64,000 nt of DNA from an uncultured Gammaproteobacteria bacterium (GTDB lineage Bacteria > Pseudomonadota > Gammaproteobacteria > Pseudomonadales > Porticoccaceae), in contig CAJXQR010000003.1 in NCBI GenBank assembly GCA_913058345.1, forward strand, positions 124,001-188,000, in the 5' to 3' direction. Numbering within the stretch: the stretch's first letter is position 1; every line of letters starts with the position of its first letter. Under the pieces are notes generated by a model, which saw nothing but the letters and a program-made list of their open reading frames with translations, ran no database searches and had not been told where the DNA came from. A program made the translations under genes and the position numbers. Shown in pieces: positions 1-64,000 of the stretch.

Positions 1-117
1 TACTTGCTCGCCGCCCATTTTTATGAAAACCGCGAAGCCAGCGCACCCGGCAATATCAGCGAAACCCCAATGGCTTACCAAATGCTCGTCGACAGCATGG
101 CAGTCAGCGGCCTGTGA
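1..117 (+). CDS. Phage head-tail connector protein, C-terminal end only
   Basis: The open frame enters from the left edge and gives 38 residues ending at TGA 115-117. The surviving part has the motif ETPMAYQMLVDSMAVSGL, which fits the end of gp6-like connector proteins that form a ring under the portal; the first about 100 residues are missing. The next gene's GTG start (114) overlaps this stop, so the two are translationally coupled. Identity rests mainly on position before head-closure and gp10 genes and on the short residual motif. Confidence 0.55.
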   Translation, partial: YLLAAHFYENREASAPGNISETPMAYQMLVDSMAVSGL

Positions 118-434
118 AAGCGGGCAAGCTGCGCTATGTGGCCGAACTACTCAAGCCCGCCGCCACAGGCGACGCCTACAGCACCGGTACTGGCTTTACC
201 AGCGTCGGCACCGCTCGGGTTGACCTCGCCCCGTTAAATGGCAGCGAAATACACAGCGCCCACCAAACGCAGGGCAAATTAGTCGCCCGTGTATGGATGC
301 GCTACCGCGCCGACATTAAAGCCAGCTGGCGCCTGGTCGTCGACGGCAACACTTGGGAGATTGCCAGCCCGCCCATGGATAAAAAGGGCCACAAAACACA
401 ACTTGAAATGCTCGTTTATTTAATTGACGGATAA
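114..434 (+). CDS. Phage head closure / head-tail joining protein
   Basis: A 106-residue protein of the Phage_H_T_join (SPP1 gp16-like) type, which closes the connector after DNA packaging and makes the platform for the tail. Visible family features are the N-terminal KLRYVAELLKP start, a central VWMRYRADIKASWRLVVDG strand and the WEIASPPMDKKGHKTQLEML end, where the I..P..D..G....L...V pattern is typical. It starts at a GTG that overlaps the stop of the connector gene, and the gp10-like gene follows 11 bases later. Size is normal for the family. Confidence 0.8.
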   Translation: MKAGKLRYVAELLKPAATGDAYSTGTGFTSVGTARVDLAPLNGSEIHSAHQTQGKLVARVWMRYRADIKASWRLVVDGNTWEIASPPMDKKGHKTQLEMLVYLIDG

Positions 435-445
435 ACAGCCAGCCC

Positions 446-955
446 ATGATTGATTTTGAATTCTCCCCCTCCGTTGCTCACATGCTTAAAGAGCTTGAAT
501 CAATGGAGTCAGGCCTGGGTAAAAAAGCCCAGCAACAAGCGCTTACCTTTGCTTCTGCGCCTGTAAAAAAGGCGATAAAACGGCAAGCCCCTGTAAAAAC
601 CGGCGCACTGAAAAAGTCGATAGGCCACCGCAAATTCAAGCCCGCCGAGCGCACCGAGCTGGGCATCGCCCCCGACGATGCCGCTATTTACATCGGCCCC
701 AAAAACAAACTGCAATACAAAGCCAACTGGCTAGAAAACACCGGCGCAAAAGCCCACAAAATTAAACCCAGCCGCAAGAGCGGCCATAAATACCTGCGTT
801 TTTACGGCACATTCGCCAAAAAAGTGAACCACCCCGGCATGAAGGCAAAACCTTTTATTGGTAGCGGTTGGGAACAAACCGACGAAGTCTTTCAAACCCG
901 TTTTTTTAACAAAGTACAAACATTTTTAGAGAAAGCCAGTGCAAAATCTGCTTGA
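446..955 (+). CDS. HK97 gp10-like head-tail protein
   Basis: A 169-residue protein related to HK97 gp10, a small structural protein at the head-tail interface. The hallmark segment APVKTGALKKSIGHRKFK (around residues 48-65) and the late HPGMKAKPFIGSGWEQ motif are both present; the family normally shows P..TG.L..S near the start and H...PF..PA near the end. It is very rich in lysine. Its 3' end overlaps the next gene by 17 bases. Function is known only from family and synteny. Confidence 0.85.
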   Translation: MIDFEFSPSVAHMLKELESMESGLGKKAQQQALTFASAPVKKAIKRQAPVKTGALKKSIGHRKFKPAERTELGIAPDDAAIYIGPKNKLQYKANWLENTGAKAHKIKPSRKSGHKYLRFYGTFAKKVNHPGMKAKPFIGSGWEQTDEVFQTRFFNKVQTFLEKASAKSA

Positions 956-1676
956 CCAAATAATCAACAACACCACTGGCTTTAATGTCGTGGCCGAGGC
1001 CCCCAGCAGCGAATCACTCGCCACTGTTGACGCATCCGCAGCCAGCGCCGCGCTAAAAACAATGCTCGAATTAACCGGCGCCAGCGTTTACCCCCTCGAT
1101 GCGCAAGCGGGCAACACTCCGCCCGACGCTATTTATCAAGTGGTTGGCGCCAACCCCATCACCATTGGCGCTGCCCGCATCGCCACACAGGTCACGTTCG
1201 ACGTCACCCTGCGCGAATCTAGCTATAGCGCACTACTGGCCCTGCTCACAGCCACCGAAACACAAGTGCAAGCCGCCGCTGGTGCCATCTCCATCACCGG
1301 TGCCGCCGCCGCGTTTGACGACAAAACCGGCCTGCACATGTTCGGGCTTGAGCTGCAATACATAGTGCCTGCAGTTTCAGGTGTAAGTGGTGATTACCCG
1401 GCGGTACTGGTCGATTTGCCCAGCGTTTCAGCAGTGGAATCAGTCTATGACAACATCGTAAAGCAGCGGGTAACCCGCAATTACGGCATAACCCTTTTGT
1501 CGTCAAGCAACAACATCACAGCCCTGCGACAAGAGCTTCAAACAGCGCTACTGGGCTGGCAAGAGCAAGCCACCTATTTCGAAATGCAGTATTCCAGTGG
1601 CTCGGCCATCGACATTGGCGGTGGTCTTTACGCCTGGCGCGAGCAGTACCAGGACGGCTTGTTTATATCCCAGTAA
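939..1676 (+). CDS. Phage tail terminator-like protein with two domains
   Basis: This 245-residue protein starts at a GTG inside the end of the gp10-like gene. Residues about 150-245 resemble the tail terminator (Gp37/gpM-like) family, with YGITLLSSSNNITALRQELQ, the ALLGWQEQA turn and a closing LYAWREQYQDGLFISQ segment. Residues about 35-130 look like a second, DUF3168-like terminator fold (IYQVVGANPITIGAARIATQ followed by a VTFDVTLRE strand). A tail terminator caps tail-tube growth and joins the tail to the head. The double layout is longer than the usual 130-160 residues. Assignment is by motif reading and position before the tube gene, without a search. Confidence 0.55.
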   Translation: MQNLLDQIINNTTGFNVVAEAPSSESLATVDASAASAALKTMLELTGASVYPLDAQAGNTPPDAIYQVVGANPITIGAARIATQVTFDVTLRESSYSALLALLTATETQVQAAAGAISITGAAAAFDDKTGLHMFGLELQYIVPAVSGVSGDYPAVLVDLPSVSAVESVYDNIVKQRVTRNYGITLLSSSNNITALRQELQTALLGWQEQATYFEMQYSSGSAIDIGGGLYAWREQYQDGLFISQ

Positions 1677-1723
1677 CAAAACCTATAACCCGCAACAATC
1701 CCAACAAATAAAGAGGCACCACC

Positions 1724-1894
1724 ATGGCCAACGCAGGCGGCAGCTACACGGCTGACAAAAAAGGCGACAAACCCGAATTAGTTCACTGCACGCAAGAGCC
1801 AGCGCGCGACAAAAACGGCAAGCGTTTACCCACCCAGCCTTCTGCCAGCAAAGCGCAGGCTGCCCCCGCTAACAAACAAAAGGCCACCGACTAA
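1724..1894 (+). CDS. Small lysine-rich phage protein before the tail tube gene
   Basis: A 56-residue ORF starts at ATG 1724 and stops at 1894, where its last base is the first base of the tail tube start codon (TAATG). A GAGG element lies at 1713-1716, a workable distance upstream. The product is hydrophilic, rich in Lys, Ala and Pro, and begins MANAGGSYTADKKGDKPELV. Small basic proteins in this position occur in related prophages, but their role is not established. The coupling and the tight fit between two genes argue that it is translated. Confidence 0.65.
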   Translation: MANAGGSYTADKKGDKPELVHCTQEPARDKNGKRLPTQPSASKAQAAPANKQKATD

Positions 1895-2817
1895 TGCTCT
1901 ATCGTAAAAAGTACATTCTCGCCAAAATTGAAAGCACCTACGGCACCGACCCCACCCCGGCGGGGGCCAATGCCATACTCACCAAAAACCTGCAAATAAA
2001 CCCGCAGCAGGGCAACCGTGTGGGCCGCGACCTTGACCGACCTTCTATCGGTAACGAGGCAGAAATTGCAACCAGCCGCTATACCACAATCAGCTTTGCT
2101 GTCGAGATAGCCGGTGCTGGCGCGGCGGGTGACGCCCCCGGTTTTGGCCCGCTATTGCGTGCCTGCGCGTTTGCTGAAACGCTCGTCGCCTCAACCAGCG
2201 CCACTTACGCGTTTGTTTCGTCCAATTTTGAAAGCGCCACCCTCTACTACTACCACGACAACGAGTTACACAAGCTCACCGGCGCGCGGGGCAGCGTGAA
2301 ATTTAATCTCAGTAAAGACGCCATCCCCGAAATGCAGTTCACTTTTACCGGTCTGCACAATGACCCCACCGCGCCCGCACTCATTACACCCGACACCACG
2401 GCGTTTCAAACACCGCTGCCGGTTACCGAGGCTAACACGCCCACCTACACCGTCGACGGCTACAACGCCAAAGCCGAAAGTTTCAGCCTTGACATCGCCA
2501 ACAACGTTGTTTATCGCAACGTGGTCAACTCCGAAAGCGTCATTATTACCGACCGCGCACCCGCAGGCAGTTTGTCGTTTGAGCAAGAAGCCATCGGCAC
2601 TAAAGACTTTTGGGGCATCGCCAAGGCGGGCAGCCTTGTCGCCGTTAACATTATTCACGGCACCACGGCAGGCAACATTGTGCAAATTACCGGCAGTAAC
2701 GTGCAATTGTCGCAGCCCAGCTTAAGCGACTCCGACGGCCTGAGTGTCATGAACATGAACACCCTCTGGACACCCACCGACGCCGGCGACGACGAGCTCA
2801 GCATCGTTTTCACCTAA
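1894..2817 (+). CDS. Phage major tail tube protein
   Basis: A 307-residue protein that would form the stacked rings of the tail tube. It begins YRKKYILAKIESTYGTDPTP and continues to a beta-rich body with GDAPGFGPLLRACAF, a pattern typical of Phage_tail_tube families in lambdoid and HK97-like prophages. The second half is rich in Thr, Ser and Val and ends in an immunoglobulin-like run (VQITGSNVQLSQPSLSDSDG). It is coupled to the small upstream gene and followed by an untranslated 129-base gap with a hairpin, a common step-down point after the most highly expressed tail gene. Confidence 0.8.
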   Translation: MLYRKKYILAKIESTYGTDPTPAGANAILTKNLQINPQQGNRVGRDLDRPSIGNEAEIATSRYTTISFAVEIAGAGAAGDAPGFGPLLRACAFAETLVASTSATYAFVSSNFESATLYYYHDNELHKLTGARGSVKFNLSKDAIPEMQFTFTGLHNDPTAPALITPDTTAFQTPLPVTEANTPTYTVDGYNAKAESFSLDIANNVVYRNVVNSESVIITDRAPAGSLSFEQEAIGTKDFWGIAKAGSLVAVNIIHGTTAGNIVQITGSNVQLSQPSLSDSDGLSVMNMNTLWTPTDAGDDELSIVFT

Positions 2818-2849
2818 CCAGTTCTAGCGCGCTGCACTCGCAGTGCCAA

Positions 2850-2880
2850 CACCGCGCAGGGAGTCCGCCCCCGCGCGGTG
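2850..2880 (+). terminator. Hairpin after the tail tube gene
   Basis: CACCGCGC at 2850-2857 pairs perfectly with GCGCGGTG at 2873-2880 around a 15-base loop. There is no immediate T run, though a T-rich stretch lies about 20 bases on. It could be a partial terminator or mRNA stabiliser that sets the tube transcript above the downstream tail genes. Confidence 0.4.
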
Positions 2881-2946
2881 GCTAGATTCAAACAGCGGAC
2901 ATTTTCTATTTTTTAATTCATTTTTTAAATAAAAGGCGGACAACTC

Positions 2947-3297
2947 ATGAAATTTATTATTGATCCTGCAGACCAAGTGCGTTCAACGATTACAGCAAAA
3001 GTACCCGGTGAAACAGGCTATACCGAGCAGCCTTTTACAGCGGTGATTAAAAAGCTGTATGGCGATGAAAAATCAGAATTTATCGACAATTTAAGCGATA
3101 AAAAAGATTCAGAAATAATTAAAAAATTAATTATCGACTTACCCGATATGTACGACCCAGCCGGCGAAAAACTGCCGTTTACCCCTGAATTATTAGAACA
3201 AATTAGCGGTATTGACTACATCGCCGCGCCGCTGGCTCGAGAATGCGTCATGGTGCAAGACGAAAACATGCGTAAGGTGCTCACAGAAAAAAACTAA
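2947..3297 (+). CDS. Tail assembly chaperone, short (G-like) form
   Basis: A 116-residue protein in the position of the lambda gpG tail assembly chaperone, between tube and tape measure genes. It is acidic and helical, with residues such as KLYGDEKSEFIDNLSDKKDS in the middle. The last sense codons are GAA AAA AAC followed directly by TAA, which places a classical slippery heptamer at the very end of the frame. A good AAAGG lies at 2931-2935 before ATG 2947. In lambda-like phages the short form binds the tape measure protein and helps build the tail, and a minority of ribosomes shift to make the long form. Confidence 0.8.
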   Translation: MKFIIDPADQVRSTITAKVPGETGYTEQPFTAVIKKLYGDEKSEFIDNLSDKKDSEIIKKLIIDLPDMYDPAGEKLPFTPELLEQISGIDYIAAPLARECVMVQDENMRKVLTEKN

Positions 3298-3647
3298 CAC
3301 AGGCTGGTCGTGCCTGGGCCTATGTTAAACCCGGTGCCGACGGCACAGCAGAGGACAGAAAATACATAAACCTGCCCCCCGAACCTGCCACCGACCAGCC
3401 AGAAACCTTTTATTTAGACCACGCAAACCTCGCCGCCTGGCAGGTTTTTGCCGCCTGCGCCACCCAGTGGCGCTTGTTGCCCATGGGCGGCGCACAAGGC
3501 ATTGACTACACAGCTCTGCAAAGCGTTATCGCCCTGCAGGGTATTGAAAATACCCGCGAAACCTTTGAAAAAGTGCGCTTTATTGAACAAGGCGCCCTCG
3601 CACAAATGGCTGAGCAAGCCGCGCTTGAAAAACTAAAAACCCCTTAA
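2947..3647 (+). CDS. Tail assembly chaperone, long (GT-like) frameshift form with DUF1799
   Basis: Joining codons 2947-3294 to the -1 frame 3294-3644 gives a 233-residue fusion. The 117 residues after the shift begin LTQAGRAWAYVKPGADGTAE and include the DUF1799-like segment LAAWQVFAACATQWRLLPMG followed by GAQGIDYTALQ. DUF1799 proteins are known from this exact place in tail operons. The T-like extension in lambda recruits tail tube subunits to the chaperone-coated tape measure; the same role is inferred here. A simple annotation would miss this half, since it lacks its own start codon. Confidence 0.8.
3288..3294 (+). promoter_or_regulatory. Programmed -1 ribosomal frameshift site (A AAA AAC)
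   Basis: In the chaperone frame the codons read GAA AAA AAC TAA. The heptamer A AAA AAC (3288-3294) is the canonical -1 slippery sequence. After a -1 slip reading continues as CTA ACA CAG and stays open until TAA 3645-3647. The downstream frame has no ATG, GTG or TTG in its first roughly 60 codons, so independent initiation is unlikely. Confidence 0.85.
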
Positions 3648-3674
3648 TTCACCGCGTAAAATGGCTTTTAAACT

Positions 3675-6600
3675 ATGGCAAAAACCATAAAAACCGGCTT
3701 AATAATTACCGGTGACGCAAGAGGTGGTGTCTCGGCTTTAAAGCTCACTGACGACCAGCTAAAGGGCCTTAACGACACCCAGAAAAAAGCCGTACAGCAC
3801 AATAAAGACAACAGCGCCAGCTTTTCCGACCTCTCCAAAAAGGTCGCCGCTTACGGCTCAGCCGCTGCGCTAGCGGCTGCGGCAGGTGTTGGGGTAATGG
3901 TTAAGCAGCAGCTTAGCGCCATTGACAGCACTGCAAAAGTCAGTGACAAGCTCGGCATTGCCACTGAAAGCCTCACCGCCCTGCGCATACAGGCCGAGCT
4001 TAGCGGTGTAGCAGCTAACACCCTCGACATGGGTCTACAGCGCATGGTGCGCCGTGTGGGTGAAGCCGCCCAGGGCACAGGCGAGGCAAAAGACGCGCTT
4101 AAAGAATTAAACATTAATGCCGCCGAGCTGGCGAAGCTCTCGCCCGACCAGCAGTTTGCCGCCATTGGCGACGCCATGGGTGACGTAGGCAGCCAGTCCG
4201 ACCGTGTGCGCCTGGCGTTTAAGTTATTCGACTCCGAGGGTGTGGCGTTACTTAACACCCTCAAAGGCGGCAGCGCTGCCGCGCTAGAAGCCGCCGCCTT
4301 TACCGAGCAATGGGGCTTGGCCATAAACCGGGTTGACTCTGCAAAAATCGAGCAAGCCAACGATGCCATGAGCAGGGTAGGGCAGGCCAGCGAGGGCTTG
4401 TGGAAACAGCTTGCGGTTAAAGTTTCTCCTGCGTTAACCGGTATCGCTAACGAATTATTGGGTGTCGGCAGCGAGATGAGCTCAGCTAAAGACACTGCCG
4501 ACGCTTTGTTCGACGGCATGATTGCCGGCATTGGCTTTGTTGCTGATGCCGCTCGCGGCCTACAAATAGTGTGGAAGGGTGTGACGGTTGTTGTTGCTCA
4601 AACTTATCGCGGCATTTTCGCTGCAACGGCAGGCATCGACAGCGCGATTACCTCGTTGCTCAACAAGCTGCCAGAGTTCGCAGGCGGCGGTAATTTCACG
4701 GAAAGCCAGTTTTTTCAAAATATTTCCGATGCTGTTGGCAGTACAGCAACAGAACTAACGCAAGAATTAAAAGACTTAACAACAAAGGCGCTGCCCTCGC
4801 AATCGATTAAAAAATGGTTACGAGAAACAGAAGACGACGTACAAAAAACTGCTGAAAAAATAGCCGCAGAAGCTAACGTCTCAACAGCACTGATCAACAG
4901 CAACATTAACACCCTGCCCGATACCCTGGCAGTGTCCACCGGCAAAATGGTTGCCACGGTGCAAAGCAGCACAAGCCAAATAGTCACCACCGTGCAACGC
5001 GAAACCCCCAAAGCCACCAGCGTTTACGTCACCGCGTGGGACAGGGCGATAGAACGAGTCGACGAGACATTTGCTGACGCATGGGCCGGCGCTTTCGATG
5101 GCTTCAAAAGCTTTGGCGACAGCATACTAGACAGCTTTAAAACCCTGCTAGCCGAAATGGCCCACCTCGCCATTACCAAACCCATTATTATTGGGCTGGG
5201 CATGGGCGGCAGTGGTGTTGCATCGGCGGGCGATGGCACTGGTTTATTCGGTGCTAGTTCGGGCGGGGGCGGGTTTTCTGTTGCTGACTTACTCAGCGCG
5301 GGGAAATCCCTTATAAACGGAGGGCTTACAGGTGCACATCTTAGTGCGTCGCGTGGGGTTGATTACATTGCTAATCTTCTTTACGAAAATGGGTTTGGTA
5401 ATGCTGCCTCCGGGTTGCTGGAAAGCAGCGCGGGGTTTGCTGCTCAAGGCGGCGGAAACTTAGCGCTGGGGGGGTTGTACACAGTAGGTTCTGGTTTTGC
5501 AGGCGGTTATGCAGGAAATAAGATTGGTGGAGGGTTGTTCGGGAAAGAGGCCAACTCCAATATCGGGGCAACAGCAGGGGCGGGTATAGGTGCATATGTA
5601 GGGTCTATTGTGCCGGTTATCGGAACGGCTCTAGGCTCTGCCGTTGGCGGTTTTATTGGGGGCCTTACAGACTCCGCTCTCGGCGGCGACGGCAAAGAGC
5701 GTGTCTCGCTGGGCGTTCTCACCGAGCCCGGCTCATTGTCACCGGGCCATAAAGCCTACGGCGCATCCGGTCTTGAGCTTACCGCTTACGCTAAACGCGC
5801 TGGCAGTGAAGGCACTGCCTTGGCAGATCAATTAGCCGAAGCTGCTGCGTACACAGACACTGTGTTAACAGGGCTTTATGAGCAGCTGGGCACCACTGTC
5901 AACCTCACTGGCCGCACGCTCGACGGTAAAGCCGCTGGGGCTGGCACAGACTGGGGCAAAACATTCTTCGGCTCCGCTGAATACAACGGCATTAACCAGG
6001 GCGATGTCGAATCGGTACTCGACGACTTTACTGGCGCATGGCAATCGAAAGTTGAAGAGCTCACCGGCTTTGTTGTTGATCTCTCGCCCTTCGAGCCCTT
6101 AATGAAAGAGGGCGAAGCCTTAGCCGACACGATCAGCCGCGTGCAGATTGAGTTTGTTGGTGTTACCGGCGCCCTCGACGCGCTGGGTTTTGAGCTTATC
6201 GACTTCTCCGTGACCGGCATGGCAGCCGCTGACGGTTTAGTGCAAGCCTTCGGCGGCCTGGACCAGCTCAGCACCGGCATTAATGCGTATTACGATGCGT
6301 TTTACACCGACGGCGAAAAGCTCGAAAAATTGGGTGACTCCCTAACCCAGCAATTTAACGAGCTAGGGCTGGCGGTACCGCAAACCCACGAGGGCTTTAG
6401 AGCACTGGTCGACGGTCTTGATCTTACCACCAGCGCCGCGCAAACCTTATTTGCGCAGCTAGTGTCACTCGCGCCCAGTTTAGACACTTATTTATCCAGC
6501 GCATCGTCACAAGTTGCCGTTGCTACCCAGTCTATTAGCGACATGAGTACCAGCATACTTGGCAGCTACAACGACGAGCGTGCGGCACTGCAAAGCAATG

Positions 6601-7604
6601 CCGATGCGCGCATAAAAGCCCTGCGCGACGAAAAAGCCGCCATGCTAAGCGTGGCTAACGCGCTGCTCGACACCGTCGACCAGCTCAACTTGTCAACGCT
6701 CTCGCCGCTGTCTAACAAAGCGCGGTTAGATTTTGCCAAAAACCAGTACAGCGCAAGCCTTGCCGCTGCGCAAGGGGGCGACCTGGCCGCCGCCGGTGCG
6801 CTAAGTGCCGACGGCCAGGCGTATTTAAAAGAAGCCGCCAGCTATTACGCCAGCTCGGGCCAGTACACCGACATTTTCAATAGCGTCACCGGTTCGCTGG
6901 GTGATCTGGGCAAAGAGTTTAAAACCGAGGCCGATGTAAGCGCCGACATTGCGCGCATACAAACAAAAACCCTCGGTGCAACGCTCAGCCTCGGCAACAC
7001 CGCGCTTTCACAGCTGCAGCAAGCCGTAAGAATGACAGCGGGCATCGACAGTGTTGCCGAGCTTTTAGCTGTGCTGCCCGCTGAGCTTTCTGCCGACTTT
7101 AGCAGTGCCACCGGCGTGCAAGCTGCCGACCTCAGCAACGACCCCATTTACGAGCTCTACAGCCGGGGCTTGAACAAAACACCCGATGCTGACGGCTACG
7201 CTTTTTGGCAAAATATGCTCGACAGCGGCAAAGATTACGAATCGCTCAAAGAGCTGTTTTTTGCCAGTGCGCTTGAAAATGGCGCGACTGAAATTAACCG
7301 ATTCAATACAGGTACACCGTTCGTTAGTCACACTCAAAAAGCGATTATCGATTACGGCGAAATAATCATCGACAAAGAGTCGGCAGACGCGCTGCGAAAA
7401 TACGGCATTAACGTTGGCACAAACAGCAACAACAACGACGCCCTGCTAGCAGAAATGAAAGCTCTGCGCAACGAGGTCGCCGCCCTGCGAAACGAACGCG
7501 CCAGCGATGCCGCCAGTGCTGCGCAGCAACGCAATAGCCAACGCCAAAGCATCGAGCGCACCGGGCGACAAATGACGCGCAACAAAGTCACGGTGCTCAG
7601 CTAA
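3675..7604 (+). CDS. Phage tail tape measure protein
   Basis: This 1309-residue protein sets tail length and is ejected into the host envelope with the DNA. The N-terminal 450 residues are mostly helical, with a hydrophobic Ala-rich segment near residues 55-75. A Gly/Ala-rich, membrane-active looking stretch spans roughly 500-680. Residues about 1150-1205 (NDPIYELYSRGLNKTPDADG, then YAFWQNML) match a DUF4214 domain, and the last 60 residues form a charged coiled coil (LLAEMKALRNEVAALRNERA). At about 0.15 nm per helical residue the tail would be near 190-200 nm, an estimate by the usual rule. Its stop overlaps the next start (TAATG). Confidence 0.93.
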   Translation: MAKTIKTGLIITGDARGGVSALKLTDDQLKGLNDTQKKAVQHNKDNSASFSDLSKKVAAYGSAAALAAAAGVGVMVKQQLSAIDSTAKVSDKLGIATESLTALRIQAELSGVAANTLDMGLQRMVRRVGEAAQGTGEAKDALKELNINAAELAKLSPDQQFAAIGDAMGDVGSQSDRVRLAFKLFDSEGVALLNTLKGGSAAALEAAAFTEQWGLAINRVDSAKIEQANDAMSRVGQASEGLWKQLAVKVSPALTGIANELLGVGSEMSSAKDTADALFDGMIAGIGFVADAARGLQIVWKGVTVVVAQTYRGIFAATAGIDSAITSLLNKLPEFAGGGNFTESQFFQNISDAVGSTATELTQELKDLTTKALPSQSIKKWLRETEDDVQKTAEKIAAEANVSTALINSNINTLPDTLAVSTGKMVATVQSSTSQIVTTVQRETPKATSVYVTAWDRAIERVDETFADAWAGAFDGFKSFGDSILDSFKTLLAEMAHLAITKPIIIGLGMGGSGVASAGDGTGLFGASSGGGGFSVADLLSAGKSLINGGLTGAHLSASRGVDYIANLLYENGFGNAASGLLESSAGFAAQGGGNLALGGLYTVGSGFAGGYAGNKIGGGLFGKEANSNIGATAGAGIGAYVGSIVPVIGTALGSAVGGFIGGLTDSALGGDGKERVSLGVLTEPGSLSPGHKAYGASGLELTAYAKRAGSEGTALADQLAEAAAYTDTVLTGLYEQLGTTVNLTGRTLDGKAAGAGTDWGKTFFGSAEYNGINQGDVESVLDDFTGAWQSKVEELTGFVVDLSPFEPLMKEGEALADTISRVQIEFVGVTGALDALGFELIDFSVTGMAAADGLVQAFGGLDQLSTGINAYYDAFYTDGEKLEKLGDSLTQQFNELGLAVPQTHEGFRALVDGLDLTTSAAQTLFAQLVSLAPSLDTYLSSASSQVAVATQSISDMSTSILGSYNDERAALQSNADARIKALRDEKAAMLSVANALLDTVDQLNLSTLSPLSNKARLDFAKNQYSASLAAAQGGDLAAAGALSADGQAYLKEAASYYASSGQYTDIFNSVTGSLGDLGKEFKTEADVSADIARIQTKTLGATLSLGNTALSQLQQAVRMTAGIDSVAELLAVLPAELSADFSSATGVQAADLSNDPIYELYSRGLNKTPDADGYAFWQNMLDSGKDYESLKELFFASALENGATEINRFNTGTPFVSHTQKAIIDYGEIIIDKESADALRKYGINVGTNSNNNDALLAEMKALRNEVAALRNERASDAASAAQQRNSQRQSIERTGRQMTRNKVTVLS

Positions 7605-8989
7605 TGTCTATGAGCGATGCGCAGTACGCGGCATGGCTGGCCGACATGGGCCAACAGCGCACGCTGTTAATAGAGTTGGACCACTCGGGGGGCACCGAAT
7701 ACATCGCCAACGCGCCGTACATTAGCCGCCCGGGCGACACCAGCCCCAACCGCAGTTACGACGACGTGATTAGCGAAGCCATCGACATATCTAGCCGCAT
7801 CGACGGCGCTATGGATGTGGGCGAGATAACACTTATTAACGACGGCACCCTCGACACCTGGGCCGCTATTAAATGGCGTGGCCACGCGGTGCGCATGTTT
7901 CTGGGGGCTATTGACTGGTCGCTAGACGACTTTCGACAAGTGGCTAACGTTATAAATGACGGTATTACCGAGATTTCACCCGGTATTTTGCGTTTTGGCA
8001 TCCGTGATGGTAAAGCAGTGCTCGACCAGCCCCTACAGTCCGCGCTGCTGGCCAGTGGCCAGCCCGTACCCATAGCCCTTGGTGAACCCTTTAACGTGCT
8101 GCCAGCGTTAACTGACGACCCCACTCACGAGTACCAAATTAACGAAAATTCAATAACCAGCGCTGTGGTGCGCGATAACGGCGCGGTGGTTAGCCACACC
8201 GCCGACTACAGCAACGGCAAATACACACTGTCAGCCCGGCCCCAAGGCAATTTGGGCACCGACGTGGTGGAAGCCAACGGCACAGCAAAAGAAATTATTA
8301 ACTGGGTGTGCACCCGTTTTGGCCTTACTGCCAACCAAACCACCCTTAACGCGCTGCCAACCTACACCCTGGGCTTGTATTACGCCGACGAAACCACAGC
8401 AGCGCAAGTGCTCGACGACGTGTGCAGCTCGCTGGGCGCGTTCTGGTTGGTTAATGCTGCTGGTGAGGTCGAGGCCTACGCCATTACCGCCCCCGCCCTG
8501 GTTGCCGACTTAACCATCACTGCCGACGACGTAGCCGCAGGGCAATTGCAGCTTGAGACGATGGAGCCGCCGGTAAAAACGCTAAAATTCAACTACAACC
8601 GCAACTTTGCCCCCGTGGCGCGCAACAGCTTAGCAGGCATGCTCGACACATCTCCCGCGCTGGCCGAACAGCTCACCGAGCCCTGGCAGCAAGTGAGCAC
8701 AGCCAACACCGTTACAGACTACCCGTTAGCAGGCGACCAGGTGGTCGACAGCTACATCACCGGCACCACCAATGCGCAAACCGAATGTGACCGCGTTGCC
8801 GCCGTAAAAAGCCAGCGCCGCGAGGTGTGGTCGGTGGAATGTTTTCTAGCGCCATCGCAGGTGAAAATTGGTCAAACCGTTGAGCTTATAAACCCCCGCT
8901 TTGGTTTCGCCAACGGCAAAAAAGGCCTTGTTATTGCTATTAACCGCAGTTACACCCGCAACCGCATTGGCCTGGAGCTGTGGCTATGA
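7604..8989 (+). CDS. Phage tail-tip / baseplate hub-like protein
   Basis: A 461-residue protein translated from a TAATG junction with the tape measure gene. The N-terminus (MGQQRTLLIELDHSGGTEYI, then APYISRPGDTSPNRSYDDVI) resembles distal tail proteins that wrap the tube tip. The middle (TAAQVLDDVCSSLGAFWLVN) resembles the hub fold of gp27-like proteins, and the end (KIGQTVELINPRFGFANGKK) is an OB-like strand region common to tail hubs. Position directly after the tape measure gene supports a tail-tip role. The exact family name was not recognised. Confidence 0.65.
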   Translation: MSMSDAQYAAWLADMGQQRTLLIELDHSGGTEYIANAPYISRPGDTSPNRSYDDVISEAIDISSRIDGAMDVGEITLINDGTLDTWAAIKWRGHAVRMFLGAIDWSLDDFRQVANVINDGITEISPGILRFGIRDGKAVLDQPLQSALLASGQPVPIALGEPFNVLPALTDDPTHEYQINENSITSAVVRDNGAVVSHTADYSNGKYTLSARPQGNLGTDVVEANGTAKEIINWVCTRFGLTANQTTLNALPTYTLGLYYADETTAAQVLDDVCSSLGAFWLVNAAGEVEAYAITAPALVADLTITADDVAAGQLQLETMEPPVKTLKFNYNRNFAPVARNSLAGMLDTSPALAEQLTEPWQQVSTANTVTDYPLAGDQVVDSYITGTTNAQTECDRVAAVKSQRREVWSVECFLAPSQVKIGQTVELINPRFGFANGKKGLVIAINRSYTRNRIGLELWL

Positions 8990-9816
8990 CCATTCGTTTT
9001 TTATCTGACAGCGCACACAACACCGCTGCGCTGACCGTTACCAGCGAGGCCATGCCCATCGCCAACACGCAAGGCGGCCGCCGTGCGTTTGTGTGGCGCT
9101 CGACAGACACCGCCGAGCAAACAATCAGCGGCACGCCAGCAGCGCCAGCAACGGCAAACGGATTAGTGATGGCCCGGCACAATTTGAGCGGCGGGGCGTC
9201 TATTCAGCTGATTTTAAAACTAGGGGCCGCCACGGTTTATGACACCGGCACCGTTGGTGCGGGCGAGGTTGGGGCTGGTGACATAATCCCCGCTGGCACA
9301 TGGCGGGCGGGCATCGACAAATACGGGGCCACTTACAACAACTTACTAGAGCCTCAGCATTTTGACTTGTGGTTTAGCGCGGTCACTTTCGACAGCTACC
9401 AAATCATTATTACCGACACCGGCAATGCCGACGGCTTTTTGCAAATTGGCCAAATCATGCTGGGCGAAGCTTTCGAGCCCAGCGTCAACATGAGCTACGG
9501 CCTCAGTTTAGAGTGGATAGAGCAAACCGAACACCACCGCACCGACGGTGGCTCGTTGCGTAGCGAAGGCACCCACGCTGCGCACCGGCGCATGCGCATA
9601 GGGCTCGACTGGCTCGACGACGCGGACCGCAGCAAATTAGTCACCGGGCTGTTTAGCGCGGGCAAGCGGGCCGATGTGTACATCACGGCGTATCCGGAAG
9701 AAGGCGGCTTTCTTGAGATAGAGCACGCATTTGTGGCCCGGCGCATGTCTGACCTGGGCTTTACGCACCCCTTTTTTAACAATTGGAAAATCCAGCTAAC
9801 ATTCGAGGAAGCATAA
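8986..9816 (+). CDS. Phage tail-tip protein, function unassigned
   Basis: This encodes 276 residues from ATG 8986, which overlaps the stop of the hub gene (ATGA). A GTG two codons upstream (8980) is also possible but lacks the coupling overlap. The protein is beta-rich, with MTIRFLSDSAHNTAALTVTS at the start and LQIGQIMLGEAFEPSVNMSY in the second half. Its end (WKIQLTFEEA) is typical of small minor tail proteins that decorate the distal tail ring. The region RTDGGSLRSEGTHAAHRRMR is strongly charged. I infer a structural tail-tip part; no enzyme motif is visible. Confidence 0.6.
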   Translation: MTIRFLSDSAHNTAALTVTSEAMPIANTQGGRRAFVWRSTDTAEQTISGTPAAPATANGLVMARHNLSGGASIQLILKLGAATVYDTGTVGAGEVGAGDIIPAGTWRAGIDKYGATYNNLLEPQHFDLWFSAVTFDSYQIIITDTGNADGFLQIGQIMLGEAFEPSVNMSYGLSLEWIEQTEHHRTDGGSLRSEGTHAAHRRMRIGLDWLDDADRSKLVTGLFSAGKRADVYITAYPEEGGFLEIEHAFVARRMSDLGFTHPFFNNWKIQLTFEEA

Positions 9817-9818
9817 CA

Positions 9819-10556
9819 ATGCCCCTGCCCACAATCACAGTTTTAGATTGGAGCAATTACAATATTGTGATTGGTGACGACGATGAATTCATCACCAAAT
9901 TCAACGCCTATTTAGCTTCGCTAGAAGCCGCGATTACCGAGCAAAACGCCCTGTTCGTCGCGTATCACGACTGGGCCACTCGCGCTGAAGACAGCCTCAT
10001 ACCTGCCGCTAGTGGCGGTAACGAAGTAGACGACTACTCGCTACCCCACTGGGCGGCCAAGGCCGCTGCCAGTGCTGCCGGGCTTAACTTTCCACCGTTG
10101 GTGGGTGGCGATGCCGGCAAGCGCCCCAAAGTGAATGATGCCGAAGACGGCTACGACCTGGTGCCTTTCGCCATTGCCGACGACACCACCCCACAGCTGG
10201 GGGCCGCGCTCGACACCAACGGCAAAACCATTGACGCATCGAGTTATCGACAAATTGCCGACGCAACAAAAAGCAGCGGCACCCACACCTTTGACTATGC
10301 CGCAGGTGATATGCAAAAGCTCACGCTAACCGGCGCGGTCACCATCGCGTTTACCGGGTTTGTAAGTGGGCAGGTTTGCGCCATGATTATCGATGCCGTG
10401 AACTGGGGTGACTACACCGTTACCTTGCCAGCTGGCATGCTGTTTTCTAACAGCTCGGCGCCCGTGTTTACCGCCGGTGGCACCGACCGGTTGCTGGTGC
10501 TTAAAGACAAAAATAACGTCTACAGCCTGTCTGTGATGAACGAGGGGCTAGGGTAA
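9819..10556 (+). CDS. Phage tail fibre-like protein
   Basis: A 245-residue protein from ATG 9819 with GAGGAA at 9805-9810; an in-frame TTG at 9783 would extend it into the previous gene and lacks a ribosome site. The first 60 residues are helical, residues 75-100 contain HWAAKAAASAAG as in fibre shaft linkers, and the last 100 residues form a beta domain (GTHTFDYAAGDMQKLTLTGA to YSLSVMNEG) as seen at the end of many tail fibre proteins. It ends in a TAATG junction with the propeller-like gene, implying a paired product. Confidence 0.6.
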   Translation: MPLPTITVLDWSNYNIVIGDDDEFITKFNAYLASLEAAITEQNALFVAYHDWATRAEDSLIPAASGGNEVDDYSLPHWAAKAAASAAGLNFPPLVGGDAGKRPKVNDAEDGYDLVPFAIADDTTPQLGAALDTNGKTIDASSYRQIADATKSSGTHTFDYAAGDMQKLTLTGAVTIAFTGFVSGQVCAMIIDAVNWGDYTVTLPAGMLFSNSSAPVFTAGGTDRLLVLKDKNNVYSLSVMNEGLG

Positions 10557-11578
10557 TGGATTTATTAAAAACGGGTATAACCAAAGGGGGTTCGAGCAGC
10601 AATCGTGTTGTTGTTGGACACTTTTCTGCGCCATTTTTACGTGTTTACCCCTGGTCGTCGGCAGGCTTTGGTGCCAAGTTTCCAGACCCTGTTAGCGAGC
10701 CTGAATCGGGAGTTAATAGCGCGGTGTTCAATCATTTGTCGACTGTTGTGGCAGCCGGGTTTGAAGTGTCTCCGTATGTCGCGGCGTACAACTGGTCGTC
10801 AGCGGGGTTTGGCGCTAGATTCTCGGCCCCGGAAACACTGCCCGGCGCCAATGCCAGGGCAGTGGCGTTTAATCACGACAGCACAGCCATTGCTGTTGCT
10901 AGCCAGTCGACACCCTATGTGACAGTTTACCCGTGGTCGCCAGCCGGTTTTGGAGCAAAATTCGCTAACCCCACCTTTTTGCCCGAAAACGCCTTGGGCG
11001 TTGTGTTTAATCACGACAGCACAGCCATTGCTGTTATTTATGCTACTTACCCCTATATTGCGGTTTACGCGTGGTCGCCAGCAGGTTTTGGAGCAAGGTT
11101 TGCGAACCCGTCGCCGGCGCCAACTTCGGTGCCTTTGGGTGTGGCTTTTAGTCCTGATTCAAGTGCTATTGCCGTTGCCACTGATAGCAACCCTTATGTC
11201 AGTGTTTGGGCGTGGTCGGGCGCGGGTTTTGGTGCAAAATTTGCTGACCCCGAAACCCTGCCGGGCGGCCGCTGCTTCGCTGTTGTTTTCGCAAAATCCG
11301 GCGAATACATTGCCGTGGCAGAAAATAATACAGAATATGTTGGTGTTTACCCTTGGTCAGGGGCAGGGTTTGGGGCGCGCTATGCCGATCCAATAACGCC
11401 GCCAAGCGGCAAGGCTAATGCTGTTGCTTTTAGCGATGATGACAGCAGTATTATTTTTGCGCATAACTCCTCACCCTATATCAGCGCATACCCGTGGTCT
11501 GCCGCAGGCTTTGGCGCTAAGCACACAAACCCCGTTGATTTGCCGCCCAACAACGGATTAGCCGTTAACTTTAATTAA
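10556..11578 (+). CDS. Seven-repeat beta-propeller-like phage tail protein
   Basis: The 340-residue product consists almost wholly of seven copies of a 45-48 residue unit. Each has a core YxWSxAGFGA(K/R)FxxP, a variable loop, then AVAFNHDSTAIAVA-like strands and a PY(V/I) end. The N-terminal strand (NRVVVGHFSAPFLRVYPW) supplies the part missing from the seventh copy, as in the ring closure of WD40-type propellers. The short motif xDSTAIAVA is the usual WD40-like blade core. It sits in the fibre region, so binding to a host surface receptor is inferred. No signal peptide or catalytic motif is seen. Confidence 0.65.
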   Translation: MDLLKTGITKGGSSSNRVVVGHFSAPFLRVYPWSSAGFGAKFPDPVSEPESGVNSAVFNHLSTVVAAGFEVSPYVAAYNWSSAGFGARFSAPETLPGANARAVAFNHDSTAIAVASQSTPYVTVYPWSPAGFGAKFANPTFLPENALGVVFNHDSTAIAVIYATYPYIAVYAWSPAGFGARFANPSPAPTSVPLGVAFSPDSSAIAVATDSNPYVSVWAWSGAGFGAKFADPETLPGGRCFAVVFAKSGEYIAVAENNTEYVGVYPWSGAGFGARYADPITPPSGKANAVAFSDDDSSIIFAHNSSPYISAYPWSAAGFGAKHTNPVDLPPNNGLAVNFN

Positions 11579-11609
11579 CGCTGATTTTTATTAATAAAGC
11601 AGGTAAAAA

Positions 11610-12230
11610 ATGAGCACACAAAACCTAACTTTTGCCAGCTTAAATGCCGCAAAAAACAAAATCACCGGGCAATATGGCCCCGGCACATCTTACGGGCGTA
11701 TTGCCTTTGGCCTGGGTGCCAGCGCTAACGACTTTAAAACCGCCGGGTTGTACCAGGTTATTGATGCCCCCGCGTCGCTCACGCAATATCAAAACTACAC
11801 CGGCGAAACACTCGTCGTTGACGAAACAGCGCGCACCGTGACCCGCAGCTACACAGGCACCGACATAAGCCCAGCCGCTGCGCGTGCGATTAAAAAAACT
11901 GAGCTGGCAGAAAAAGCCCAGGTAGAAGAGCAAAAAGGGGTGGTGGTTGATGGTGTTGTTTACCCCTGCGACGCGCTTGGTGCCTTAAATATTACCGCCG
12001 CCATAGCGACACAGGTAAAAGTACAAGCTGCGAAAGTGCCGCTCAAAAAGGCAGACGGCAGCTGGGCCGACGTGACGCAAACGCAAGCCGAGGCTATTGA
12101 GTTAGCCGTGCAAACACGACGCAACGCGCTGGCAACGGCTGAAAAAAACCATACCGACATTATCGACGCACTGGCCAGCACCGCCGTTATAGCCCAGCAC
12201 GACATAAGGACCGGTTGGCCTAATGCGTAA
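11610..12230 (+). CDS. Phage tail protein with DUF4376-like C-terminus
   Basis: A 206-residue protein in the fibre module. The second half has the DUF4376 layout: a charged helix (AARAIKKTELAEKAQVEEQK), a short V(V)DGVVYPCD strand, then helices with KKADGSWADVTQTQAEAIEL. Such domains occur at the ends of phage tail and fibre-assembly proteins. The N-terminal half (FASLNAAKNKITGQYGPGTS) is not recognised. An AGGT element sits about ten bases before ATG 11610. The gene runs 8 bases into the next small ORF. Confidence 0.6.
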   Translation: MSTQNLTFASLNAAKNKITGQYGPGTSYGRIAFGLGASANDFKTAGLYQVIDAPASLTQYQNYTGETLVVDETARTVTRSYTGTDISPAAARAIKKTELAEKAQVEEQKGVVVDGVVYPCDALGALNITAAIATQVKVQAAKVPLKKADGSWADVTQTQAEAIELAVQTRRNALATAEKNHTDIIDALASTAVIAQHDIRTGWPNA

Positions 12231-12360
12231 AAACACTGTTTTTATCGTGCTGCTGGCGCTATTGCTTGTTGTTATTTTTCGCCCGGCTATAACCATCGAC
12301 GCGAGTGATCATTTTTATATTAGCGGTAATACAGCATGCATTGCAGCAGCCCAAAAATGA
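12223..12360 (+). CDS. Small single-pass membrane protein of the prophage
   Basis: A 45-residue ORF lies between two larger genes, overlapping the first by 8 bases and the next by 4 (ATGA). AAGGA at 12206-12210 gives a ribosome site. The product starts MRKNTVFIVLLALLLVVIFR, a basic N-terminus followed by one hydrophobic helix, then about 25 polar residues with one Cys. It could be an anchor, a small holin-like protein or a superinfection factor. Nothing identifies which, and no endolysin is nearby. Confidence 0.55.
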   Translation: MRKNTVFIVLLALLLVVIFRPAITIDASDHFYISGNTACIAAAQK

Positions 12361-12650
12361 GCTTAATACGCCTTGACCGCATTGCGATACCGCCTTATGA
12401 GCTGCGTGTTTATGCCGAGCCCGGTGATCCGCGAAAACCGCTGTGTGAAGAAATGCGCACTGCTATTGCTGTCGCAAACATACAAATTTCTGGTGCTGCA
12501 GCAAGGGCGACACTCGGCTTTGGTGACATGAGTAATGATCAGGCGTGGTTAGATTTTGACACAGCCATGGCAACAAAAGATGTAACCCTGGTGCTTTGGG
12601 AGCGCCATAAAAACGGACAAATTTTAATTAAAAAAAGGCGGATTAAATGA
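12357..12650 (+). CDS. Small phage protein, unknown function
   Basis: ATG 12357 overlaps the stop of the small membrane ORF and gives 97 residues; an in-frame ATG at 12336 is possible but not coupled. The sequence is mixed alpha/beta with ELRVYAEPGDPRKPLCEEMR and DQAWLDFDTAMATKDVTLVL, and a very basic end (ILIKKRRIK). Its stop overlaps the next start (ATGA). It appears to be a member of the fibre module, but I do not recognise the family. Confidence 0.55.
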   Translation: MSLIRLDRIAIPPYELRVYAEPGDPRKPLCEEMRTAIAVANIQISGAAARATLGFGDMSNDQAWLDFDTAMATKDVTLVLWERHKNGQILIKKRRIK

Positions 12651-14353
12651 CCTTTAGCACCTCTTTTTCTCGCCCGTTTGTGCAAAGCATGTCGCAGCAT
12701 TTTAGTGCCGCACGGCAACCCGTTGGGCCTGCTTTGTATGCGCCAGCTTTTTGGCTTAACAAGATGGGTCAGAGCAACAAAGCCCCGACTAATACGCGAA
12801 CGTCAGTAGCATCGGTTTACGACTACGACGACGTATTGAATATTTGCGAAGCGGGAGAAATCATTCTCGAAGGCGGCCGCAGAGAGCAAACATTAACATC
12901 AACTCTCACGACGCATTCAATCACAGTGGCAGAAAACCGCAGTTACCAAGTAAGTTGTGAGGGCGATAGCGGGGCCACAGTAACGCTATCTAATGCCGCG
13001 ACCGGCGTGCTGACTAATGATGGAACAAACAGAATAGCATTTGACGCTGCAAAGAAGGCAGCGACTACAACGCTAACGCTAACTATTTCTGGCACGTTAA
13101 CGCATATTCAAGTGCAAGACGTCACGGGCAGGTCAAACATAGCGCCGAGCGAAAAACTGGACATAAACACAGATTATGGCTGTGGGGCTGACGGCGTGCG
13201 CTGGTATGCCACGGAGCTAGGAAATACTATATCGAGCGGAGTTGTCACAGAAGACACTGGATCAGCAATAACACCAGCACCCCAAGTTCTCATGCAGCCT
13301 CCGCGCTCTAACCCTATTGTTAATAATTTATTTACTGAGCTGGATTCCGGCTCAAACACATTTGAAAACTGGCTGCAAAGCGTGTCGGGGAGCTCGACTT
13401 TAACGCAAGAACTAGATGATGTGCCTGCTGGTTTCTCCTCTGCTGCGAAAATAACAGTGGATGGATCAAACAACGCTGTGTCACTGATTAAGCTGGACTA
13501 TCTAACCAGCGTGACGAGCGGTTACGCAGTGATGTCGATGGAGGTTAAAGCGGGTGCTGCGAATGGCCTGAAATTCATTGTAAAATGCGACGACGGCTCT
13601 GGTGGGGATGTGCAGTTTTTATCACTAGACGGGTCGAGCTGGCAGGACGGCGCAGCAGAGTTTGTACCTACTAACTTGCCTACCTCGTGGGAGCGATGGA
13701 CGATGGCTTTGCCTCAGCTTAACGTAGGTAGAAATCGTGTCTGGATTTTCTATATCACCAGGAATGGCGGGGCAGGTCTTGTGCATTTTCTGACTTCTGT
13801 GCAGCTAGAGGAGGGACAGTTCGCAACTACTCCAATAAAAAACACAACAGCAGCTTCTACCAGAGACGCAGATAAGATCGAGATCGATAGCTGGGACGGA
13901 ATTGTCGATGTCGATGAAGGCGTCGCTCTGTATAGAATGGCACTTAAAGTTGATTTGGCCGACACAGGCGGCAGCTATGTAAGAGGTGGAAGCGCTGATA
14001 ATCAATTGATAAAGGGTTATACGTCGGGTTCGGGGCTGGAAGCTTATGACGGGACAAATACTTCTTTAGTAACATCCGGCGGTTTGGCAGGCGAAGAAAT
14101 TCAAGTCGGCGTCGCGTGGTCATCTACTTACAACAAGCTTGTCATTGGTTATTACGAACCAACTACCGACACGTTTACTTGGGGCTCAGAGCAAGCTTTC
14201 TCTGGCTGGACCTCAGGCGGATCTCTTAAGTTAGGGCTTGGCCAAGATATAGAGAGTGCATACACAATCAGCAAACTAGAGATCTACAAAGGCCTACCGC
14301 CTGAGTCTTCATCTTTTTCTGATGTAAAAACCTGGGTTGAAGCTAATAGATAA
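12647..14353 (+). CDS. Large phage fibre/receptor-binding protein
   Basis: A 568-residue secreted-style beta protein. Residues about 70-160 are a Thr/Ser-rich Ig-like domain (TVAENRSYQVSCEGDSGATV). Residues about 225-395 form a jelly-roll carbohydrate-binding-like domain ending in the marker QLEEGQFATTPI followed by R(D)AD, which is common in phage tail and head-decorating proteins. The C-terminal 170 residues are concanavalin/LamG-like (VGVAWSSTYNKLVIGYYEPT, then LKLGLG). No protease or lyase motif is visible. It is coupled by ATGA to the previous gene, and receptor binding is inferred. Confidence 0.6.
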   Translation: MTFSTSFSRPFVQSMSQHFSAARQPVGPALYAPAFWLNKMGQSNKAPTNTRTSVASVYDYDDVLNICEAGEIILEGGRREQTLTSTLTTHSITVAENRSYQVSCEGDSGATVTLSNAATGVLTNDGTNRIAFDAAKKAATTTLTLTISGTLTHIQVQDVTGRSNIAPSEKLDINTDYGCGADGVRWYATELGNTISSGVVTEDTGSAITPAPQVLMQPPRSNPIVNNLFTELDSGSNTFENWLQSVSGSSTLTQELDDVPAGFSSAAKITVDGSNNAVSLIKLDYLTSVTSGYAVMSMEVKAGAANGLKFIVKCDDGSGGDVQFLSLDGSSWQDGAAEFVPTNLPTSWERWTMALPQLNVGRNRVWIFYITRNGGAGLVHFLTSVQLEEGQFATTPIKNTTAASTRDADKIEIDSWDGIVDVDEGVALYRMALKVDLADTGGSYVRGGSADNQLIKGYTSGSGLEAYDGTNTSLVTSGGLAGEEIQVGVAWSSTYNKLVIGYYEPTTDTFTWGSEQAFSGWTSGGSLKLGLGQDIESAYTISKLEIYKGLPPESSSFSDVKTWVEANR

Positions 14354-14365
14354 CGAGAGTTGACA

Positions 14366-14836
14366 ATGTTCTACGATGTTCACTTAATAATTCCCGAAGG
14401 CACTGAGTTCGATAACATGTCTCCGCAACTGCAAGCGCAGCTCGACGCATTAGATAAACGCTGGCCATCATCTATTGCCCTTGGTACAAAGCCGTATGAT
14501 AGCAAGAGCCTAATCCACGCCCGTATTCGGCACCATAACTTAACTAAATCTATATTAGCGGGCTTGATAAAGGCTCACGATTTAACGTGGGAAGTGGTAG
14601 GTATACGAAAAGCGTACAAAACACCGGCAACGTACGACAACGAAGGCAGTGAACTCCAAGCTGCATATTACCCGGTCATTGAACCCATCGATAAAGCCAA
14701 AATCCTGCCGTTTATTGCAGATATTAACGAGCTGGACGAAAACGATAACGTTGTTCCGCGCGCGGCAATAATGGCTGACCCTATTTATTTACCAATGTAT
14801 TCAGGCACAGACCCCATTTTTTTACCCGGAGAATAA
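14366..14836 (+). CDS. Phage protein of unknown function after the receptor gene
   Basis: This encodes 156 residues from ATG 14366, with GAGAG at 14355-14359; an in-frame TTG two codons earlier is less likely. It begins MFYDVHLIIPEGTEFDNMSP and contains KRWPSSIALGTKPYDSKSLI, a mixed alpha/beta sequence without membrane segments. The C-terminus is acidic and Pro-rich (YLPMYSGTDPIFLPGE). Genes in this place often encode fibre chaperones or tip accessory proteins; that is only positional inference. Confidence 0.5.
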   Translation: MFYDVHLIIPEGTEFDNMSPQLQAQLDALDKRWPSSIALGTKPYDSKSLIHARIRHHNLTKSILAGLIKAHDLTWEVVGIRKAYKTPATYDNEGSELQAAYYPVIEPIDKAKILPFIADINELDENDNVVPRAAIMADPIYLPMYSGTDPIFLPGE

Positions 14837-14839
14837 GCA

Positions 14840-15079
14840 ATGACATCAACAAAAGTATTAGATTCTGTCGCGAAAGGGGTGTCAACGGGTGCTCAGGCTA
14901 TCACCGGTACCGGCGCGGTTGTTCGTTGCGCCTCGGGTAGTGTCGACGTTATGTTCGATAGCGTAGTTTATGCCTCGATCCCGGCCCGTGACGGGCGCGT
15001 GTTTACTGTTTCTGCGGGCGATGAAATAGAGCTCGTTGCAACCAATGACACCACTACCGCCTGGCTCGGCGAGCTGTAA
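14840..15079 (+). CDS. Small beta-rich phage protein, last tail-module gene
   Basis: A 79-residue ORF three bases after the previous stop, with GGAGAA at 14829-14834 before ATG 14840. It has regular strands (AITGTGAVVRCASGSVDVMF, then FTVSAGDEIELVATN) and ends WLGEL. It may be a tail-decoration or fibre-tip subunit. Its stop at 15079 abuts the stop of the convergent integrase with no gap. Confidence 0.55.
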   Translation: MTSTKVLDSVAKGVSTGAQAITGTGAVVRCASGSVDVMFDSVVYASIPARDGRVFTVSAGDEIELVATNDTTTAWLGEL

Positions 15080-16036
15080 TTACAGCTTGTCAGCTAGCTG
15101 TTCTGCTGTTTTGTTGTAGTACACCATTAAAATTTTTAAATCTTTAATGCCGACCATGCGCGCCAGTTCCAGCACGTCGAGTTTTTCAGCTAGCCGTGTG
15201 ATGGCCTCGTGCCGCGAGTCGTGAAAGTGCAGGTTTTCAATGCCTGCACGGTCGCGTATTTTGCGAAACAAGCTGCTAATTTGCTCGCTATTTAAATCCA
15301 ACAGCTTGTCGCCCAGGGGCTCGAGCAGCTCGACCGCTTTGGGCGACAACGGCACATCACGCCGGGTGCCGTTTTTCGTCATAGGTAAATGCGCAACGCG
15401 CCCGGTAATGCTAGAGCGTGTCAGCCCTGCCAGCTCGCCTGCGCGCATACCCGTTTCAATGGCCAGCAAAAATGCTAAAAATGTGCGGGCTGTTTTGGTG
15501 TCTGGCGTGTGGTCATAGCCCGAGCAATGGCGCAGCAGCGCTATCTCATCCTCACTCACCCGCCGGTCGCGTGCCGCCGGTGGCGCCGGTTTTTTCACTC
15601 CTTTCAGTGGGTTGGTATGTAGCCAGCCCCACTCATTGATTGCTACATTAATTGCGTGGCTAATTACATTCCAATCACGCCGCACCGACGCGGCTGACAC
15701 CTCACGCAACCGCCTATCTCGCCAGCCTGCCATATCGGCTGCGCTCAACTCCCGCAACGGTGTACCCGCGATAGGGTCCCGCCCGATTCGCGCCAAACGA
15801 ATCACCTCCTGCCGCCAGCCCTTTTTATGCACCGCTACATCATCGCTATAGCGCGCCAGTAAATCTCCCAGCGACTTATTCGCAACCTGGCCCAGCTTGT
15901 GGTTATCAATATCGGCCTCAAGCGCAGTAGCCCAACGCTGCGCCGCCGTTTTCGTCGCAAACGTTCTTGACTTGCGAAAACTCCCCCGGCGCACCTCCGC
16001 CCGCCAGCGGCCATCCCGCTTTCTAATAGTAGCCAT
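15080..16036 (-). CDS. int: Phage tyrosine integrase
   Basis: A 318-residue site-specific recombinase. The N-terminal 60 residues form a DNA arm-binding domain (MATIRKRDGRWRAEVRRGSF), residues 65-150 a SAM-like core-binding domain, and residues 165-318 the catalytic domain. Catalytic residues visible are R in ETGMRAGELAGL, H and R in FHDSRHEAI, and the nucleophile Tyr in MVYYNKTAEQL. It lies next to the tRNA-Arg gene on the same strand, as expected for an enzyme that inserts the phage into the tRNA 3' end. The gene points away from the tRNA and faces the tail module. Confidence 0.93.
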   Translation of the reverse strand: MATIRKRDGRWRAEVRRGSFRKSRTFATKTAAQRWATALEADIDNHKLGQVANKSLGDLLARYSDDVAVHKKGWRQEVIRLARIGRDPIAGTPLRELSAADMAGWRDRRLREVSAASVRRDWNVISHAINVAINEWGWLHTNPLKGVKKPAPPAARDRRVSEDEIALLRHCSGYDHTPDTKTARTFLAFLLAIETGMRAGELAGLTRSSITGRVAHLPMTKNGTRRDVPLSPKAVELLEPLGDKLLDLNSEQISSLFRKIRDRAGIENLHFHDSRHEAITRLAEKLDVLELARMVGIKDLKILMVYYNKTAEQLADKL

Positions 16037-16129
16037 ATTGTCCGCCCTGCGCCGTGGCGCACTTATGGCGCACCGGCTGGCGCGCTCAGGGCGCAGAGAG
16101 TAGCAGAAAAATAGCGTTATTTAGAAGTG

Positions 16130-16198
16130 TTTAGCATTTCAAAGAGGCGTAAAAAGAGGCTTAACGTGTTGTTTTTATTGTATTTAGCGTCTTTTAGC
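16130..16198. repeat. TTTAGC direct repeats near the integrase gene
   Basis: TTTAGC occurs at 16130-16135, 16183-16188 and 16193-16198, each within an AT-rich context, and AGAGGC occurs twice between them. The repeats sit between the integrase start and the tRNA 3' end, where arm-type integrase or excisionase sites are usually found. This role is inferred. Confidence 0.35.
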
Positions 16199-16219
16199 AC
16201 AATTTAGGAATAGTGGGTA

Positions 16220-16296
16220 TGGTGCCCCGGAGAGGATTCGAACCTCTGACCTGCCCCTTAGGAGGGGGCCGCGCTATCCAGCTGTGCCACCGGGGC
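16220..16296 (-). tRNA. tRNA-Arg (anticodon CCT)
   Basis: On the minus strand the 77-base gene folds into a cloverleaf. The acceptor stem is GCCCCGG/CCGGGGC, the anticodon stem GCCCC/GGGGC holds loop CTCCTAA, and the T arm is AGAGG-TTCGAAT-CCTCT. The CCA end is encoded (plus-strand TGG 16220-16222). Anticodon CCT reads AGG arginine codons. This gene is a frequent phage attachment site, and its 3' half here borders the integrase. Confidence 0.97.
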
Positions 16297-16380
16297 GGTT
16301 GATACAAGGATTGTCTGTGCGGCGGACATAGTAACGTCAGGCGGCCAGCGACTCAATAGGCATGAGGTTTACGCTTCTAT

Positions 16381-18117
16381 TTAAGGATAAAAAGGGTAAA
16401 TCAAGGGTATGGTGATGAGAGCGATAGTTGCATAGAGTAGAGAAATGGGCAGGCCGGTTTTTAGATAATCTAATAACTGATAATTACCTGCACTGTAGAC
16501 CATAAGGTTAGTTTGGTAGCCGTGAGGCGAAATAAAACTGGCACTAGCGCCAAAAGCGACAGCCATAACAAAAGGCATGGGATTCGTCTGGTATTGGTTG
16601 GCCATGCTTAGAGCAATAGGAAAAACCAGAACGGCTGCTGCGTTGTTAGTGACTAACTCTGTGAGAAGAAGGGTGAGTATGAAACAAGCGATGAGCGCTG
16701 GATAGGCGCCCTGTGCACCCGGTGCGGTAAGGATTAGATCGGCGAGTAAATTGGCTACGCCGGAGTCATGCATTACCTGGGCAAACCCCAGGGCTGCACC
16801 AATAACGATGATGAGTTCGAAGGGGAAATGACGGCGTATTTCATTAACGCTAAGCAGCCTACTGATAATGAGGCCCCCGAGCATGATTAACAGACCTTTA
16901 AACAAGGGTAATATAGCGAGAGCGGAAAGAGCTATGACGGCGATAAAACTGGCTATGATGCTGTATTCAGTCAGCGTTGACAGGTGTTCTTTCGTGTTGA
17001 CACCACCGAGTACAATAAAGTTGCGCGGCAGGTTGTGTCTTGAATGGAAGTCGTGTCCAGTCGCTAGTATCAGGCTGTCACCTGATTGCAGTTTTATCTT
17101 TCCCAGGCCGCCTGCAAGTCGTTGATCGCCGCGCCGTACAGCGACGACAGCTGCGTCAAACATGGCGCGAAAATTGACTTCACGCAAGGGGCGACCAGTG
17201 ATGGTAGCGTTGTGACTGACCACGACTTCACTAAGGTTTCTGGTCAGGTTACTTTGGTCGTCATCAAAAATACTGAGCCCTTTGAACTGGTTAAGGGTTT
17301 GAATGTTCTCTATATCACCGGCAAAAATTAACAGGTCGCCCTCTTCTATTATTTCCTCTGGCGAGACCGGACTTATAATATGCTGGTCGCGGATAATTTC
17401 GACGAGAAAAAGATCGACTAAATTTCGAAAACCGTTATCCAGCAGTGATTTGCGGATTAAAGGGGAATCACTTTGTACTCTTGCCTCGAGAAAATAGGTT
17501 TTACTTTCACTGGTATCAACCGCTCGACTTGGTAATGCCCGGGGGGCGATGATAAGTAATAAGATCATACAGCCCAGGAAAATGGGTACGCCGATGGCTG
17601 TAAAATCAAACATGGATAGCGGCGGTAAGCCGTTTTCTATCACTAGTCCATTGAGTATGAGGTTGGTTGATGTGCCCACCAGAGTAAGTGTGCCACCCCA
17701 TATTGAGGCATAGGAAAGAGGGATGAGCAATCGAGAGGGTGGCAGTTTATTCTGGTTTTTAATGGCGCTCATAAAAGAGGCGACGACTGCAGTATTATTA
17801 CTTACCGAGGAAACGAGACCGGCTGTGAGACCAAGCTTTAGAAGAGCGCGCTGATAACCACCACTGAGTACTTTCTGTCCGAGGCGCGAAAAGAGCTGGG
17901 TTTTCTCTATAGCGAGAACCAATATGATGAGTAAAATGAGTGTCGCGAGGGCTTCGTTAGTATAGTGTTTTAAAGCATCGCCCAAACTAATCATATCCAG
18001 TAAATACAGGACAGAAATAGCGCTGCTAAAAAGGAAGACGGGGCGAATGCGAGTTGCAGCCAGGCCGATAATGATGCCTGTTAGACACAGCATGACGATA
18101 AATTGATCTGGGTTCAT
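16381..18117 (-). CDS. SLC13-family permease with two TrkA-C domains
   Basis: A 578-residue inner-membrane transporter of the divalent anion:Na+ symporter group. About five helices, two cytosolic RCK-C (TrkA-C) domains near residues 210-275 and 285-350, then a second helix bundle follow one another. The paired signature loops are SNNTAVVASFMSAIKN with VGTSTNLILNGLV, and VTNNAAAVLVFPIA with SPHGYQTNLMVYSAGNY. Substrate cannot be told; sulfate or dicarboxylates are usual for relatives. It stands alone between the tRNA gene and a co-directional aldolase. Confidence 0.85.
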   Translation of the reverse strand: MNPDQFIVMLCLTGIIIGLAATRIRPVFLFSSAISVLYLLDMISLGDALKHYTNEALATLILLIILVLAIEKTQLFSRLGQKVLSGGYQRALLKLGLTAGLVSSVSNNTAVVASFMSAIKNQNKLPPSRLLIPLSYASIWGGTLTLVGTSTNLILNGLVIENGLPPLSMFDFTAIGVPIFLGCMILLLIIAPRALPSRAVDTSESKTYFLEARVQSDSPLIRKSLLDNGFRNLVDLFLVEIIRDQHIISPVSPEEIIEEGDLLIFAGDIENIQTLNQFKGLSIFDDDQSNLTRNLSEVVVSHNATITGRPLREVNFRAMFDAAVVAVRRGDQRLAGGLGKIKLQSGDSLILATGHDFHSRHNLPRNFIVLGGVNTKEHLSTLTEYSIIASFIAVIALSALAILPLFKGLLIMLGGLIISRLLSVNEIRRHFPFELIIVIGAALGFAQVMHDSGVANLLADLILTAPGAQGAYPALIACFILTLLLTELVTNNAAAVLVFPIALSMANQYQTNPMPFVMAVAFGASASFISPHGYQTNLMVYSAGNYQLLDYLKTGLPISLLYATIALITIPLIYPFYP

Positions 18118-18272
18118 TTATGTAGACCTAACAAAAGTAGGCTCGGTGGCCCATGCTTTTTTTAAACAGTGTTGTCCGTAATACAGGTTTTAGCTGATAT
18201 AGACCATTATGTGAGGGCGGATAATAAAGGGTGTGTTGCACCCTGTTTAGCTGGTGGAGGCGGCGGCTGGAC

Positions 18273-19064
18273 CTAATCAAACATATCGCTCTGCTCACTA
18301 ATAATGACATCGTAAAGGGATTGGAAGGCAAACTTCCCCGCCGTTTCGCTGCCGACGGTTTTATAGGTGAGTTGTGCAATATCGGGTCGTATTAACCTGG
18401 GTGTGCCGGCAGCTTCAGCAAGTAACTGGGCCTGGCAGCTGCGCTCCATGGTGATAAACCACCAGGCTGCAGCGTCAACACTTGCGGCAACAGTGAGAAG
18501 GCCGTGATTTTGTAAAATGCAGGCTTTATTTTGACCGAGAGCGGCAGCGATACGTTTTCCTTCGTTCATATCCAGAACAACACCGGTAAAGTCGTCAAAT
18601 AAAGCGTGATCTTCGTAAAAGGCGCAGGCGTCTTGAGTGATCGGGTCGAGTTTTTTCCCCAGTGTTGACCAGCTTTTACCGTGGACAGAATGGGCATGAG
18701 CTGCAGCGATAACATCGGGGCGAGCTGCGTGAATATTGCCGTGAATAGTGAAGGCGGCACCATTTAACAGCCCTTCGCCCTCGACGACTTCACCTCGATC
18801 ATTAACCAAAATGAGCTGCGACATTTTAATGCGCTTGAAAGAGACCCCAAAGGGGTTAACCCAGAAATGATCGTGGTGCTCGGGGTCTCGCACAGTGATA
18901 TGCCCTGCAGCGCCCTCGTCAAAACCCAATTTACCAAACAGGCGAAACGCGGCAGTAAGCCGCTGTTTGCGGTGTAAACGCTCTGCAGTGATAGATTGAA
19001 AACTGTCTGATTGTGGGTTGTCATTATGCTGAGTCATAACGATTGGATTAACAGTGTTGCTCAT
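18273..19064 (-). CDS. Class II aldolase/adducin family protein
   Basis: A 263-residue cytosolic protein of the zinc-dependent class II aldolase/adducin fold. It has the AFRLFGKLGFDEGAAGHITV opening, the PDVIAAAHAHSVHGKSW metal-binding His pair and the ILQNHGLLTVAASVDAAAWW segment with a third His. This subfamily, without clear aldolase evidence, is common next to oxidative pathway genes in proteobacteria. The start chosen is ATG 19064 followed by SNTVNPIVMTQH; a methionine eight codons on is possible. No operon partner is obvious. Confidence 0.85.
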   Translation of the reverse strand: MSNTVNPIVMTQHNDNPQSDSFQSITAERLHRKQRLTAAFRLFGKLGFDEGAAGHITVRDPEHHDHFWVNPFGVSFKRIKMSQLILVNDRGEVVEGEGLLNGAAFTIHGNIHAARPDVIAAAHAHSVHGKSWSTLGKKLDPITQDACAFYEDHALFDDFTGVVLDMNEGKRIAAALGQNKACILQNHGLLTVAASVDAAAWWFITMERSCQAQLLAEAAGTPRLIRPDIAQLTYKTVGSETAGKFAFQSLYDVIISEQSDMFD

Positions 19065-19308
19065 GCCGAGTACCTCGCCGCCATATTGTCATTATATATG
19101 TGTTGAGCTTATTGGTATGAGCTTAGCATAGAGGGTGTTTGAAATTGTTAGGATTTGGGGTATTGAACGTGTCAGAGTTTCTATTGCTTCAGGTCGCCAG
19201 CCATTATCTTCAAGACGTTGGGGCTGGTAAAATGATTTTCATAAAAGGGTTCGCTCACTTCTTACAAGGATGTGACCTACAGTTTTAGAGAAATGGCAGT
19301 ATATCGCA

Positions 19309-20037
19309 ATGATAGAATATCGTAGTTCCTGTCGTTCAGTGAATAGATGTCTGTGCATTAGTCCTTGCCGCTTGTGGTGGGCCTTTGTGCTGATGCTGGT
19401 GCCAATGGTAGCTGCTGCGCATACTATTTCTGGAGACAATGCCCGCTTTGTCGAAGGCCTTGAGGGTCCCGCTGTTATTCCCTATATGTATCTGGGCGCT
19501 AAGCATATGGTGACCGGTTATGATCATTTATTATATTTGGTTGGCGTAGTTTTCTTCCTACGGCGCTTAAAGGATGTCGCCCTGTATGTCAGCCTTTTTA
19601 CGCTGGGACACAGTGTGACTTTGTTGGGTGGTGTGTTGCTGGAGTGGAATGTTAACGCTTATTTGATTGATACTATCATTGGGCTTTCTGTTGTCTACAA
19701 AGCCTTTGAAAATATGAATGGCTTTCAGCAAGTTTTTGGTCTCCAGTTCAATGCCCGGATTGCCGTGTTGATTTTCGGCTTTTTTCATGGCCTGGGCTTA
19801 GCGACGAAATTACAGGACTTATCCCTGGCGGCGGATAGCCTGGTTATTAATATGCTGAGCTTCAATGTTGGGGTGGAAATTGGTCAGGTGATCGCTCTGA
19901 CGTGTATCGTTCTTGTGCTAGGGCAGTGGCGTAAGACTCATCATTTTCGTGGGCAGGCTCTTATGGCTAACACGGTGCTAATGAGTTTAGGGTTTATGTT
20001 GGCCGGATATCAATTTTCGGCGTACCTATGGGCATAA
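19309..20037 (+). CDS. HupE/UreJ family membrane protein
   Basis: A 242-residue protein with an N-terminal signal-like helix (residues about 24-39, cut site near AAAHTIS) and six further helices. The marker motifs are GYDHLLYLVGVVFF, LFTLGHSVTLL and IFGFFHGLGLATKL, with conserved His residues that could bind metal. HupE/UreJ proteins are linked to nickel or cobalt uptake. Many members, including this one, are not next to hydrogenase or urease genes, so the metal is unknown. The gene is followed 22 bases later by a membrane-anchored partner. Confidence 0.85.
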   Translation: MIEYRSSCRSVNRCLCISPCRLWWAFVLMLVPMVAAAHTISGDNARFVEGLEGPAVIPYMYLGAKHMVTGYDHLLYLVGVVFFLRRLKDVALYVSLFTLGHSVTLLGGVLLEWNVNAYLIDTIIGLSVVYKAFENMNGFQQVFGLQFNARIAVLIFGFFHGLGLATKLQDLSLAADSLVINMLSFNVGVEIGQVIALTCIVLVLGQWRKTHHFRGQALMANTVLMSLGFMLAGYQFSAYLWA

Positions 20038-20059
20038 GTGAAGGAATACTAGAGATTTA

Positions 20060-20671
20060 ATGATGACAATCAAAGTGCCGGAATCAGACATTTTGCAAGC
20101 AGAGAGGCGTAAAGTTTTAGCGGCTACTTTATTTGCCGTGGTTTCAGCAGTGGTCATTCTAGTTCTTTTTATTTTACCGGCGGAATTTAATAAAGACCCC
20201 CTGGGTATGGGTGAAGTTTTAGGTCTTTCGGGCTTATCGAGTTCGTCAGGTGTGAGAGTGGAAACAATACATAAGGAAGAGGGTGCTTTACGTGAAGATA
20301 GCGTCTCATTTCAGTTGTTACCGTTTGAATTTGTAGAGTATAAATATCAGCTGAATAAAGGCGGCAGTATGGTCTATAGCTGGAATAGTACTAAAGCTAA
20401 AGCGGGAAGCAGCCTGGTTTCATTTGAATTTCACGGCGAATCTGAAGAGACTGAAGATTATGTGGAGAGTTATAGCTTAGGCGAGGGGGAACACGAAGCA
20501 GGTACGTTTATCGCGCCTTTTAGTGGTATCCATGGCTGGTATTGGGCAAATCATGGGTCTGAAATCGTAACAGTGACGTTAAATACTGCAGGCTTTTACA
20601 CACAGAGCCTTGAGTTTCGTGATGGCTTTGTGAATAAAAAGCCTTTAGAGCAAGTAGGCGCGATCAAATAA
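20060..20671 (+). CDS. Membrane-anchored periplasmic protein paired with HupE/UreJ
   Basis: A 203-residue protein with one N-terminal membrane helix (residues about 22-40, AATLFAVVSAVVILVLFIL) and a periplasmic beta domain. The domain contains LPFEFVEYKYQLNKGGSMVY and ends with FSGIHGWYWANHGSEIVTVT. Such single-span proteins are regularly found right behind this subtype of HupE/UreJ gene, so a joint complex is likely. Two adjacent ATGs (20060, 20063) could start it. Function is unknown. Confidence 0.75.
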   Translation: MMTIKVPESDILQAERRKVLAATLFAVVSAVVILVLFILPAEFNKDPLGMGEVLGLSGLSSSSGVRVETIHKEEGALREDSVSFQLLPFEFVEYKYQLNKGGSMVYSWNSTKAKAGSSLVSFEFHGESEETEDYVESYSLGEGEHEAGTFIAPFSGIHGWYWANHGSEIVTVTLNTAGFYTQSLEFRDGFVNKKPLEQVGAIK

Positions 20672-20789
20672 GATGATGAAAAGCAGTAGGTCAGTGTTAA
20701 ACCGACGATTTTGATATTCTGACCAAATAACACCATTTTAACGGTGCAACTGGGTCAGAGCTATTGCTTAGGACAGTTCGAGATAAAAA

Positions 20790-21293
20790 TCAGGGTAAGC
20801 CCCCTGCGTTTTCTCCACGCACATAAACAGAGTGACAGGCTTTGCAAACGCGGTAAATTTGGCCGCCCGCATCAAATAAGGCGTCAGAATCCTGGTTTTT
20901 GGCTGCTGTCTGAGCACGTAAACCGGCGTCCACCAAACCTAGCGCAGTGTCTTTCCAAACTTTCTCATCAACCACCCGCCCTGGCATCATCAACAAGTTA
21001 CCGCTTGCAGCAACGACAGCGGCGCTGTGTTCAACGGCTAACCAGCCTTCGTCTGTGGTTGGCGCCAGTTCCCTGGTGCCGGCAGACGTGATGATACTTC
21101 CTGCAGAGTTCCACACGCCAAAAGCAGCGGGGTCGAGCACCCACTGCATGATGTGTTTGACATCACCGCTTAGCTTGAAAGTGCCAGAATCCCCGTGTTC
21201 CGCTTCTGTTAGCGGTGTTGCCTGCTCGGAAGGGCTGCAGGCAACAAGTGTGCTAAGCAAAAAAGCGGTGGGTAGGAGCTTGCCTATCTTCAC
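20790..21293 (-). CDS. c'-type cytochrome lipoprotein
   Basis: A 167-residue lipoprotein: signal peptide MKIGKLLPTAFLLSTLVAC with the lipobox Cys at residue 19. The body is helical and has a single haem-binding motif CKACH near residue 150, close to the C-terminus as in cytochrome c'/c556 four-helix bundles. It would be anchored on the periplasmic side. It is the last gene of a minus-strand run with the DUF6152 gene and a paralogous secreted protein, so it may serve as electron carrier for that set; this is inferred. Confidence 0.75.
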   Translation of the reverse strand: MKIGKLLPTAFLLSTLVACSPSEQATPLTEAEHGDSGTFKLSGDVKHIMQWVLDPAAFGVWNSAGSIITSAGTRELAPTTDEGWLAVEHSAAVVAASGNLLMMPGRVVDEKVWKDTALGLVDAGLRAQTAAKNQDSDALFDAGGQIYRVCKACHSVYVRGENAGGLP

Positions 21294-21312
21294 TTAGCGT
21301 ACCCCTTTTTGT

Positions 21313-21738
21313 TTATCGGCCTGGGTCAGCGCCGTCGTCGGGAGCGCCAGTACCGGATGAACCCATGAACATTTTCTTACCGTTGGCAAGTGTAATATTA
21401 CGGCCATTGGCGCTATTGGTGCGATCTTTTGCCTGATAGCCTTCAACGACAATTTCGGTACCAATGGCAATAGATCGCTTGTTGATGCCTCTGCGCAATA
21501 ATGTGTTAGGAGTGCCACCTTCAATTCTCCAGGCCTCTTTCTCTCCTTCAGCATTCGTGACTTCTATGTGAAACCAGGCATGGGGGTTTACCCACTCGAT
21601 GCGGGTGACAGAGCCGCGCAAAGTGAGCGGCGCGTTGGCGTCGAATTCTGCGCCAAATGCATGGTGTGCATTGGATTGTGCAGAGACTAGGCAGCCCAGC
21701 GCTAATCCACTGGCTGTAGCAATTTTTTTAAAAGACAT
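21313..21738 (-). CDS. DUF6152 family secreted protein
   Basis: A 141-residue periplasmic protein with signal peptide (residues 1-24, cut after SNA) and mature start HHAFGAEFDANAP. The core VTRIEWVNPHAWFHIEV is diagnostic for DUF6152, a small OB-like beta fold common in proteobacteria. The second half continues with WRIEGGTPNTLLRRGIN and the basic turn GYQAKDRTNSANGR. The HH pair and the W-NPHAW motif could bind metal. It is 66 bases downstream of the 283-residue secreted protein gene on the same strand; the two families often travel together. Confidence 0.8.
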   Translation of the reverse strand: MSFKKIATASGLALGCLVSAQSNAHHAFGAEFDANAPLTLRGSVTRIEWVNPHAWFHIEVTNAEGEKEAWRIEGGTPNTLLRRGINKRSIAIGTEIVVEGYQAKDRTNSANGRNITLANGKKMFMGSSGTGAPDDGADPGR

Positions 21739-21804
21739 AAAAGTGACCTCTGGTTAAAAACAGTATGAAAAATTTATGGGTATCTCAGCAAGTCTCTCTA
21801 CTAT

Positions 21805-22656
21805 TTAATCGAGAGGTTTTGCGCGCAGGTCGCCGTAGAGTAGTTCTTCAACGAACTCGACACATTTGAAATCAAGTATTTGCACGTTGGGTTCCATGCG
21901 ACGGTAAAGAGGCATGCTGATTTTCCAGGGCTTCGTGAACGTCTGTGGGTCGGTGATCGTGGCTTCATACTGAATATGGTTCGGGCTCGTCATTGTATAA
22001 CGCTCTTCAACATGTAGTTGATCACTGTGGTGATTGCCAGAGCGATCAAACCAGGTTGACGCATTTTGGCCAGTGACATCGATAACGAGGGTGTCGCCTT
22101 CCCACCGCGCGACAGATTGTCCCATCCAGCTATCAACGGGAGCAGGGCCGGGGTCTTTCATGAAAATATCGCGGTCGGCGCCAGCGTATTGATAGGTGAT
22201 AAAAATCGAATCATCGCCCTGAAAAATCTGAAAAGGTTGCGGTATATACGTGGCACGAGGTACGCCCGGGAGATAACACTTTATCTCAGGGTCGCGCTCA
22301 AGCCAGTGCAGTTGGTTTTCTTTCTTAATGGCAAGTGCCTCAGGTTTGTAGGGTATTTTCCCCCCTTCAACGACACCTAGACTGGGGGGAACAGCGCCGA
22401 CGGCACCTAACTTCAGGACTTCCTTTGCGGGGATAGGGCCAGCAGGGCCATCCCGTAAAGCCATGGCGGGACGAGCCATATGCATTTCTATATCGAAATT
22501 AGCCTCATTCATTACTTGCCATATACCGTTAAGGTCTGGATGAATGCCGTCAGCAGCACGCGGCGCTTTGAAGTTGCTATCCGCAGCAAGAATGCCCGTT
22601 GATATAACCGAGAGGACGGAGAGCAGTGTTATTTTCCGCATAGATTTTAAGTTCAC
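21805..22656 (-). CDS. Secreted protein of unknown function (paralogue 1)
   Basis: A 283-residue exported protein with a signal peptide ending near ILAADSNF. It contains the conserved motifs DLNGIWQVMNEANFD near the start, SVARWEGDTLVIDVTGQN in the middle and YEATITDPQTFTKPWKISMP near the end. The same motifs occur in the larger product at 24967-26067, so the two are paralogues. The beta-rich, lipocalin-like pattern suggests a binding fold. The gene heads a run with DUF6152 and a cytochrome lipoprotein. No enzyme motif is visible. Confidence 0.7.
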   Translation of the reverse strand: MNLKSMRKITLLSVLSVISTGILAADSNFKAPRAADGIHPDLNGIWQVMNEANFDIEMHMARPAMALRDGPAGPIPAKEVLKLGAVGAVPPSLGVVEGGKIPYKPEALAIKKENQLHWLERDPEIKCYLPGVPRATYIPQPFQIFQGDDSIFITYQYAGADRDIFMKDPGPAPVDSWMGQSVARWEGDTLVIDVTGQNASTWFDRSGNHHSDQLHVEERYTMTSPNHIQYEATITDPQTFTKPWKISMPLYRRMEPNVQILDFKCVEFVEELLYGDLRAKPLD

Positions 22657-22973
22657 AAGTTAAGCTTCCCATTGTTTTTATCGAATACGTAAGCATAACC
22701 TACCTGATTCATCTATGGGAAGTTATCAGTAAAAGGGGAGTTGGCGCGTTTATAAGGAAGGACTGGCGCATTATAAAACCAGGTTGGGTTTGCTTTAGCG
22801 TAATTACTTTTGGTGATGGCTTTAACAGAAGCCGATTGATTCGCTCAATTTATGGTGGAGGCATAGAAGGCTCGATTGCTTAAAGGTTTTCAAGTAAGAT
22901 CGTTGAGTTACATCAATTGCGTGATAACTGAGTTTTGCGTAATAATAAGTATTAAAAAAATTGGGGGAAAACC

Positions 22974-23549
22974 ATGCTCAATGAGCTTCTTTTTAAATTT
23001 GCAACATGGCTTGATGGTTTTCAAGCGAGCACTAATTTGCATGAGGCTTTATATGCCTATGGCTGGGTCGAGGGAACGCATGTGCTCACCTTGACGCTTT
23101 TTCTAGGTATGTTACTTGTTATCGATTTGCGCTTGTTAGGTGTTGCTTTTAAAGAGCTACCGGCTTCCACGCTGATGGAGCGGCTCGACAAACCTATGAT
23201 GATAGGGTTTGTCGTGATGATTATCAGCGGAGTGCTTCTGTATTTCGCTATTCCTGTTCGGTCGACACAGAGTATTTGGTTTCGTATTAAAGTGGTGTTG
23301 CTAATCGCTGCAGGTATCAATGCACTGCTGATTCGCAATATGACCAGATCAACTAATTTGACATGGGATAGAGATCCCATTCCACCCAAACGGATACGCG
23401 TTGGTGCGGGTCTGTCTCTTTCCCTGTGGATTTTAGTGGTTGTCTGTGGCCGTAACATGGCTTATGACTGGTGGGATTGCCATAAAGAAATGCCTTATTT
23501 TATGTACTGGGCAGCGGGCTGTGTTAATGAGTTAGCGGCATTTGAGTGA
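22974..23549 (+). CDS. DUF6644-like membrane protein (first copy)
   Basis: A 191-residue inner-membrane protein with about four helices. It shares the pattern (helical N-terminal amphipath, WVEGTHVLTLTLFLGMLLVI with a conserved His, then DLRLLG) with the next gene. Four-helix His-containing proteins of this type resemble cytochrome b-like membrane domains. GGGG lies about eight bases before ATG 22974. It is divergent from the DUF6152 run, separated by 317 bases. Confidence 0.7.
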   Translation: MLNELLFKFATWLDGFQASTNLHEALYAYGWVEGTHVLTLTLFLGMLLVIDLRLLGVAFKELPASTLMERLDKPMMIGFVVMIISGVLLYFAIPVRSTQSIWFRIKVVLLIAAGINALLIRNMTRSTNLTWDRDPIPPKRIRVGAGLSLSLWILVVVCGRNMAYDWWDCHKEMPYFMYWAAGCVNELAAFE

Positions 23550-23624
23550 TTTTAAGACGCTAATTTTTTTAACAAAAAGCGTTTACAAAGTATTTTAAAA
23601 TAAGGCCCTGTGGGGGGAATAAAA

Positions 23625-24131
23625 ATGAATGTAGTTCCTTTTTTTGAATGGCTAGATGCCTCTTGGTTAGCCAGTTTTTCTAAAACCTATGCTGGCTTAT
23701 TCTCAATGGTTCAGGCGGTTCATATCCTTAGCATGGTTATGCTCGTTGGGATGATTATTCTTGGTGATTTACGTATGTTGAATATCGTTCTTAGAGGTGT
23801 GCCCTCTGACGTTATTCTTCGCAATACAAAGAAATGGATCTATATTGGGTTGGTCGGAATAATACTGTCTGGCATTTATGAATCTTCTGCGATAGCGATG
23901 AAGTTGGCTTACAATTCTTTTTTCTGGGCTAAGATGGCTGGCTTAGCGATGGGTATTGTCTTTATGCTGAGCCTGCGCAGTGCCGTTTATAGCCGTGCAC
24001 CAGAAGTTATTGCTTCCACAGGTCCAAAAACAGACGCGGTAGAACCCTGGGTAGTGAAGTTAGTGGCTCTGACTAGCTTGTTTATTTGGTTTAGCGTAGC
24101 GGCCAATGGTCGCTGGATTGGGTTTTCATAG
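23625..24131 (+). CDS. DUF6644-like membrane protein (second copy)
   Basis: A 168-residue membrane protein from ATG 23625, preceded by GGGGGGA; an in-frame GTG at 23610 lies within this ribosome site and is rejected. It has four helices and the segment VQAVHILSMVMLVGMIILGD followed by LRMLN, aligned with the first copy. A helix pair YIGLVGIILSGIYESSAIAM and a C-terminal FIWFSVAANGRWIGF complete it. Together the two copies may form a heterodimeric membrane unit. Confidence 0.7.
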   Translation: MNVVPFFEWLDASWLASFSKTYAGLFSMVQAVHILSMVMLVGMIILGDLRMLNIVLRGVPSDVILRNTKKWIYIGLVGIILSGIYESSAIAMKLAYNSFFWAKMAGLAMGIVFMLSLRSAVYSRAPEVIASTGPKTDAVEPWVVKLVALTSLFIWFSVAANGRWIGFS

Positions 24132-24160
24132 AAATTTAATAAGTCTTGTCGAGAGTGGTC

Positions 24161-24316
24161 ATGAAAACAAGTACATTAGGAAAAGTTGCAGCAGTTTTCT
24201 CAATCGCAATCATTATTGGTTGGGGCGTTTATTGGGGGGTTCAAGTCAAAGATACTATGTGCTTACTTGAAGCGGCCACTTCCGAAGAGATGCCTGAGTG
24301 CCTGGAAAATCTGTAA
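24161..24316 (+). CDS. Small single-pass membrane protein in the DUF6644 run
   Basis: A 51-residue ORF 29 bases after the second DUF6644-like gene, with GAGAG at 24151-24155 before ATG 24161. It has a basic N-terminus, one membrane helix (GKVAAVFSIAIIIGWGVYWG) and a polar tail with two Cys (CLLEAATSEEMPECLENL). The cysteines could form a disulfide on the periplasmic side. It fits as a small subunit of a complex with the two upstream proteins; this is inference from position. Confidence 0.55.
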   Translation: MKTSTLGKVAAVFSIAIIIGWGVYWGVQVKDTMCLLEAATSEEMPECLENL

Positions 24317-24902
24317 CCAGGGCAGTTGCAGGTTTAATTATAATTTTCTGTCTAAGTTTAAACTACTAGCTATTGTGTTCTGGGCCTGTCCCAGTCTAGC
24401 ATTTTCCTGATATCTACTACGCAACCTTTACCTGTAGTAGCTCAGGAGTCGCTCACATCTACTCGTTTTATTAGCACTTAAGTCTTTGTTGATGATGCAC
24501 CCGCGTCTTCTTAATATAGCAGCGATTTAATACTGCTCTGTTTATGCTGGAGCTAATACTGAGGTTCTTGAGCTCGGCAGATCTAAGTGCCATGTTCGGC
24601 ATTTGGTTGTGTCATGTATTCTCGAGTCAACCGCCGGGCATCGGGTATTTTTAATCCCGGCTATCACAAAGCGTTCAATATTGGCTGGGCGAAGAGCAGA
24701 GTGTTTGAAGAATTAGGCTGCAAAAAAAAAGTTGCTCTACGATGAGGTCTAGAAGTTCTTCGACTCAAGATGATGGGCTGAAGTCTTGATCAGACCTTAA
24801 CTCTTTGCTTTGGGCTTTAATGGCGTAGTCGTGTAAGGCCAGGCTATTAATCGATAGCTTCTTCTGTCATACATTTTGGTGATGGTATAAGAAAGGTACT
24901 TG
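24317..24902. other. 586-base gene-free stretch
   Basis: No convincing coding frame is present on either strand; stop codons are frequent in all frames. Composition and short broken frames suggest decayed coding DNA, but no family could be recognised. It separates the plus-strand DUF6644-like run from the convergent paralogue gene. Confidence 0.5.
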
Positions 24903-24936
24903 CCCGCTTGATAAGTTTGCGTTTTTATCAAGCGGG
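24903..24936. terminator. Perfect 12-bp inverted repeat after the paralogue gene
   Basis: CCCGCTTGATAA at 24903-24914 pairs exactly with TTATCAAGCGGG at 24925-24936 around a 10-base loop. It lies 30 bases past the stop of the minus-strand gene at 24967 and most likely ends its transcript. It lacks a strong T run on either side. Confidence 0.6.
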
Positions 24937-24966
24937 TAGCTTTAAGCAAGTTGTGACGGAGGGGTG

Positions 24967-26067
24967 TTACCCCCCTTTATTGGCGGCTTCTTTTTCGGTC
25001 TGACGGGCTCCAGACAACATGCCGGCAGCACCGTGATTACCCTCGTGGCACGCGTACTCAAACATTTGGCCATCCGTTGCTTTCAGGGGAATAGAAGCGG
25101 TGAAGGGCTTAGTGAAAGTGCTGGGATCATTTACGGTGTACTCGTAATCAATACGCGAATCGCTGGTACGAGTGAAACGTTCGGTCAAGGTGAAATGTTC
25201 ACCCGTGCCAACGACTCCATTCATTTCAGGCTCGTTAAGGTTCAGTGGTAGCTGGAAGGTGGGTGTTTTGCCCGTAAAGTTTGTAGTTTCAACAATCAGT
25301 GTGTCACCTTCCCAGTGACCCCGAGAATCACCAGTCCATTTGGTCATTTCCGCGGGTAAATGTGGGCTGCCATCAATGGGGACGATGCGCGCATCGTGAA
25401 TCATCTCAGTAAAGATCACTACGTGCTTAGGCGTCTGTATTATTCGCAAATTGTTATTGTAAGCACTGGGGATTAAAGGTGGGCCAGCATTAAAACTTAA
25501 TAGGCAGCGTTCAGATAAGCCCAGAACTTCAGGCCCAGTGGGTAGGAAGTCAGTGAGACCGATCGAGACAATGTTTCTGACTGGTGGAATTAGATTCCGA
25601 TCTTCCTTCATCCGCGCTATCGCCTCGGCTGTCAGTTTGGGCAGCCGGCCGTTGATGGGATCGACGATCAAGGAGGTTCTTCTGTCCTCGTTCATAGTGG
25701 TGCCGTAATCCATCCAGAAATTATTATAGGCACCTTCAATATCTGTAGCGGCATCTGTTTTGGCGGTTTTTTCTCTAAGCTTATCAACATCGGTGGCATC
25801 CACGGCTTTCTGACGGAATGCACTCTGCTCTTCTGCAGTGAACACCGCTTTATTGCCTAGAGCTTTGGGGCGTTCGAGCGGGGTTAAGGTTCTGAAATCC
25901 CATACGCCCTGAAGATTAGGCTGGCCCTGGGAGTTTCGAGGAGGCTCATAGTTGCTATTGGCGGTTGTGGGCGATTTCGTTTCCGCATAGGCAGAAACAG
26001 AAAAAACCAAAGCAGCCATGAGACTCGCTTTTGGTAGTAGTTTGTGGGCTTGAATCATGGCATGCAC
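24967..26067 (-). CDS. Secreted protein of unknown function (paralogue 2)
   Basis: A 366-residue exported protein with a signal peptide (about residues 1-29, ending VFSVSAYA). The motifs QPNLQGVWDFRTLTPLERP, SRGHWEGDTLIVETTNF and DYEYTVNDPSTFTKPF match the positions of those in paralogue 1, with a longer central part. The end FEYACHEGNHGAAGML adds a CHEGN motif that is recurrent in this family. It is beta-rich without catalytic signature. The family is widespread in marine proteobacteria that degrade steroids or hydrocarbons, a link I only recall loosely. Confidence 0.7.
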   Translation of the reverse strand: MHAMIQAHKLLPKASLMAALVFSVSAYAETKSPTTANSNYEPPRNSQGQPNLQGVWDFRTLTPLERPKALGNKAVFTAEEQSAFRQKAVDATDVDKLREKTAKTDAATDIEGAYNNFWMDYGTTMNEDRRTSLIVDPINGRLPKLTAEAIARMKEDRNLIPPVRNIVSIGLTDFLPTGPEVLGLSERCLLSFNAGPPLIPSAYNNNLRIIQTPKHVVIFTEMIHDARIVPIDGSPHLPAEMTKWTGDSRGHWEGDTLIVETTNFTGKTPTFQLPLNLNEPEMNGVVGTGEHFTLTERFTRTSDSRIDYEYTVNDPSTFTKPFTASIPLKATDGQMFEYACHEGNHGAAGMLSGARQTEKEAANKGG

Positions 26068-26329
26068 CGTATCTTTTTAGTAATTTTAGTTGTACGTAAA
26101 TTACCATAAATGAGAAATTGAATAAACTAAACTTGTATTGATGAGTAGGACTATTCAAATATCGGGCTATTTCAAATGGAAAAGGGGTAATCCACCTCCG
26201 ATTTTTAATCGGCCCTATAAAGCAGGGGTTATGCTGTCATCAGTGGTGGTCTATCCGCAGTCGCCTGATGTGGAGCCTCATGATTGTGAAACTATAAGCA
26301 CTTCATTGCTGAGTCTTGCGCCTTGTCCA

Positions 26330-26560
26330 GTGTTTCGGTGAGGTGTTTGCTAACGCAGTCGTAGCGAACTCAATAGTTAGCTCGTTTGATATAGCTATTC
26401 CGTGATGGATTGCCAGGTAGCCTATAGTGACGCTCTACGTTAAATTGGTCGTTCATGAAGGCTATTGAACAGGCTTGACCCGAGGGCATAGGTTCTTTTA
26501 GCAGTTCAAGCTTATGCCTCTCTTGTCTTACTCTATGGTGTGCTCCAGAAGAATACGGGT
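26330..26560 (-). pseudogene. Decayed IS3-family transposase (OrfB) fragment
   Basis: On the minus strand a short frame reads QERHKLELLKEPMPSGQACS then IAFMNDQFNVERHYRL. This aligns with the start of the catalytic DDE domain of IS3 OrfB proteins (R...P..PNQ.WSMDFM.DQL..GR..R). The first catalytic Asp (in DFM) is Ala here. The frame then breaks, and a neighbouring frame carries a weak continuation (NELTIEFATTAL) before stops. No terminal repeats were found. It is a remnant, not a mobile element. Confidence 0.42.
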
Positions 26561-26610
26561 GATTTCTGGATGCTGGGTATAAAAAAACCAGATTAGAGGA
26601 CCTAAAATAT

Positions 26611-27096
26611 TCAGTCATCCCCAACCGCAATTTTTCGGCCGTCTGCTGACACGTCTAAATCGATTTGTTTGCCGTTTTGCTGTCCGACGAATTCATACCC
26701 GACGACTTTCTTGCTCTCAGAATGACTGGCCTCAATAAACGTCACGGTAAAGTTGGGATAGGCTGCCTCGACCGCATTCAGCACCGCTGCTGGGACCAGG
26801 TCGTGCGTAAACTCTACTTCAATTTCTTCCACTTTGCCTGACTCGGCAATATCCACTTCTAGTCTTCGTCCGTCCGCAAGCAGACCTTGTATCTCGTATA
26901 CTAAGCCATCCGCCTCTGCTTCGGTGTTGGCGCTTTTATAGGTTGCCTCCGGCATCAAGGTTTTGGCTTTTTCCATAATATCGCCAGGCACGGCCTGCAA
27001 ATCAATCTTCGTCTCTTCACCCGCTGTAGCATGCGCTGCAAAAAACAGAAACGTAAAGATAACGCCGCATTTCGACTTCATATCCAGACTCTTCAT
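26611..27096 (-). CDS. PepSY-like periplasmic protein
   Basis: A 161-residue secreted protein with a signal peptide (to about residue 25, AAHATA). Two repeats of a PepSY-like fold follow: the first around ADGLVYEIQGLLADGRRLEV, the second around VVGYEFVGQQNGKQIDLDVS. PepSY-type domains bind or inhibit periplasmic proteins. The start overlaps the stop of the upstream coiled-coil gene by 4 bases, so the pair is coupled. Target is unknown. Confidence 0.7.
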   Translation of the reverse strand: MKSLDMKSKCGVIFTFLFFAAHATAGEETKIDLQAVPGDIMEKAKTLMPEATYKSANTEAEADGLVYEIQGLLADGRRLEVDIAESGKVEEIEVEFTHDLVPAAVLNAVEAAYPNFTVTFIEASHSESKKVVGYEFVGQQNGKQIDLDVSADGRKIAVGDD

Positions 27097-27338
27097 GGGG
27101 TCTTTTCGCCTTTCATTTTGACAAATATGTCGCGTAATTCATTGTGTACGATGGGCCAGAAATCTTTGAGGGTGTCCCATCGATTTTCCATCGTAACCAG
27201 ATAGGCTTCCAAATTATCAATGGCTTGGTGCTGATCGCTTTCTTCCAGTTGCCTAAGTTGAACTTTTAGCTCAGTAATAGAACGCTCAAGCTCTGCAATA
27301 TGTGATTCGAGTTCCTGCTTTTTAGTGTTGGTTTCCAT
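27093..27338 (-). CDS. Small coiled-coil protein
   Basis: This encodes 81 residues from ATG 27338, chosen because GGAG lies 7 bases upstream; a longer frame to 27383 has no ribosome site. Residues 5-40 form a heptad coiled coil (ELESHIAELERSITELKVQL), and the rest is helical with WDTLKDFWPIVHNELRDIF. No membrane helix is present. It sits between the Na/Pi symporter and the PepSY-like gene on the same strand, so a regulatory role for the transporter is possible but unproven. Confidence 0.65.
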   Translation of the reverse strand: METNTKKQELESHIAELERSITELKVQLRQLEESDQHQAIDNLEAYLVTMENRWDTLKDFWPIVHNELRDIFVKMKGEKTP

Positions 27339-27396
27339 TTGTGGGCTCCGGAAAAATAAGACCAATGAAGAAGATTGCAACAACCCTTTGTGAGGA

Positions 27397-28590
27397 TTAA
27401 ATATTCAGAAAATTACTCCCGCTAATCAATACCAAGGGCGTTACAAAAAACACCGTTAAAACATAGCCAATGACATATAATTTATTTTTCAGGGTGGCTT
27501 CGGCCAGTTTGTTGGCAGCCCAGAGCGGGATGTCTCTCAAAAATGGCATCCCATAAATAAAGATTACGCCCAGAAAATTATAGATCAAATGTATTAGCGC
27601 AATTTGCAAAGCAAATATTGCATTCGGGCCTGTCACCGCAGTGGCTGCCAATAATGCCGTTATACAGGTTCCGATATTAGCGCCCAGCGTAAAGGGGTAG
27701 ATCTGTCGCAGGGAAAACACACCGCTGCCAGCTAGCGGCACAATTAGGCTGGTAGTGGTCGAGCTGGATTGAACTAACACCGTAATCATCGTACCCGACG
27801 TAATACCCGATATCGGGCCACGTCCGACAGCTGAGTGTAAAATGTCTTTGGCTTTACCTACCATTAATGATTTTAATAATTTTCCTATCAGGGTAATCAC
27901 CACAAAAATAGTTACAATACCGAGCAACGCCATCAGTACCCCCGTCGCCATATCAGGCAAGCCGCCCAACACGGAGTTTTCCACAAACTTCACCGGAGGT
28001 TTAACAATTGGTTTGATAAAGTTGAAACCGCCCATATCCATGGGGTCACCTCCTACTAGCAAACCAGCGAGACCGGCCCCCATCTTCTCGAGGAAACCGA
28101 ACATAATCTCCAAAGGAAGAAAAATAGCGACACTAAGCAAATTGAAGAAATCGTGAATTGTTGCTGCTGCAAAGGCACGGCGGAACTCATCGCCTCTGCG
28201 AACATGGCCAAGGCTAACAATGGTATTGGTGATGGTAGTGCCAATGTTGGCACCCATCACCATCGGAATTGCGATGCTGACTGGTAAGCCACCGGCAACA
28301 AGACCGACAATAATCGATGTCACTGTACTCGACGACTGAATAAGCGCAGTCGCCACGGTGCCTATGACAAGACCGGCAACAGGGTTGCTTGCAAAAGCAA
28401 ACAGCTCTTTGGCCTGATCTCCCGCCGATATTTTAAAGCCGCTACCGATAAGGGAAACTGCTACTAAAAGTAAGTAAACCAGTCCGGCGACCTGCGCCCA
28501 TTTAGTCCATCCGGGCCCCGCAGTAGAGCTCTGGGGTATGCTCGCTTCGGGTGCGGCGTGTTGAGCTGGGTGTGTCGTGGTGGCTGTCAT
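27397..28590 (-). CDS. Na+/phosphate symporter (NptA/type II family)
   Basis: A 397-residue inner-membrane protein. It carries the two inverted-repeat signatures of type II sodium-phosphate cotransporters: LIQSSSTVTSIIVGLVAGG in the first half and VLVQSSSTTTSLIVPLAGSG in the second. Each is followed by the NIGT(T/C)ITN/ITA loop. The start is ATG 28590 with AGGA eight bases upstream. It lacks the PhoU-like C-terminal domain that some bacterial members have. It heads a three-gene run with the coiled-coil and PepSY-like proteins. Confidence 0.85.
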   Translation of the reverse strand: MTATTTHPAQHAAPEASIPQSSTAGPGWTKWAQVAGLVYLLLVAVSLIGSGFKISAGDQAKELFAFASNPVAGLVIGTVATALIQSSSTVTSIIVGLVAGGLPVSIAIPMVMGANIGTTITNTIVSLGHVRRGDEFRRAFAAATIHDFFNLLSVAIFLPLEIMFGFLEKMGAGLAGLLVGGDPMDMGGFNFIKPIVKPPVKFVENSVLGGLPDMATGVLMALLGIVTIFVVITLIGKLLKSLMVGKAKDILHSAVGRGPISGITSGTMITVLVQSSSTTTSLIVPLAGSGVFSLRQIYPFTLGANIGTCITALLAATAVTGPNAIFALQIALIHLIYNFLGVIFIYGMPFLRDIPLWAANKLAEATLKNKLYVIGYVLTVFFVTPLVLISGSNFLNI

Positions 28591-28809
28591 GGCAATATCC
28601 TGAAGGTATTCGCAGTACAACTATTGATCGAAAAAGTAATAGGCCGCATAACAATTTGCCCATGCAGCTAATTTTGTTACGGCGAACGATATAGAAGAGC
28701 AATGACATGCTCATGACAATTCCATGAAAACACTTAAGGACACCCATAAAAATACTGATCTGTTCGGACAGCTGCATTACTAACGTTTTAGTTTTTAAGG
28801 GGGCGCTAC

Positions 28810-29154
28810 CCGTTAATTTATCCGCTACCTTATAAAGATCTTCTGGGCAGTCTCGATGTGAGCACCGGTCACACGGGGCGATTTTTGCAGGCGGATCTGT
28901 TTGTGCAGGAGCCGTTTAATACGCAGAGTTTAAATCGTTATTCCTATGTAATGAATAATCCGTTGAATGCGACGGATCCGAGTGGGTATTTAAGCTTTAG
29001 TGATGTATTAAGACCCACTAAGCATATTATTAGAGTGGTAGCCAAAGTATTAGGCCCTGAGCTCAGTAGTGCTTTAGTCAATGTTGGGTCGAAGTTCTGT
29101 GGCCCGTGGGCGCCTACCTGGGAGCAGGCAGGAATGCAGCTTAAGAAAAAATAG
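28810..29154 (+). pseudogene. Orphan C-terminal fragment of an RHS/YD-repeat protein
   Basis: The open frame reads [20 protein letters not shown] followed by [19 protein letters not shown], the unmistakable end of the RHS core before the variable toxin tip. The 60 residues after it ([20 protein letters not shown], ending AGMQLKKK) are the variable C-terminal part. Upstream the frame has lost the conserved RVYDP-type strand and then the rest of the usually >1000-residue protein is absent. No ribosome site is seen; a GTG at 28858 could act as start. It is most likely a non-functional relic. Confidence 0.75.
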
Positions 29155-29309
29155 GCTCGTCTTTGATTTATGGATTCTTGACAATGCCTCTCAGCGTCGA
29201 ATCAGAAAACTTAAAATAATCGTCGAGTAATAGCAGGTTAAGGGCCGTTACCTTTTACCCTAGGTGCAGCTGTAACGAGGGTGTTCATGGGTAGAGGTTT
29301 AGAGGCTGC

Positions 29310-30128
29310 CTAGACCTGGATATATTCGGTTCGAGCCAACGAAAAACTATTCAGGACATCCGAAAGGCTATTGGTATCTGTGTTCTGTGCGGTAAAGATG
29401 GCCGTACTACCGTTACCCTGTGGCCCGATTTTAGCTAGCGCTTGGTTGTCGAGTAATGCGCTGACTCTTCGGGCAATGGCTTCACTGGAATCTATCCAGT
29501 TCACCTCGCGAGGCGAGGCATCAGATAGGTTTTTTTTAATCAGGGGAAAGTGGGTGCAGGCGAGGACGATAGTATCGAGTTGAGGCGCATCAAAGAGGGG
29601 CTTCAATAGCGAATGTAATACGGCTTGGGTCGGGGTAAAACCGCGTAGGGCTTCTTCGGCCAATATAACGAGTTCAGCGCTGCCGACACTAATGACTTTA
29701 CAGTCCTTGGCAAATTCTTCAATTAACCCTTTTGTATAGCCTCTTGCTACAGTTCCCGGTGTGCCTAGTAAACCGATGACCTTAGTGGTGGATTGTTGAG
29801 CAGCGGGTTTGATCGCCGGCACTACGCCTACAATAGGTATTGCAAAATGGCGACGAATATGGGGCAGAACCAGGGTGCTTGCCGTATTACAGGCCACGAC
29901 AATAATGTGGGGTTGGGTTTTGTCGATCAGTACCTGCAGTACACGCTGGACCCGTGTGATTAAAAATTCAGCACTTTTTGTACCATAGGGAAACGCTTCA
30001 TTATCTGAGGCGTAAACGTACTCACAGCTCGGTAGTTTTTTTTGCAGGGCCTGAAGAATAGTCAAGCCACCAAGGCCAGAATCGAAGACCAGTATTTTAG
30101 TTAATGGGGTGTGGATCAATTGGGTCAA
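29310..30128 (-). CDS. murI: Glutamate racemase
   Basis: A 272-residue cytosolic enzyme that makes D-glutamate for peptidoglycan. The fold signature FDSGLGGLTIL (Asp16, Ser17) and both catalytic cysteines are present: Cys80 in VVACNTAST and the second in VLACTHFPLIKKNL near residue 193. Length is standard. It is divergent from rmuC with about 90 bases between, which would hold both promoters. It is a single-gene unit here. Confidence 0.95.
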   Translation of the reverse strand: MTQLIHTPLTKILVFDSGLGGLTILQALQKKLPSCEYVYASDNEAFPYGTKSAEFLITRVQRVLQVLIDKTQPHIIVVACNTASTLVLPHIRRHFAIPIVGVVPAIKPAAQQSTTKVIGLLGTPGTVARGYTKGLIEEFAKDCKVISVGSAELVILAEEALRGFTPTQAVLHSLLKPLFDAPQLDTIVLACTHFPLIKKNLSDASPREVNWIDSSEAIARRVSALLDNQALAKIGPQGNGSTAIFTAQNTDTNSLSDVLNSFSLARTEYIQV

Positions 30129-30217
30129 CTGCCTTATAGGGTGCGATATAGAGCACGGCGAGCATGCCTTGTGGATTTTACCCCATTGTCAGAGTCTGAG
30201 CTGTTAAAATTGCATTC

Positions 30218-31591
30218 ATGACCACTTCTTTCGCCCCTTTGCCGATCTTCTGGATTTTGCTTGCCCTTCTTATTGGTGGCACTTTGGGTGCCGCGACGCT
30301 CTATCGGCGTTACAGCCGCCGTCATACCGCTGTGCTTGTCGAGCACGCAACGGTTCTTCGTGACAAGCAACACCTTGAGCAGTTAATACAGGGTTTGCAA
30401 GACGAGAGGGCAGACTTACAGCAGCAGAACCTTATGCTTCATGGCGAGAATAGTGCGCTTTCTGCGCGATTAGACGCTGAAGTGATCCGTGGAAAAGAGC
30501 AATTTGCCTTACTCGAGCAGACCCGAGATACACTGGGCAAGGAGTTTGAAAATCTGGCGAACCGTATTTTCGATTCTAAGCAGTCTTTGTTCTCGCGAAC
30601 CAGTAGAGAGACTTTGGATAGTACCGTTGCGCCGCTGCGTAAAGAGCTCGCCGACTTCCGTCAAAAAGTGGAAGAGGTCTATGACAAGGAAAGTGCAGAG
30701 CGCAACCGCCTGGAAGGTAAAATTGGTGAGTTACAAAACCAGACCCAGCAGATTGGCCAGGACGCAATCAAGCTGGCGAATGCGCTTAAGGGTGACAATA
30801 AATTTCAGGGTAACTGGGGTGAGTTGATTCTTGAACGCCTGCTTGAAGAGTCGGGTTTGCAAAAAGGCCGTGAATATCAAACCCAGGTAGCGTTACAGGA
30901 TGAAGAGGGCCGGCGGCGTAATCCAGATGTGATCCTGCATTTACCCGATCAGCGAGATATCGTTATTGATGCCAAGGTCTCTTTAAAAGATTACGAGTGC
31001 TTTTGCCGTAGCGATGACGAACGACTGCGTGAGCAAAGCCTTAAAGCGCATATCACCTCTTTGCGCAGCCATATCACAGGCCTAAACCGCAAGGCTTATG
31101 AACAGTTAGAAGGCATCAACACTCTCGATTTTGTATTGATTTTTATACCGGTAGAAGCGGCCTTTATGTTGGCGATTGAGCACGATCACCAGCTGTTTAG
31201 CTATGCCTACGACAAGGGAATTATTCTTGTCAGCCCCAGCACACTGTTGGCCACCTTACGCACCATACATAACATCTGGCGCTACGCCGATCAAAACCTC
31301 AACGCTGAAAAAATTGCCGCTCAGGCGGGTGGCCTCTACGATCAGTTTGTTTTGCTGGCAGAAGGCCTGGAAGAGATAGGCAAGCATTTGGATAAAAGCC
31401 AGGATGCCTGGGTGACTACCCGTAAACGTCTCGTCTCAGGCCGTGGTAATTTATTGAAACGGGTAGAGGCACTTAAGATCCTGGGGGCGACCGCCCGTCG
31501 TAGTATGCCGGCAACACTGAGAGACGAGAGCCAGCTGGCTGAGCAGGCACCCGTTGTTGAAACCCCTCATGATAGTGATCGTCAACATTGA
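30218..31591 (+). CDS. rmuC: DNA recombination protein RmuC
   Basis: A 457-residue protein with an N-terminal membrane anchor (residues about 9-27), a long coiled coil (about 45-180) and the RmuC nuclease-like domain. The latter includes KGDNKFQGNWGELILERLLE, PDVILHLPDQRDIVIDAKVS and FVLIFIPVEAAFMLAIE. RmuC limits inversions at short repeats and acts in recombination. Sizes and motif order are standard. The AEC transporter follows on the same strand 36 bases later. Confidence 0.93.
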   Translation: MTTSFAPLPIFWILLALLIGGTLGAATLYRRYSRRHTAVLVEHATVLRDKQHLEQLIQGLQDERADLQQQNLMLHGENSALSARLDAEVIRGKEQFALLEQTRDTLGKEFENLANRIFDSKQSLFSRTSRETLDSTVAPLRKELADFRQKVEEVYDKESAERNRLEGKIGELQNQTQQIGQDAIKLANALKGDNKFQGNWGELILERLLEESGLQKGREYQTQVALQDEEGRRRNPDVILHLPDQRDIVIDAKVSLKDYECFCRSDDERLREQSLKAHITSLRSHITGLNRKAYEQLEGINTLDFVLIFIPVEAAFMLAIEHDHQLFSYAYDKGIILVSPSTLLATLRTIHNIWRYADQNLNAEKIAAQAGGLYDQFVLLAEGLEEIGKHLDKSQDAWVTTRKRLVSGRGNLLKRVEALKILGATARRSMPATLRDESQLAEQAPVVETPHDSDRQH

Positions 31592-31627
31592 ATTTTTCCT
31601 CTGAATGGAAAATAAGGATACCTGGTC

Positions 31628-32578
31628 TTGCAGCACTTTGAGGTTGTCGGTTTTGTCTTTACCGCGATACTTCCCGTTTATTTGCTCACGACCCTGGGTG
31701 TCTTTCTGCGGCGCATGGGTTGGCTGAGTGAAGGCTTTCTACAGGATAGCTCGCGACTCGTTTTTAACTTTGCTGCGCCGACAATGCTTTTTTTATCACT
31801 ATCGAGTGCCGACTTAAGTATTACCGAGTCCCCACGTTTTCTCTTCGTCAGTGTGGCGTTGTTAATTATGTTGTCTCTAGTGGCCTGGGGCTTATCGCGG
31901 CTTATCGTCACACGACGCTGCGATAGAGGTGTCTTTATTCAGGGCGCTACCCGCGGTAACTTGCTGATCTCCGGGCTTGCCATGGCCTACAATGTTTATG
32001 GTGTAGAAGGGGTGGCTCTGGCCTCTCTGCCGATGGGGCTGTTTATTATCTTTAACAATATCTATTCCATCGGCATACTCAAGTTTTACAGCCAGCAAGC
32101 TGGCAGCCCGGCTAAAAGTTACTTTTCAGATATTGCCAAGAACCCCATTATTATTAGTGTGTTGCTGGGCACCATAGCTGGTTTAATTGATCTGGAATTG
32201 CCCGCTGCGCTGGCCAATAGCGGTCAATTGTTGGGGCAAATTACCGTGCCGCTGGTGTTAATCAATGTCGGTGCATCGCTGGACTTTGCCCAATTGCGCA
32301 GCCCCAGTTTGGCCGGTTGGGGAGCGGCATTGTATAAGTGTTTGTTAATGCCTGTGTTAGGTGTGCCCATTGCCTGGTACTGCGGCTTGCGAGGTATCGA
32401 GCTGGGTATAGTGTTCCTGGTTTTGTCGTCACCGACCTCGACTATTAGCGTCGTGTTTGCCCAGGTCTTTGGTGGCAATGCCAAGATGGCGGCGAATATT
32501 GTTTTGCTGAGTGGTCTTTTTTCTTTTGTCTTCGTCGTTTGCGGATTAATCTTTTTAAGAACTCAGGGCTTAGCGTAA
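31628..32578 (+). CDS. AEC-family (auxin efflux carrier-like) transporter
   Basis: A 316-residue inner-membrane carrier with about ten helices in two five-helix halves. Motifs include FTAILPVYLLTTLGVFLRR at the start, RLVFNFAAPTMLFLSLSSAD and the second-half FLVLSSPTSTISVVFAQVFG. The chosen start is TTG 31628 with AAGGAT about ten bases upstream, since no better in-frame ATG precedes the first helix. Substrate is unknown; relatives move malate or other anions. It overlaps the region before the DUF2489 gene. Confidence 0.8.
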   Translation: MQHFEVVGFVFTAILPVYLLTTLGVFLRRMGWLSEGFLQDSSRLVFNFAAPTMLFLSLSSADLSITESPRFLFVSVALLIMLSLVAWGLSRLIVTRRCDRGVFIQGATRGNLLISGLAMAYNVYGVEGVALASLPMGLFIIFNNIYSIGILKFYSQQAGSPAKSYFSDIAKNPIIISVLLGTIAGLIDLELPAALANSGQLLGQITVPLVLINVGASLDFAQLRSPSLAGWGAALYKCLLMPVLGVPIAWYCGLRGIELGIVFLVLSSPTSTISVVFAQVFGGNAKMAANIVLLSGLFSFVFVVCGLIFLRTQGLA

Positions 32579-32625
32579 ACGCAAGTGAGTTTCTTCCGGT
32601 GTCTATTTTTACTGAGAGGTACATT

Positions 32626-33120
32626 GTGGTTTTTGTCGTACTATTGGCTGTTTTTATTGTATTGGTGTTGGGGGGCTACGCCCTCCATTTGCGTCGAAAA
32701 TTACAGCGCCTGGACGCCGAGCGTGAAAAGGCAAGGTTGGCTTTTGAACAACAGCTTCAAGAAAAAACAGCTGAGAGACGTAAAGGTATTACTATCTTAG
32801 CTAAAAGCTTAGTGGCTGAGGAGCTGAGTGTAACGGAGGCCTGCCTGCGTATTTCCTGGTTGTTGGCGCAGATCGATACAGAGGCGAGGGAGTCTGAAAA
32901 CTTTAGTGTTTTTTTCCAGGTCGCCGATGCCACCGCTCATATTCCTATACTCGAGGCCTGGAAAGCACTGACACGAGAGCAGCGTAAAGCTTTTGATTTA
33001 GAACGACTTGAGATAGAAAAGGCCTTTGGGGATTTTGTGCTAGCGGCTGCAAAAAAGCTGCTCGACGATGATCTGGTCTTGCCTGGTGGAACGCCGCCCG
33101 ACCTTTTCTATTCGGCTTAA
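32626..33120 (+). CDS. DUF2489 family membrane-anchored protein
   Basis: This encodes 164 residues from GTG 32626, preceded by GAGAGG with six bases of spacing; the frame stays open back to 32539 but that part overlaps the transporter. It has one N-terminal helix (VVFVVLLAVFIVLVLGGYAL), a coiled coil (residues 25-60) and the DUF2489 domain with SLVAEELSVTEACLRISWLL. DUF2489 proteins are found across gammaproteobacteria and have no known role. Its stop overlaps the end of the convergent trmA by 4 bases. Confidence 0.8.
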   Translation: MVFVVLLAVFIVLVLGGYALHLRRKLQRLDAEREKARLAFEQQLQEKTAERRKGITILAKSLVAEELSVTEACLRISWLLAQIDTEARESENFSVFFQVADATAHIPILEAWKALTREQRKAFDLERLEIEKAFGDFVLAAAKKLLDDDLVLPGGTPPDLFYSA

Positions 33121-34217
33121 TCAGCTTTGTCAGGTATCCTTTTTTTCAGAACTGCGCCCGCTTCAAGGTGGTGGGTATAGGGGAACTGATCGAAGGCGGC
33201 GAAGTGCTCGATACGATGGCTGCTATCCAGCGCCAGCAGATTGGCGTGCAGGGTTTCTGGGTTACAAGAAATGTAGATAATGTTGTCAAAGCGGCGCAAC
33301 AATTCGATGGTGTCGTCATCCAACCCGGCGCGGGGTGGGTCGACAAAAACGGTCGAAAACACATAACTCTGTAAATCGACATGGCGCAGACGCCGAAAGG
33401 GCCTGACTGCGTTAAGCGCCTGTGTTATCTCTTCACTGGAGAGACGCACAATCTCAATATTTTCAATCGAGTTGGCGTCGAAATTATAGCGCGCAGAGTT
33501 AACGGATATTTTGGCGATCTCCGTCGCGAGTACACGATTAAAATTTTGCGCCAACACAGCGGTAAAATTGCCGTTACCACAATACAGTTCCAGCAGGTCG
33601 CCACCAAAATCTGCGCTATGTCGACGTGCCCAATCGAGCATTTTTTCATTCACTTGCGCATTGGGTTGAGTAAAGCCGGTTTCTTTTTGTTGATAGAGGT
33701 AGGTGCGTCCGGCGACCTGTAGTTTTTCAACCACGTAGTCCCGCCCAATAACCACTTTTTGTTTCCGGCTACGGCCAATAATATCTGTCTTCATATGGGC
33801 AGCGAGCTCTGTGGCGCGGGCTTCCCAAATACTGTCGAGCGGGCGGTGGTAAAGCAGGGTGATCACCGCTTCGCCACTGAGGGTGGTTAAAAACTCGACG
33901 CTGAACAGACGGTGGCGCAGAATATCGCACTGGTTGATTTGCTCAAGCAGAGGCGGCATTAGCGCCGTTATCGTCGTTGATCCGGCCGGGAAAGCCTCAA
34001 TAATATAAGCTTGTCGATGTTTTCCCTGGCGATACATGGCGTAGTCGGCTCGACCATCTTGCTGCCATATTTTGAACTCTGCGCGCATGCGATAGTTAAG
34101 AGGGCTTGAGCAATAGATGTCGAGGTCAGGAAGTTCCAGCCCTTGAAAACGCGACTGTAGACTAGCTACCTTTTCTTGCAGTTGTTGGTCGTAGGCACTG
34201 GGGTCGATATCAGTCAC
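33117..34217 (-). CDS. trmA: tRNA (uracil-5-)-methyltransferase
   Basis: A 366-residue SAM-dependent enzyme that makes m5U54 in the T loop of tRNAs. It has the same length as the E. coli enzyme. Visible motifs are LLELYCGNGNFTAVLAQNF for SAM binding, FVDPPRAGLDDDTIELL and the catalytic cysteine in IIYISCNPETLHANL. No iron-sulfur Cys motif is present, which separates it from RumA/RlmD. It is convergent with the DUF2489 gene and divergent from yjbQ. Confidence 0.95.
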   Translation of the reverse strand: MTDIDPSAYDQQLQEKVASLQSRFQGLELPDLDIYCSSPLNYRMRAEFKIWQQDGRADYAMYRQGKHRQAYIIEAFPAGSTTITALMPPLLEQINQCDILRHRLFSVEFLTTLSGEAVITLLYHRPLDSIWEARATELAAHMKTDIIGRSRKQKVVIGRDYVVEKLQVAGRTYLYQQKETGFTQPNAQVNEKMLDWARRHSADFGGDLLELYCGNGNFTAVLAQNFNRVLATEIAKISVNSARYNFDANSIENIEIVRLSSEEITQALNAVRPFRRLRHVDLQSYVFSTVFVDPPRAGLDDDTIELLRRFDNIIYISCNPETLHANLLALDSSHRIEHFAAFDQFPYTHHLEAGAVLKKRIPDKAD

Positions 34218-34302
34218 AGAGGCTCCAGAAAAGTGCCTATTATAGCCTTAATAATAGACTTAAGATGAGTGGCAGCATCTAACACATCGTGGAGCTAAGC
34301 GA

Positions 34303-34707
34303 ATGATTAGTACATTGTCAGTTGAAGTTGAACGGCAGGGGCTGCTCGATATTAGCGCGGCGCTGAACGATGTAGTACGGCGGGCTGACCTAACCGAGGG
34401 GCTGTGTACGCTCTTCATTCAGCACACCTCGGCGAGTCTGTTGATACAGGAAAGCTATGACCCTTCCGCACGTAGAGATCTTGAGAATTGGCTCAATCGT
34501 CTGGTACCAGAGAACGACCCGCTCTACACCCACACCCTTGAAGGGGCCGATGATATGCCGGCGCATATTAAGTCCGCACTGACGGCGAGTAGCGTGTCGA
34601 TTCCGATCATGGCAGGTCAGTTGGCACTGGGTACCTGGCAAGGTATTTATCTCTGGGAGCACCGTCACCAGCCGGGTAGACGGCGGGTCATTGTTCACTT
34701 AACGTAG
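34303..34707 (+). CDS. yjbQ: YjbQ family protein (secondary thiamine-phosphate synthase type)
   Basis: A 134-residue cytosolic protein of the UPF0047/YjbQ fold. The conserved core is present: CTLFIQHTSASLLIQESYDP, then the DMPAHIKSALTASSVSIPI region and the end GTWQGIYLWEHRHQPGRRRV. YjbQ from several bacteria shows weak thiamine-phosphate synthase activity, but its real function is not settled. A GGAG at 34291-34294 precedes ATG 34303. It is a single-gene unit. Confidence 0.9.
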   Translation: MISTLSVEVERQGLLDISAALNDVVRRADLTEGLCTLFIQHTSASLLIQESYDPSARRDLENWLNRLVPENDPLYTHTLEGADDMPAHIKSALTASSVSIPIMAGQLALGTWQGIYLWEHRHQPGRRRVIVHLT

Positions 34708-34926
34708 CGGAACAGGGGCTGTGGTGAGGGTTACCCGTTGGTTCTTGTGCTTATAGCAGACTAGCGACATAATCGAGTCAGCTTGGCGAAAGCGTTTGAC
34801 ACTGAATATAACAAATGCGTTGCCCAAGACAGTCCATCCTGCACACTAAGGATTACACAGACGGGTTGCTATGACGCCTGCCAGGGTGGATAACTATAAC
34901 CATTAATTGATACATGGGAGATCAGT

Positions 34927-36423
34927 ATGGCTTACCAACGGCCGGAGTTTAAAGAGCAGTACGAAAACTACATTGGCGGCGAGTGGGTGGCCCCGATTGA
35001 TGGCAAATATTTTGACAATACCTCGCCGGTCGATGCCGGCTTTATAGCGCGTATCCCGCAGTCGAATGCTAAAGATATTGACCTGGCTGTTGAGAAAGCC
35101 TGGGAAGCTGCGGCGACGTTTAACAAGACTTCGTCAGCCGAACGCAGCATGCTGATGTTCCGCATTGCCGATCGCATTGAAGAGAATATTGAAAAATTGT
35201 CGATGGTAGAAACTTGTGATAACGGCAAGGGGATGCGTGAGACCCTGGGCGCTGACCTACCCCTGGTGATCGATCAGTTTCGTTATTTTGGCGGTTGTAT
35301 ACGCACAGAATCGGGCAGTGTGACCAATATTGATAGCGATACCGTCTCGATGGAAGTTCACGAGCCGTTGGGAGTGGTTGCTCAGATCATTCCCTGGAAC
35401 TTTCCTTTGTTAATGGCCGCCTGGAAAATAGCCCCGGCATTGGCGACGGGCAACTGTATTGTGATCAAGCCCGCTGAACAAACACCCGTTTCCCTATTGG
35501 TATTGATGGAGATTATTGGCGATTTACTGCCACCCGGCAGCCTCAATGTCGTCAATGGTTTTGGTGTCGAGTGTGGTAAGCCCCTGGCTTCCCACCCCAA
35601 TGTGAAGAAAGTGGCCTTTACCGGTGAGACCAGTACGGGCCGTTTGATCATGCAATATGCGGCCGAAAATATTATCCCGGCCACGACAGAGCTCGGTGGT
35701 AAATCGCCGAACATCTTCTTCGAAAGTATCATGGATGAGGATGACGAGTTCCTCGACAAGGCTATTGAGGGCTTTGTGTTGTTTGCTCTCAACCAGGGCC
35801 AGGTGTGCACCTGCCCATCACGTGCCTTAATTCAGGAAAGTATCTACGACAAGTTCATGGAGAAATGTCTGGCTCGGGTCGAGGCCATCACTCGAGGTGA
35901 CCCCTATGAGCTGAGCACGATGATGAGCGCCCAGGCTTCCAATGACCAATACGAAAAAATCATGAGCTATATTGATATTGGTAAGCAGGAAGGTGCAGAA
36001 GTGCTCACTGGTGGTTCTGCGTATAAAAATGAGCAGTATCCCAATGGTTACTACATTGAACCTACGGTCTTTAAGGGCCACAATAAAATGCGCATTTTTC
36101 AGGAGGAGATTTTTGGCCCAGTACTGGCTGTCACCACCTTTAAAGATGAAGATGAAGCCCTGGAGATTGCCAACGATACTCAGTTTGGCTTGGGCTCCGG
36201 CCTTTGGTCTCGCGACGTTCACCAGGTGCATAAGGTGAGCAGTGGTATTCAGGCCGGTCGAGTTTGGGTTAATTGTTACCATGTTTACCCTGCTGGGGCC
36301 TCTTTTGGTGGTTACAAAAATTCGGGTATTGGCCGAGAAAATCACGCAATGATGTTAAACGGCTATCGTCACACGAAAAACGTGCTAATTTCCTATAATA
36401 AAAATAAGTTAGGATTTTTCTAA
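34927..36423 (+). CDS. Aldehyde dehydrogenase (ExaC/AldB type)
   Basis: A 498-residue NAD(P)+-dependent enzyme that oxidises aliphatic aldehydes such as acetaldehyde. The cofactor loop FTGETSTGR, catalytic Glu in TELGGKSPN and catalytic Cys in [15 protein letters not shown] are present. The C-T-C form with two cysteines is characteristic of the ExaC/AldB clade. GGGAG at 34916-34920 precedes ATG 34927. The DUF779 gene that follows commonly accompanies this clade. Confidence 0.92.
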
Positions 36424-36434
36424 ATAGTGTTTAA

Positions 36435-36463
36435 ACACGGCTCGGCATCTTGCCGGGCCGTGT
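36435..36463 (+). terminator. Hairpin between aldehyde dehydrogenase and DUF779 genes
   Basis: ACACGGCTCGGCA at 36435-36447 pairs with TGCCGGGCCGTGT at 36451-36463 around a three-base loop, with a single G-U pair. No long T run follows, so it may be a partial terminator that lowers DUF779 expression relative to the dehydrogenase. Confidence 0.6.
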
Positions 36464-36487
36464 TGTAGAACAAGCAGGAGACTTACG

Positions 36488-36862
36488 ATGCCGGTTGAAC
36501 GCGTGAGTGTGACCCAGGCTGCGTCCGAGGTGATTGATCGTTTACGGGACGAGCATGGTGAACTGATGTTTCACCTCAGCGGAGGTTGTTGTGATGGTTC
36601 ATCGCCCATGTGTTATCCCGCAGGGGAGTTTCGCCTCGGCGGTCGCGATCTTTATCTGGGTGATATACATGGTTGCGGTTTTTATATGCACGCCGATCAG
36701 TTTGAATACTATAAAAATAGCCATACTATCGTCGATGTTGTCGAAGGGCGAGGTGCCAGCTTCTCTCTTGAAATCCCCCTCGGTCTACGTTTTTTGATTC
36801 GTACGCATATCTTTAGTGATGAAGAACTGGCGGATGTACGTCCGGTTGTCGCCGCGAATTAA
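36488..36862 (+). CDS. DUF779 domain protein
   Basis: A 124-residue cytosolic protein. Conserved features are HLSGGCCDGSSPMCYPAGEF near residue 30 with a CC...C cluster, and LGDIHGCGFYMHADQFEYY in the middle. DUF779 genes almost always sit directly after acetaldehyde-type dehydrogenases, as here. The Cys/His set suggests metal binding, and a role as a partner or activator of the enzyme has been supposed but not shown. GCAGGAG at 36474-36480 precedes ATG 36488. Confidence 0.88.
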   Translation: MPVERVSVTQAASEVIDRLRDEHGELMFHLSGGCCDGSSPMCYPAGEFRLGGRDLYLGDIHGCGFYMHADQFEYYKNSHTIVDVVEGRGASFSLEIPLGLRFLIRTHIFSDEELADVRPVVAAN

Positions 36863-37104
36863 AGAGTCTTGATACGCTTGAGATAAGTTTTCATGACGTT
36901 TGGAAAACAAAAGGACGACTGATTCAAGGCTCGCTTAACTTGCGTAAATGAAAACAAAATCGACCTGGATTTTGTGGGTTCTTCACGACGGCTGGACTGG
37001 CATATTCTTGCCACTACTTTTTTTCCGTTGTAGAGTGACCGTACTATTTGCAACCCACCAGTTGCTGAAAATGGCCAAAAGCATCAATACGGAACAATAA
37101 AAAA

Positions 37105-37461
37105 ATGGCTTCGACCAAACTGGATAAACATCTTGCCGAGCAGCGGGCTTACATTGCCAAGCGTGAAAAGGGTTATCGAGAACAATCGCTGAAACTCTAC
37201 CCCTGGATTTGTGGTCGCTGTACCCGTGAATTTACTCGGGCCAATCTGAGCGAGCTAACGGTTCACCATCGCGATCACAATCATGACAATAACCCTTCGG
37301 ATGGCAGTAATTGGGAGTTGCTGTGCGTTTACTGTCACGACGAAGAACATACTAAGTTTGTCGATTTTATTCGCTACGGCAGTTCTGAGGAGGCTGAAAT
37401 TGCCCCTGCGACTTTCAGTCCTTTTGCCGATTTAAAAGAGCGCATGAAAAAAGGCCAATAA
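37105..37461 (+). CDS. yajD: YajD family HNH nuclease-like protein
   Basis: A 118-residue protein with a zinc-bound HNH (beta-beta-alpha metal) fold. CGRCTREF supplies the first Cys pair, TVHHRDHNHDNNPSDGSNWE the HH/N catalytic part and LLCVYCHDEEH the second Cys pair. YajD proteins are conserved in gammaproteobacteria; DNA cleavage is assumed from the fold. The start has no strong ribosome site but follows an A-rich leader. It lies 41 bases before the CoA-transferase gene. Confidence 0.88.
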   Translation: MASTKLDKHLAEQRAYIAKREKGYREQSLKLYPWICGRCTREFTRANLSELTVHHRDHNHDNNPSDGSNWELLCVYCHDEEHTKFVDFIRYGSSEEAEIAPATFSPFADLKERMKKGQ

Positions 37462-37502
37462 AGTCGTGGTTTGAATGGCTTGTGGGACATGGGGTAAGAG
37501 AC

Positions 37503-38717
37503 ATGAATGAAGTAGAACCGTTATTGCAAGATATCAAGGTACTGGAAGTAGCCACCTATATTTTTGGCCCCGGCAGCGCTGCGATACTCTCAGATTTTGG
37601 CGCGGATGTTATAAAAATTGAGGTGCCGGGGCATGGAGATCCCTTACGTCACGCCCATAAAGCACCGCCTTTTATGCCACTGGAGTTTGCTTACATCTGG
37701 CAGCAGGACAACCGTAATAAACGTAGCATTTGCCTCGACATGAAAGCAGCCGAGGGCCGAGAGGTTTTATTAAAACTGGTGAGAGAGGCGGATGTCTTCA
37801 TTACTAACTTCCCCCCCGATGTGTTGGCGCGGTTAAATATTCGCTATGAAGATCTTGCGCCGGAAAACGAACGCTTAATCTACGGGCAGATTACAGGTTT
37901 TGGTGAAAAAGGTCCTGAAGCAAGTGCCCCCGGTTTTGATGCGACGGCCTATTGGGCACGCTCAGGTCTCATGGACACTGTTCATACTGCCGATAGTGAG
38001 CCCTCCATGTCTTCCCCTGGAATGGGTGATCATCCTAGCGCCATGACCATGTACGCGGCCATCATGACGGGCCTCTATAGGAGAACGCGCACCGGGCGTG
38101 GTGGCAAGGTGCACAGTAGCTTATTGGCAAACGGTCTGTGGACAGGGTCTAGCTCACTGTCATGCATACTTGCAGGGGGTGGTGCCGTCGAAAACCCGAG
38201 CCTACATCAACCAACTAACGCCTTATTGAATCACTATCAAACCCGTGATGGACGTTGGTTGTTGTTGGTACTTTTACACCAAAACAAGCATTGGCCGAAT
38301 TTGCTCAAAGCCTTAGAGCGGGAAGACCTGCTCACTGATTCTCGCTTTCTTGAAATTAAGCAACGTAATGACAACGCTAAACTACTGGCTCCCATTTTGG
38401 CAGAGACCTTTAAAACTAGAGATTTACAGGAATGGCGAGAGCGTCTGCAGGCGCAGAAATTAACTTTCAGCGTCTTAGCGACAATGGAGGAAGTCGTAGA
38501 TGACCCCCAGGTATTGGCCAACGATATGCTGATCGATGTCGAAGGTCATCACTATGGTCGCGGTCAGGCGGTCAACAGCCCTTTTTGGGTAGAAGGCTCC
38601 GAGAAGGTGCCCGCACATGTTGGCCCGGCGCCGGGTGCCAATGGTTCCGATATACTGCGTGAGTTGGGCTATAGTGAAGAAAGCATTGAACAATTAAGCC
38701 GCCAAAATATTATTTAA
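37503..38717 (+). CDS. CaiB/BaiF CoA-transferase (first copy)
   Basis: A 404-residue family III CoA-transferase that moves CoA between acyl groups. Motifs are EVATYIFGPGSAAILSDFGA, VIKIEVPGHGDP and AYIWQQDNRNKRSICLDMKA, with the catalytic Asp expected in PGFDATAYWARSGLM. The start is ATG 37503 with GTAAGAG upstream; a GTG at 37482 is the alternative. Substrate is not deducible. A second, distinct copy is at 47733, and other fatty-acid-like genes are scattered nearby. Confidence 0.88.
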   Translation: MNEVEPLLQDIKVLEVATYIFGPGSAAILSDFGADVIKIEVPGHGDPLRHAHKAPPFMPLEFAYIWQQDNRNKRSICLDMKAAEGREVLLKLVREADVFITNFPPDVLARLNIRYEDLAPENERLIYGQITGFGEKGPEASAPGFDATAYWARSGLMDTVHTADSEPSMSSPGMGDHPSAMTMYAAIMTGLYRRTRTGRGGKVHSSLLANGLWTGSSSLSCILAGGGAVENPSLHQPTNALLNHYQTRDGRWLLLVLLHQNKHWPNLLKALEREDLLTDSRFLEIKQRNDNAKLLAPILAETFKTRDLQEWRERLQAQKLTFSVLATMEEVVDDPQVLANDMLIDVEGHHYGRGQAVNSPFWVEGSEKVPAHVGPAPGANGSDILRELGYSEESIEQLSRQNII

Positions 38718-38761
38718 CGCTACTTGAGCCTGTTCTACTGATGCGATCGTTTTACAGTGTG

Positions 38762-39079
38762 TTATAAACAGTTTTCTGGTCTCGGAAGTCCGGCAATTTT
38801 ACTTGCCACCCGTGCGGGGCTGGGTGGAAATAATTGCATTAAATAAATACTGCGGCCCTTTTCTTTACCCAGTTGCTGGGCGACATATCTCACCAGAGGG
38901 CGCATGGGAGGGGAAAGCGCGAAGCGTTGGTGGAACTCTTTTAACACATAAATGATTTCCCAATGGGCATCACTGAGTAGGATGTTTTCACTGGCAGCCA
39001 GCTGTTCGGCGGCTTGCTCGGACCAGTCAGAAAGATGGGCGAGATGGCCGTCGCTATCGAGAGTTAATACCGTGTCCAT
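38762..39079 (-). CDS. tusE: TusE/DsrC family sulfur carrier
   Basis: A 105-residue protein that takes sulfur from TusBCD and passes it to MnmA for 2-thiouridine in tRNA wobble positions. The DsrC fold is visible in SDAHWEIIYVLKEFHQRF and LVRYVAQQLGKEKGRSIYL. The swinging C-terminal arm ends GLPRPENCL with the reactive penultimate cysteine. The inner Cys of sulfite-reductase DsrC is not present, in line with a Tus role. Last gene of tusD-C-B-E. Confidence 0.9.
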   Translation of the reverse strand: MDTVLTLDSDGHLAHLSDWSEQAAEQLAASENILLSDAHWEIIYVLKEFHQRFALSPPMRPLVRYVAQQLGKEKGRSIYLMQLFPPSPARVASKIAGLPRPENCL

Positions 39080-39099
39080 ATTTACGCGTTGGCCATTAT

Positions 39100-39420
39100 T
39101 TAATACCAGCTTTGTATAGCAGAGGCCTCTACGGCAAGAGTAACGAAGTCGGCATCGTTGATCATTGTAAAGATGGGAAGTAGCGCAGAAGCATCGAGGC
39201 CCCGTGCTTCACAGTCAGCCTGGAGAATATAAAAGCGGGTGCCGCTAGCACTGAGTTTCTGGATGTGCTCTCTGTGGGAAAATTTGCCGTGTGAATTATC
39301 CAATGCGCCATAAACGCCGTTTTCAAAGAGTAAGACCGCATCGTTTTCAGCGACAACTCGCAGGCAATCACCGAGGGTGCCGCTATTAAAAGCCGATTTA
39401 TTCACTGTGTGTAATAGCAT
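39100..39420 (-). CDS. tusB: TusB/DsrH family sulfur relay protein
   Basis: A 106-residue member of the DsrEFH set, the non-catalytic-like subunit of the TusBCD hexamer. It starts MLLHTVNKSAFNSGTLGDCL, a pattern typical of TusB (LHT(V/L).KSP). The middle ENDAVLLFENGVYGAL and end DADFVTLAVEASAIQSWY also fit. Its ATG overlaps the tusC stop by one base (TAATG), and tusE follows 20 bases later. Confidence 0.88.
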   Translation of the reverse strand: MLLHTVNKSAFNSGTLGDCLRVVAENDAVLLFENGVYGALDNSHGKFSHREHIQKLSASGTRFYILQADCEARGLDASALLPIFTMINDADFVTLAVEASAIQSWY

Positions 39421-39803
39421 TAAAAACTCAAAATAGCTTGGCTAGTGGCGAGAAGCGCTTGCACCTGGGTGCGATCAATAATTTTACCGGCATTAATATC
39501 GGTGCTTGTCAGGTTGCGCTGCTTGAGAGAGTCCTCATCGATCCAGATCGCCTCAACACCATAAAGGGGCAGGGCGCTGGCCATAGCAGCCTGGTTTTTA
39601 CAGTCTATTGCGTGGCTATCTTGTGGCTCTACCAGTTGCCAAACCCCCTCATTAATATAGAGCACGTTGGTAGTAGCACCCATAGCACCACAGGCTAATG
39701 CGGCCTCCAGCCCCTCTCTTGCCAGGGCGTTGCCGTAGGGCGCATGGCGGAATACCAACAAGATGGCTCTATCTTCTGGTTTTTCGATGGCCGGCTTATC
39801 CAA
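39420..39803 (-). CDS. tusC: TusC/DsrF family sulfur relay protein
   Basis: A 127-residue member of the TusBCD complex. It has the typical opening AILLVFRHAPYGNALAREGL followed by EAALACGAMG, and the segment VLYINEGVWQLVEPQDSHAI. TusC has no active cysteine in most species and supports the hexamer. Its start lies within the last codons of tusD (8-base overlap) and it is coupled to tusB. Confidence 0.88.
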   Translation of the reverse strand: MDKPAIEKPEDRAILLVFRHAPYGNALAREGLEAALACGAMGATTNVLYINEGVWQLVEPQDSHAIDCKNQAAMASALPLYGVEAIWIDEDSLKQRNLTSTDINAGKIIDRTQVQALLATSQAILSF

Positions 39804-40185
39804 AGGTCATTACTCGATCAGCGTTGAGGCTGGCGTCCACTAGCTGCCCCAGGCCGGATACCTCGTGTCCTGGACTTAGGTTACCACCGGTTTTGCCAAA
39901 TCGTTTTGCTTCTTGTTCATTGAGCACCCCGCGTCGTGTGGCGGCGGCGATACACACCACAGAATCGAGTTGGTGTTGCTCGATCAGTTCGCTCCACTGT
40001 TGGGGAAGGCTACTTTCATCTTGTGGCGTAGTTACCATAGCCGAAGCATTATGCACCCCGTCGTGATAGAAAAAGAGTCGATAAATACTGTGCCCGCCAT
40101 TAAGTGCTGCACGGGCAAAACGCAAGGCGCTGGCCGACGCCTGAGTGCTATAAGGTGGACCTAAGATGAGTAGGGCAAAATTCAT
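39796..40185 (-). CDS. tusD: TusD/DsrE family sulfurtransferase subunit
   Basis: A 129-residue catalytic subunit of TusBCD that takes persulfide sulfur from TusA. The start is set at ATG 40185 because the product then begins MNFALLILGPPYSTQASASA, the usual TusD N-terminus, and length equals the E. coli protein; an open frame 68 codons longer has no homology-like content. The active Cys is in LDSVVCIAAATRRGVLN near residue 80. First gene of the operon. Confidence 0.9.
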   Translation of the reverse strand: MNFALLILGPPYSTQASASALRFARAALNGGHSIYRLFFYHDGVHNASAMVTTPQDESSLPQQWSELIEQHQLDSVVCIAAATRRGVLNEQEAKRFGKTGGNLSPGHEVSGLGQLVDASLNADRVMTFG

Positions 40186-40622
40186 AGGGTTTGCTATTTG
40201 TTTGATCAGTAGTTTTACGCTTGCTAGTTGCAGGTATTCTAACAAATTCTGATAAAAGATAGTCTGGCAAGAGACCGAGTTAGCGTTTAGGCCTTCATTT
40301 TGAAGGCAAAACTCGTGAGCACCTCGCTGAGTCATGGTGTCACTTTTGATGCAATAGTTAGCCATAACGCACCAGGTTCTACTCAGCAAAACGCTTTGGG
40401 TATAACGAGCACTTCTTGTCTCGTCTCAAGAGCCTCCCGGTGTTGGTGGATCTACAATTCTTCGCTCGTCATCGACGCCGTTCAGATTTAATGCGTCATT
40501 GCGTAATCCAGCAATGCCTGCAGACCTCCGTGATAACTATCTTCTGTCACACTGGCGTGTGTTGTGAGTCTGGCGATAGGCTATGATCGAGAAAAATAGA
40601 ATAGATAAAGCCGGGTGATTTT

Positions 40623-41510
40623 ATGCAATATTCTTTTCTGATGATGGTAACTCTGTATTTAGTCACTATGTCGTTGCAGGCAAAGGAGGAAATAAACCTT
40701 GCTCAAAACGACGAATGGGCAAGGAACTTTATGCTAGCCAATCTCGAATTCACCTTGTTACATGAATTTGGTCATGCATTTATTGAGGAGTTTAAACCGC
40801 CTGTTTTGGGTATGGAGGAAGATGCTGCAGACCGCTTTGCGATTATCGCTATGATGAAAGCGCGTGAGTATGAGTCAGCTGAGAAAACGATTCCCTGGTT
40901 GTTTTCGGTCGCCGGTGGCTGGTATACCGAATGGGAATTAAAAGAAGAGGTAAAAGGGAAAATTGATTATTGGGATAATCACAATCTTGAGATTCAGCGT
41001 TTTCACAATATTGTCTGTCTGATTTTTGGGAGTAATGCCGACGTATTAGAAGATTTGATGGATACTGAGTTCTTACCTTTTGAGCGCGCCATGACCTGTG
41101 ACTACGAGTACAAGCAGGCCTTGCACGCGGTGAACTGGTTACAGAATAATTATAGTCAAAAATCTGATAAAGCCCTTAACACGCAAAGCGTGACAGTCGT
41201 TTATGAACAGCCGCGCGAGGGACAGAATAAAATGGTATTCGAGTTGTTGCAAAACTTTCCTGTCGCGGAAACGTGGGCTCAAAGATTATCCAGGCGTTTT
41301 ACATTTCTTCGACCTATTCGCATAGAGTTTGAAAATTGCGCCTCTGTTTTCTCTGCATACTGGCATGCCCCGACCGCTTCAGTGACGGTTTGTTATGAGT
41401 TGCTGGTTCATTTTATGCAGATGGCTGAATATCGTCGACAACATTCATCACGGGCCTGTGGTATTCCAGTTCTGCGCAAATATTTGGGAGATAGTTTGAA
41501 TTGTCATTAG
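40623..41510 (+). CDS. DUF4344 metallopeptidase-like secreted protein
   Basis: A 295-residue exported protein with a signal peptide (residues about 1-20, ending SLQA). The zinc-peptidase motif HEFGHAFIEE follows at about residue 47, with a likely third ligand in EEDAADRFAIIAMM. The C-terminal half has the paired Cys and the FENCASVFSAYWHAPTASVT segment that goes with DUF4344. Substrate is unknown. The gene stands alone with a strong terminator behind it. Confidence 0.82.
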   Translation: MQYSFLMMVTLYLVTMSLQAKEEINLAQNDEWARNFMLANLEFTLLHEFGHAFIEEFKPPVLGMEEDAADRFAIIAMMKAREYESAEKTIPWLFSVAGGWYTEWELKEEVKGKIDYWDNHNLEIQRFHNIVCLIFGSNADVLEDLMDTEFLPFERAMTCDYEYKQALHAVNWLQNNYSQKSDKALNTQSVTVVYEQPREGQNKMVFELLQNFPVAETWAQRLSRRFTFLRPIRIEFENCASVFSAYWHAPTASVTVCYELLVHFMQMAEYRRQHSSRACGIPVLRKYLGDSLNCH

Positions 41511-41562
41511 GAAAGCCTTGAATCATTCCGCAGAACCGGTGGTCAGGTGATCATCTCTAAGC

Positions 41563-41595
41563 AATTAAGCGGCGTTAGTTCCGTCGCTTAATTTT
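41563..41595 (+). terminator. Rho-independent terminator after the DUF4344 gene
   Basis: AATTAAGCGGCG at 41563-41574 pairs with CGTCGCTTAATT at 41582-41593 (one G-U pair) around a seven-base loop, followed by further T residues. It is placed 53 bases after the stop of the peptidase-like gene. Confidence 0.75.
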
Positions 41596-41960
41596 CTGGG
41601 GCGAATGGACAAGTAGCTTCCCTCGACGCTGCTGGAAAAGAAAAAAGGCGTCATTCTTTAAAGGGCCAGTTTGCTGGCCAGGGTATCCGGGGGACAACAG
41701 ACTGCTAATAGCTACTGCCGAGAATTTATCATCACAGCACTCTCGGAACAGTTAGCCGGCGTAGTAGGACGTGCTCATTAGCCAAAGATTTTCTGACATG
41801 ATATTTCATCTGCTGACATGTGCCTTGTGATAACCAGCTTGAAAACATTCATTGCTGCCGACTTCTATAGGCCTTGGCAGAAACTTTCTGTTTAAACCCT
41901 TTGGTAATTGTTAACCTTACAACCATGTGCTTTGAAATATCATGTATTTGATTAAGGAGA
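41596..41960. other. 365-base gene-free leader of the serine hydrolase gene
   Basis: No coding frame is supported on either strand. The stretch should hold the promoter of the serine hydrolase gene; I could not pick out a confident -35/-10 pair. An AAGGAG lies at its very end. Confidence 0.5.
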
Positions 41961-43166
41961 ATGACTATTAACAAACTACAGGTAAAACCGTCAGATTATA
42001 ACTTCAGCGAAATTCATGACGCCATGCAGCACTATGTTGACGGCGATCTGGTCAGCGGCCTGTCGGCGGTGATCTTAAAAGGCACCGACGTTGTCGATGT
42101 TAAAAACTGGGGCTACATGGATATCGAAAGCCAAACCCCGATGCGTGACGATGCCATCTTTCGCGCCTATTCCAATACTAAAATCGTCACTTCAGCAGCG
42201 GCGATGATCCTCTACGATGACGGCGCTTTTGATCTCGACGATCCAGTCGAAAAATACATCCCCCAGTTCAAGGACTTAAAAGTATTGAAGAAGGGCTCCA
42301 AAGATCTAGACGATACCGAGGCACTGAGGACACCACCGACAATCCGCCATTTGTTTACCCACACCGCTGGTTTTGCCTATGGCCTGTTTATGACCAATCC
42401 GGTTGACAAAGTCTACGTTGACCAACGCGTGATGGGTGTGGAGTCCACCCTGACTGAAATGATCGACAAGTTAGCGAAACTCCCTTTGATCTACCAGCCC
42501 GGTGACGAGTGGCAGTACAGTATTAGCATTGATATTTTGGCTCGACTGGTCGAAATTTGGTCGGGTAAATCGTTTCTCGACTTCCTCAAAGAGCGCATTT
42601 TTATACCTTTGGGAATGGACGACACCGATTTTTCAGTGCCAGAAGAAAAACACCACCGGCTAACCACCCTCTATTCGCCTATTGATTTACGTGACCCTAT
42701 GGTGCCGGGATTAAAAGCCTGCCCCGACATTATGATTGGCAGCGTACGCGAGCCTAAAAGTTTCCACTCAGGTGGCGGCGGTCTGGTCACCACGATAGCC
42801 GATTACACTACGTTTATTCAGATGATTATTAACGGTGGCGAATGGCAGGGGCAACGGGTTCTTTCAGAGCAGTCGGTTGAGTTGATGCACACCAATCAGC
42901 TGCGCGAGGGTTTGAAGGTGAAAATCCCGACCTGGGATATGCCCAATACCGTATTCGGCCTGGGTTTTGCCATTAAAAACACCCCTGCAGAAGGTGAGCC
43001 AGAAAGCGCTATTGGCGAATACCACTGGGGTGGCATGGCGGGCACTCACTCATGGATTTCTCCAAAGGCAGGCGTCAGTGCTCTGATATTTACCCAGCGG
43101 GCCTACGGCTTTTGGCACCCCTTTAGCCACGAGTTTAAGCGTCTGGTGTATAAAGTTGCTGGTTAG
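41961..43166 (+). CDS. Serine hydrolase of the beta-lactamase class C/EstB type
   Basis: A 401-residue cytosolic esterase-like enzyme. The active-site SxxK motif is SNTK (Ser71, Lys74), the Tyr of the YxS motif is in EWQYSISIDILARL (Tyr186), and the third motif lies in EYHWGGMAGTHSWISP. No signal peptide is seen, which speaks for an ester- or lactone-hydrolysing role rather than resistance. The AAGGAG at 41954-41959 is only one base before ATG 41961, unusually close, so the true start may be a later codon such as ATG near 42021. Substrate unknown. Confidence 0.85.
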   Translation: MTINKLQVKPSDYNFSEIHDAMQHYVDGDLVSGLSAVILKGTDVVDVKNWGYMDIESQTPMRDDAIFRAYSNTKIVTSAAAMILYDDGAFDLDDPVEKYIPQFKDLKVLKKGSKDLDDTEALRTPPTIRHLFTHTAGFAYGLFMTNPVDKVYVDQRVMGVESTLTEMIDKLAKLPLIYQPGDEWQYSISIDILARLVEIWSGKSFLDFLKERIFIPLGMDDTDFSVPEEKHHRLTTLYSPIDLRDPMVPGLKACPDIMIGSVREPKSFHSGGGGLVTTIADYTTFIQMIINGGEWQGQRVLSEQSVELMHTNQLREGLKVKIPTWDMPNTVFGLGFAIKNTPAEGEPESAIGEYHWGGMAGTHSWISPKAGVSALIFTQRAYGFWHPFSHEFKRLVYKVAG

Positions 43167-43413
43167 CACCAGGCTTTCATTGGACGTGTTACTTAAGGAA
43201 TTTCTTATTAAAGCGGGACAATGCAGACCGTGATTAAAAGCGTTCAGACACGGGGCGTCAGCCGAACCTGGATGACTGGCGAGAGGTAGAGTGGCTGATT
43301 TAAATATAATGCCACTGAATTGAGGTTCGACCTGGATTTCGCATAAGGTGGAAGCTGAAAGGTTAATGGCCTGTGAATGTTTTTCACGGGCTTGAAAGAG
43401 GGGATGGCACAAG

Positions 43414-43620
43414 ATGACAGCAGTTGAGTTATCGGACGACTTTTTACGCTGGTATGAAGAGTTACAGCAACTAGCGGCTAAAAGTGATTCGCTCTGGTTG
43501 GTCGCGTCGGATGCGAAAACTCATGTTGAGGCTTTTCGCAAAGGTCGCAGCCCCGAAGAGGAACTAGTCGAGCTTATTGAGCTGGCCCAGTGGCGCGGTT
43601 GTGGGTGTGGTGGCTCTTAA
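43414..43620 (+). CDS. Small acidic protein with a Cys-Gly tail
   Basis: A 68-residue ORF from ATG 43414. It is helical (LRWYEELQQLAAKSDSLWLV) and acidic, and ends WRGCGCGGS, with two Cys spaced by Gly. GAGGGG about ten bases upstream could serve translation. It faces the convergent alcohol dehydrogenase gene. I do not recognise the family; the Cys-Gly tail might bind a metal or act as a reactive end. Confidence 0.5.
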   Translation: MTAVELSDDFLRWYEELQQLAAKSDSLWLVASDAKTHVEAFRKGRSPEEELVELIELAQWRGCGCGGS

Positions 43621-43649
43621 CCCGAAAGGTGCTATTGCCAGCTCAATGT

Positions 43650-44813
43650 CTAAGTGTCCCAGGCGTCTTTATAAAGTGTCACCATTTCGTCGACGGTAGG
43701 CACTTTGGGGTTGTTGTTGGGAGACCCCGACGCCAGCGCCTGCTCGGCCATGGTGTTGAGTAGCGAAAAATATTCTTCTTTATCAATGCCGTACTCTTTT
43801 GGCGATGGCACTTTTAAATCGATATTCAGTTGACGCAATTCAGCGAGCAAGCGTTTGACGGCTGCCGCGGTGTCACTGCCAGGTTTCACTAATCCCATGG
43901 CTTGTGCACATTCGGCATAACGCTCCATTGCAGCCTCGGCGGAAAAAGCGGTGACAAGGGGTAATAGCATGGCATTGCTAAGCCCGTGGGCAACATGAAA
44001 GAAAGCACCAATGGGGCGGCTCATACCGTGTACCAGACAGACAGAGGCATTAGAGAACGCCATGCCGGCTTGTGTAGCGGCTAGCATCATGGCCTCACGG
44101 GCAGCTTTGTTGCTGGGCTCGTTACAGGCACTGCGAATATTGAGGGCTATCAGGCCCATGGCCGATAGGGCGAGGGTGTCGGTGTAGGGGTTGTGCTTAG
44201 CACTAACATAGGCCTCGATGGCGTGGGTCAAACTGTCGATGCCCGTATCAGCGCTAGTGCGGTAAGGCACGCTAAAGGTCAGTTCGTAGTCGACAATGGC
44301 CGCTGCGGGCAGGCAGCCCAGGCCCATAATCAGCATTTTCTCATCGCTGGCTTTATCGGTAATGACTGTAACTTTAGTGACTTCTGAGCCGGTGCCGGCG
44401 GTGGTGGGTATGGCAATAACTGGCAGGCCGCTCTCGTTGGCCTGGTGGGGCACCTTGTAGTCGCGAATACTGCCGCCACCGTGGGCCAGCAGTGTCATGG
44501 CCTTGGCGGTGTCGATGGGACTGCCACCGCCGAGAGCGATAACGCAGTCGAAATCGCCCTGATTAATAATCTCAGCACCACGAATAACCACATCGTCAGT
44601 GGGCTCCGGCACCGTGTCGGCGAAGAGTTGCCAGGGGATATCCGCAGTATCTAAAACCTCAGTGATATGGCCCGTCTTGCCACTATCGCGCATATAGGGG
44701 TCGGAGACCAATAAAGGTTTCGAGCAAGCCAATTTGGCCATCACATCGACGATTTCAGCGACAGCGCCAGCGCCGATCAACATAATGCGCGGTGTCGTTA
44801 TGGTTGCTAGCAT
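43650..44813 (-). CDS. Iron-containing alcohol dehydrogenase
   Basis: A 387-residue group III dehydrogenase that interconverts alcohols and aldehydes with NAD(P). The cofactor loop CVIALGGGSPIDTAKAM and the metal-binding region LTHAIEAYVSAKHNPYTDTL followed by HGMSRPIGAFFHVAHGLSN carry the conserved Asp/His set. The closing part resembles fermentative ADH proteins. It precedes efpL on the same strand but is 75 bases away and likely separate. The aldehyde dehydrogenase at 34927 could take its product. Confidence 0.9.
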   Translation of the reverse strand: MLATITTPRIMLIGAGAVAEIVDVMAKLACSKPLLVSDPYMRDSGKTGHITEVLDTADIPWQLFADTVPEPTDDVVIRGAEIINQGDFDCVIALGGGSPIDTAKAMTLLAHGGGSIRDYKVPHQANESGLPVIAIPTTAGTGSEVTKVTVITDKASDEKMLIMGLGCLPAAAIVDYELTFSVPYRTSADTGIDSLTHAIEAYVSAKHNPYTDTLALSAMGLIALNIRSACNEPSNKAAREAMMLAATQAGMAFSNASVCLVHGMSRPIGAFFHVAHGLSNAMLLPLVTAFSAEAAMERYAECAQAMGLVKPGSDTAAAVKRLLAELRQLNIDLKVPSPKEYGIDKEEYFSLLNTMAEQALASGSPNNNPKVPTVDEMVTLYKDAWDT

Positions 44814-44888
44814 TCTTGTTTTCCTTCTTTTATTGCTTCGCTGATTAAATAATCGTGTCTCTCGACACGGGCCTGAATTTTAAGGACT

Positions 44889-45455
44889 TTACGCCCGCGA
44901 CATAAATTTACCAGTCACCGTATTCACTTTAACAACCTCGCCGGGCTCGAGATATTCGGGCACCTGAATCTCCAGGCCCGTTGTCAGCGTTGCCGGTTTG
45001 GTGCGTCCAGCGGCAGTGGCGCCTTTAATGCCAGGGGCAGTGTCGACTACCGTCATTGTTACCGATTGGGGTAGCTCTATGCCCAGTAGAGCGCCGTCCA
45101 TTATGAGCCCGGTGATGTCTTCAAGGCCGTCACTAATATAGGCGATCTGATCGGCTATCTCTTCACTATTCAAACCGTATTGGCTGTAGTCCTCGGCGTT
45201 CATAAACATGTAGGTGTCGCCATCGAGGTAGGAATACTGCAGGGGCACACGAATGCAATCGGCCTCTTTAAGGAAGTCATCACCCTTGTACGATTCGTCC
45301 AGCTTTTGGCCGGTTTTTAAGTTGGTAAAACGTATCTTATACAGTGTTGCGGCACCGCGAGAGGAGGGGCTTTTTGCCTCGACCTGCTTAACGGCATGAG
45401 GCACATTATTAATTTCAACAACGTGGCCTTTTTTTAATTCACTGGCTTTTGGCAC
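44889..45455 (-). CDS. yeiP: Elongation factor P-like protein (EfpL/YeiP)
   Basis: A 188-residue translation factor with three beta-barrel domains. The N-terminal loop reads AKSPSSRGAATLYKIRF, the EfpL form with an arginine at the tip instead of the lysine modified in EF-P. The C-terminal end has APGIKGATAAGRTKPATLTT and IQVPEYLEPGEVVKVNT. EfpL helps ribosomes past proline-rich and related stalling motifs without modification. The gene lies 38 bases after the enoyl-CoA hydratase gene on the same strand. Confidence 0.92.
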   Translation of the reverse strand: MPKASELKKGHVVEINNVPHAVKQVEAKSPSSRGAATLYKIRFTNLKTGQKLDESYKGDDFLKEADCIRVPLQYSYLDGDTYMFMNAEDYSQYGLNSEEIADQIAYISDGLEDITGLIMDGALLGIELPQSVTMTVVDTAPGIKGATAAGRTKPATLTTGLEIQVPEYLEPGEVVKVNTVTGKFMSRA

Positions 45456-45493
45456 TGCAAAGTTCCTTTGTGATTGATCAATAGAGTGGGTGT

Positions 45494-46282
45494 TTATTCG
45501 CCATTAAACGTGGGTTTTTTTCTGTCTTTAAATGCGGCGACACCGCCGAGTCCATCGCGGGTTCTCGCCATGGCGATAATCCCTTCCTCTTCAGCCACGA
45601 GTTGCTGTTGAAAGTTATTGTCGAAGCTATCCATTAAAAGCTGACGTGTACGACCAAAGGCGATAGTGGGCCCGCTGGCGAGTTGTTCGGCCAGGTTTTG
45701 TACGGTATTTGTGAGTGCCTCGGCGTCAACACATTGGTTGATTAAGCCCCAGTCTACGGCCTCGGCTGCACTTAAACGGCGATTAGTGATCATTAACTCT
45801 TCGGCTCGGCGCAGACCAATTTGGCGGGGCAGGTAGTAAGTGGCACTGCCGTCGGGGGTCATGCCAATGCCTGTATAAGCCATGGTAAAGCTAGCGTTTT
45901 TACTGGCGATTACAAAACTGCAGGAGCTCAGCAGTGATAAGCCCGCACCCGCAGCCACACCCTGCACACCGGCAATAAGGGGTGCGTTCATACTGGAGAA
46001 AGTTTCAACCGCTGGGTGGAAGGAATCGAGTAGTCGGCGCAGTGTGGCAGGTAGTTCGTCACCGGCTTTGGCAAACGTTAGCACATCGCCACCAGCACAG
46101 AATATTTTACCTTCGGCATCGAGAATTACCGCGCGGATGCCGGCTTCAGCGGCGCAAATTTTAGCGACTTCGTATAACTCATCGCCCATTGTGAAATTCA
46201 GCGCATTAGCCGCGTCGGGGCGAGCGAGGGTGATGCGGGCAATACTGCCTTCGCGTTGAAACTTAATGGCCTGGTAAGACAT
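45494..46282 (-). CDS. Enoyl-CoA hydratase/isomerase family protein
   Basis: This encodes 262 residues from ATG 46282, chosen because GAGG lies six bases upstream; the frame is open 16 codons further. The crotonase fold is seen in ITLARPDAANALNFTMGDEL, the oxyanion-hole segments AEGKIFCAGGDVLTFA and PLIAGVQGVAAGAGLSLLSS, and YTGIGMTPDGSATYYLPRQI. The glutamate pair of true hydratases is not clear, so isomerase or related activity is possible. It may serve beta-oxidation with the CoA-transferases nearby. Confidence 0.88.
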   Translation of the reverse strand: MSYQAIKFQREGSIARITLARPDAANALNFTMGDELYEVAKICAAEAGIRAVILDAEGKIFCAGGDVLTFAKAGDELPATLRRLLDSFHPAVETFSSMNAPLIAGVQGVAAGAGLSLLSSCSFVIASKNASFTMAYTGIGMTPDGSATYYLPRQIGLRRAEELMITNRRLSAAEAVDWGLINQCVDAEALTNTVQNLAEQLASGPTIAFGRTRQLLMDSFDNNFQQQLVAEEEGIIAMARTRDGLGGVAAFKDRKKPTFNGE

Positions 46283-46386
46283 GGGTGCCTCGTTTGTTAT
46301 TTTATGGAAGGCAAATAATACGCGCTGCACCCCGTGCTAGCTAGCATACGCTGCTAGAATAGCTGCTCGATTAAACGGGAGGCCCA

Positions 46387-46710
46387 ATGTCATATTTTAA
46401 ACAACATGTTTTTATCTGCACCAATCAGCGTAGTGATGGCCGCGCCAGCTGCGAAGACCACGGGGCCAGCGAATTACGGGCCTATTTGAAAAAACGTGTC
46501 AAAGAGGAAGGTCTTAATGGCCCCGGTGGGCTGCGCGTGAACAGCGCCGGTTGTCTCGACCGCTGTGCTCTGGGGCCAGTGATGGTGGTCTATCCTAACG
46601 AGACCTGGTATCGCTACCACTCGAAAGAAGATATCGATGAGATATTTGAAAGCCATTTAAAAAATGGCGAGAAAGTGCAGCACCTACGCATCTCTCCCAA
46701 ATACGATTAG
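46387..46710 (+). CDS. Thioredoxin-like [2Fe-2S] ferredoxin
   Basis: A 107-residue cytosolic redox protein. Four cysteines in the thioredoxin-like ferredoxin layout bind the cluster: CTNQRSDGRASCED near the start and NSAGCLDRCALGPVMVVYP in the middle. The YRYHSKEDIDEIFESHLKNG helix is typical of the family. These proteins shuttle electrons; the partner is not evident. It is divergent from the enoyl-CoA hydratase gene and convergent with the HAD hydrolase gene. Confidence 0.9.
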   Translation: MSYFKQHVFICTNQRSDGRASCEDHGASELRAYLKKRVKEEGLNGPGGLRVNSAGCLDRCALGPVMVVYPNETWYRYHSKEDIDEIFESHLKNGEKVQHLRISPKYD

Positions 46711-46742
46711 GCCACGATGCGTTCAGAGCGTCTGATGTTTTG

Positions 46743-47384
46743 TTACAGCTCTATACCCAACACCGCACCTAAATCTTCAATCGCCTGTTCCTGAGACAGC
46801 ACTTTAATGGTTGTCATACCCAGCTGACGAGCGGGCTTAAGATTAATACCCAGGTCATCGAGGTACACCACATTGGCAGGGTCTACGCCCATGCGTTCAC
46901 AGGCGAGCTGGTAAATCTCGGGCTGGGGTTTGCGTATGCCTTCTTTACTCGACTCAATGACGAAGTCAAACAGGCTCATGACGGCACTCACTTCGGCGGC
47001 ATTTTCTGGTGAGCGAGACATGCCCGGGCCTTTACCGGCGCGCACGTTATTGGTCAGGCAGGATATTTTATAGTCCTGCTTGCAGCGTTTAAGCACTTCT
47101 ACCATCCGTGGGCGCACATTGCCGGCGAGCAGTTTGATGACATCTTTGCCGCTAATGCGATGACCCGCGGCGTGGGATTCTTCTTCGAAGGCGGCGTCAA
47201 ATTCTTCCACCGACATTTGGTTGGATTCAAATTGGGCCCAGGCATTGGTTTCAGGGTTTGTGTTATTGATGCCACGGATAAAGTCTTTCGGATAACCGTT
47301 TTTTTCTTCAAAGCGATTAAAGGATTCGAAGGGGGAGGAGGTGATAACACCGCCGAAGTCCCAAAGTATTGCTTCTATGGCCAT
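46743..47384 (-). CDS. HAD-superfamily hydrolase
   Basis: This encodes 213 residues from ATG 47384, with GGAG nine bases upstream; an open frame 45 codons longer lacks family-like sequence. HAD motifs: WDFGGVITSSPFESF, where the usual second Asp of DxD is Gly, then SCLTNN, the Lys in EGIRKPQPEIYQLAC and VVYLDDLGINLKPARQLGM. DFGGV is the form seen in dehalogenase/epoxide hydrolase N-domain relatives. Substrate unknown. Confidence 0.85.
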   Translation of the reverse strand: MAIEAILWDFGGVITSSPFESFNRFEEKNGYPKDFIRGINNTNPETNAWAQFESNQMSVEEFDAAFEEESHAAGHRISGKDVIKLLAGNVRPRMVEVLKRCKQDYKISCLTNNVRAGKGPGMSRSPENAAEVSAVMSLFDFVIESSKEGIRKPQPEIYQLACERMGVDPANVVYLDDLGINLKPARQLGMTTIKVLSQEQAIEDLGAVLGIEL

Positions 47385-47732
47385 GGATCGATTTTCTCCC
47401 AGCAAGGCTTGCGTTGTTCCCCCGTTACAAAAAGGGAGGTGGGTATGACTATGCGCCGCTATCATAGGGGGTGGGGCACTGAGCTGCAAATACAGGGGCT
47501 GCAAATTCTGAATACTCAACCAGTGACTGGACTTAGTTGTTCAGAACAAGCTTGGTTACTCAAAATAAGGCGTAGCATAGACAGGCAGCGTAGAGGCTAA
47601 TATCCTTGCCGCCTCGAATGTAGGCTGTGTTTTCCTATTATCAAGGTCCCCGTTATCGGGTACTGGCACATTATTTTGTATAGGCACGTTGTCGCTTCGC
47701 GCTATTGTCTTACGTTATTGAAGGTGTATTGC

Positions 47733-48899
47733 ATGAAATTAGAAGGTATTAAAGTACTCGATTTATCACTGTTTTTACCGGGGCCACTGTTAACGCAAAT
47801 GATGGCTGATCACGGCGCAGAGGTGATCAAACTCGAGCCCATTAATGGGGGTGAGCCCAATCGCGAAATTGGCCCCAAAATCGACGGCATGACGGTGTAT
47901 TTCTCCAATACTCACCGTGGCAAAAAAAGCATTCAGCTCAACCTGAAAACTGATGAAGGCAAACAAATGGCCCTGAAGTTGGCCGAGTCTGCTGACGTGG
48001 TGGTTGAAGCGTTTCGCCCCGGTGTCGCCGCCCGTTTAGGTGTCGACTACGAATCCATTAAGGCCCGCAATCCGGGTATTGTTTACGCGTCTTTGTCGGC
48101 CTTTGGCCAGACAGGCCCTTATATTAAAAAGCCTGCCCACGATCTGGCGACCGAAGCCTATGCCGGTATTCTCAGTGTCAATCTGGGTTTTGATGGCAAG
48201 CCAGCGATCCCCGCTATTCCCAATGCTGACATGCTCTGCTCAATGATGGGTTTGTCGGGCGTGCTGATGGCCCTGTTGCGCCGTAAAGAGACGGGCGAGG
48301 GTGACTATATCGATCTGGCAATGATGGATTCATTGATGGCCTGTGTGCCGAATAATATGGGTACGGTGTTTAGCGAGAAAAAACCTCCAGTGGTAAAAGA
48401 AGAGCGCACCTGGGGTGGCTACGCCATGTACAACATCTACGAGACAAAGGACAATAAATACGTGGTGCTAGGCGCCTCCGAAATGCACTTTGCGGTAGAA
48501 GTACTGAATAAAATGGAACGCCCAGACTTAATTCCCTTCTGCGAGCCACCTCCCGGGCCGACTCAAAACCCGGTGAAAGAATTTCTCACCGAAACCTTTT
48601 TGACAAAAACCCAAGCGGAGTGGGTTGAGTGGTTTGATGGTGTCGAAGCCGCTTTTGCGCCGGTCAATAATTTACGCGAGGGTGCCGATGACCCACAGAT
48701 TCGCGCTCGGGAAATGATTATTGAGGATGAGAAAGGACGCGAACATATTGGCATCCCCATTAAGTTTAAAAACGAACCGGGCAAAGTGAATTTTGCCGCG
48801 CCCGAGCTCGGTGCTGATAACGAGAGTGTCGCTCTGGAGCTGGGTTTCACCGCTGAGCAAATTCAGGTGATGAAAGAAAAGGGTGTTTTCGGTCGTTAA
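47733..48899 (+). CDS. CaiB/BaiF CoA-transferase (second copy)
   Basis: A 388-residue family III CoA-transferase related to alpha-methylacyl-CoA racemases. It begins MKLEGIKVLDLSLFLPGPLL and has GAEVIKLEPINGG, the catalytic Asp in IKKPAHDLATEAYAGILSVN and the AFGQTGPY turn. The start is ATG 47733 with GAAGGTG upstream. It differs clearly from the copy at 37503, so each likely acts on its own acyl group. A strong terminator follows. Its role with the F420 genes 1.7 kb away is unknown. Confidence 0.9.
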   Translation: MKLEGIKVLDLSLFLPGPLLTQMMADHGAEVIKLEPINGGEPNREIGPKIDGMTVYFSNTHRGKKSIQLNLKTDEGKQMALKLAESADVVVEAFRPGVAARLGVDYESIKARNPGIVYASLSAFGQTGPYIKKPAHDLATEAYAGILSVNLGFDGKPAIPAIPNADMLCSMMGLSGVLMALLRRKETGEGDYIDLAMMDSLMACVPNNMGTVFSEKKPPVVKEERTWGGYAMYNIYETKDNKYVVLGASEMHFAVEVLNKMERPDLIPFCEPPPGPTQNPVKEFLTETFLTKTQAEWVEWFDGVEAAFAPVNNLREGADDPQIRAREMIIEDEKGREHIGIPIKFKNEPGKVNFAAPELGADNESVALELGFTAEQIQVMKEKGVFGR

Positions 48900-48922
48900 T
48901 CGTTCGTAGTTGATCATAGGTA

Positions 48923-48955
48923 GTGGGCCGCTATTTTATAGTGGTCCACGTTTTT
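48923..48955 (+). terminator. Rho-independent terminator after the CoA-transferase gene
   Basis: GTGGGCCGCTAT at 48923-48934 pairs with ATAGTGGTCCAC at 48938-48949 (two G-U pairs) around TTT, followed by G and five T. It lies 24 bases past the stop. Confidence 0.8.
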
Positions 48956-49245
48956 CTATTTTGCCTTTGTTGGCAAGTGGCCAATACGTTTAGTTCTGTA
49001 TTTAAGACGAAAAAAGTCTCCCTTCCCTTTGCCAAAACTCACAATTAAGTCAATAGCCTGACAACTAACGCTGGTGGTCAACGAGCGATAGCTAGTCTTT
49101 CTGGTTTTGGAAAGACTAGCTAATCATTTCAACACTCGATTTTATTCCCTTTGTTGTCTCGAGTTGCCCCAGTCAGACTTGCCAGGGAGATTGAGTTTAA
49201 CGATAAGAGCAGTAACGACCCTCACGCCTCACGCCTCCCGCGCAA

Positions 49246-49554
49246 GTGCCACGTTTCCCGTTAATGGTGACGGCATTTGCCATTACAGCCGTCAACTTTA
49301 TGAACGTGCTGGACTTGACGATTGCCGTAGTGGTGGCGCCGTTAATTGCCGGTACCCTGGGCGCGTCGCCATCACAGGGTACCTGGATACTGACCATCTA
49401 CAGAGTGTGGCTGGCGACTGTTCAAGCCTCGACGCTCGGCCTGGATGACACCTTCATGGTTTGCATCTGGGTAGCAGTGCCAGTGCTATTTTTGGCGATG
49501 TTTATTCCTGCCAAGCTGGGTCCAAAGCCGCCCAATGAGAACGACATTGGTTGA
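49246..49554 (+). pseudogene. DHA2/EmrB-type drug exporter with an internal deletion
   Basis: The 102-codon frame joins two distant ends of one gene family. The first 55 residues (ITAVNFMNVLDLTIAVVVAP then LIAGTLGASPSQGTWILTIY) are helix 1 and loop of EmrB-like MFS exporters. The last 45 (QASTLGLDDTFMVCIWVAVP then VLFLAMFIP) are the final helix. About 400 residues that should lie between are missing, with the join near RVWLAT (about 49403). The frame is intact across the join. A working 14-helix exporter is impossible; a small membrane peptide may still be made. Confidence 0.75.
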
Positions 49555-49591
49555 TGTGTTGGGTTGATTGACGAGTGATGTTCTTTATTGG

Positions 49592-50443
49592 CTAGGGCGA
49601 GCCGCTAGCGGGTACATCAACCTGGGCAATTTCGACTCTCGATGCCGCCTTGCCCCTGCCCATATCCTGAATAGAACCCTGATAGGTCAAGCCAAATAAG
49701 GTGCAGCCGTCGGGACCACCGAGGGTGCAGGCAACGGGGGAGCGTTTGACGACTTTAACCCGATGAGTGATTTCGCCACCTTCCAGCACGCGAATAAAAT
49801 GATCTTGATTAAAGGCGGCGAGCCACACAGCGCCCTCGGCATCGAGGCAAATGCCATCCGGTGCAGCATCGCCGAGGTCGGCAAATACGCGGCGATCACT
49901 CAGAGATCCATCGTCGTTAATAGTAAAAGCGGTAAGCCTTTGCGCCCACGACTCGGCGACGATTAAGGTTTTTCCATCGGGCGTAACCACTGGGCCATTG
50001 GGTACGGCGAGATCAGTGGCCACTTCGCGCACGTCACCATTGGCCGTGACCAACACAAAATTGGTCGGCTTAAATTTCTCTTGATTAAGGAGATCAAAAC
50101 CAATATTCCCCACATATGCATTGCCTTTTTTGTCGACCACCATGTCGTTAATTTCATAGGGGCAAAGAGCCGACAGGTCGGCGTGTCGTTCAAGCTTGCC
50201 ATTGATTAGCTTCATTAATTGACGGTCGTGCATCGAAATAATTAGCGGTGTGCCATCGGGTAAAAAACCAATGCCCGAGGGCTTGCCGGGTACATCGACA
50301 ACCTTGCTGCGCTGGCCATCCATTGTCAGTGTGTAGACCGCGTGGCCGTGTATATCGGATAGCCAAAGTTTGTCTCCACGCCAGCGCGGACCCTCGAGAA
50401 AAACAAAGTCGTCGGCAAATACCGTTGTCGATGATTCTTTCAT
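49592..50443 (-). CDS. SMP-30/gluconolactonase family protein
   Basis: A 283-residue six-bladed propeller enzyme of the SMP-30/gluconolactonase/LRE family, lactone hydrolases that need a divalent metal. The metal-site Glu in DFVFLEGPRWRGDKLWLSDI, the Asn in VATDLAVPNGPVVTPDGKTL and the Asp in DAAPDGICLDAEGAVWLAAF fit the catalytic set. No signal peptide is seen. It is divergent from the LLM oxidoreductase gene with a 130-base shared promoter region, so joint control with the F420-linked genes is possible. The substrate is likely a lactone of unknown kind. Confidence 0.88.
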   Translation of the reverse strand: MKESSTTVFADDFVFLEGPRWRGDKLWLSDIHGHAVYTLTMDGQRSKVVDVPGKPSGIGFLPDGTPLIISMHDRQLMKLINGKLERHADLSALCPYEINDMVVDKKGNAYVGNIGFDLLNQEKFKPTNFVLVTANGDVREVATDLAVPNGPVVTPDGKTLIVAESWAQRLTAFTINDDGSLSDRRVFADLGDAAPDGICLDAEGAVWLAAFNQDHFIRVLEGGEITHRVKVVKRSPVACTLGGPDGCTLFGLTYQGSIQDMGRGKAASRVEIAQVDVPASGSP

Positions 50444-50573
50444 GGTAGCTCCAATGTTTTAATTTATTATTTGTTGGATAAGTTTGTTTGCAGCAAGCAT
50501 ATTGTAAAAAGGTATCTACGCTTATAGCGTAAAGTGCCAGAAAATAATAATAATTAGAAAGGAGTTTGCACTC

Positions 50574-51614
50574 ATGCTCGATATCGGAATTCTTTTGATG
50601 TTTCGCAACCCGCCCTTTAACCGCATAGACTGGGGGACCATTTATCGTAATGAACTGGATCACGCCGTTGCCGCAGAGACGCTGGGCTACGATCATGTTT
50701 GGCTCAGCGAGCACCACTTTGTTGAAGACGGTTACTCTCCTTCGGTGTTGCCGATAGCAGCGGCTATTGCGGCCCGTACCGAGAAAGTGCGCATTGGTAC
50801 TTATGTGCTCTTACTACCGCTGCACAACCCGGTGCGAGTGGCCGAAGATGCCGCGACGGTTGATGTGATTTCCGGCGGGCGTTTTGATCTGGGCATGGGG
50901 CTGGGTTATCGCCCGGGTGAATTTACCGGCATGGGTATTAGTTCGAAAGAAAGGGGCGCACGGCTGGCCGAGGGCTTGCCGTTGGTGCAGGCGATGATGA
51001 ATGGTGAAAAGGTCAGCCACAATGGCCGTTTTAATCAATATACCGACCTTCAATTGTTTCCGCCGCCAGTGCAGCAACCTTTCCCCATTTGGGTGGGCGC
51101 GCGGGGTGATAAAGCGTTAGATCGAGCCGCACGGCTGGGTTGCCATCTAGCGTCGACGGGTGCGGTAGAGCATCGCTTGAAATATATGGAAGCCCTGCGC
51201 CGTCATGGCCGCGACCCGGATAACTTCAATATCGCCCACCTGCTGATTTGCTATGTTGCGGACAGCGACGAACAGGCCTGGGACGATTGCGCCGAGCCCC
51301 TGCACCATGTGATGAGCGAATATCAGGCCTGGGCCGAGGAGTCAGGCGATGCGACCGGCGATGGCGTTGCCGAAAGTGTTGTGCCTTCACCGGCAGAGCT
51401 GAAAAAGACGCGCTACTGTGAAAGCTTTGGTCGCTCGGCTATTATTGGCAGCCCCGAAACGGTGTTGACCCAGTTATTAGCGGCACATGAAGAATCACCG
51501 GGCACACACCTGACATTAATGATGTCGTTGCCCGGGGCAGAGCCGCGCAGAACGCGCCACAGTATGGAGCTGTTTGCCAGTGAGGTGATGCCTCAGCTTA
51601 AAGCTCAAACTTAA
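50574..51614 (+). CDS. LLM-class flavin/F420-dependent oxidoreductase
   Basis: A 346-residue enzyme with the TIM-barrel fold of bacterial luciferases. Hallmarks are LGYDHVWLSEHHFVEDGYSP, ARTEKVRIGTYVLLLPLHNP and VDVISGGRFDLGMGLGYRPG. The family uses either FMNH2 or F420; an F420 pathway starts 860 bases on in the same direction, which favours F420. AAAGGAG stands nine bases before ATG 50574. It could be the consumer of reduced F420 made by the next gene. Substrate is unknown. Confidence 0.85.
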   Translation: MLDIGILLMFRNPPFNRIDWGTIYRNELDHAVAAETLGYDHVWLSEHHFVEDGYSPSVLPIAAAIAARTEKVRIGTYVLLLPLHNPVRVAEDAATVDVISGGRFDLGMGLGYRPGEFTGMGISSKERGARLAEGLPLVQAMMNGEKVSHNGRFNQYTDLQLFPPPVQQPFPIWVGARGDKALDRAARLGCHLASTGAVEHRLKYMEALRRHGRDPDNFNIAHLLICYVADSDEQAWDDCAEPLHHVMSEYQAWAEESGDATGDGVAESVVPSPAELKKTRYCESFGRSAIIGSPETVLTQLLAAHEESPGTHLTLMMSLPGAEPRRTRHSMELFASEVMPQLKAQT

Positions 51615-51728
51615 GAATGCAGCCTCACTATTATTTATAGGCTTTGTTTCAAGGGGTACACAATATTATTAACACGCTTATGCCCTTGATTAGCGGGGTA
51701 GTTAAAGCATAAAAGAAGGCGGTAAGTA

Positions 51729-52415
51729 GTGAGTAGTGCAGACAATACAGATAAAAAACCGGTAATAGCAATCCTTGGCGGCAGTGGCGATCTCGGCGGT
51801 GGCCTCGCCCTGCGCTGGGCAACGGCGGGTTATGAAGTGATTATCGGTTCACGTACCGAAGAAAAGGCACAAGCGGCGGTTGAAGAATTAAACGCCCGCG
51901 ACTTGTCTATTCCCGCTCGCGCCATGACCAACGAAGCGGCAGCGGCGGCCGGTGAAGTCGTGGCGATGACCGTGCCCTTTGCCAATCATCAATCGACCCT
52001 CGAGGCGATTCGCGAAGCGGTGCAGGGTAAAGTCTTTATTGACGTTACAGTGCCACTCATGCCGCCAAAGGTGGGCACCGTACAAATGCCCGAGGGCGGT
52101 TCTGCCTGCATACAGTCTCAGACATTTCTGGGTGATGAGGTGAAAGTGGTTTCCGCCTATCAAAATGTGGCGGCTGCGCATTTGAACAACCTCGAGCATA
52201 CCCCGGACTGTGACGTACTGGTTTGTGGCAATGATAAAGAGGCCTGTGCACTGGTTGTTTCACTCACCGAAGCGGCGGGTATGAGGGGCTGGCATGCGGG
52301 GCCGATCGCCAACTCTGTCGTTGCCGAAGCCATGACCTCGGTACTGATTACCCTTAATCGACGTTACAAAATCCCCGGTGCCGGCTTTAGCATTACTGGC
52401 AAACCCGGGGTTTAA
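51729..52415 (+). CDS. npdG: NADPH:F420 reductase-like protein
   Basis: A 228-residue dinucleotide-binding protein. The Rossmann loop AILGGSGDLGGGLALRWATA and the NADP-fixing EVIIGSRTEEKA match F420-dependent NADP reductases (Fno/NpdG). KVVSAYQNVAAAHLNNLEHT and NRRYKIPGAGFSITGKPGV also fit this family, which passes hydride between NADPH and F420. The start is GTG 51729, with AGGCGG upstream. Position between an LLM oxidoreductase and cofE makes the F420 role very likely. Confidence 0.88.
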   Translation: MSSADNTDKKPVIAILGGSGDLGGGLALRWATAGYEVIIGSRTEEKAQAAVEELNARDLSIPARAMTNEAAAAAGEVVAMTVPFANHQSTLEAIREAVQGKVFIDVTVPLMPPKVGTVQMPEGGSACIQSQTFLGDEVKVVSAYQNVAAAHLNNLEHTPDCDVLVCGNDKEACALVVSLTEAAGMRGWHAGPIANSVVAEAMTSVLITLNRRYKIPGAGFSITGKPGV

Positions 52416-52480
52416 ATGTTGTCTGAAGATCCTACAGCGCTGCCTGAGGCTGCGCTAATTACTAACGTGTGCCTGTGTCG

Positions 52481-53278
52481 ATGACAGCAGCGCAGTTACA
52501 AGTTTTTGCCCTCGGTGGTTTCCCCCTGGTTGAGCCGGGTGATGACCTGGCCAGGTTGATTGGCGACAGCTTGCTCGCTAACGACTTAACCTTGGTCGAT
52601 GGCGATGTGCTGGTCTTAGCGCAAAAAATAGTTTCTAAAGCTGAAGACCGCTATGTCGATTTAAAACAGGTTGAGCCCACGGCCGAGGCGCAAGCGTTGG
52701 CGACTGCGGTCGATAAAGATCCGCGTATTGTGAGTGTGATTCTCGACGAATCAAACACAGTGGTGCGCCACTGTCCGGGCGTACTGATCGTCGAACATCG
52801 CCTAGGCTATGTGATGGCCAATGCCGGCATCGACGCCTCGAACATTGAACATGCCGGCAGTCAGCGTGGCGACGAACTTGTTGAGCGGGTGTTACTATTA
52901 CCCAAAAACCCCGATCAGTTTGCCGCCGATCTGGCGCAACAATTACAGCAAGTCCATGGTGTAAAAGTCGCTATTATCATTAACGACAGTGTTGGCCGAG
53001 CCTGGCGTAATGGCACTACCGGGCTCGCCCTGGGTGCCGCCGGTTTGCCGGCTCTCGACGATAGGCGCGGCGACAAAGATTTGTACGGACGTACATTGCA
53101 GGTGACCGAAGTTGCCGTTGCTGACCAGTTGGCCAGCGCAGCCGCTCTCTTGCAGGGCGAGGGTGGTGAGGGTAAGCCGGTCGTGCTTATCCGTGGATAT
53201 CAATATGATAGTGCAGCCGACCGCTGTAATGGGGTTAGCGCCTTGCTGCGGGATAAAGAGCGAGACTTATTCCGATAG
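52481..53278 (+). CDS. cofE: Coenzyme F420-0:L-glutamate ligase
   Basis: A 265-residue enzyme that adds glutamates to F420-0 using GTP. The CofE fold is seen in PLVEPGDDLARLIGDSLLAN, VLVLAQKIVSKAEDRYVDLK, DESNTVVRHCPGVLIVEHRL and VKVAIIINDSVGRAWRNGTT then GLALGAAG. It is the stand-alone form; the FMN-binding FbiB domain fused in mycobacteria is absent. ATG 52481 is preferred since family members begin close to it; GTG 52469 is possible. It follows npdG by 65 bases. Confidence 0.93.
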   Translation: MTAAQLQVFALGGFPLVEPGDDLARLIGDSLLANDLTLVDGDVLVLAQKIVSKAEDRYVDLKQVEPTAEAQALATAVDKDPRIVSVILDESNTVVRHCPGVLIVEHRLGYVMANAGIDASNIEHAGSQRGDELVERVLLLPKNPDQFAADLAQQLQQVHGVKVAIIINDSVGRAWRNGTTGLALGAAGLPALDDRRGDKDLYGRTLQVTEVAVADQLASAAALLQGEGGEGKPVVLIRGYQYDSAADRCNGVSALLRDKERDLFR

Positions 53279-53283
53279 AAAAA

Positions 53284-53380
53284 GCTCGGGTAAGAAAAGT
53301 TTCGATAAAGACAGTTGGGATCGTAGGGTTTCGATAGGACAGATTGAGAAGAGAGACCTTTCGGTAAGAGAAACGCCGGT
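53284..53380 (+). repeat. Purine-rich degenerate repeats between cofE and cofD
   Basis: GTTTCGATAAAGACAG (53299-53314) and GTTTCGATAGGACAG (53328-53342) form an imperfect direct repeat 29 bases apart, and TCGGGTAAGAAAAG recurs as TCGGTAAGAGAAAC around them. The 160-base gap is strongly purine-rich. No hairpin or binding motif is known to me; it could be a leader, an RNA processing region or a decayed duplication. Confidence 0.35.
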
Positions 53381-53439
53381 CAAGGAGCTAAGGTTGAAAA
53401 GAATTCTGATGAGGCGAGTTGCGATGAAAAGACGTACAG

Positions 53440-54405
53440 ATGGGTAGTAAACGCAAAGTGCTGGCCCTCTGCGGTGGCGTCGGGGGTGCTAAATTAGCGC
53501 TTGGCCTAAGCCATGTGCTGGGTGACGACGAGCTGTGCATTGTGGTCAATACTGGCGATGACTTTACGCATCTCGGCCTGCGCATCTGCCCCGATATCGA
53601 CACCGTCACCTACACGCTGGCGGGCTGCGTCAACACCGAAACCGGCTGGGGCAGGGCGGAGGAAACCGGCACATTTATGGCCTCGCTCAAAACGCTGGGT
53701 GGAGAAGATTGGTTTTACCTCGGTGATAAAGACCTCGCCATGCACGTCGAACGCACCCGTCGTTTAGCGGCCGGTGAAAATCTTGGCACCGTAACGCAGG
53801 CCTTGAGCCGCAAGCTCGGCGTGTCGGTGCCGCTCATTCCCATGACCGATGACACCGTTGAAACGCAAGTAGAAGTGGAGGGGGATGTAGAGTCGTTAAT
53901 CCTGCCTTTTCAGGACTATTTCGTTCGCCAACGCTGTGAACCCAAGCTGAAAGCCATTCATTTTGTCGGTCAAGAGCATGCTCAGCCCCACCCACAATTC
54001 CTTGCCAACCTACTAGACCCCGATCTTGATCTGATCATTATTTGCCCTTCTAACCCCTTTCTTAGCGTCGACCCGATCCTGGCGCTGCCTGGTATTCGCG
54101 GCATCCTGCAAAAAACGGCAGTGCCGGTAGTGGCGATATCGCCTATTATCGGTGGCGCGGCCGTGAAGGGGCCAACAGCAAAAATAATGGGCGAACTCGG
54201 TTTGAAAATGAACTCAATTACCGTGGCTGATTACTATCAAGATATTGCCAGCGGCTTTATTCTCGATCGCCGTGATGCCGTAGAGATTGAGGCCATTCGT
54301 GAGATTATTCCCCGGGTGGGTGTCGCACAAACCTTGATGCAAACTATAGAAGACAAAATTGAGCTGGCTCGTGAAACCCTGGATTTTGTAGGACTGGATG
54401 TTTAG
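53440..54405 (+). CDS. cofD: 2-phospho-L-lactate transferase (or phosphoenolpyruvate/3-phosphoglycerate type)
   Basis: A 321-residue enzyme that joins the side chain from CofC's product to the deazaflavin Fo. LCGGVGGAKLALGLSHVLGD, NTGDDFTHLGLRICPDIDTV and WGRAEETGTFMASLKTLGGE are the classical CofD segments, with VAISPIIGGAAVKGPTAKIM near the end. Length is standard. It is 161 bases after cofE and 67 before cofC. Which phospho-acid side chain it carries depends on CofC and cannot be read safely. Confidence 0.94.
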   Translation: MGSKRKVLALCGGVGGAKLALGLSHVLGDDELCIVVNTGDDFTHLGLRICPDIDTVTYTLAGCVNTETGWGRAEETGTFMASLKTLGGEDWFYLGDKDLAMHVERTRRLAAGENLGTVTQALSRKLGVSVPLIPMTDDTVETQVEVEGDVESLILPFQDYFVRQRCEPKLKAIHFVGQEHAQPHPQFLANLLDPDLDLIIICPSNPFLSVDPILALPGIRGILQKTAVPVVAISPIIGGAAVKGPTAKIMGELGLKMNSITVADYYQDIASGFILDRRDAVEIEAIREIIPRVGVAQTLMQTIEDKIELARETLDFVGLDV

Positions 54406-54472
54406 TGATAAACACCGTAGCAAAGATAGAATAGAATAAGACGCACTAAGGCGCAGTTGCTCGGAAAATGAT

Positions 54473-55306
54473 ATGCAAGTGGTAGTCCCCCTAAAGAGTT
54501 TCAATGATGCGAAAAAGCGCCTGGCGACTGTGCTGACGGCGCAACAACGCTGTGAGCTCATGAAACAGATGTTCGTGGATGTACTCCGCGCTGTTGTCGC
54601 AACGCCGGAAGTAGAGGGCATTACTGTCGTCAGTAGTGATGCAGACGTCGCTCAGTGGGTCGCTCAGTACGCTCAAGGTATAACAATGCCGTTGCGTGCT
54701 TTCGATCCAGGCTCCTACCTCACAGCTTCTCATCAAACAGTCTCTAATATTGTGAACCGGAGAACTGGCGCGAAGCCCGGTTTTACTGCTGTCAACACAT
54801 TAGCGGAAGCCGGTTTGTGCCATGCCTACCGAGCTGTTGCTGCAGACCTGCTAACTCGGGGTGCTAGCACCATGCTGCTCTTACCTGCCGACATCCCCCT
54901 TGTCTCCAAAACGGATATTCAAGCCTTGCTGGCAGTACACACTCGCCCTGGGGTGAGCCTGGCGGCGGCGGGCTCCGATGGAGGAACCAATGCTCTGTTG
55001 GTCTCTCCGCCGGATATTATTGCACCGGCTTTTGGCAAAAATAGTTGTCTGCGCCATAGCGGCCATGCACGAGAGCAGGGTTTAGAGGCCATAATAGTGA
55101 ACACCGCTGGGTTGAATCTGGATATAGATACACTGGACGATATACAGACCCTGTTGGCCACTGACAAAGAATGTGCCACCCTGCGTTACCTGCGCGATAG
55201 TGGTCTTGCTAACGAATTACACAAAAGTGCAAAGGCCGAGCAGTTACGAGGGACTCCATTTCGACAGAAGGATCCGCAACACCAAACAAACAGGCAGGTT
55301 GGATGA
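54473..55306 (+). CDS. cofC: CofC-type guanylyltransferase (FbiD)
   Basis: A 277-residue nucleotidyltransferase that activates a three-carbon phospho-acid with GTP. The fold is shown by VVVPLKSFNDAKKRLATVLT, GITVVSSDADVAQWV, LLLPADIPLVSKTDIQALLA and the HAREQGLEA loop. The last about 30 residues (HKSAKAEQLRGTPFRQKDPQ onwards) are polar, look disordered and make it longer than the usual 200-240. It overlaps cofGH by four bases (ATGA). The substrate could be 2-phospholactate, phosphoenolpyruvate or 3-phosphoglycerate; all are known in different bacteria. Confidence 0.9.
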   Translation: MQVVVPLKSFNDAKKRLATVLTAQQRCELMKQMFVDVLRAVVATPEVEGITVVSSDADVAQWVAQYAQGITMPLRAFDPGSYLTASHQTVSNIVNRRTGAKPGFTAVNTLAEAGLCHAYRAVAADLLTRGASTMLLLPADIPLVSKTDIQALLAVHTRPGVSLAAAGSDGGTNALLVSPPDIIAPAFGKNSCLRHSGHAREQGLEAIIVNTAGLNLDIDTLDDIQTLLATDKECATLRYLRDSGLANELHKSAKAEQLRGTPFRQKDPQHQTNRQVG

Positions 55307-57681
55307 ACAGTATTGTTAAACCCGGACAGGCGCTCATACCAAGCCGCTCAGCGGCTTTGGCGCTGGCCGATGAAACTGATCTCGCGGCTTTAATGACCCG
55401 CGCCGCTGCCTTGCGCGATGAGGCCCACGGCCCTCGGATCTCCTATTCGCGGAAAATTTTTATTCCGCTCACCCAGTTGTGTCGCAATGTTTGTCACTAT
55501 TGCACCTTTGCGCAAACACCGAAAAAAATTGAGCAGCCCTACATGCTGCCTGAGCAGGTTCTCAAAGTGGCCCGTCAGGGTGCGGCTGCAGGCTGCCACG
55601 AAGCCTTGTTTACCCTCGGTGACAAGCCTGAATTACGTTATGAAACGGCGCGTAAAGCACTCGCCGAGCTGGGCTATGCCTCGACAATGGACTATGTGCT
55701 AGCCATGGCCAGACGGGTGTTTGAAGAAACCGGCCTCTTGCCCCACCTCAATCCGGGAGTGATGAACGAGACCGAACTGCGCGCCAGCCGCGATGTCTCT
55801 GTTTCTCAGGGCATGATGCTGGAAAGTGTCTCCAAACGACTCTGTGAAAAAGGTGGTCCGCACTACGGCTCGCCCGATAAATTACCTGAAGTCCGCCTTG
55901 AAACCTTAGCGCTTGCCGGGCAATTAAACATTCCCTACACCAGTGGTATTTTGATTGGTATCGGTGAAACAAGGCTCGAACGTGTTGAGTCATTGTTAGC
56001 GCTACGCGATTTGCACCAGCGATATGGCCATATTCAGGAAATAATCATTCAGAATTTTTGTGCTAAAAAAGGCACATTAATGGCCGACGTGCCCGATGCG
56101 CCCCTCGACGAATTACTCTGGACTATCGCTGTGGCGCGGATTGTTTTTGGCGGTGCGATGAATCTACAAACACCGCCTAATTTGAATGAGGGTGTACTGG
56201 CGCAACTCATTGACGCTGGCATCAACGACTGGGGTGGGGTGTCGCCCGTCACACCCGACTTCGTTAATCCTGAAAAGCCCTGGCCGGGTCTGGAAAATCT
56301 CGCTCGTTTAACAGCGGCCAGTAATAAATTACTGGTCGAGCGCTTACCCGTTTACCCTGGTTTTGCCCACGACTCTCAGCGTTGGCAGACTCCTGCGATG
56401 GCGAGCGCATTGATTAAACCAATGGACAGCGACGGCTATGCTCGCCGCGAGCGCTGGACGCCAGGTAGTGTGCAAACGCCGCCTGCTCACCTCGAACGGG
56501 AGGGTTGGTCTTTTGCGCCACCGGCGATCACATCATCGTCGACCGCTACCCAGACGACCATTGCCCGCGCTGTGCGGGGTGAACGTCTGGATGAAAAAGC
56601 TATTGTGCAGCTATTTCAGGCCCGAGGTAGTGATTATCAAACCATTTGCGAGGCGGCCGACGGCCTGCGACGCGAAGTGATTGGCGATACAGTCACCTAT
56701 GCGATTAACCGCAATATTAATTACACCAATGTCTGCTACTTGTCCTGTAAGTTTTGCGCCTTTTCGAAGGGTAAAACGACCGAGGCCCTGCGTGGAAAAG
56801 CCTATGTGCTCGATAGCGCCGAGGTGACCCAGCGCGCCGCCGAGGCCTGGCAAAAAGGCGCGACCGAAGTGTGCTTGCAGGGCGGCATTCATCCGAGCTA
56901 TACCGGCGACACCTATTTGGAAATTTGTGGCGATATTCGCAAGGCGCTACCCGATCTGCATATTCATGCCTTCTCTCCACTGGAAGTCAGTCAGGGTGCC
57001 GAGACCCTGGGTTTAAATATTGAAGAGTATTTGTGTCGGCTCAAAGCAGCAGGACTGAATAGCTTGCCGGGCACGGCGGCTGAAATTCTAGACGATGAAG
57101 TGCGGGCTGTTATTTGCCCCGACAAAATCAATACGCAACAGTGGTTGAATGTGATTGAGACGGCCCACAAAGTGGGTATAAAAACCACTTCGACCATCAT
57201 GTTTGGCCATGTCGACCAGCCTGTGCACTGGGCGCGGCACCTGCTGCACCTGCGCGACTTGCAGCAACGGACCGGCGGAATCACCGAGTTTGTCCCTCTG
57301 CCTTTTGTGCCCATGGAAGCGCCGATGTACCGTCGGGGCTTGTCGCGGCAGGGACCGACTATGCGCGAGTCAGTCTTAATGCACGCCGTATCACGGCTGG
57401 TCTTGCACTCGCTGATCGATAATATTCAGGTCTCATGGGTGAAGATGGGCGAGCAGGGCGTAGTGGCCTGTCTCAATGCGGGCGCTAACGATATGGGCGG
57501 TACTTTAATGAACGAGAGTATTTCTCGTGCTGCCGGGGCTGCCCACGGTCAGGAAATGACGGTCGCAACCATGACAGCATTGTTACAGGGTATTGACCGC
57601 CCGGCACGACAGAGAAGCACTTTTTACGGTGAAGTGATAGCGCATCCTGATCAACTGATTCCCCTGCAGTCCCGCTCCTAG
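55303..57681 (+). CDS. fbiC: Fo synthase, fused CofG-CofH (FbiC)
   Basis: A 792-residue enzyme with two radical SAM domains that builds the deazaflavin chromophore Fo from tyrosine and a flavin precursor. The CofG half has its cluster motif CRNVCHYCTFAQTP (Cys60, 64, 67). The CofH half has CYLSCKFCAFSKG (Cys478, 482, 485). Domains meet near residues 390-430. The fused form is known from actinobacteria and some proteobacteria, while archaea have separate genes. It starts inside the end of cofC and is the last F420 gene. The biotin operon follows after 141 bases. Confidence 0.95.
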   Translation: MNSIVKPGQALIPSRSAALALADETDLAALMTRAAALRDEAHGPRISYSRKIFIPLTQLCRNVCHYCTFAQTPKKIEQPYMLPEQVLKVARQGAAAGCHEALFTLGDKPELRYETARKALAELGYASTMDYVLAMARRVFEETGLLPHLNPGVMNETELRASRDVSVSQGMMLESVSKRLCEKGGPHYGSPDKLPEVRLETLALAGQLNIPYTSGILIGIGETRLERVESLLALRDLHQRYGHIQEIIIQNFCAKKGTLMADVPDAPLDELLWTIAVARIVFGGAMNLQTPPNLNEGVLAQLIDAGINDWGGVSPVTPDFVNPEKPWPGLENLARLTAASNKLLVERLPVYPGFAHDSQRWQTPAMASALIKPMDSDGYARRERWTPGSVQTPPAHLEREGWSFAPPAITSSSTATQTTIARAVRGERLDEKAIVQLFQARGSDYQTICEAADGLRREVIGDTVTYAINRNINYTNVCYLSCKFCAFSKGKTTEALRGKAYVLDSAEVTQRAAEAWQKGATEVCLQGGIHPSYTGDTYLEICGDIRKALPDLHIHAFSPLEVSQGAETLGLNIEEYLCRLKAAGLNSLPGTAAEILDDEVRAVICPDKINTQQWLNVIETAHKVGIKTTSTIMFGHVDQPVHWARHLLHLRDLQQRTGGITEFVPLPFVPMEAPMYRRGLSRQGPTMRESVLMHAVSRLVLHSLIDNIQVSWVKMGEQGVVACLNAGANDMGGTLMNESISRAAGAAHGQEMTVATMTALLQGIDRPARQRSTFYGEVIAHPDQLIPLQSRS

Positions 57682-57710
57682 CGACATTTAACGTGAGTCG
57701 CATGAAAGCC

Positions 57711-57743
57711 TTGTTAACCCCTAAGCCTTAATTGGGTTGACAG
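57711..57743. promoter_or_regulatory. BirA operator-like palindrome before bioB
   Basis: TTGTTAACC (57711-57719), 15 bases, then GGTTGACAG (57735-57743). This resembles the BirA site TTGTAAACC-N15/16-GGTTTACAA with one mismatch in the left and two in the right half. It lies about 80 bases before bioB and its right half overlaps a -35 element, as expected for a repressor site. Confidence 0.65.
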
Positions 57744-57764
57744 CAGGTTTGCGGGCTTTATGAT
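57737..57764 (+). promoter_or_regulatory. Sigma70-type promoter of the biotin operon
   Basis: TTGACA (57737-57742) and TATGAT (57759-57764) are separated by 16 bases; the first is a perfect -35 and the second differs from the -10 consensus at one base. It overlaps the BirA-like operator, so biotin-loaded BirA would block it. Confidence 0.65.
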
Positions 57765-57822
57765 TGCTGCCTGTTAAATGCTTATCAGACAAATACATTG
57801 AATCCGCTACAAAGGTGAATCT

Positions 57823-58863
57823 ATGACCGTTGACGTGCGTCACGATTGGAGTGAAGAGGAAGTACTAGGCTTGTTTAATCAGCCTTTTAGCGATTTGATG
57901 TTTACAGCGCAAACCGTACATCGCCAGCACTTCGACCCCAATCAGGTGCAGGTCAGTACACTTCTGTCGATCAAAACCGGCACTTGCCCCGAAGACTGTA
58001 AATACTGCCCGCAAAGTGGGCACTACAACACCGGACTTGAAAAAGAAAAGCTGCTGGAGATTGAACGGGTTATTGCTGAGGCCAAAGTGGCCAAAGCCAA
58101 TGGCACCAGCCGTTTTTGTATGGGCGCTGCCTGGCGTTCGCCGAGTAAAAAAGACATGCCCTATGTGCTCGACATGGTGAAAGAGGTGAAGGCACTTGGC
58201 CTTGAGACCTGCATGACCCTGGGCATGTTGAGTGACGAGCAGGCCAGTGATTTAGCTGAGGCCGGACTCGACTACTACAATCACAATCTCGATACTTCGC
58301 CCGAACACTACGGCGAAATTATTACCACGCGCACTTATCAAGACAGGCTCGATACCCTGGCCAATGTACGCTCTGCGGGTATGAAAGTGTGCTGTGGCGG
58401 TATTGTTGGCATGGGCGAGAAATTAAAAGATCGCGCTGGCCTGTTGGTACAGTTGGCCAATCTCGAGGAGCAGCCCGAATCTGTACCCATCAATATGTTG
58501 GTTAAAGTGGAAGGCACACCGCTCGAAAACGAGGCCGACCTCGAACCTTTCGACTTTTTACGCACCATCGCTGTGGCACGTATTTTAATGCCGAAATCTC
58601 ATGTGCGGCTCTCTGCCGGACGTGAAGAAATGAATGAACAAATGCAGGCCCTGGCTTTCCTCGCGGGTGCTAATTCAATTTTTTACGGTGAAAAACTCCT
58701 CACCACACCCAACCCCTCTGCCAATAAAGATATGCAGCTGTTTGACAAGTTGGGGATACAGCCTGAACAGCACTGCGTTGCTCACGAGCAAGAGGCGGCA
58801 GTGGCTGAGCAAATTACCGAGGCAGCAATGGACAAGCATTTTTATAATGCCGCCCGTGCATAG
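57823..58863 (+). CDS. bioB: Biotin synthase
   Basis: A 346-residue radical SAM enzyme that inserts sulfur into dethiobiotin. The cluster motif CPEDCKYC (Cys55, 59, 62) is followed by [20 protein letters not shown], and [40 protein letters not shown] and the [14 protein letters not shown] segment with the Arg ligand of the second cluster are in place. AAAGGTG stands six bases before ATG 57823. Length is standard. First gene of bioB-F-D. Confidence 0.97.
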
Positions 58864-58912
58864 TTAGTGCTGAAGCAATCTTTACAGATAGCCGTCCAGC
58901 ATTGATAACATT

Positions 58913-60097
58913 ATGGTGAGTCCCGATGCTGTACTGCAGCTAGAGCTCGACACCCGCCAACGCCAGAGCCGTTACCGTCAACGCAAAATCTTGCAAAGCC
59001 CCCAGGGCGTCGAGGTCTTAGTCGATGGTCGGCGCTGTCTGGGTTTTAGCAGTAACGATTATCTGGGTCTGGCCAATCACCCTGCACTTATTGCCGCTTT
59101 CCAGCAGGCGTCAAACCAATATGGCGTCGGCAGCGGGGCCTCACATTTGGTCAGTGGCCACGGCACTGAGCACCAGGCCCTTGAAGAAGAACTGGCTGCA
59201 TTTACCGGTCGCCCCCGCGCATTGTTGTTCTCCACTGGCTATATGGCCAATGTGGGAGTGATTCGTGCCTTGATGGGGCAGGGCGATCTAGTCGTGCAGG
59301 ACAAACTCAATCATGCCTCGCTGCTCGACGGGGGCTTTCTTTGTCGCGCTCAGTTCGAGCGTTATGCCCATGGGAAGGGCACCGCTGCACAAGCGCTGCT
59401 GGCCGGCAACAGTGCACAGCGCAAATTGCTGGCTACTGACGGTGTTTTTAGCATGGACGGCGACCTGGCTGATTTGCCAACGCTGGCTGATATTGCCGAT
59501 CAAAACAATGCCTGGTTACTGGTTGATGATGCGCACGGCTTTGGTGTGCTGGGAGAAAGTGGCCGGGGGATTTGTGAACACTTTGCGATGGACATCAATC
59601 GTCTGCCGATTTTGGTCGGCACTCTGGGTAAATCCTTCGGCACTTTCGGCGCCTTCGTTGCCGGTAGCGAAGTATTAATTGAAAGCCTGATTCAATTTGC
59701 TCGCACCTATATTTACACCACTGCTCTGCCCCCGGCAGTTGCCGCTGCAAGCCGCGTTGCGCTGACATTAATTGACCGTGAAAGTTGGCGACGAGAAAAA
59801 CTACAAGGGCTCATTGCGCATTTTCAACAAGGTGCCGCTGAGCGGGGCATTCCTGTCATGGCATCATCCACACCCATCCAGCCAGTGCTCATTGGCGACG
59901 ATAAAAATGTGGTAACAATGGGCGAGTATCTACTGAAGGCTGGTTTTTGGACTGGCGCTATTCGTCCTCCGACTGTGCCTGTTGGCAGTGCCCGTTTACG
60001 CATTACCTTGACCGCCGAGCACGAAGTGGCACAGCTCGATGCCCTGCTCGATACCCTGGCGGTGGCTTTGAAAACGCTGGGTAGTGACACTGAGTGA
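58913..60097 (+). CDS. bioF: 8-amino-7-oxononanoate synthase
   Basis: A 394-residue PLP enzyme that joins pimeloyl-ACP/CoA and alanine. GFSSNDYLGLANHPALIAAF, GVGSGASHLVSGHGTEHQAL, LLVDDAHGFGVLGESGRG and the PLP lysine in VGTLGKSFGTFGAFVAGSE are conserved. Start is ATG 58913; GTG follows directly. It lies 49 bases after bioB and its stop overlaps bioD (GTGA). Confidence 0.95.
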   Translation: MVSPDAVLQLELDTRQRQSRYRQRKILQSPQGVEVLVDGRRCLGFSSNDYLGLANHPALIAAFQQASNQYGVGSGASHLVSGHGTEHQALEEELAAFTGRPRALLFSTGYMANVGVIRALMGQGDLVVQDKLNHASLLDGGFLCRAQFERYAHGKGTAAQALLAGNSAQRKLLATDGVFSMDGDLADLPTLADIADQNNAWLLVDDAHGFGVLGESGRGICEHFAMDINRLPILVGTLGKSFGTFGAFVAGSEVLIESLIQFARTYIYTTALPPAVAAASRVALTLIDRESWRREKLQGLIAHFQQGAAERGIPVMASSTPIQPVLIGDDKNVVTMGEYLLKAGFWTGAIRPPTVPVGSARLRITLTAEHEVAQLDALLDTLAVALKTLGSDTE

Positions 60098-60765
60098 ACG
60101 GCGCATATTTTATCACCGGCACTGATACCGGGGTGGGTAAAACGTCTGTTGCCGTGGCTTTGTTACAAGCGGCTGAGAAGCGGGGCTTAAGCACCGCTGC
60201 TGCCAAACCGGTTGCGGCGGGGTGTGAGGCAGGTGCTGATGGCTTGCGCAATGACGATGCCTTGTTGCTACAGCAGGCTTCCACAACGGCGCTGAGCTAT
60301 GAACAAATCAATCCTTTTGCCCTGCAACCGGCAATTGCTCCGCATTTTGCGGCGGCCCGAGATAATTTACAGCTCGATGCCAAAGATCTCGCCTCGCACT
60401 GTCAATCGATTCTTGATTTAAAGGCCGATTTTACCGTTATCGAAGGTGCTGGTGGCTGGCGTGTACCGCTGAACAACAGCGAAACTTTTGCCGATATGGC
60501 GAAACGCCTTAAAGTGCCCGTTATTTTGGTGGTCGACATTAAACTGGGTTGCTTAAATCATGCTCTTCTCAGTGCTGAGGCCATTCGCGCCGATGGTTTG
60601 CAGCTGGCCGCCTGGGTGGCGAATCAAGCCACTGGTAGCGACGAATGTCACGATGAAATGGTAGCGGATCTTGAGCACCGTTTGGCGTGTCCGCTGCTGG
60701 GTAATCTTCCCCACTGTCTCGACCAGGCTGAGCTGGCCTCCCATCTTGATATCGATCTGCTGTAA
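60094..60765 (+). CDS. bioD: Dethiobiotin synthetase
   Basis: A 223-residue ATP-dependent enzyme that closes the ureido ring. The P-loop GTDTGVGKTSVAVALL is followed by AAKPVAAGCEAGADGLRNDD, VIEGAGGWRVPLNNSETFAD and VVDIKLGCLNHALLSAEAIR. Start is GTG 60094, overlapping the bioF stop. The usual Pseudomonas-like genes bioH and bioC between bioF and bioD are missing here, so pimeloyl-ester synthesis must be encoded elsewhere. Confidence 0.95.
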   Translation: MNGAYFITGTDTGVGKTSVAVALLQAAEKRGLSTAAAKPVAAGCEAGADGLRNDDALLLQQASTTALSYEQINPFALQPAIAPHFAAARDNLQLDAKDLASHCQSILDLKADFTVIEGAGGWRVPLNNSETFADMAKRLKVPVILVVDIKLGCLNHALLSAEAIRADGLQLAAWVANQATGSDECHDEMVADLEHRLACPLLGNLPHCLDQAELASHLDIDLL

Positions 60766-61121
60766 CGACCTTGGGTAGGGAGCCTTCGGCCCCGTTATCA
60801 ACTCGGCTCAGACGACTAACACCACTAGCGCCTTCGGTCAGCGCCGTAACCGTTTGTTTTCTTTAGAAGCTTTGCTTCCTGCGGACATTTTTTGCCGCGC
60901 CAAAAGCACCTCTGTTAATGAATCTAAAACCTTTAGTTCCCACTCTTCGCTACCAGGGCTTCAGCAGAAGCTCCTTAGCGTGAAACGGAAATCGTAATTG
61001 AGTGCTTCGTTCTTTTTTATTCGGCAAGATGGGGTATATTCCCGTGCCGTATCCGTTCGTCTTAGTAAAATAACTATTATTCAGGTTTATCTTAACCCTC
61101 TTTCCTTTATCTTGTGATGTT
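60766..61121. other. 356-base gene-free stretch after the biotin operon
   Basis: No coding frame is supported. Short GC-rich inverted repeats occur early (GCGCCTTCGG...GCGCC near 60830-60845, GAAGC-TTT-GCTTC near 60867-60879), which may end the bio transcript, but none has a proper T run. The second half is AT-rich and likely holds the promoter of the next gene. Confidence 0.45.
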
Positions 61122-62243
61122 ATGAGTAGATCCAAACGAGTTCGTGTAAAGCGTAAATCCAGACGCGCCCAACGGCGGCGCAATTATTCCTTCTTAGCCT
61201 TAGCGGGTTTCATTTTGCTCGCTAGCCTGTTTATCTTACTGAGAACAAAAGGCATGTTGCCGGCAAATGAGTCTGCTGACGATTGGTATGAGTTGAAAAA
61301 AGACAATAAGGTCTTGGTGCACCTGCCCGCTGATGATGCTACACACGATTACTATACGGAATGGTGGTACTACAACGGCCACTTAGAGGGAGAAGATGGC
61401 CGCAAATACAGTTTTCACTATACTGTCTTCTTGCTTAACGCCTTTGCTCTACACACCGTTATACACGCTTCTTTTATTGATCATGAAAGCGGACAGCGTT
61501 ACAGCTATCAGTCGCGTACCGGGGGTAATTTATCGATGGATGCTGAACAGGGCTTCAACTTCAACCTAGGCGACTGGTTGATGAAAGGCTCTGATGGGGT
61601 CGACAGAGTACAGGGTAAAACAGAAGATTTTTCTTTTAATCTCGACCTGACGAGCCAAACGGCCCCGGTTTTTCAGGGCGGCACCGGCTTGCTGGATTTC
61701 GGTTCGGCGGGTACCAGCTACTATTACAGCAGGCCCCGTATGGCCATTGAAGGCTATGCCGGCCTTAATGGTGATGAACAATCGGTTAGTGGCAGTGCCT
61801 GGTTCGACCATCAATGGGGTGATTTTCGTACTACGCGCCTCGGGTGGGAATGGTTTGCATTACAGTTGGAGGATGGAGCCGACATTATGCTCTACCGGCT
61901 TCATTCAAGTGAGGGCCAGCCTTTTCTGGTATCGGGTACCTATACGAAAGATAACGTGACCCTATTGTTGGGGCCTGATGATATTACCTCGACGCCTTTA
62001 CGTTATTGGCAAAGCCCCGTGAGCGGGGTGAAATATCCATTGTCGTGGAGCATCGAAATACCTCAGCAGAAGGTGAAAATAACCCTTGCCACTAACCGTA
62101 ACGATAGTGAATTTGATGCGCGTAGCACGACTTATAATCTCTATTGGGAAGGAACTGTCGCCATCACCGGCTCACATAAGGGACGAGGGTTTCTAGAAGT
62201 TAGCCCGCTACATAATACTGACATGAGTAGCACCGGACAGTGA
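61122..62243 (+). CDS. Lipocalin-like (CrtC/AttH-type) membrane-anchored protein
   Basis: A 373-residue protein with a very basic N-terminus (RSKRVRVKRKSRRAQRRR), one membrane helix (residues about 25-44) and a periplasmic tandem lipocalin domain. The family mark DDATHDYYTEWWYYNGHLEG is clear; FDHQWGDFRTTRLGWEWFAL repeats it in the second part. The family includes carotenoid 1,2-hydratase, but most members are of unknown hydrolase-like use, and no carotenoid genes are near. A hairpin with T run follows the stop. Confidence 0.8.
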   Translation: MSRSKRVRVKRKSRRAQRRRNYSFLALAGFILLASLFILLRTKGMLPANESADDWYELKKDNKVLVHLPADDATHDYYTEWWYYNGHLEGEDGRKYSFHYTVFLLNAFALHTVIHASFIDHESGQRYSYQSRTGGNLSMDAEQGFNFNLGDWLMKGSDGVDRVQGKTEDFSFNLDLTSQTAPVFQGGTGLLDFGSAGTSYYYSRPRMAIEGYAGLNGDEQSVSGSAWFDHQWGDFRTTRLGWEWFALQLEDGADIMLYRLHSSEGQPFLVSGTYTKDNVTLLLGPDDITSTPLRYWQSPVSGVKYPLSWSIEIPQQKVKITLATNRNDSEFDARSTTYNLYWEGTVAITGSHKGRGFLEVSPLHNTDMSSTGQ

Positions 62244-62278
62244 TAGCTCGCACTTGGTAATAAAGTGTAAAAGTCTTG

Positions 62279-62297
62279 AAAAGCGTCAGCTTTTTTT
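62279..62297 (+). terminator. Small hairpin with T run after the lipocalin-like gene
   Basis: AAAAGC (62279-62284) and GCTTTT (62289-62294) flank a four-base loop GTCA, followed by three more T. It is 35 bases past the stop. Confidence 0.55.
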
Positions 62298-62423
62298 ACA
62301 GTTCTCCTATAAAAAATCAGCGCTTTTTTGTAATTGATTGATATAAAAGCGATTATTTTGTTGGTGTATTTTTTGCTTCCTTTTAGCAACTGAGTGTAAA
62401 TCTGTAAAGGGAGTCATAGAAAA

Positions 62424-63140
62424 ATGAAAAATAAGTTGAAGCTATTAGTAGGAGCTCTGGCTGTTACAGCTGCTAGCGCCCAGGCAAACTATTTAAGTGA
62501 CGTCGATATAACGGGCGGCTTTGTCATGTCAGATCTTGGCATTTTTGGGGATGGAAATCCTAACACTTACACGTTGACAATGAGCGACGTATCAGGTTCG
62601 GCGACATTCCAAATCCCGCCGGTTGGAACCTCTCTAAGCTGGACGGCTGATGGCAGTCTGGATTTAAGGCAGGTCAACGGTGCCCCTTATCCTTCACCGC
62701 CTTTCGGTACGCCGCCACTTCCTGCTTTACCGCTAGTGTTCAACGATACGCCGATTTTTCAGGGGCCTTTCTCCTTTCTGGGTTTTACAGGCTCTAACTT
62801 TAGTTTCGATTTTGATAGCGAGACCTATACCAATACCTCAGGCGGGTTTACCGCGCCCTTACCCGGTGTGCCTAACTTTTTAGAAATTAGCTACAGTATT
62901 CTCGGTGATGATATTACCATTGACATCGAGGAGAAGGGTTTTGTGAACCCTGCGGCGACGATTGGTACCTTGCTTGCTGGCCTGGATGGTACTCTCGAAG
63001 GGCTACCGGATGGGGTGATTGGTGGCTTTTTTGATATCGATATGACTGTTAAAGGCGTTCCTGAGCCTACATCGTTGGCCTTGTTGGGTTTGGGCTTGTT
63101 TGGTCTTGGTCTGCGCCGCTATAAAGCCAAGCAGGGTTGA
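62424..63140 (+). CDS. PEP-CTERM sorted surface protein
   Basis: A 238-residue secreted protein with a signal peptide (residues 1-22, ending ASAQA). The C-terminal sorting tail VPEPTSLALLGLGLFGLGLR is followed by a short basic end, which an exosortase cuts. The mature part is a beta-rich, Gly/Pro/Thr-rich domain without Cys (LSDVDITGGFVMSDLGIFGD). GGGAG lies at 62410-62414 before ATG 62424. Such proteins are tied to floc or biofilm matrix. No exosortase is in the window. Confidence 0.9.
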   Translation: MKNKLKLLVGALAVTAASAQANYLSDVDITGGFVMSDLGIFGDGNPNTYTLTMSDVSGSATFQIPPVGTSLSWTADGSLDLRQVNGAPYPSPPFGTPPLPALPLVFNDTPIFQGPFSFLGFTGSNFSFDFDSETYTNTSGGFTAPLPGVPNFLEISYSILGDDITIDIEEKGFVNPAATIGTLLAGLDGTLEGLPDGVIGGFFDIDMTVKGVPEPTSLALLGLGLFGLGLRRYKAKQG

Positions 63141-63235
63141 ACCTCAAATACAAAGAGTTTCTGAGGCTTTCTTTCCCTGCGAGGTTGGCCATTTAATCAC
63201 CCTTGTGGAGCTTAGGGAGCCACTGATTAAGCCTG

Positions 63236-63278
63236 CTCAGTTCTGGCGAGCTAAAAACTTTAGCCCGCCAGAACTGAG
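63236..63278. terminator. Large hairpin between convergent genes
   Basis: CTCAGTTCTGGCG (63236-63248) pairs perfectly with CGCCAGAACTGAG (63266-63278). Inside, GCTAAA (63250-63255) pairs with TTTAGC (63259-63264) around AAC, with one A-C mismatch between the two stems. It sits between convergent genes and would act on both transcripts. The extreme symmetry could also be a mobile REP/MITE-like unit. Confidence 0.65.
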
Positions 63279-63301
63279 TACACGCTTTCTCCAAAGGCAC
63301 C

Positions 63302-63748
63302 TCAGGCAAGTTTAGTGACCCATTGGTCTACACCCCGTTCAATTAAGTCGTAAGCTTTTTTGAAGGCAGTCATATCCTGCCGGTAGGGATCGGGTATTTC
63401 GAGTCGTTCATCCTCCAGTAAGCGAAAGACTTTTCCCCGCGTTGTCGGGTGTCGCTGTTCTATATGCTGCTTCTGACTGACTTCCATAACCAAAATGATA
63501 TCGGCCCAGCGCACAAGTTCATCGTTTAGCTTCGTACCGACGTACTCACTAATATCCAGCTTTTTCTCTGCCATCAGCTGTATCGCCAGCTTATCAGGCG
63601 TATGACCGATAAGCGCCTGGGTGCCTGCTGAGCGAACTTCAATGGGCGCGGCTAGTTGGGTGCTGGCTCGCTGTCGAAATAAGGCTTCTGCCATAGGGCT
63701 GCGGCAAATATTTCCTACGCAACAGATGAGTATTTTTGAAAGCATCAT
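63302..63748 (-). CDS. Low-molecular-weight protein tyrosine phosphatase
   Basis: A 148-residue phosphatase. The P-loop CVGNICRS (Cys10, Cys15, Arg16) stands at the N-terminus and the catalytic Asp in IPDPYRQDMTAF near residue 118. Bacterial members often control exopolysaccharide export by acting on a tyrosine kinase; no kinase gene is in the window. The PEP-CTERM gene next door is compatible with a matrix-linked locus. It is convergent with that gene. Confidence 0.92.
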   Translation of the reverse strand: MMLSKILICCVGNICRSPMAEALFRQRASTQLAAPIEVRSAGTQALIGHTPDKLAIQLMAEKKLDISEYVGTKLNDELVRWADIILVMEVSQKQHIEQRHPTTRGKVFRLLEDERLEIPDPYRQDMTAFKKAYDLIERGVDQWVTKLA

Positions 63749-63854
63749 GTGGAGACTCCAGTCGTTGAATAAAATTATAACAAGATGGTGGCCTCAGCTT
63801 GTGCTGTTTACGACAGCGGTAGTTTTGAATACGTCCGTCGCTGCGGTTGAATAG
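63747..63854 (+). CDS. Small ORF resembling a lone signal peptide
   Basis: A 35-residue frame from ATG 63747 that overlaps the phosphatase start by two bases on the other strand. The product MWRLQSLNKIITRWWPQLVL then FTTAVVLNTSVAAVE has a basic start, a hydrophobic core and an AVA-like cut site, then stops. It may be a leader peptide, a truncated gene or chance. No ribosome site is seen. Confidence 0.25.
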   Translation: MWRLQSLNKIITRWWPQLVLFTTAVVLNTSVAAVE

Positions 63855-64000
63855 CCGGCGATGCGGGCTGTCTTCTCTGCCGCTTACCTCCGGGCAGGTA
63901 GCAGCTTCCGGCAAAAGCTCGGCGTAAAAGATTCTGAGCAAAAGGTTTGGTTAAGTCACAGTGAAGTGACATTGCTGAATGGAGGTTATTTATTTGCGTA
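63855..64000. other. GC-rich, potentially structured sequence at the window end
   Basis: The first 80 bases hold several short inverted repeats such as AGCC/GGCT at 63852-63871 and TACCT-CCGGGC-AGGTA near 63886-63901, an arrangement like a structured leader RNA. The rest is AT-rich, with a GGAGG near 63981 that may start the next gene beyond the edge. No known RNA family could be assigned. Confidence 0.3.

What the first reader, a model, noticed from the sequence alone, without database searches (positions are those of the whole stretch)
50574..57681. Complete coenzyme F420 biosynthesis and use cluster in a gammaproteobacterium
Sequence shows LLM oxidoreductase, NpdG-like reductase, cofE, cofD, cofC and fused cofGH in one direction over 7.1 kb. 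All steps from Fo to polyglutamylated F420, its reduction and a probable consumer are together. F420 is classically archaeal and actinobacterial; it is known in some proteobacteria, but gammaproteobacterial cases are few. Stand-alone CofE with fused CofGH is a mix of archaeal-like and actinobacterial-like layouts, suggesting transfer and reassembly. The LLM enzyme's substrate could define a new F420-dependent reaction.
Basis: partly seen in the sequence, partly recalled or inferred. Interest (0 to 1): 0.85.

Follow-up and report, generated by a model that had tools for sequence, protein, structure and literature searches.

The report
Ordinary marine-bacterium coenzyme F420 operon
This is a genuine, intact set of genes for making and recharging the redox cofactor F420 in a gammaproteobacterium, but the same gene set, in the same order, is common in its relatives, so the find is a new example of something known rather than an oddity.

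Summary
In detail: six genes on one strand at 50574-57681 encode a luciferase-like (LLM) enzyme, NADPH:F420 reductase, CofE, CofD, CofC and fused CofGH, in a Porticoccaceae-type gammaproteobacterium. Parts of the interpretation fail or weaken. (1) Not rare: CofGH matches in 103 of 390 genomes drawn from the order. (2) Not a mosaic: NpdG-CofE-CofD-CofC-CofGH on one strand is the commonest layout, 38 of 80 named loci, and all 54 CofE ORFs with a stop there are stand-alone. Trees of CofGH and of NpdG+CofE+CofD agree on the main groups, so the block travels as a unit; the family holds unrelated copies (p-AU 8.5e-9). (3) The operon LLM just misses the F420-LLM cut-off and leans to FMN luciferases in fold and motif; cofactor undecided. 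Better F420 consumers lie elsewhere in the genome: 8 of its 23 LLMs pass F420-LLM cut-offs, plus 3 FDOR-A proteins. No dehydro-F420 reductase was recognised; CofC is not 3-PG type. F420 was not measured.

The parts
50574..51614 (+). Luciferase-like (LLM, PF00296) oxidoreductase, first gene of the operon; cofactor FMN or F420 undecided
   Evidence: PF00296 217.3 bits; TIGR03619 161.8, just under cut-off 166.9; AlphaFold pLDDT 89.7; best folds are FMN monooxygenases/luciferases (Z up to 38.4), then F420-dependent Mer (31.1-32.5) and Fgd (29.6-31.1)
51729..52415 (+). NpdG/Fno, NADPH:F420 oxidoreductase (GTG start)
   Evidence: TIGR01915 194.1 over 149.8; PDB 5n2i E 7.4e-41
52469..53278 (+). CofE, F420-0:gamma-glutamyl ligase, stand-alone, 269 aa (GTG start)
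   Evidence: TIGR01916 266.3 over 180.65; PDB 7uld E 1.7e-46
53440..54405 (+). CofD, transfers the activated C3 acid to Fo
   Evidence: TIGR01819 298.0 over 257.45; PDB 3c3d E 3.5e-55, 6uvx E 2.2e-53
54473..55306 (+). CofC guanylyltransferase, 2-PL/PEP class by its diagnostic residue (G188); carries an extra variable stretch before L115, also seen in g1 and g5 relatives
   Evidence: TIGR03552 131.6 over 105; residues and alignment
55303..57681 (+). CofGH, fused Fo synthase (start overlaps the end of cofC)
   Evidence: NF006687 1131.7 over 1018; CofG and CofH models both over cut-off; motifs conserved
57737..57764 (+). Promoter-like site between cofGH and bioB (11 of 12); consensus match only, in a scan whose total (9) was near the shuffle mean (8.3)
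57823..58863 (+). bioB (neighbour, not part): downstream of cofGH in the five g1 clusters seen, directly in three, with 1.3 and 2.7 kb between in two
   Evidence: TIGR00433 429.3; synteny

Best explanation
A functional F420 operon of the common proteobacterial type. CofGH makes Fo from tyrosine and a flavin precursor; CofC and CofD attach a C3 acid (2-phospho-L-lactate or PEP, not 3-phosphoglycerate); CofE adds glutamates; NpdG reduces F420 with NADPH. F420H2 then feeds reductases elsewhere in the genome, chiefly F420-class LLMs and FDOR-A proteins, perhaps in breakdown of lipid-like or other hydrophobic compounds (inferred from neighbours: CaiB-type CoA-transferase, enoyl-CoA hydratase, and FadL/TodX genes in G010). 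The block was acquired as a unit, and the family received F420 clusters more than once. The operon's own LLM is an accessory gene of this clade with undecided cofactor (my estimate: F420 about 45%, FMN about 55%). Shown here: gene identity, catalytic residues, layout, distribution, agreement of trees, co-occurrence with FDOR-A. Inferred: F420 production, precursor, direction of transfer, substrates.
For: Curated cut-offs passed by five enzymes. CofC metal sites present in 78 of 78 aligned sequences, with no Ser/Thr at the 3-PG position (meaning of the residue from PMC8764529, passages and Discussion seen). Same five-gene order in 38 of 80 named loci, 3 of which are this family's own genomes, and on a Paraburkholderia plasmid. 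CofGH and NpdG+CofE+CofD trees place g1/g5/g7, g14 and g10 alike. FDOR-A co-occurs with CofGH: 66 of 74 FDOR-A genomes of the order are CofGH genomes, about 20 expected; in the family 15 both, 6 CofGH only, 5 FDOR-A only, 86 neither, two cut CofGH counted as present. The genome has 23 LLMs. First-look LLM candidates per genome in the family: 16-48 in g1, g3, g4, g5, g7, g10; 0-6 in the other genomes listed. Neighbours.
Against: No measurement of F420. No recognised source of 2-PL and no dehydro-F420 reductase. Some LLM-rich genomes show no CofGH: G007, G008, G062, G089, G090 (these also have FDOR-A) and G011, perhaps draft gaps, perhaps loss. The six g14 cof genomes have no FDOR-A and few LLMs. 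37 of 103 CofGH genomes of the order are not among the FDOR-A genomes. Co-occurrence counts are not corrected for shared ancestry.
Confidence: 0.88

Rival explanations
1. One reading: a rare gammaproteobacterial cluster reassembled from archaeal-like and actinobacterial-like pieces, whose LLM is the dedicated F420 consumer.
For: The family's clusters are of separate origins; the LLM is linked to cof in 8 of 10 testable clusters of genera g1/g5/g7.
Against: Layout is the commonest among named loci; the two gene sets place the main groups alike; 103 of 390 genomes of the order carry CofGH; the LLM has close relatives (E<=1e-80) in none of 380 other order genomes and at 50% or more identity in none of 77 named loci.
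Confidence: 0.05
2. The cluster makes only Fo or an unsaturated dehydro-F420, because no reductase for the PEP route is present.
For: No FbiB-C (TIGR03553) match at E<=1e-3 in the genome, and none over the curated cut-off in 112 family genomes; the best match to a Rhodococcus FbiB C-terminal domain has E 0.02; a linked homologue in only 2 of 77 named loci, within the flanks held.
Against: CofC/CofD may use 2-PL, which needs no reductase (PMC8764529); an unlinked nitroreductase (six PF00881 matches) could serve, and 78 of 112 family genomes have weak TIGR03553 matches below the cut-off; NpdG and many putative F420 enzymes are kept.
Confidence: 0.15
3. The operon LLM is an FMN-dependent monooxygenase that merely shares the operon.
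For: Closest PDB sequences are alkanal monooxygenase alpha chains; best folds are FMN enzymes; it carries EHHF, which none of the 8 F420-labelled own LLMs has.
Against: Its place as first gene of the cof operon is kept in g1, g5 and one g7 cluster; its best NCBIfam model is an F420 one; several FMN enzymes (SsuD, RutA, SfnG) rank below F420-dependent Mer and Fgd in the fold comparison; the own-LLM tree does not settle its side (74/51).
Confidence: 0.5

Closest known systems
F420 clusters of other Pseudomonadota and Acidobacteriota (npdG-cofE-cofD-cofC-cofGH), e.g. Seongchinamella, Zhongshania, Litorivivens, Holophagales, Paraburkholderia PGU19 plasmid
   Same: Same five genes, order and strand; stand-alone CofE; fused CofGH
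   Different: The window has an extra LLM upstream and biotin genes downstream; CofC has an extra variable stretch
Mycobacterial Fbi pathway (FbiA, FbiB, FbiC, FbiD)
   Same: Fused Fo synthase; homologous CofC/CofD/CofE steps
   Different: CofE is not fused to a nitroreductase domain, and no such domain was recognised in the genome
3PG-F420 pathway of Mycetohabitans (PMC8764529)
   Same: Homologous CofC, CofD, CofE in a proteobacterium
   Different: CofC has Gly, not Ser, at the diagnostic S162 position
Bacterial luciferase/alkanal monooxygenase-like LLMs (PDB 8k74, 8cbb, 2i7g, 7bip)
   Same: Fold; HHF in the 8k74 and 8cbb alignments
   Different: 23-28% identity only; linked to F420 genes

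Membership tests
F420 biosynthesis operon | Fo synthase with both radical-SAM halves | tested here: met
   NF006687, TIGR03550 and TIGR03551 over cut-off; Cys motifs
F420 biosynthesis operon | CofC, CofD, CofE equivalogs with key residues | tested here: met
   All over curated cut-offs; CofC residues; alignments to solved CofD and CofE, where single catalytic residues were not checked one by one
F420 biosynthesis operon | F420 actually produced | not testable with these tools
   Needs LC-MS or fluorescence
PEP route with FbiB-C/FbiE dehydro-F420 reductase | Recognisable FbiB-C/FbiE homologue in the genome | tested here: not met
   No TIGR03553 match at E<=1e-3; Rhodococcus domain best E 0.02; genome 95.2% complete
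3PG-F420 pathway | Ser/Thr at Mrhiz CofC S162 | tested here: not met
   Gly188; of 78 aligned CofC 73 have Gly, 4 Asp, 1 Asn
NADPH-dependent F420 reductase (NpdG/Fno) | Over the TIGR01915 cut-off | tested here: met
   194.1 over 149.8
F420-dependent LLM (TIGR03619 and similar), for the operon LLM | Score over a curated F420-LLM cut-off | tested here: not met
   161.8 against 166.9
FMN luciferase-type monooxygenase, for the operon LLM | Closest in fold and sequence; FMN bound | tested here: inconclusive
   Top fold ranks are FMN enzymes; cofactor not testable; tree unresolved

The most novel reading that the evidence does not exclude
The operon LLM, an FMN-enzyme-like protein found next to cof in g1, g5 and one g7 cluster and beside cof in none of 77 other named loci (at 50% identity or more), is an unrelated stand-in for the missing dehydro-F420-0 reductase (the FbiB-C/FbiE step): a new last step of F420 synthesis. 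The evidence does not exclude it, but clusters without this LLM and without a linked FbiE are common, so most relatives must solve the step in another way.
Probability: 0.05. Interest if true: 0.65.

Novelty: new member of a known kind. Interest (0 to 1): 0.3.

Why it matters
The single cluster is ordinary. The setting is more useful: about a quarter of the genomes drawn from this order match CofGH (103 of 390), while the F420 review PMC8498797 has no occurrence of 'gammaproteobacteri' in its main text (the contents of its Table 4 of producers are not in the held text), and ten searches of the held open library showed no paper devoted to it in the rows listed. In this family the F420-positive genera other than g14 combine the cluster with 16-48 LLM candidates per genome, so F420 chemistry may be routine in their catabolism. 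Of 77 named relatives, 75 lack a linked dehydro-F420 reductase within the flanks held, which makes the open question of the bacterial precursor (2-PL or PEP) directly testable in named strains such as Zhongshania antarctica.

Tried and rejected
Mosaic or reassembly: rejected by layout counts and agreement of trees. 3PG-F420: rejected by the diagnostic residue. APH-family kinase (PF01636) between two LLMs on contig C7 as the missing 2-PL kinase: it lies beside cof in G006 but in only 1 of the 77 other named loci (L082), so not pursued. Linked nitroreductase as reductase: L087 and L109 of 77 named loci, plus a 61-residue piece in L081, which is the family's own G010; in G065 one weak match lies near the cluster. 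Co-occurrence of the operon LLM with CofGH across the order: uninformative, since only the own genome matched at E<=1e-80 in 381 genomes. A tree of the own LLMs did not decide the cofactor. Phylum sample: 7 of 398 genomes match at E<=1e-60, 2 of them over the cut-off, and three of the seven are partial matches to the CofH half that may be other enzymes, so F420 is far from universal in the phylum.

Limits and dropped rows: five short or split CofGH (L055, L058, L181, L185, L186) and three duplicates of family genomes (L081, L104, L146) were left out. One search used 47 of 101 rows, chosen by me, under LG+G4 without the mixture model, and its test was run after the quick tree had been seen, though the group is the taxonomic family. 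The tree is FastTree only, 59 rows; g3 and g4 did not hold all three genes, and deeper branches of both trees are unresolved or differ. The 77 named loci are the 80 less those three. In one search scoring was mostly cut at 18 matches, so I quote first-look candidates. One search drew 366 genomes and one search drew 390; the expected overlap assumes one set. and samples hold few genomes of the window's own family.

Papers: PMC8498797 (passages; sections 9, 23, 27), PMC8764529 (outline, passages, Discussion), PMC6450877 (passages), PMC6279831 (passages), PMC4494151 (passages); all others seen as search listings only. Ney et al. 2017 and Braga et al. 2019/2020 were known only through the review. 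That EHHF is a luciferase-family motif, and that the order is Pseudomonadales in GTDB, are recalled (several record titles do say Pseudomonadales); the presence of EHHF is.
Full report
WHAT IS THERE. Six uninterrupted ORFs on the + strand lie at the stated coordinates: LLM 50574-51614, NpdG 51729-52415, CofE 52469-53278, CofD 53440-54405, CofC 54473-55306 and CofGH 55303-57681. Five pass curated NCBIfam cut-offs for their function. bioB follows at 57823, then ORFs that I name bioF and bioD from their sequences without a model. A promoter-like site (11 of 12) stands between cofGH and bioB, so the biotin genes may be separately expressed; the scan as a whole found about as many sites as shuffles do.

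THE ORGANISM. The window is 64 kb of a 3.53 Mb genome in 22 contigs, 95.2% complete. Its family (112 genomes, 14 genera) includes G010, whose cof contig has the same length as a record titled Porticoccaceae bacterium OFTM61, so the host is a Porticoccaceae-type gammaproteobacterium.

HOW COMMON. In the family 19 of 112 genomes have CofGH over the cut-off, and two more (G006, G064) have pieces cut by contig ends; they fall in genera g1, g3, g4, g5, g7, g10 and g14, and none of the others shows it (the many weak matches there are to the BioB-like part of the model). In the order 103 of 390 genomes and 45 of 143 genera match at E<=1e-60, 84 over the cut-off. In a phylum sample 7 of 398 match, 2 over the cut-off. 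Gammaproteobacterial F420 genes are therefore patchy but far from few.

LAYOUT. Of 80 named loci, the nearest relatives found in public genomes, 38 hold exactly NpdG, CofE, CofD, CofC, CofGH on one strand, three of them this family's own genomes; 20 show only CofGH in the stretch held; 22 vary. All 54 CofE ORFs with a stop in the stretch are 252-344 aa and stand-alone, against 451 aa for a fused FbiB on a Rhodococcus plasmid. A Paraburkholderia plasmid carries the same order, and a conjugative Aromatoleum plasmid carries the same genes, cofGH first, among insertion sequences.

HISTORY. In the CofGH tree the window groups with g1, g5 and g7 (100/99), outside the main gammaproteobacterial group; g14 joins Spongiibacteraceae and Litorivivens (98/96); g10 lies near the Paraburkholderia plasmid (91/83); g3 and g4 are elsewhere with one other gammaproteobacterium (99/92). 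Holding the family as one clade costs 187 log-likelihood units (p-AU 8.5e-9). A quick tree from NpdG, CofE and CofD repeats the placing of g1/g5/g7 and g14, and roughly that of g10 (g3 and g4 did not hold all three genes in range). So the genes travel together and reached this family more than once. Donors, direction and deeper branches are not resolved.

THE ISLAND. Ten clusters of g1/g5/g7 reach the gene upstream of npdG; the operon LLM orthologue is there in 8 (window, L047, L049, L050, L053, L054, L055, L058) and not in L056 and L057. In g5 (L054, L055) and g7 (L056-L058) a second LLM of the TIGR03559 type lies near the operon, facing away (in L054 two FadL/TodX-type genes stand between), and in G006 two more LLMs and an APH-type kinase follow. 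In the window's genome this LLM set sits on another contig, C7. It seems that a larger F420 island was split in genus g1, with the cof half next to bioB in the five g1 clusters seen, directly in three. An orthologue of the C7 LLM (at least 50% identity over 70% of its length) is within the held flanks of cof in 16 of 77 other named loci, from Chloroflexota, Acidobacteriota, Alpha- and Gammaproteobacteria; the operon LLM is in none. The C7 LLM (368.1 over 335 for TIGR03559) is thus the better candidate for a widespread F420 partner.

CONSUMERS. The genome has 23 LLMs and 3 FDOR-A proteins. All 23 LLMs were scanned; eight pass a cut-off of a model named as F420-dependent, one of them barely (214.2 over 213.65). 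Such model names are predictions. FDOR-A follows CofGH: 66 of 74 FDOR-A genomes of the order are CofGH genomes (about 20 expected); of the eight others five are under 90% complete; 37 of the 103 CofGH genomes are not among the 74, and some of these may not have been drawn. In the family: 15 both, 6 CofGH only (all g14), 5 FDOR-A only, 86 neither. Shared ancestry inflates these figures.

THE OPERON LLM. Best NCBIfam model TIGR03619, 161.8 against 166.9. Closest solved sequences are alkanal monooxygenase alpha chains. The AlphaFold model (pLDDT 89.7) is nearest to FMN monooxygenases and luciferase alpha chains (Z 33-38), then F420-dependent Mer (31.1-32.5) and Fgd (29.6-31.1); other FMN enzymes such as SsuD, RutA and SfnG rank below these. 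The differences are modest. It carries EHHF, as do 7 other own LLMs, none of them F420-labelled. The tree leaves it between the two groups (74/51). I put F420 at about 45% and FMN at about 55%.

MISSING STEP. CofC has Gly at the position where 3-PG enzymes have Ser (PMC8764529), so 2-PL or PEP is expected. The PEP route needs a dehydro-F420 reductase. No FbiB-C model match was found in the genome, a direct search gave E 0.02, and only 2 of 77 named loci have one nearby. Either 2-PL is used, its kinase being unknown, or an unrecognised enzyme, perhaps one of the ordinary nitroreductases, reduces dehydro-F420. This is the most interesting open point, and it is shared by most of the clusters compared, not by this one alone.

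VERDICT. A real F420 operon, new member of a known kind. Interest 0.3: the cluster is ordinary, but its abundance in the order and the absent reductase are worth a bench test.

Noticed in passing
L047:4813-5002 (G088), between cofGH and bioB: Two short pieces similar to CofGH (76 and 85% identity) lie beside the intact gene, a likely relic of a tandem duplication; G091 (L048) has a 2.7 kb gap at the same place.
   Followed up: no
L159:7392-11910 (G000 contig C7): Three LLM genes and an APH-family phosphotransferase (PF01636) form a block that lies beside the cof operon in G006 but is separate in the window's genome.
   Followed up: partly
L163:7694-9222 (G000 contig C3): An LLM of the TIGR03620 F420 type lies beside an FDOR-A (F420H2_quin_red) gene, a second likely F420-using locus.
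   Followed up: no
L087 and L109: Two Alcaligenaceae cof clusters carry a nearby FbiB-C/FbiE-like nitroreductase (29-30% identity), unlike the other 75 named loci within the flanks held.
   Followed up: partly
L069, L084, L094, L102, L138 (CofC): These CofC have Asp (four) or Asn (one), not Gly, at the 3-PG diagnostic position; substrate preference unknown.
   Followed up: no
window:49246-49554: A 102-aa ORF looks by eye like a shortened membrane-transporter remnant between the CaiB-type gene and the SMP-30 gene; no Pfam match.
   Followed up: partly
window:61122-62243: CrtC/Lipocalin_9-type protein (PF07143, PF17186) downstream of the biotin genes.
   Followed up: no
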